A stretch of 6,986 nt of DNA, taken from assembly GCA_023512255.1 (NCBI GenBank), contig JAILZY010000136.1, positions 1 to 6,986 on the forward strand, in the 5' to 3' direction. The notes under the pieces are model-generated. The model saw only the letters and a program-made list of their open reading frames with translations, was not told the DNA's origin and made no database searches. How positions within the stretch are numbered: the first letter of the stretch is position 1; every line of letters begins with the position of its first letter. Of this stretch, positions 1-6,986 are shown piece after piece. Origin of the DNA: a bacterium (GTDB lineage Bacteria > SZUA-182 > DTGQ01). The translations under genes and the position numbers were made by a program.

Positions 1-185
1 AACTTTCTTCTCTCTTTATTTTCTCTCCTCCCCTTTATATTTTCAACATTATTTTTTCAACATGGGGAACATCTGTGTTCTGCTTGAGTTACAAAAGGGT
101 AATCGTCGCTGACAAAACTGTTATTTGCGATGAGATTTCAAGGTGGAGTTTAACTAGAGCTGAAGATGCTGAAAATAAGGGGATA
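1..185. other. Non-coding 5' region
   Basis: I see no credible gene here. Positions 1-60 are almost pure pyrimidine on the + strand. The 9-mer TTTCAACAT occurs twice, at 41-49 and 55-63, 14 bp apart. A short interrupted palindrome, GAACA-TCTG-TGTTC, lies at about 66-79. It resembles a small operator but matches no family spacing I know: the Gram-positive LexA box has 4 bp between GAAC and GTTC, here there are 6. No terminator or tRNA is apparent. Confidence 0.5.
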
Positions 186-252
186 TAAGAGTAATGTTAT
201 GTTAAGAGTAATGTTTAGAGGTTTCAAGGGAGTAAATGTTAGAGGCTTAAGG
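186..252 (+). repeat. Iteron-like direct repeats upstream of the HTH/ATPase operon
   Basis: The 13-mer TAAGAGTAATGTT is present twice without mismatch, at 186-198 and 203-215, 17 bp apart. A degenerate third copy, GGGAGTAAATGTTAGAGG, starts near 228 and also shares the TTAGAGG tail that follows copy two. The repeats end 15 bp before the sigma-54-type element at 268, about -109 to -43 from the predicted start site. That is a plausible place for an activator or autoregulator to bind. The repeats are seen; the binding role is inferred. Confidence 0.6.
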
Positions 253-267
253 CTTTCTCTTACTAGT

Positions 268-284
268 TTGGTACTATCTTTGCT
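268..284 (+). promoter_or_regulatory. Sigma-54-type -24/-12 promoter of the HTH/ATPase operon
   Basis: The sequence reads TTGGTAC-N5-TTGCT against the RpoN consensus TTGGCAC-N5-TTGCW. Only one defined position differs (T for C), and GG (270-271) and GC (282-283) have the required 10-bp separation. Transcription would start near 295, giving a leader of about 73 nt before the ATG at 368. No convincing sigma-70 promoter was found in 200-340. The direct repeats at 186-252 would serve as the upstream activator site. Confidence 0.6.
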
Positions 285-367
285 TCAGAAAAGTAAGTTA
301 GGGTGAAAGAGTGGGGCGAAAGTCTGTTTATCTGTTTTGGTCGAAGAAGGAGGAAAAATTGTAGAAC

Positions 368-790
368 ATGGAAAAGATCAGCATCGCTCGTCGGCGACAA
401 GAACAGCGGGCACCCTTGTTTCCGATCAGTAACGATTATACCGACTATCTTGAGCCTGCGCCTCAAGCCTGCGCTCCCTCCACAGGACTGCCTGATAAAA
501 ATTTGCCGCTTTCACTTTTGGAATTCCTGATTGCTGAAGTCAATCAGCCTGAGAAAGGTAAGAGGAAATTTGCGGTGGAGATTAGTTCCGGGCTCGAAAG
601 ACCTGTGAAGATGGCCGTCTTGATTCAGCCATTAAAAGATTGGCCTCGGAGAGAATTTTTTACCGTCAAGGAGGCATCTTCTATCCTGCGGCTTTCGGAA
701 AAGACTCTCTATCGGCAGCTGCATCAGGGCAATTTATCTGGGGTAAAGATTGGCCGTCAGTGGCGAGTTATTTTATCCCCTACTGGGTGA
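368..790 (+). CDS. Small excisionase-type (MerR-like) helix-turn-helix protein
   Basis: A 140-residue protein with a C-terminal winged HTH of the excisionase/HTH_17 type at about residues 97-136. Its pattern FTVKEAS..L.LSEKTLYRQL..G.L.GVKIGRQWRV matches that family: helix-turn-helix, then a Gly-containing turn and a basic wing. Residues 1-90 are basic and proline-containing and match no domain I recognise. The family binds short DNA sites as phage or plasmid excisionases, or as small regulators. A perfect AGGAGG at 348-353 lies 14 nt before the ATG, which is long, but a stop codon (TAG, 362-364) lies just upstream in frame and no nearer start exists. The gene is first in an operon with the ATPase 24 bp downstream. 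It may bind the 186-252 repeats, which is inference. No integrase or phage gene is nearby, so a true excisionase role is unsupported. Confidence 0.85.
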   Translation: MEKISIARRRQEQRAPLFPISNDYTDYLEPAPQACAPSTGLPDKNLPLSLLEFLIAEVNQPEKGKRKFAVEISSGLERPVKMAVLIQPLKDWPRREFFTVKEASSILRLSEKTLYRQLHQGNLSGVKIGRQWRVILSPTG

Positions 791-814
791 AAAACTGAAA
801 GGAGAAGAGCATCT

Positions 815-2077
815 ATGTACTATCAATATTGGGGAATGAAAAGGGCTCCTTTTGATAACGTGCCGGACCCTGACCTTTATTGGAGTCAAAACAGCTCGCT
901 TGAAGATGCCGTTTCAGAGATTCTCTTTGCCATCGAGGAGGGGAATGATTGTCTGGCGGTGATGATTGGGGATATCGGGACTGGCAAGACACTAGGTTTG
1001 CGGGTTATACTCAATGAGCTGAACCCTGAAAAATATCGTATCGCTTTTATTACCAATCCAGACCTTTCGCCAGTGCAGCTAATGAGGGAAATCGTCGGTC
1101 AACTGGAGAATAAAAAAATCATCACTCGCTTCAAAGATCAGCTCATGGAAGAATTTAATGCCATTCTCTTCAACTGCGCTAATCAGGGGCAGAAGGTGGT
1201 TATCTTTATTGACGAGGCTAACGTCATGTCCACCGAACAGTTGAATCAGATACGGCTTATGACTAACTTGCAGGATGATAGGCAAAATATGGTCATTTTT
1301 GTTTTGGCGGGCCAGAAGGAGCTGGGAAAGAAGCTTGAGTCCAAAAATTTGGAAAATCTCTACCAACGGATCGGCGTATATTGCCGCATTCGAGGGCTGG
1401 AAGGTCCAGAGGAAGTTCAAAACTATCTGACCCATCGTCTTCAGGTTTGCGGAGGATCACCAGCCATATTTACCCAACAGGCCTATGCCGCCATCTGGGA
1501 GCATTCCCAGGGGGTCCCTCGGCTGATCAATAAGATTGCCAAACTTTGCCTGAAAGCGGGAGAAACTAATCAGGTCAGGCAGATCGGAGCCGAAATGGTC
1601 GATGCGGTCGCTTCTATGTTCGAGCGGGAGAAAAGCTCCTCACAAGGCTCATCTCTCCTTATGTCTGAGGAGGATGCCGAAAGCTGCTCAAAAGTGGTGG
1701 ACCAGCCTTTGCCTACGATGACTGATTTGGCCGAAGGCAGGGAGCAACAGGCTGCCACCCCGGGCTCTGCCTCCTGTGTCCATCCCTCAGCTCAGCCCCA
1801 GTCATCCTCTCCTGAATCCGCAGCACTCTATCCGAATCTTGATCCTGAGATGATGAGCCTGATCCAGGCTCTCCCTTCTCATATCCGCAGCCAGCTCAAG
1901 GTAATGGAGGATAAGCAGTTGAATAGTCTTGCCGGCAAGATGGCTATTCAGTGCATCCAGGAGAGATTTCCGAAAAATTCAACCGAAGATCCGGTGGTGG
2001 TCTGGGATAGCATCAAGAGTCGCATTTATTCGGCGCTAAAATCCCTTCAAGAGCCTAATAGATATTGTTTGGCTTAA
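815..2077 (+). CDS. ExeA-like AAA+ ATPase with a novel C-terminal extension
   Basis: A 420-residue cytoplasmic AAA+ ATPase. The N-terminus (YYQYWGMKRAPFDNVPDPD) is the ExeA-family opening. Walker A is GDIGTGKT (residues 52-59), Walker B VVIFIDE (128-134, Asp133/Glu134), sensor 1 lies in VLAGQ (about 163-167), a likely arginine finger is Arg185 in YQRI, and sensor 2 is GVPRLINK (233-240). All ATPase motifs look intact. ExeA/GspA proper is membrane-anchored and binds peptidoglycan. This protein has no membrane segment and no recognisable peptidoglycan-binding domain; instead there is a Ser/Gln/Ala-rich linker (about 272-340) and a helical tail (about 341-420). Related stand-alone ATPases act as target-selection partners (TnsC/TniB/IstB-like) of DDE transposases, but none is encoded here. 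AGGAG at 800-804 lies 10 nt before the ATG. It is probably co-transcribed with the HTH gene. The ATPase call is firm; its role is open. Confidence 0.88.
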   Translation: MYYQYWGMKRAPFDNVPDPDLYWSQNSSLEDAVSEILFAIEEGNDCLAVMIGDIGTGKTLGLRVILNELNPEKYRIAFITNPDLSPVQLMREIVGQLENKKIITRFKDQLMEEFNAILFNCANQGQKVVIFIDEANVMSTEQLNQIRLMTNLQDDRQNMVIFVLAGQKELGKKLESKNLENLYQRIGVYCRIRGLEGPEEVQNYLTHRLQVCGGSPAIFTQQAYAAIWEHSQGVPRLINKIAKLCLKAGETNQVRQIGAEMVDAVASMFEREKSSSQGSSLLMSEEDAESCSKVVDQPLPTMTDLAEGREQQAATPGSASCVHPSAQPQSSSPESAALYPNLDPEMMSLIQALPSHIRSQLKVMEDKQLNSLAGKMAIQCIQERFPKNSTEDPVVVWDSIKSRIYSALKSLQEPNRYCLA

Positions 2078-2112
2078 GAATCTGCGTACACGGTCTATTA
2101 GTGATTTCCTCG

Positions 2113-2203
2113 CAAAGTGCATAATACAAGTGGGCAGCGGATCAATTACGCTATCAATTGTAGCGTGCTGCGGACCTTAGGTCTGCCCAAATTGCGCACT
2201 TTG
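2113..2203. repeat. Nested hairpin between convergent genes; left copy of an inverted repeat pair
   Basis: Three perfect stems nest inside one another: CAAAGTGC (2113-2120) with GCACTTTG (2196-2203), TGGGCAG (2131-2137) with CTGCCCA (2183-2189), and ACGCTA (2148-2153) with TAGCGT (2161-2166) around a 7-nt loop. The element fills most of the 141-bp gap between the convergent ATPase and efpL genes. It could act in both directions as a transcription barrier, although no U-tract follows it on either strand, so it is not a standard intrinsic terminator. Read on the - strand, 2203-2136 is similar to 2964-3048 on the + strand. Confidence 0.7.
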
Positions 2204-2218
2204 TTAGCGAAAAGACCT

Positions 2219-2791
2219 CTAAGCTCTGGATATATAGCGTACCTCTCGGGTGTCAATTTTGATCCGCTCACCCTCTTTCATATAACTTGGCACCTGAATT
2301 GTCAACCCTGTCTCTGTCCTGGCTGTTTTGCTCTGGGCCTGGGCTGTTGCTCCCTTGATCACTGGTTCGCATTCAACAATAGTTTGTTCAACGACCTGAG
2401 GAAGATCAACATTGACCACACTCCCCTTGTAAATATGCAGGATAACATCCAGCCCATCCATCAGGAGCAGCTTACGATCGCCGATAATTTCTTCTGACAA
2501 GCTCACTTGATCATAGGTTTCTTTATCCATGAAGACAAAATCTCTTCCGTCAGCATACAGAAATTGGCCGCTTCGGCGTTCAAAATCAGGCTGCTCAACC
2601 TTGTCCCCTCCCCGGAAGGACTTGTCAAATACCTGCCCGGTGAGCAGATTCCGACACTTGACCTTGACCAACATGTTTGCCCCGCGAGCCGAAGGGGTCT
2701 GAAAAGCCACGTCGATAACCTCAAATGGGGCGTCATCTATCTGGAAAATTTCACCTCGCTTCAGATCATTTACCACCATTACACCTGCCAT
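2219..2791 (-). CDS. efpL: Elongation factor P-like protein, EfpL/YeiP type
   Basis: A 190-residue, full-length EF-P-fold protein that binds between the ribosomal P and E sites to relieve stalling at proline-rich sequences. The N-terminal domain is about residues 5-65, the two OB-like domains about 70-130 and 133-190. The loop that enters the peptidyl-transferase centre reads TPSARGAN, with Arg36 at the tip. This is the EfpL/YeiP signature; canonical EF-P has a PGKG- or PGR-type loop with a modified Lys or Arg. FVFMDKETYDQ, the VIKGATA segment and the C-terminal TGLTIQVPSYMKEGERIKIDTR signature support the family. AGGAG (2804-2808) lies 12 nt before the ATG. Met5 (codon 2777-2779) is an alternative start that would place the tip Arg at 32, close to Arg33 of E. 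coli YeiP. It is a single-gene unit with its own promoter, convergent to the ATPase gene. yeiP is the older name. Confidence 0.95.
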   Translation of the reverse strand: MAGVMVVNDLKRGEIFQIDDAPFEVIDVAFQTPSARGANMLVKVKCRNLLTGQVFDKSFRGGDKVEQPDFERRSGQFLYADGRDFVFMDKETYDQVSLSEEIIGDRKLLLMDGLDVILHIYKGSVVNVDLPQVVEQTIVECEPVIKGATAQAQSKTARTETGLTIQVPSYMKEGERIKIDTREVRYISRA

Positions 2792-2830
2792 TCTTATTTT
2801 ATTCTCCTTTCCCTAGGGTTGCGCTTGATG

Positions 2831-2846
2831 TGGCACGCAAGATGCA
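2831..2846 (+). promoter_or_regulatory. Weaker sigma-54-like element on the + strand
   Basis: TGGCAC-N5-ATGCA keeps the GG-N10-GC spacing (GG 2832-2833, GC 2844-2845) and a full TGGCAC -24 box, but has A for T in the -12 box and G at the first consensus position. It points right, out of the efpL leader region, so a transcript would be antisense to the efpL 5' leader and enter the repeat-rich spacer. It may be chance, or an extra distal promoter for the gene at 3456. Confidence 0.25.
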
Positions 2847-2885
2847 TGGATCGCGGCACTTTTTTCTTTTTTTCTCTTTTTTTGG

Positions 2886-2915
2886 AGTATACCTGCTATC
2901 ATGATCTTCCGTCAA
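2886..2915 (-). promoter_or_regulatory. Sigma-70 promoter of efpL
   Basis: On the - strand, TTGACG (2915-2910) and TATACT (2891-2886) are separated by 18 bp. Each hexamer has five of six consensus bases. Transcription would start near 2879, giving a leader of about 88 nt that begins with an A-rich run (the pyrimidine tract at 2863-2883 on the + strand) and ends in the AGGAG before the efpL start. Confidence 0.7.
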
Positions 2916-2929
2916 GAGGCTGACGGAAG
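2906..2929. promoter_or_regulatory. Perfect 9-bp inverted repeat overlapping the efpL -35 box
   Basis: CTTCCGTCA (2906-2914) and TGACGGAAG (2921-2929) are exact reverse complements around a 6-bp centre. The left arm covers most of the efpL -35 hexamer. No T-run follows on either strand, so an operator for a dimeric repressor is a better reading than a terminator. The protein that would bind is not identifiable. Confidence 0.5.
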
Positions 2930-2963
2930 CAGCCAGATTCTTCATGGTATTTAATGGTTTCCT

Positions 2964-3048
2964 TAAAGTGCGCAAGCTGGGCGGACACAAGGTTACCCCC
3001 TACAACACAAGGTTCCCCCCTACAATTGATTGGGTAATTGGATCTGCT
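2964..3048. repeat. Right copy of the inverted repeat pair flanking efpL
   Basis: The first 30 bases (2964-2993) match the - strand of 2174-2203 at 24 of 30 positions, sharing AAAGTGCGCAA, TGGGC, GAC and AAGGT. The last 29 (3020-3048) match the - strand of 2136-2163 at 25 of 28 aligned positions plus one gap, sharing CTACAATTGAT and GTAATTG. The order of the two blocks is kept; the spacer between them is longer here because of a 20-bp duplication. From memory, the core read on the - strand (GTAGGGGG.AACCTTGTGT..CGCCC) resembles a palindromic repeat family common in environmental genomes. Confidence 0.65.
2985..3024. repeat. 20-bp tandem duplication within the right repeat copy
   Basis: Two adjacent 20-bp units, 2985-3004 and 3005-3024, differ at a single base (GGTTACCCCC against GGTTCCCCCC). 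The left copy of the flanking repeat at 2131-2203 has no such duplication, so it probably arose after the two copies separated. Confidence 0.8.
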
Positions 3049-3153
3049 CTCGCGTTTAGCGAAAAAACCATTTAGCTGATAAGCGATTTTGAAATATGTA
3101 TTGCATTGCACAGGTAGGCAAAAAAATTCATAATTTCTCATCCCTATTTGTTC

Positions 3154-3191
3154 AAATCGCAGTTGTTCTCCCAAATTGGAGTTGTTCTCTT
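3154..3191. repeat. 19-bp tandem pair, possible upstream activator site
   Basis: Two adjacent 19-bp units (3154-3172 and 3173-3191) match at 15 of 19 positions and share AGTTGTTCTC. They lie about 130-167 bp upstream of the start site predicted from the sigma-54-type element at 3294, a usual distance for a sigma-54 enhancer. The repeat is seen; the role is inference. Confidence 0.5.
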
Positions 3192-3208
3192 AAAGTCTCT
3201 ATCCTGCT

Positions 3209-3221
3209 TATCAGCGTTTTA
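3209..3221 (+). promoter_or_regulatory. Possible IHF site
   Basis: TATCAG-CGTT-TTA differs from the IHF consensus WATCAA-N4-TTR at one position. It lies between the 19-bp tandem pair and the sigma-54-type promoter, where DNA bending is usual. The consensus is weak and the region AT-rich, so chance is a real possibility. Confidence 0.25.
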
Positions 3222-3230
3222 TTGATCAGA

Positions 3231-3258
3231 CTTGAATAAAGAATCATCCTTGAATAAA
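3231..3258. repeat. 18-bp-period direct repeat
   Basis: CTTGAATAAA occurs at 3231-3240 and again at 3249-3258, 18 bp apart, at about -90 to -63 from the start site predicted for the downstream gene. It is a second possible regulator site in this spacer. Confidence 0.45.
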
Positions 3259-3293
3259 AGGCTCTTCCTTGCAGGGAGCAAGAGCTGCTATTG

Positions 3294-3310
3294 TTGGCAT
3301 ATATATTGCA
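3294..3310 (+). promoter_or_regulatory. Sigma-54-type -24/-12 promoter of the LVIVD-repeat gene
   Basis: TTGGCAT-N5-TTGCA matches TTGGCAC-N5-TTGCW with one mismatch. GG (3296-3297) and GC (3308-3309) are 10 bp apart as required. The start site would be near 3321, with a leader of about 135 nt to the ATG at 3456. The alternative sigma-70 reading (TTGGCA, 17 bp, TGAAAT) has a poor -10. Direct repeats at 3154-3191 and 3231-3258 and a possible IHF site at 3209 complete a typical enhancer-dependent layout. Confidence 0.65.
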
Positions 3311-3455
3311 TAAAATTGAAATGCCCCAAACTATTAATTGTAGCCGACAGATAACCAAAAGTTATTCATATTTTTTTCTTTGCCGGTTTATTTTTCACGC
3401 TTATGGCCTATTTCATTCCAAACATGGAATTATTAGAGAATATGGCGTATAGAGT

Positions 3456-6392
3456 ATGGCAGCTACCCAAATCTGGACTCATCAAAAACAAGGGGGGAGT
3501 CTGCTCTTTTTAAGGATCTTTGGGAAGCCAGCCTTTCTACTCATGTTCTTGCTCTTTCTGACATTTATTCCCCCGCTAATTTATCTGGCCGATCAATTGG
3601 CCGCAGCCGAGGATTTCACCGCCAGGATAGATACTCTTGAGCCTCACATCATGACCAAATCTGACGATCATCTGGTAACAGTCAGGGGAAGCGGCCTTGA
3701 TCAGGTTGCGAGGGTTATTCTGACCCAGTCTTTGCCCTCCATCCGCAATGTAGGGCCTGATGAAGATGACCTGCCCAAATACTTTACCAGAGACATTAAG
3801 ACTTTTGATATGCGCTTTCCTTACCTCTATGCTATTGCCAATTACTCAGATGGCAAAAGCAGTTATTCAAAGGTTCTGATCATTGATGTTAGTGATCCTA
3901 ATAATCTGAAATTAAAAAAAACATTTCAATATCCGGGATTTAGTAATTCATTGCAAGATATCAAAGTATCGGATGATTACCTTCTTATTACCGATTTTGA
4001 GAAAGGTCTGTGGGTATTTGATATTTCAAATCCTCTACTGCCTAAGCAAAAAATTTTGCTCCCTGACCCTAGTGCCTATGGAATTTATGTCGGTGATTAT
4101 GTTAGTGATAATGATAAGCAGGGAGTCTTGGCAGGGGATAAGAGCCGCCTGCTCTATCTCACCAACTGGAAGTCAGGGCTTAAAATCTATAAATGGTTTA
4201 TTACTACAGCTCGTTTTGTTTTGTTGTCCTCATCTCCGATAATATCCCCTTATAATTTAGATGTTCAGATCCACCCATCTACCCACGAGTGTTATATCTA
4301 TATAGCTAACGGCAAGTCAGCCAAAATCATTAGCCAATCTTCAGGTGCAGTCATAAATTCTATTGATGTAAACCGCCTGCTTGGTCAAAATGACTCTTCC
4401 TATCCCCCCAATATCGTGGATGTAAAGATAAAGGACAGCCGCTATGCCTATATTGTTGACAGCAGCTTTGGTCTGTATGTGATAGATGTAAACATCCCTG
4501 AGCAGCCGGCAATCGTAGGCCGACTTCCTCTGCCATCTGGCAGGAAATCAATCACTTTCTGGGAAAATCTGGCTCTAGTCGCTGCCGGATCCTCAGGGAT
4601 AGATCTGATTGATATCTCTAAACCATCAAATCCTGTGTTGCGCCATAATGTCTCTACACAGGGAAATGCGAATTTCATAAAGGTTGAGGATGGGAAGGAA
4701 GCTTATGCCTTAATCGCCAATGGAAACAATGGGCTGGCCTTATTGAGTCTTCAGTTGCTTCTTCCCAAGGCTTCGGGAGGGCATTTGTTTATGGAAGGAG
4801 ATATTTGGGACATAACCATAGCCGCGGATTATGCCTATATATCAGCAGGGGAGAAGGGTCTGAAAGTTATCAACTTGAAAGATCCCTGGCTCCCTCGCCT
4901 TGAGTACTCGCTAGATAAAGCGAACACTGGATGGGACCAGGTTAAGGTTTCAAAATGTTGCGTTCAGAAAAACAATCTTTATCTGGCCAACGGGAGCAAT
5001 CTTTGCCTGTTTAGTCTTTCCCCTGACTACAGCCTTGCCTCGCTAAGGGAAACCATTCGTAGGGACGATGCGATCCAATCCTTAAGCCTTCAGGGTGATT
5101 ATCTCTATCTTCTGAGCTTAGTCAAAGGCCTTCAGATTTTTCAGATCACCCCCTGCCTTAGTCGCTCTCCCAGTGGAGCGGTGAGAGTAGGATCAATGCC
5201 TCAGGAGGTCACGGTACAGGGTAATTTGGCCTATGTTGCTGGTGGAAGTGAAGGATTGTGGATTATTGATGTTACTAATCCAGCCAAACCTCAAAAAATC
5301 TCTCAAAAATCATTCTCTCCTGCACTTGTTCTGGATGTTGAGGTAAAAGGCGATTATGCTTATCTTGTTAATGGAAGCTATGGGATAAGTGTGGTTAAGG
5401 TAGCTGAAAAAAATAATCTGGTAATAATAGGCTCCTTGGTAGAAGAATTCCAGTATGATTACTTACAAGATTGTGCCATAGGGGGAGATTTCCTTTATGC
5501 AGCTGGACAATCTAACGGCATATGGGTCATGGATATCTCAAGGCCTTCATCTCCCGTGGTCTTATACAATATCGCAGTTATGAATGGAGCTAATTTTATT
5601 TTTGTCGATCAAAACTATATTTATGCTGCCAATAAATTCGGTGGGTTTGATATTTATTTAGTTCCAAAAGCGCTACCCATTGAGCGCCCTTGCCAAGCAG
5701 CAGAGGGTAGCTTCCAGGATCCGAACTGCCTCCGGTTTCGACTCCCCTTGTCTGATCTGCCGGCTGGTTGGTATGATTTGATCTTCCTAGATGTTGAGGG
5801 GAAGATAATTAGAAAGTATCAAGCTCTGCAGTTTGAGGAGCAGGCATATGTTGAACTGAGGGCCGGGTTAAACCTTTTCGGATATCCAGGAAAGGTTCCA
5901 GATGAAAACAGCACCTCATGGCAACTGTTGAATTCTTTCGCCGGAGCAGCCTATTCTCTCTGGCAGGAGAGCTCGCGGCAGGTCTCTTACTGGCTACCCC
6001 ATAATTCATCAAGTGGCGATATGTTTGAGATTAGGGATGGGCAGGCCTATTTACTCTATGCCCGGGAGGATAGCCCACCAGTATCTTTGAGCGCGGACTA
6101 TTTTTATCCATTTGAAGCTGCCTTGTCTCGAATCGGAAGCAAACTGACTGAGGGCGTTAATTGGATCTCCTTTCCTATTGAAGAGCAGCCCACTGAAGAT
6201 AAAGAGGCTTTCTCTTTTAGAGTCTTCGATCAGTTTAGCGGATTTGCTGCTGACGGCCATAAGCTAGTTGGGATAGATAGGCTAAATACTTGGTCAGGGA
6301 AATGGGAGTCTGCTTACGGATTTTATAACCGATGCAGTGGCCGTAATTTCCCTATCCGCCGGGCCGAAGGATATCGGGTATTCAGGTATTGA
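3456..6392 (+). CDS. Secreted LVIVD-repeat beta-propeller protein
   Basis: A 978-residue exported protein of unknown specific function. Residues 16-51 form a signal peptide or N-terminal anchor: basic Arg20/Lys24, a hydrophobic core at 26-45, and a likely cleavage near LAAA-ED (about 51). Residues 57-90 look like the first half of an IPT/TIG Ig-like fold. Residues about 120-740 hold some 14 LVIVD-type blades of 35-45 residues, with the pattern DYAYLV..G..GL.VIDVS.P..P (clear at 319-358, 582-618 and 668-706), enough for two seven-bladed propellers. Residues 757-795 (LPAGWYDLIFLDVEG) look like the second half of a TIG fold. Two C-terminal repeats follow (about 800-870 and 897-978) of the GWNLISLP...GYWI type. 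Such proteins are usually surface or extracellular. ATG 3456 is the first start after an in-frame TAG (3450-3452), but it has no good Shine-Dalgarno. Met30 would lose the basic n-region. No sorting signal is seen. Confidence 0.88.
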   Translation: MAATQIWTHQKQGGSLLFLRIFGKPAFLLMFLLFLTFIPPLIYLADQLAAAEDFTARIDTLEPHIMTKSDDHLVTVRGSGLDQVARVILTQSLPSIRNVGPDEDDLPKYFTRDIKTFDMRFPYLYAIANYSDGKSSYSKVLIIDVSDPNNLKLKKTFQYPGFSNSLQDIKVSDDYLLITDFEKGLWVFDISNPLLPKQKILLPDPSAYGIYVGDYVSDNDKQGVLAGDKSRLLYLTNWKSGLKIYKWFITTARFVLLSSSPIISPYNLDVQIHPSTHECYIYIANGKSAKIISQSSGAVINSIDVNRLLGQNDSSYPPNIVDVKIKDSRYAYIVDSSFGLYVIDVNIPEQPAIVGRLPLPSGRKSITFWENLALVAAGSSGIDLIDISKPSNPVLRHNVSTQGNANFIKVEDGKEAYALIANGNNGLALLSLQLLLPKASGGHLFMEGDIWDITIAADYAYISAGEKGLKVINLKDPWLPRLEYSLDKANTGWDQVKVSKCCVQKNNLYLANGSNLCLFSLSPDYSLASLRETIRRDDAIQSLSLQGDYLYLLSLVKGLQIFQITPCLSRSPSGAVRVGSMPQEVTVQGNLAYVAGGSEGLWIIDVTNPAKPQKISQKSFSPALVLDVEVKGDYAYLVNGSYGISVVKVAEKNNLVIIGSLVEEFQYDYLQDCAIGGDFLYAAGQSNGIWVMDISRPSSPVVLYNIAVMNGANFIFVDQNYIYAANKFGGFDIYLVPKALPIERPCQAAEGSFQDPNCLRFRLPLSDLPAGWYDLIFLDVEGKIIRKYQALQFEEQAYVELRAGLNLFGYPGKVPDENSTSWQLLNSFAGAAYSLWQESSRQVSYWLPHNSSSGDMFEIRDGQAYLLYAREDSPPVSLSADYFYPFEAALSRIGSKLTEGVNWISFPIEEQPTEDKEAFSFRVFDQFSGFAADGHKLVGIDRLNTWSGKWESAYGFYNRCSGRNFPIRRAEGYRVFRY

Positions 6393-6404
6393 ATCAAACC
6401 TTAA

Positions 6405-6430
6405 TTATAATCTCGTCTTATAATCTCGCT
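6405..6430. repeat. 13-bp tandem repeat just past the LVIVD gene stop
   Basis: TTATAATCTCGTC (6405-6417) is followed directly by TTATAATCTCGCT (6418-6430); the first 11 bases are identical. Each unit contains TATAAT, so it could be read as a -10 box, but no matching -35 was found. Confidence 0.6.
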
Positions 6431-6516
6431 ACCAGGCATATTTAAGTCAGGAAAATACGGACGCCATCCTTTGGGAACTTCTCGTTTTAGTATCTGCTAT
6501 ATAAAATCAAAAATTA

Positions 6517-6545
6517 TTGACACATTTAAGATCATGTAATAATAT
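6517..6545 (+). promoter_or_regulatory. Strong sigma-70-like promoter in the AT-rich 3' spacer
   Basis: A perfect TTGACA (6517-6522) is followed after exactly 17 bp by TAATAT (6540-6545); a perfect TATAAT also overlaps at 6543-6548. Transcription would start near 6552. There is no long gene downstream within the window, so the product is either a small RNA, the doubtful short ORF at 6588, or a gene beyond 6986. AT-richness raises the chance of accidental -10 boxes, but the -35 and spacing are exact. Confidence 0.5.
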
Positions 6546-6576
6546 AATATAAGTAATAATATTAATATAATCGCTA

Positions 6577-6714
6577 ATATGGGATAGATGACACAAGAAT
6601 TTTGTAACAAAAAATATACGAGAAACGTTAAAAGTTGTTCCTATATCTCTACTATTTTACCCTCTCTGATCATTTTACCCCATATGCTTACGCATTGTGT
6701 CATTTATCACATAT
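6577..6714. repeat. 138-bp element with 20-bp terminal inverted repeats (MITE-like)
   Basis: ATATGGGATAGATGACACAA (6577-6596) and the reverse complement of 6695-6714 agree at 18 of 20 positions. The 98-bp interior carries no domain. The size and termini fit a miniature inverted-repeat element or a large hairpin. No clear target-site duplication is visible outside the arms, though both junctions are AT-rich and a short TA duplication could be hidden. Confidence 0.45.
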
Positions 6715-6716
6715 GA
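6588..6716 (+). CDS. Doubtful 42-residue ORF with a hydrophobic tail
   Basis: ATG 6588 opens a 42-codon frame ending in TGA 6714-6716. The product would have a polar, basic first half (MTQEFCNKKYTRN) and a hydrophobic second half (ISTILPSLIILP) ending in residues rich in His and Ile, like a small single-pass membrane peptide. It starts about 36 nt after the start site predicted from the promoter at 6517. However, it coincides almost exactly with the inverted-repeat element, has only a weak GGGAT as ribosome site, and short frames are common in such DNA. It matches no family I know. I include it only because of the promoter. Confidence 0.15.
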   Translation: MTQEFCNKKYTRNVKSCSYISTILPSLIILPHMLTHCVIYHI

Positions 6717-6780
6717 GAAATATAATATACATTTAATTTATTTATAATAATATATTCTTTAATAATAATAATATAATATT

Positions 6781-6905
6781 TTCGCTCTTATATATCAGAC
6801 ACCATAAACCTTATATCAGAACAACCATAGACCCTCGGAGGGGCTTAGCTTTTATTAGGGTTATGTCTCTCAATGGTAGCTAATAAATAAGAGCGAATAT
6901 TTTTT
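6781..6905. repeat. Inverted-repeat, possibly structured RNA element with a 3' T-run
   Basis: TTCGCTCTTAT (6781-6791) and ATAAGAGCGAA (6887-6897) are perfect 11-bp arms 95 bp apart, and the right arm is followed by a T-run (6900-6905). Inside, AGAC (6797-6800) and ATAAACC (6804-6810) can pair with GGTTAT-GTCT (6859-6868), and CCCT-CGG-AGGG (6832-6842) can form a hairpin. TATATCAGA at 6791-6799 recurs at 6812-6820 as part of a 21-22 bp tandem pair. On the + strand this could be a folded RNA ending in a terminator-like U-tract; a second MITE-like element is equally possible. Confidence 0.4.
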
Positions 6906-6986
6906 ATACAAACTATGCTTTTGCACTTTTTCTCCAAGGCCTTGATTTTACTGGATTTGCTATTAGAGGTAACTTTCTTAAGGATG
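6906..6986. other. AT-rich right edge
   Basis: A perfect 10-bp palindrome, CAAGGCCTTG, lies at 6935-6944. AGAGGT at 6964-6969 precedes an ATG at the last three bases (6984-6986), which could open a gene beyond the window, but the spacing (14 nt) is long and there is no sequence to test it. Confidence 0.2.

Follow-up and report, generated by a model that had tools for sequence, protein, structure and literature searches.

A predicted IPT/TIG domain split by an inserted LVIVD propeller array in probably exported bacterial proteins

Do the two short segments that flank an array of LVIVD repeats in a bacterial protein belong to one Ig-like domain? The window, by which we mean the entire 6,986-nucleotide stretch of DNA that was analyzed, contains one large open reading frame (3456–6392, plus strand) that encodes a protein of 978 amino acids. 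A first-pass annotation had proposed that within this protein (bases 3624 to 5840, or residues 57 to 795), a TIG-like fold is split by the whole LVIVD region. We estimate a probability of roughly 87% for the following reading of the sequence: the protein would have one IPT/TIG domain with a 14-blade LVIVD array inserted in its hairpin, and the domain would be a two-point clasp that mounts the propeller head. The parts of the protein are:

3456..3608, plus strand: signal-peptide-like N terminus (residues 1–51; read by eye from the sequence)
3618..3728, plus strand: putative first half of the split IPT/TIG domain (residues 55–91; hhalign to uninterrupted TIGs, columns 1–34)
3729..5687, plus strand: inserted LVIVD propeller array (residues 92–744, 14 blades; Pfam LVIVD and HMM count)
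5688..5846, plus strand: putative second half of the split IPT/TIG domain (residues 745–797; blind scan and hhalign columns 42–74)
5856..6389, plus strand: C-terminal domain (residues 801–978; two repeats of about 85 amino acids each)

The protein, its propeller array, and its neighbors

Residues 1–51 have a basic start and a long hydrophobic run followed by AAA-ED, and the corresponding residues are AQA-Q and VQA-Q in the orthologs. The protein is probably exported or secreted. Given this signal-peptide-like N terminus, the mature protein would begin directly with the first half of the TIG.

A Pfam search with the intact protein identified LVIVD (PF08309) in eight stretches (E 2e-35, 120.3 bits, over the cut-off), and the array is composed of tandem 42-residue repeats, as is characteristic of LVIVD. 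The protein scored below the cut-off for the Choice-of-anchor B family (TIGR04312; 40.9 bits versus 100). The first-pass annotation had estimated that about 660 residues with some 14 blades lie between the halves. Our count agrees, with 14 blades in 664 amino acids (the insert is about 650–664 amino acids); this and the other blade numbers that we report are from a simple HMM count that is off by one in places. The array opens with LPSIRNV, which resembles a strand d, and closes with strand c (FDIYLV).

With one ortholog in the alignment, AlphaFold gave an unusable model (mean pLDDT of 42). With rows for viral LVIVD proteins added, the mean pLDDT was 69.6 and the strands were consistent with 14 blades. 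The propeller regions of this model are mostly at a pLDDT of 80–90 and have a beta-propeller fold. VIA-align matches the first ring of this model to WD40 propellers (Z of 31.8), and a structure search with Foldseek matched tandem WD40 propellers such as AIP1. The first ring looks eight-bladed in the structure alignment, which may reflect the register of the alignment. Foldseek and VIA-align see only propellers, and the absence of TIG matches from their results carries no meaning.

The C-terminal domain (residues 801–978) had no match in Pfam. Five genomes from this order each contain 10–14 copies of the domain according to a profile for it (A7), and nine other genomes contain none. Among the proteins that we read, the domain lies at the C terminus of exported proteins of very different kinds (protease-like, TIG, and LVIVD), and it is a candidate for a lineage-specific surface sorting or anchoring domain. 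In two proteins (C122 from the same genome as the window, locus L009, and C121 from G004, locus L080), complete TIGs lie directly before this C-terminal domain, so the combination of TIG and C-terminal domain exists with and without a propeller.

Elsewhere in the window, a helix-turn-helix, excisionase-like ORF (368–790) is followed by an AAA ATPase ORF (815–2077). The ATPase resembles a PEP-CTERM-associated ATPase, at a score under the cut-off (160 versus 324.5 bits), and also resembles MuB-like transposition proteins. An ordinary gene for elongation factor P (2219–2791, minus strand) converges with the ATPase gene on one side and diverges from the TIG-LVIVD gene on the other.

Joining the two halves

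Pfam found no TIG in the intact window protein, and neither half had a Pfam match when searched alone. After the halves were joined, they matched TIG (PF01833) across positions 2–69 of the 84-position profile (E 0.028, 14.9 bits). Similarly, the joined halves of the ortholog from another genome of the same genus (G001) matched across positions 2–72 of 84 (E 8.6e-4, 19.7 bits). Only joining the halves gave a match over most of the length of the profile. Both of these joins are under the curated cut-off for PF01833 (20.9 bits), while joins from paralogs scored 21.3 to 35.6 bits, except for one at 14.6 bits.

Short beta-rich segments might resemble TIG by chance, and the window join, taken by itself, has a borderline Pfam match (E 0.028). 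Several results speak against this explanation, which we consider extremely improbable. Our reference was an HMM of 25 TIG domains that have no interruption (from the same genome and from other genomes). The window join scored 22.2 bits with this HMM, and none of 2,000 shuffles of the second half reached that score. The G001 join also scored above all 2,000 of its shuffles. (A divergent ortholog from G002 did not pass this test by itself, as 279 of 2,000 shuffles of its C-terminal half reached the score of the real join.) In a blind scan, we fixed the N-terminal half and tried every downstream stretch of 50 amino acids from the same protein as its completion. For the window protein, the best completion starts at residue 746, with 25.2 bits versus 17.8 bits for the best site elsewhere. 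Across 20 units, the best completion was at the expected site in 17; in two, it fell on the C-terminal half of a different split TIG within the protein, and for one (the divergent G002 ortholog), the expected completion was not found. The paralogs, whose joins reach E values as low as 9.5e-9, already contradict chance, and so does the recurrence of the split in two phyla (described below).

We also compared the halves of three orthologs to a TIG profile of 84 columns with hhalign. The N-terminal half aligned to columns 1–34 and the C-terminal half to columns 42–74, while the join aligned to columns 1–74 (96.5%, with a score of 49.8, or up to 51.5 if the start is shifted). We ran 79 joins as controls: the join that starts at residue 725, and so overlaps the true second half, scored 42.2, and all of the others scored 31.2 or less. 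In addition, residues 55–91 had an E value of 4e-14 with a home-made HMM for the first half of TIG (TIG-N), which was built with the window sequence included. Residues 55–91 and 745–797 thus appear to be two complementary parts of a single TIG profile that do not overlap. This profile comparison of the halves, alone and joined, had been suggested by the first-pass annotation, and it bears out, at the level of sequence, the proposal of a split fold: once joined, the halves cover TIG from end to end, and each alone matches only its own part. The first segment does resemble only the first half of an IPT/TIG domain. The second segment was also recognized correctly as a second half, but it begins near residue 745 rather than at residue 757.

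Recurrence with a fixed split site

When we searched the genome that contains the window for TIG with Pfam, we found matches to only the first half of the domain (up to about column 39) before three other LVIVD proteins. We read the proteins at C69, C120, and C143, and in each of them, the missing half of the TIG was present after the propeller; the C143 protein has two split TIG units. Proteins from G001, G002, and G004 likewise have the missing half after the propeller. The joined halves of six units matched PF01833, five of them with E below 3e-4 and one at 0.034. Across seven genomes, all 16 of the joined units that we scanned matched PF01833 (best E of 1.2e-12). Furthermore, a profile of these 16 joined units finds solved IPT domains, including those of plexin-A1 (6.8e-10), SGBP-B from Bacteroidetes, COE1, and MET. 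It also matches the IPT domain of CGTase (3.9e-7) in an alignment that spans the join.

Overall, we identified the split arrangement in 24 units from seven genomes, which represent the window's phylum and one other. A junction profile (TIG-N plus the first blade) was compared to 386 genomes; among the matches listed, those that were near full length were only from G000–G004, G094, and G235. G094 and G235 belong to the other phylum, and their proteins also carry the second TIG half. In this second phylum, three of the four genomes examined have a split TIG. At 20 LVIVD loci from other phyla, we saw no flanking TIG halves. A search of the genome collection for relatives found the full architecture only in the G002 ortholog, and a search of viral contigs found LVIVD proteins but none with a split TIG. 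A tree of the joined and intact TIGs (94 columns) is poorly resolved, and it does not separate one insertion event from several.

Two side observations concern related LVIVD proteins. The C143 protein (locus L070, minus strand) has 2,066 amino acids, its two split TIG units contain 14 and about 6 blades, and acidic repeats of the DxDxDG type lie between these units. On viral contigs (L143, L145, L146, and L149), there are 7-blade LVIVD propellers, some of them in series via linkers of about 60 residues, and these also open with strand d and end with strand c. The viral proteins may be fibre or appendage proteins.

In all 24 of the aligned units, the domain is cut at the same place, after the strand "V.I.gg" and before the segment "v.yid...l.v..P"; uninterrupted TIG relatives have a short turn here. 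TIG residues are retained on both sides of the insert in every unit. The insert itself varies from 258 to 921 amino acids: most units have 14 blades, two have about 6, two have 21–22, and one each has 7, 9, and 11. We had considered that the number of blades might always be a multiple of seven, and we rejected this because 6, 9, and 11 occur. We also rejected a disulfide bond that joins the halves: cysteines are present on both sides in some units of the second phylum, but not consistently.

Could the segments instead be degenerate half-domains that pack separately on the propellers, one as a strand cap and the other as a hairpin, and form no common sandwich? The AlphaFold model built with viral rows shows the first half as coil (pLDDT of about 30) and the second as a free hairpin (pLDDT of 28–64), at low confidence; we read this model as neither for nor against the packing of the halves in one sandwich. 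In contrast, independent remnants are not expected to keep their register in two phyla, yet the halves are complementary without overlap and TIG residues persist on both sides throughout. We therefore regard separate packing as unlikely.

A proposed two-point mounting and its relation to known systems

The protein from G004 at C238 (L079:1867–4152, minus strand) has exactly seven readable blades. Its array starts with PYITGTYDT, which corresponds to the outer strand d, and ends with LQVIKL, which corresponds to the inner strand c. This is the strand order of the usual propeller closure, and it brings the two ends of the chain to the same blade, a requirement for insertion in a hairpin. It also bears on another alternative, in which the first half from one molecule pairs with the second half from another and links the proteins into dimers or chains. 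Strand exchange is known for Ig-like folds, and this alternative is compatible with the sequences. But with both ends leaving the same blade, as they would in the 7-blade case, pairing within the chain needs no exchange, and we judge intermolecular completion to be quite improbable. In the 14-blade window protein, each end of the chain may belong to a separate ring, and their closeness is an assumption on our part.

Under the preferred reading, of a single TIG domain completed within the chain, the exported protein would complete its TIG from both chain ends once the propeller array has closed. As the array starts with outer strand d and ends with inner strand c, the TIG strands would leave from neighboring places, so the TIG would clasp the closure and mount the propeller by two chain connections, holding it out as a binding head. 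The C-terminal domain would then sort the protein to the cell surface or anchor it there. Of the possible roles, adhesion or binding is the likeliest. More tentatively, the split TIG might be a reusable bracket, in which a constant clasp fixes both ends of propeller trains of variable length, the head can grow or be swapped while the mounting is unchanged, and folding of the TIG enforces or reports closure of the propeller.

If the preferred reading is correct, then the insertion of whole propellers into an Ig-like domain recurs in two distant phyla. Standard annotation misses this arrangement and sees at most half of a TIG. The arrangement suggests a search rule for finding more cases (half of a TIG, a repeat array, and the other half), and it offers a natural system in which to study how such large inserts (250 to over 900 residues) are accommodated by a hairpin. 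Both families, TIG and LVIVD, were known before, as was domain insertion in general; it is the arrangement that appears to be new. No published account of a TIG that contains a propeller is known to us, and a targeted literature search of partial coverage turned up none. The same search found no example with LVIVD repeats, in keeping with the first-pass annotation, which knew of none.

The window protein resembles the IPT/TIG domains (PF01833) of plexin, MET, COE1, CGTase, and SGBP-B from Bacteroidetes in that its joined halves match the profile end to end, but in the window-type proteins, an insert of 250 to over 900 residues in a single hairpin interrupts this domain. Proteins with LVIVD repeats (PF08309) are described, in the portions of the literature that we covered, from the surfaces of bacteria and archaea (PMC2447325), and the repeats have been modelled as propellers (PMC8078820). 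The window protein shares with them the 42-residue repeat and an exported, multi-domain context; the flanking TIG halves set it apart from the 20 loci that we examined in other phyla. Two other systems combine propellers with other domains. Plexins and MET are surface proteins in which PSI and IPT domains follow a Sema propeller, so they too have both a propeller and IPT domains, but their propeller precedes intact IPT domains instead of being inserted in one. In prolyl oligopeptidase and DPP4, a propeller is inserted in the chain of an alpha/beta-hydrolase, so that it has the N-terminal portion of a single domain on one side and the C-terminal portion on the other, much as we propose here; however, that host domain is an enzyme rather than Ig-like, and the propeller is unrelated.
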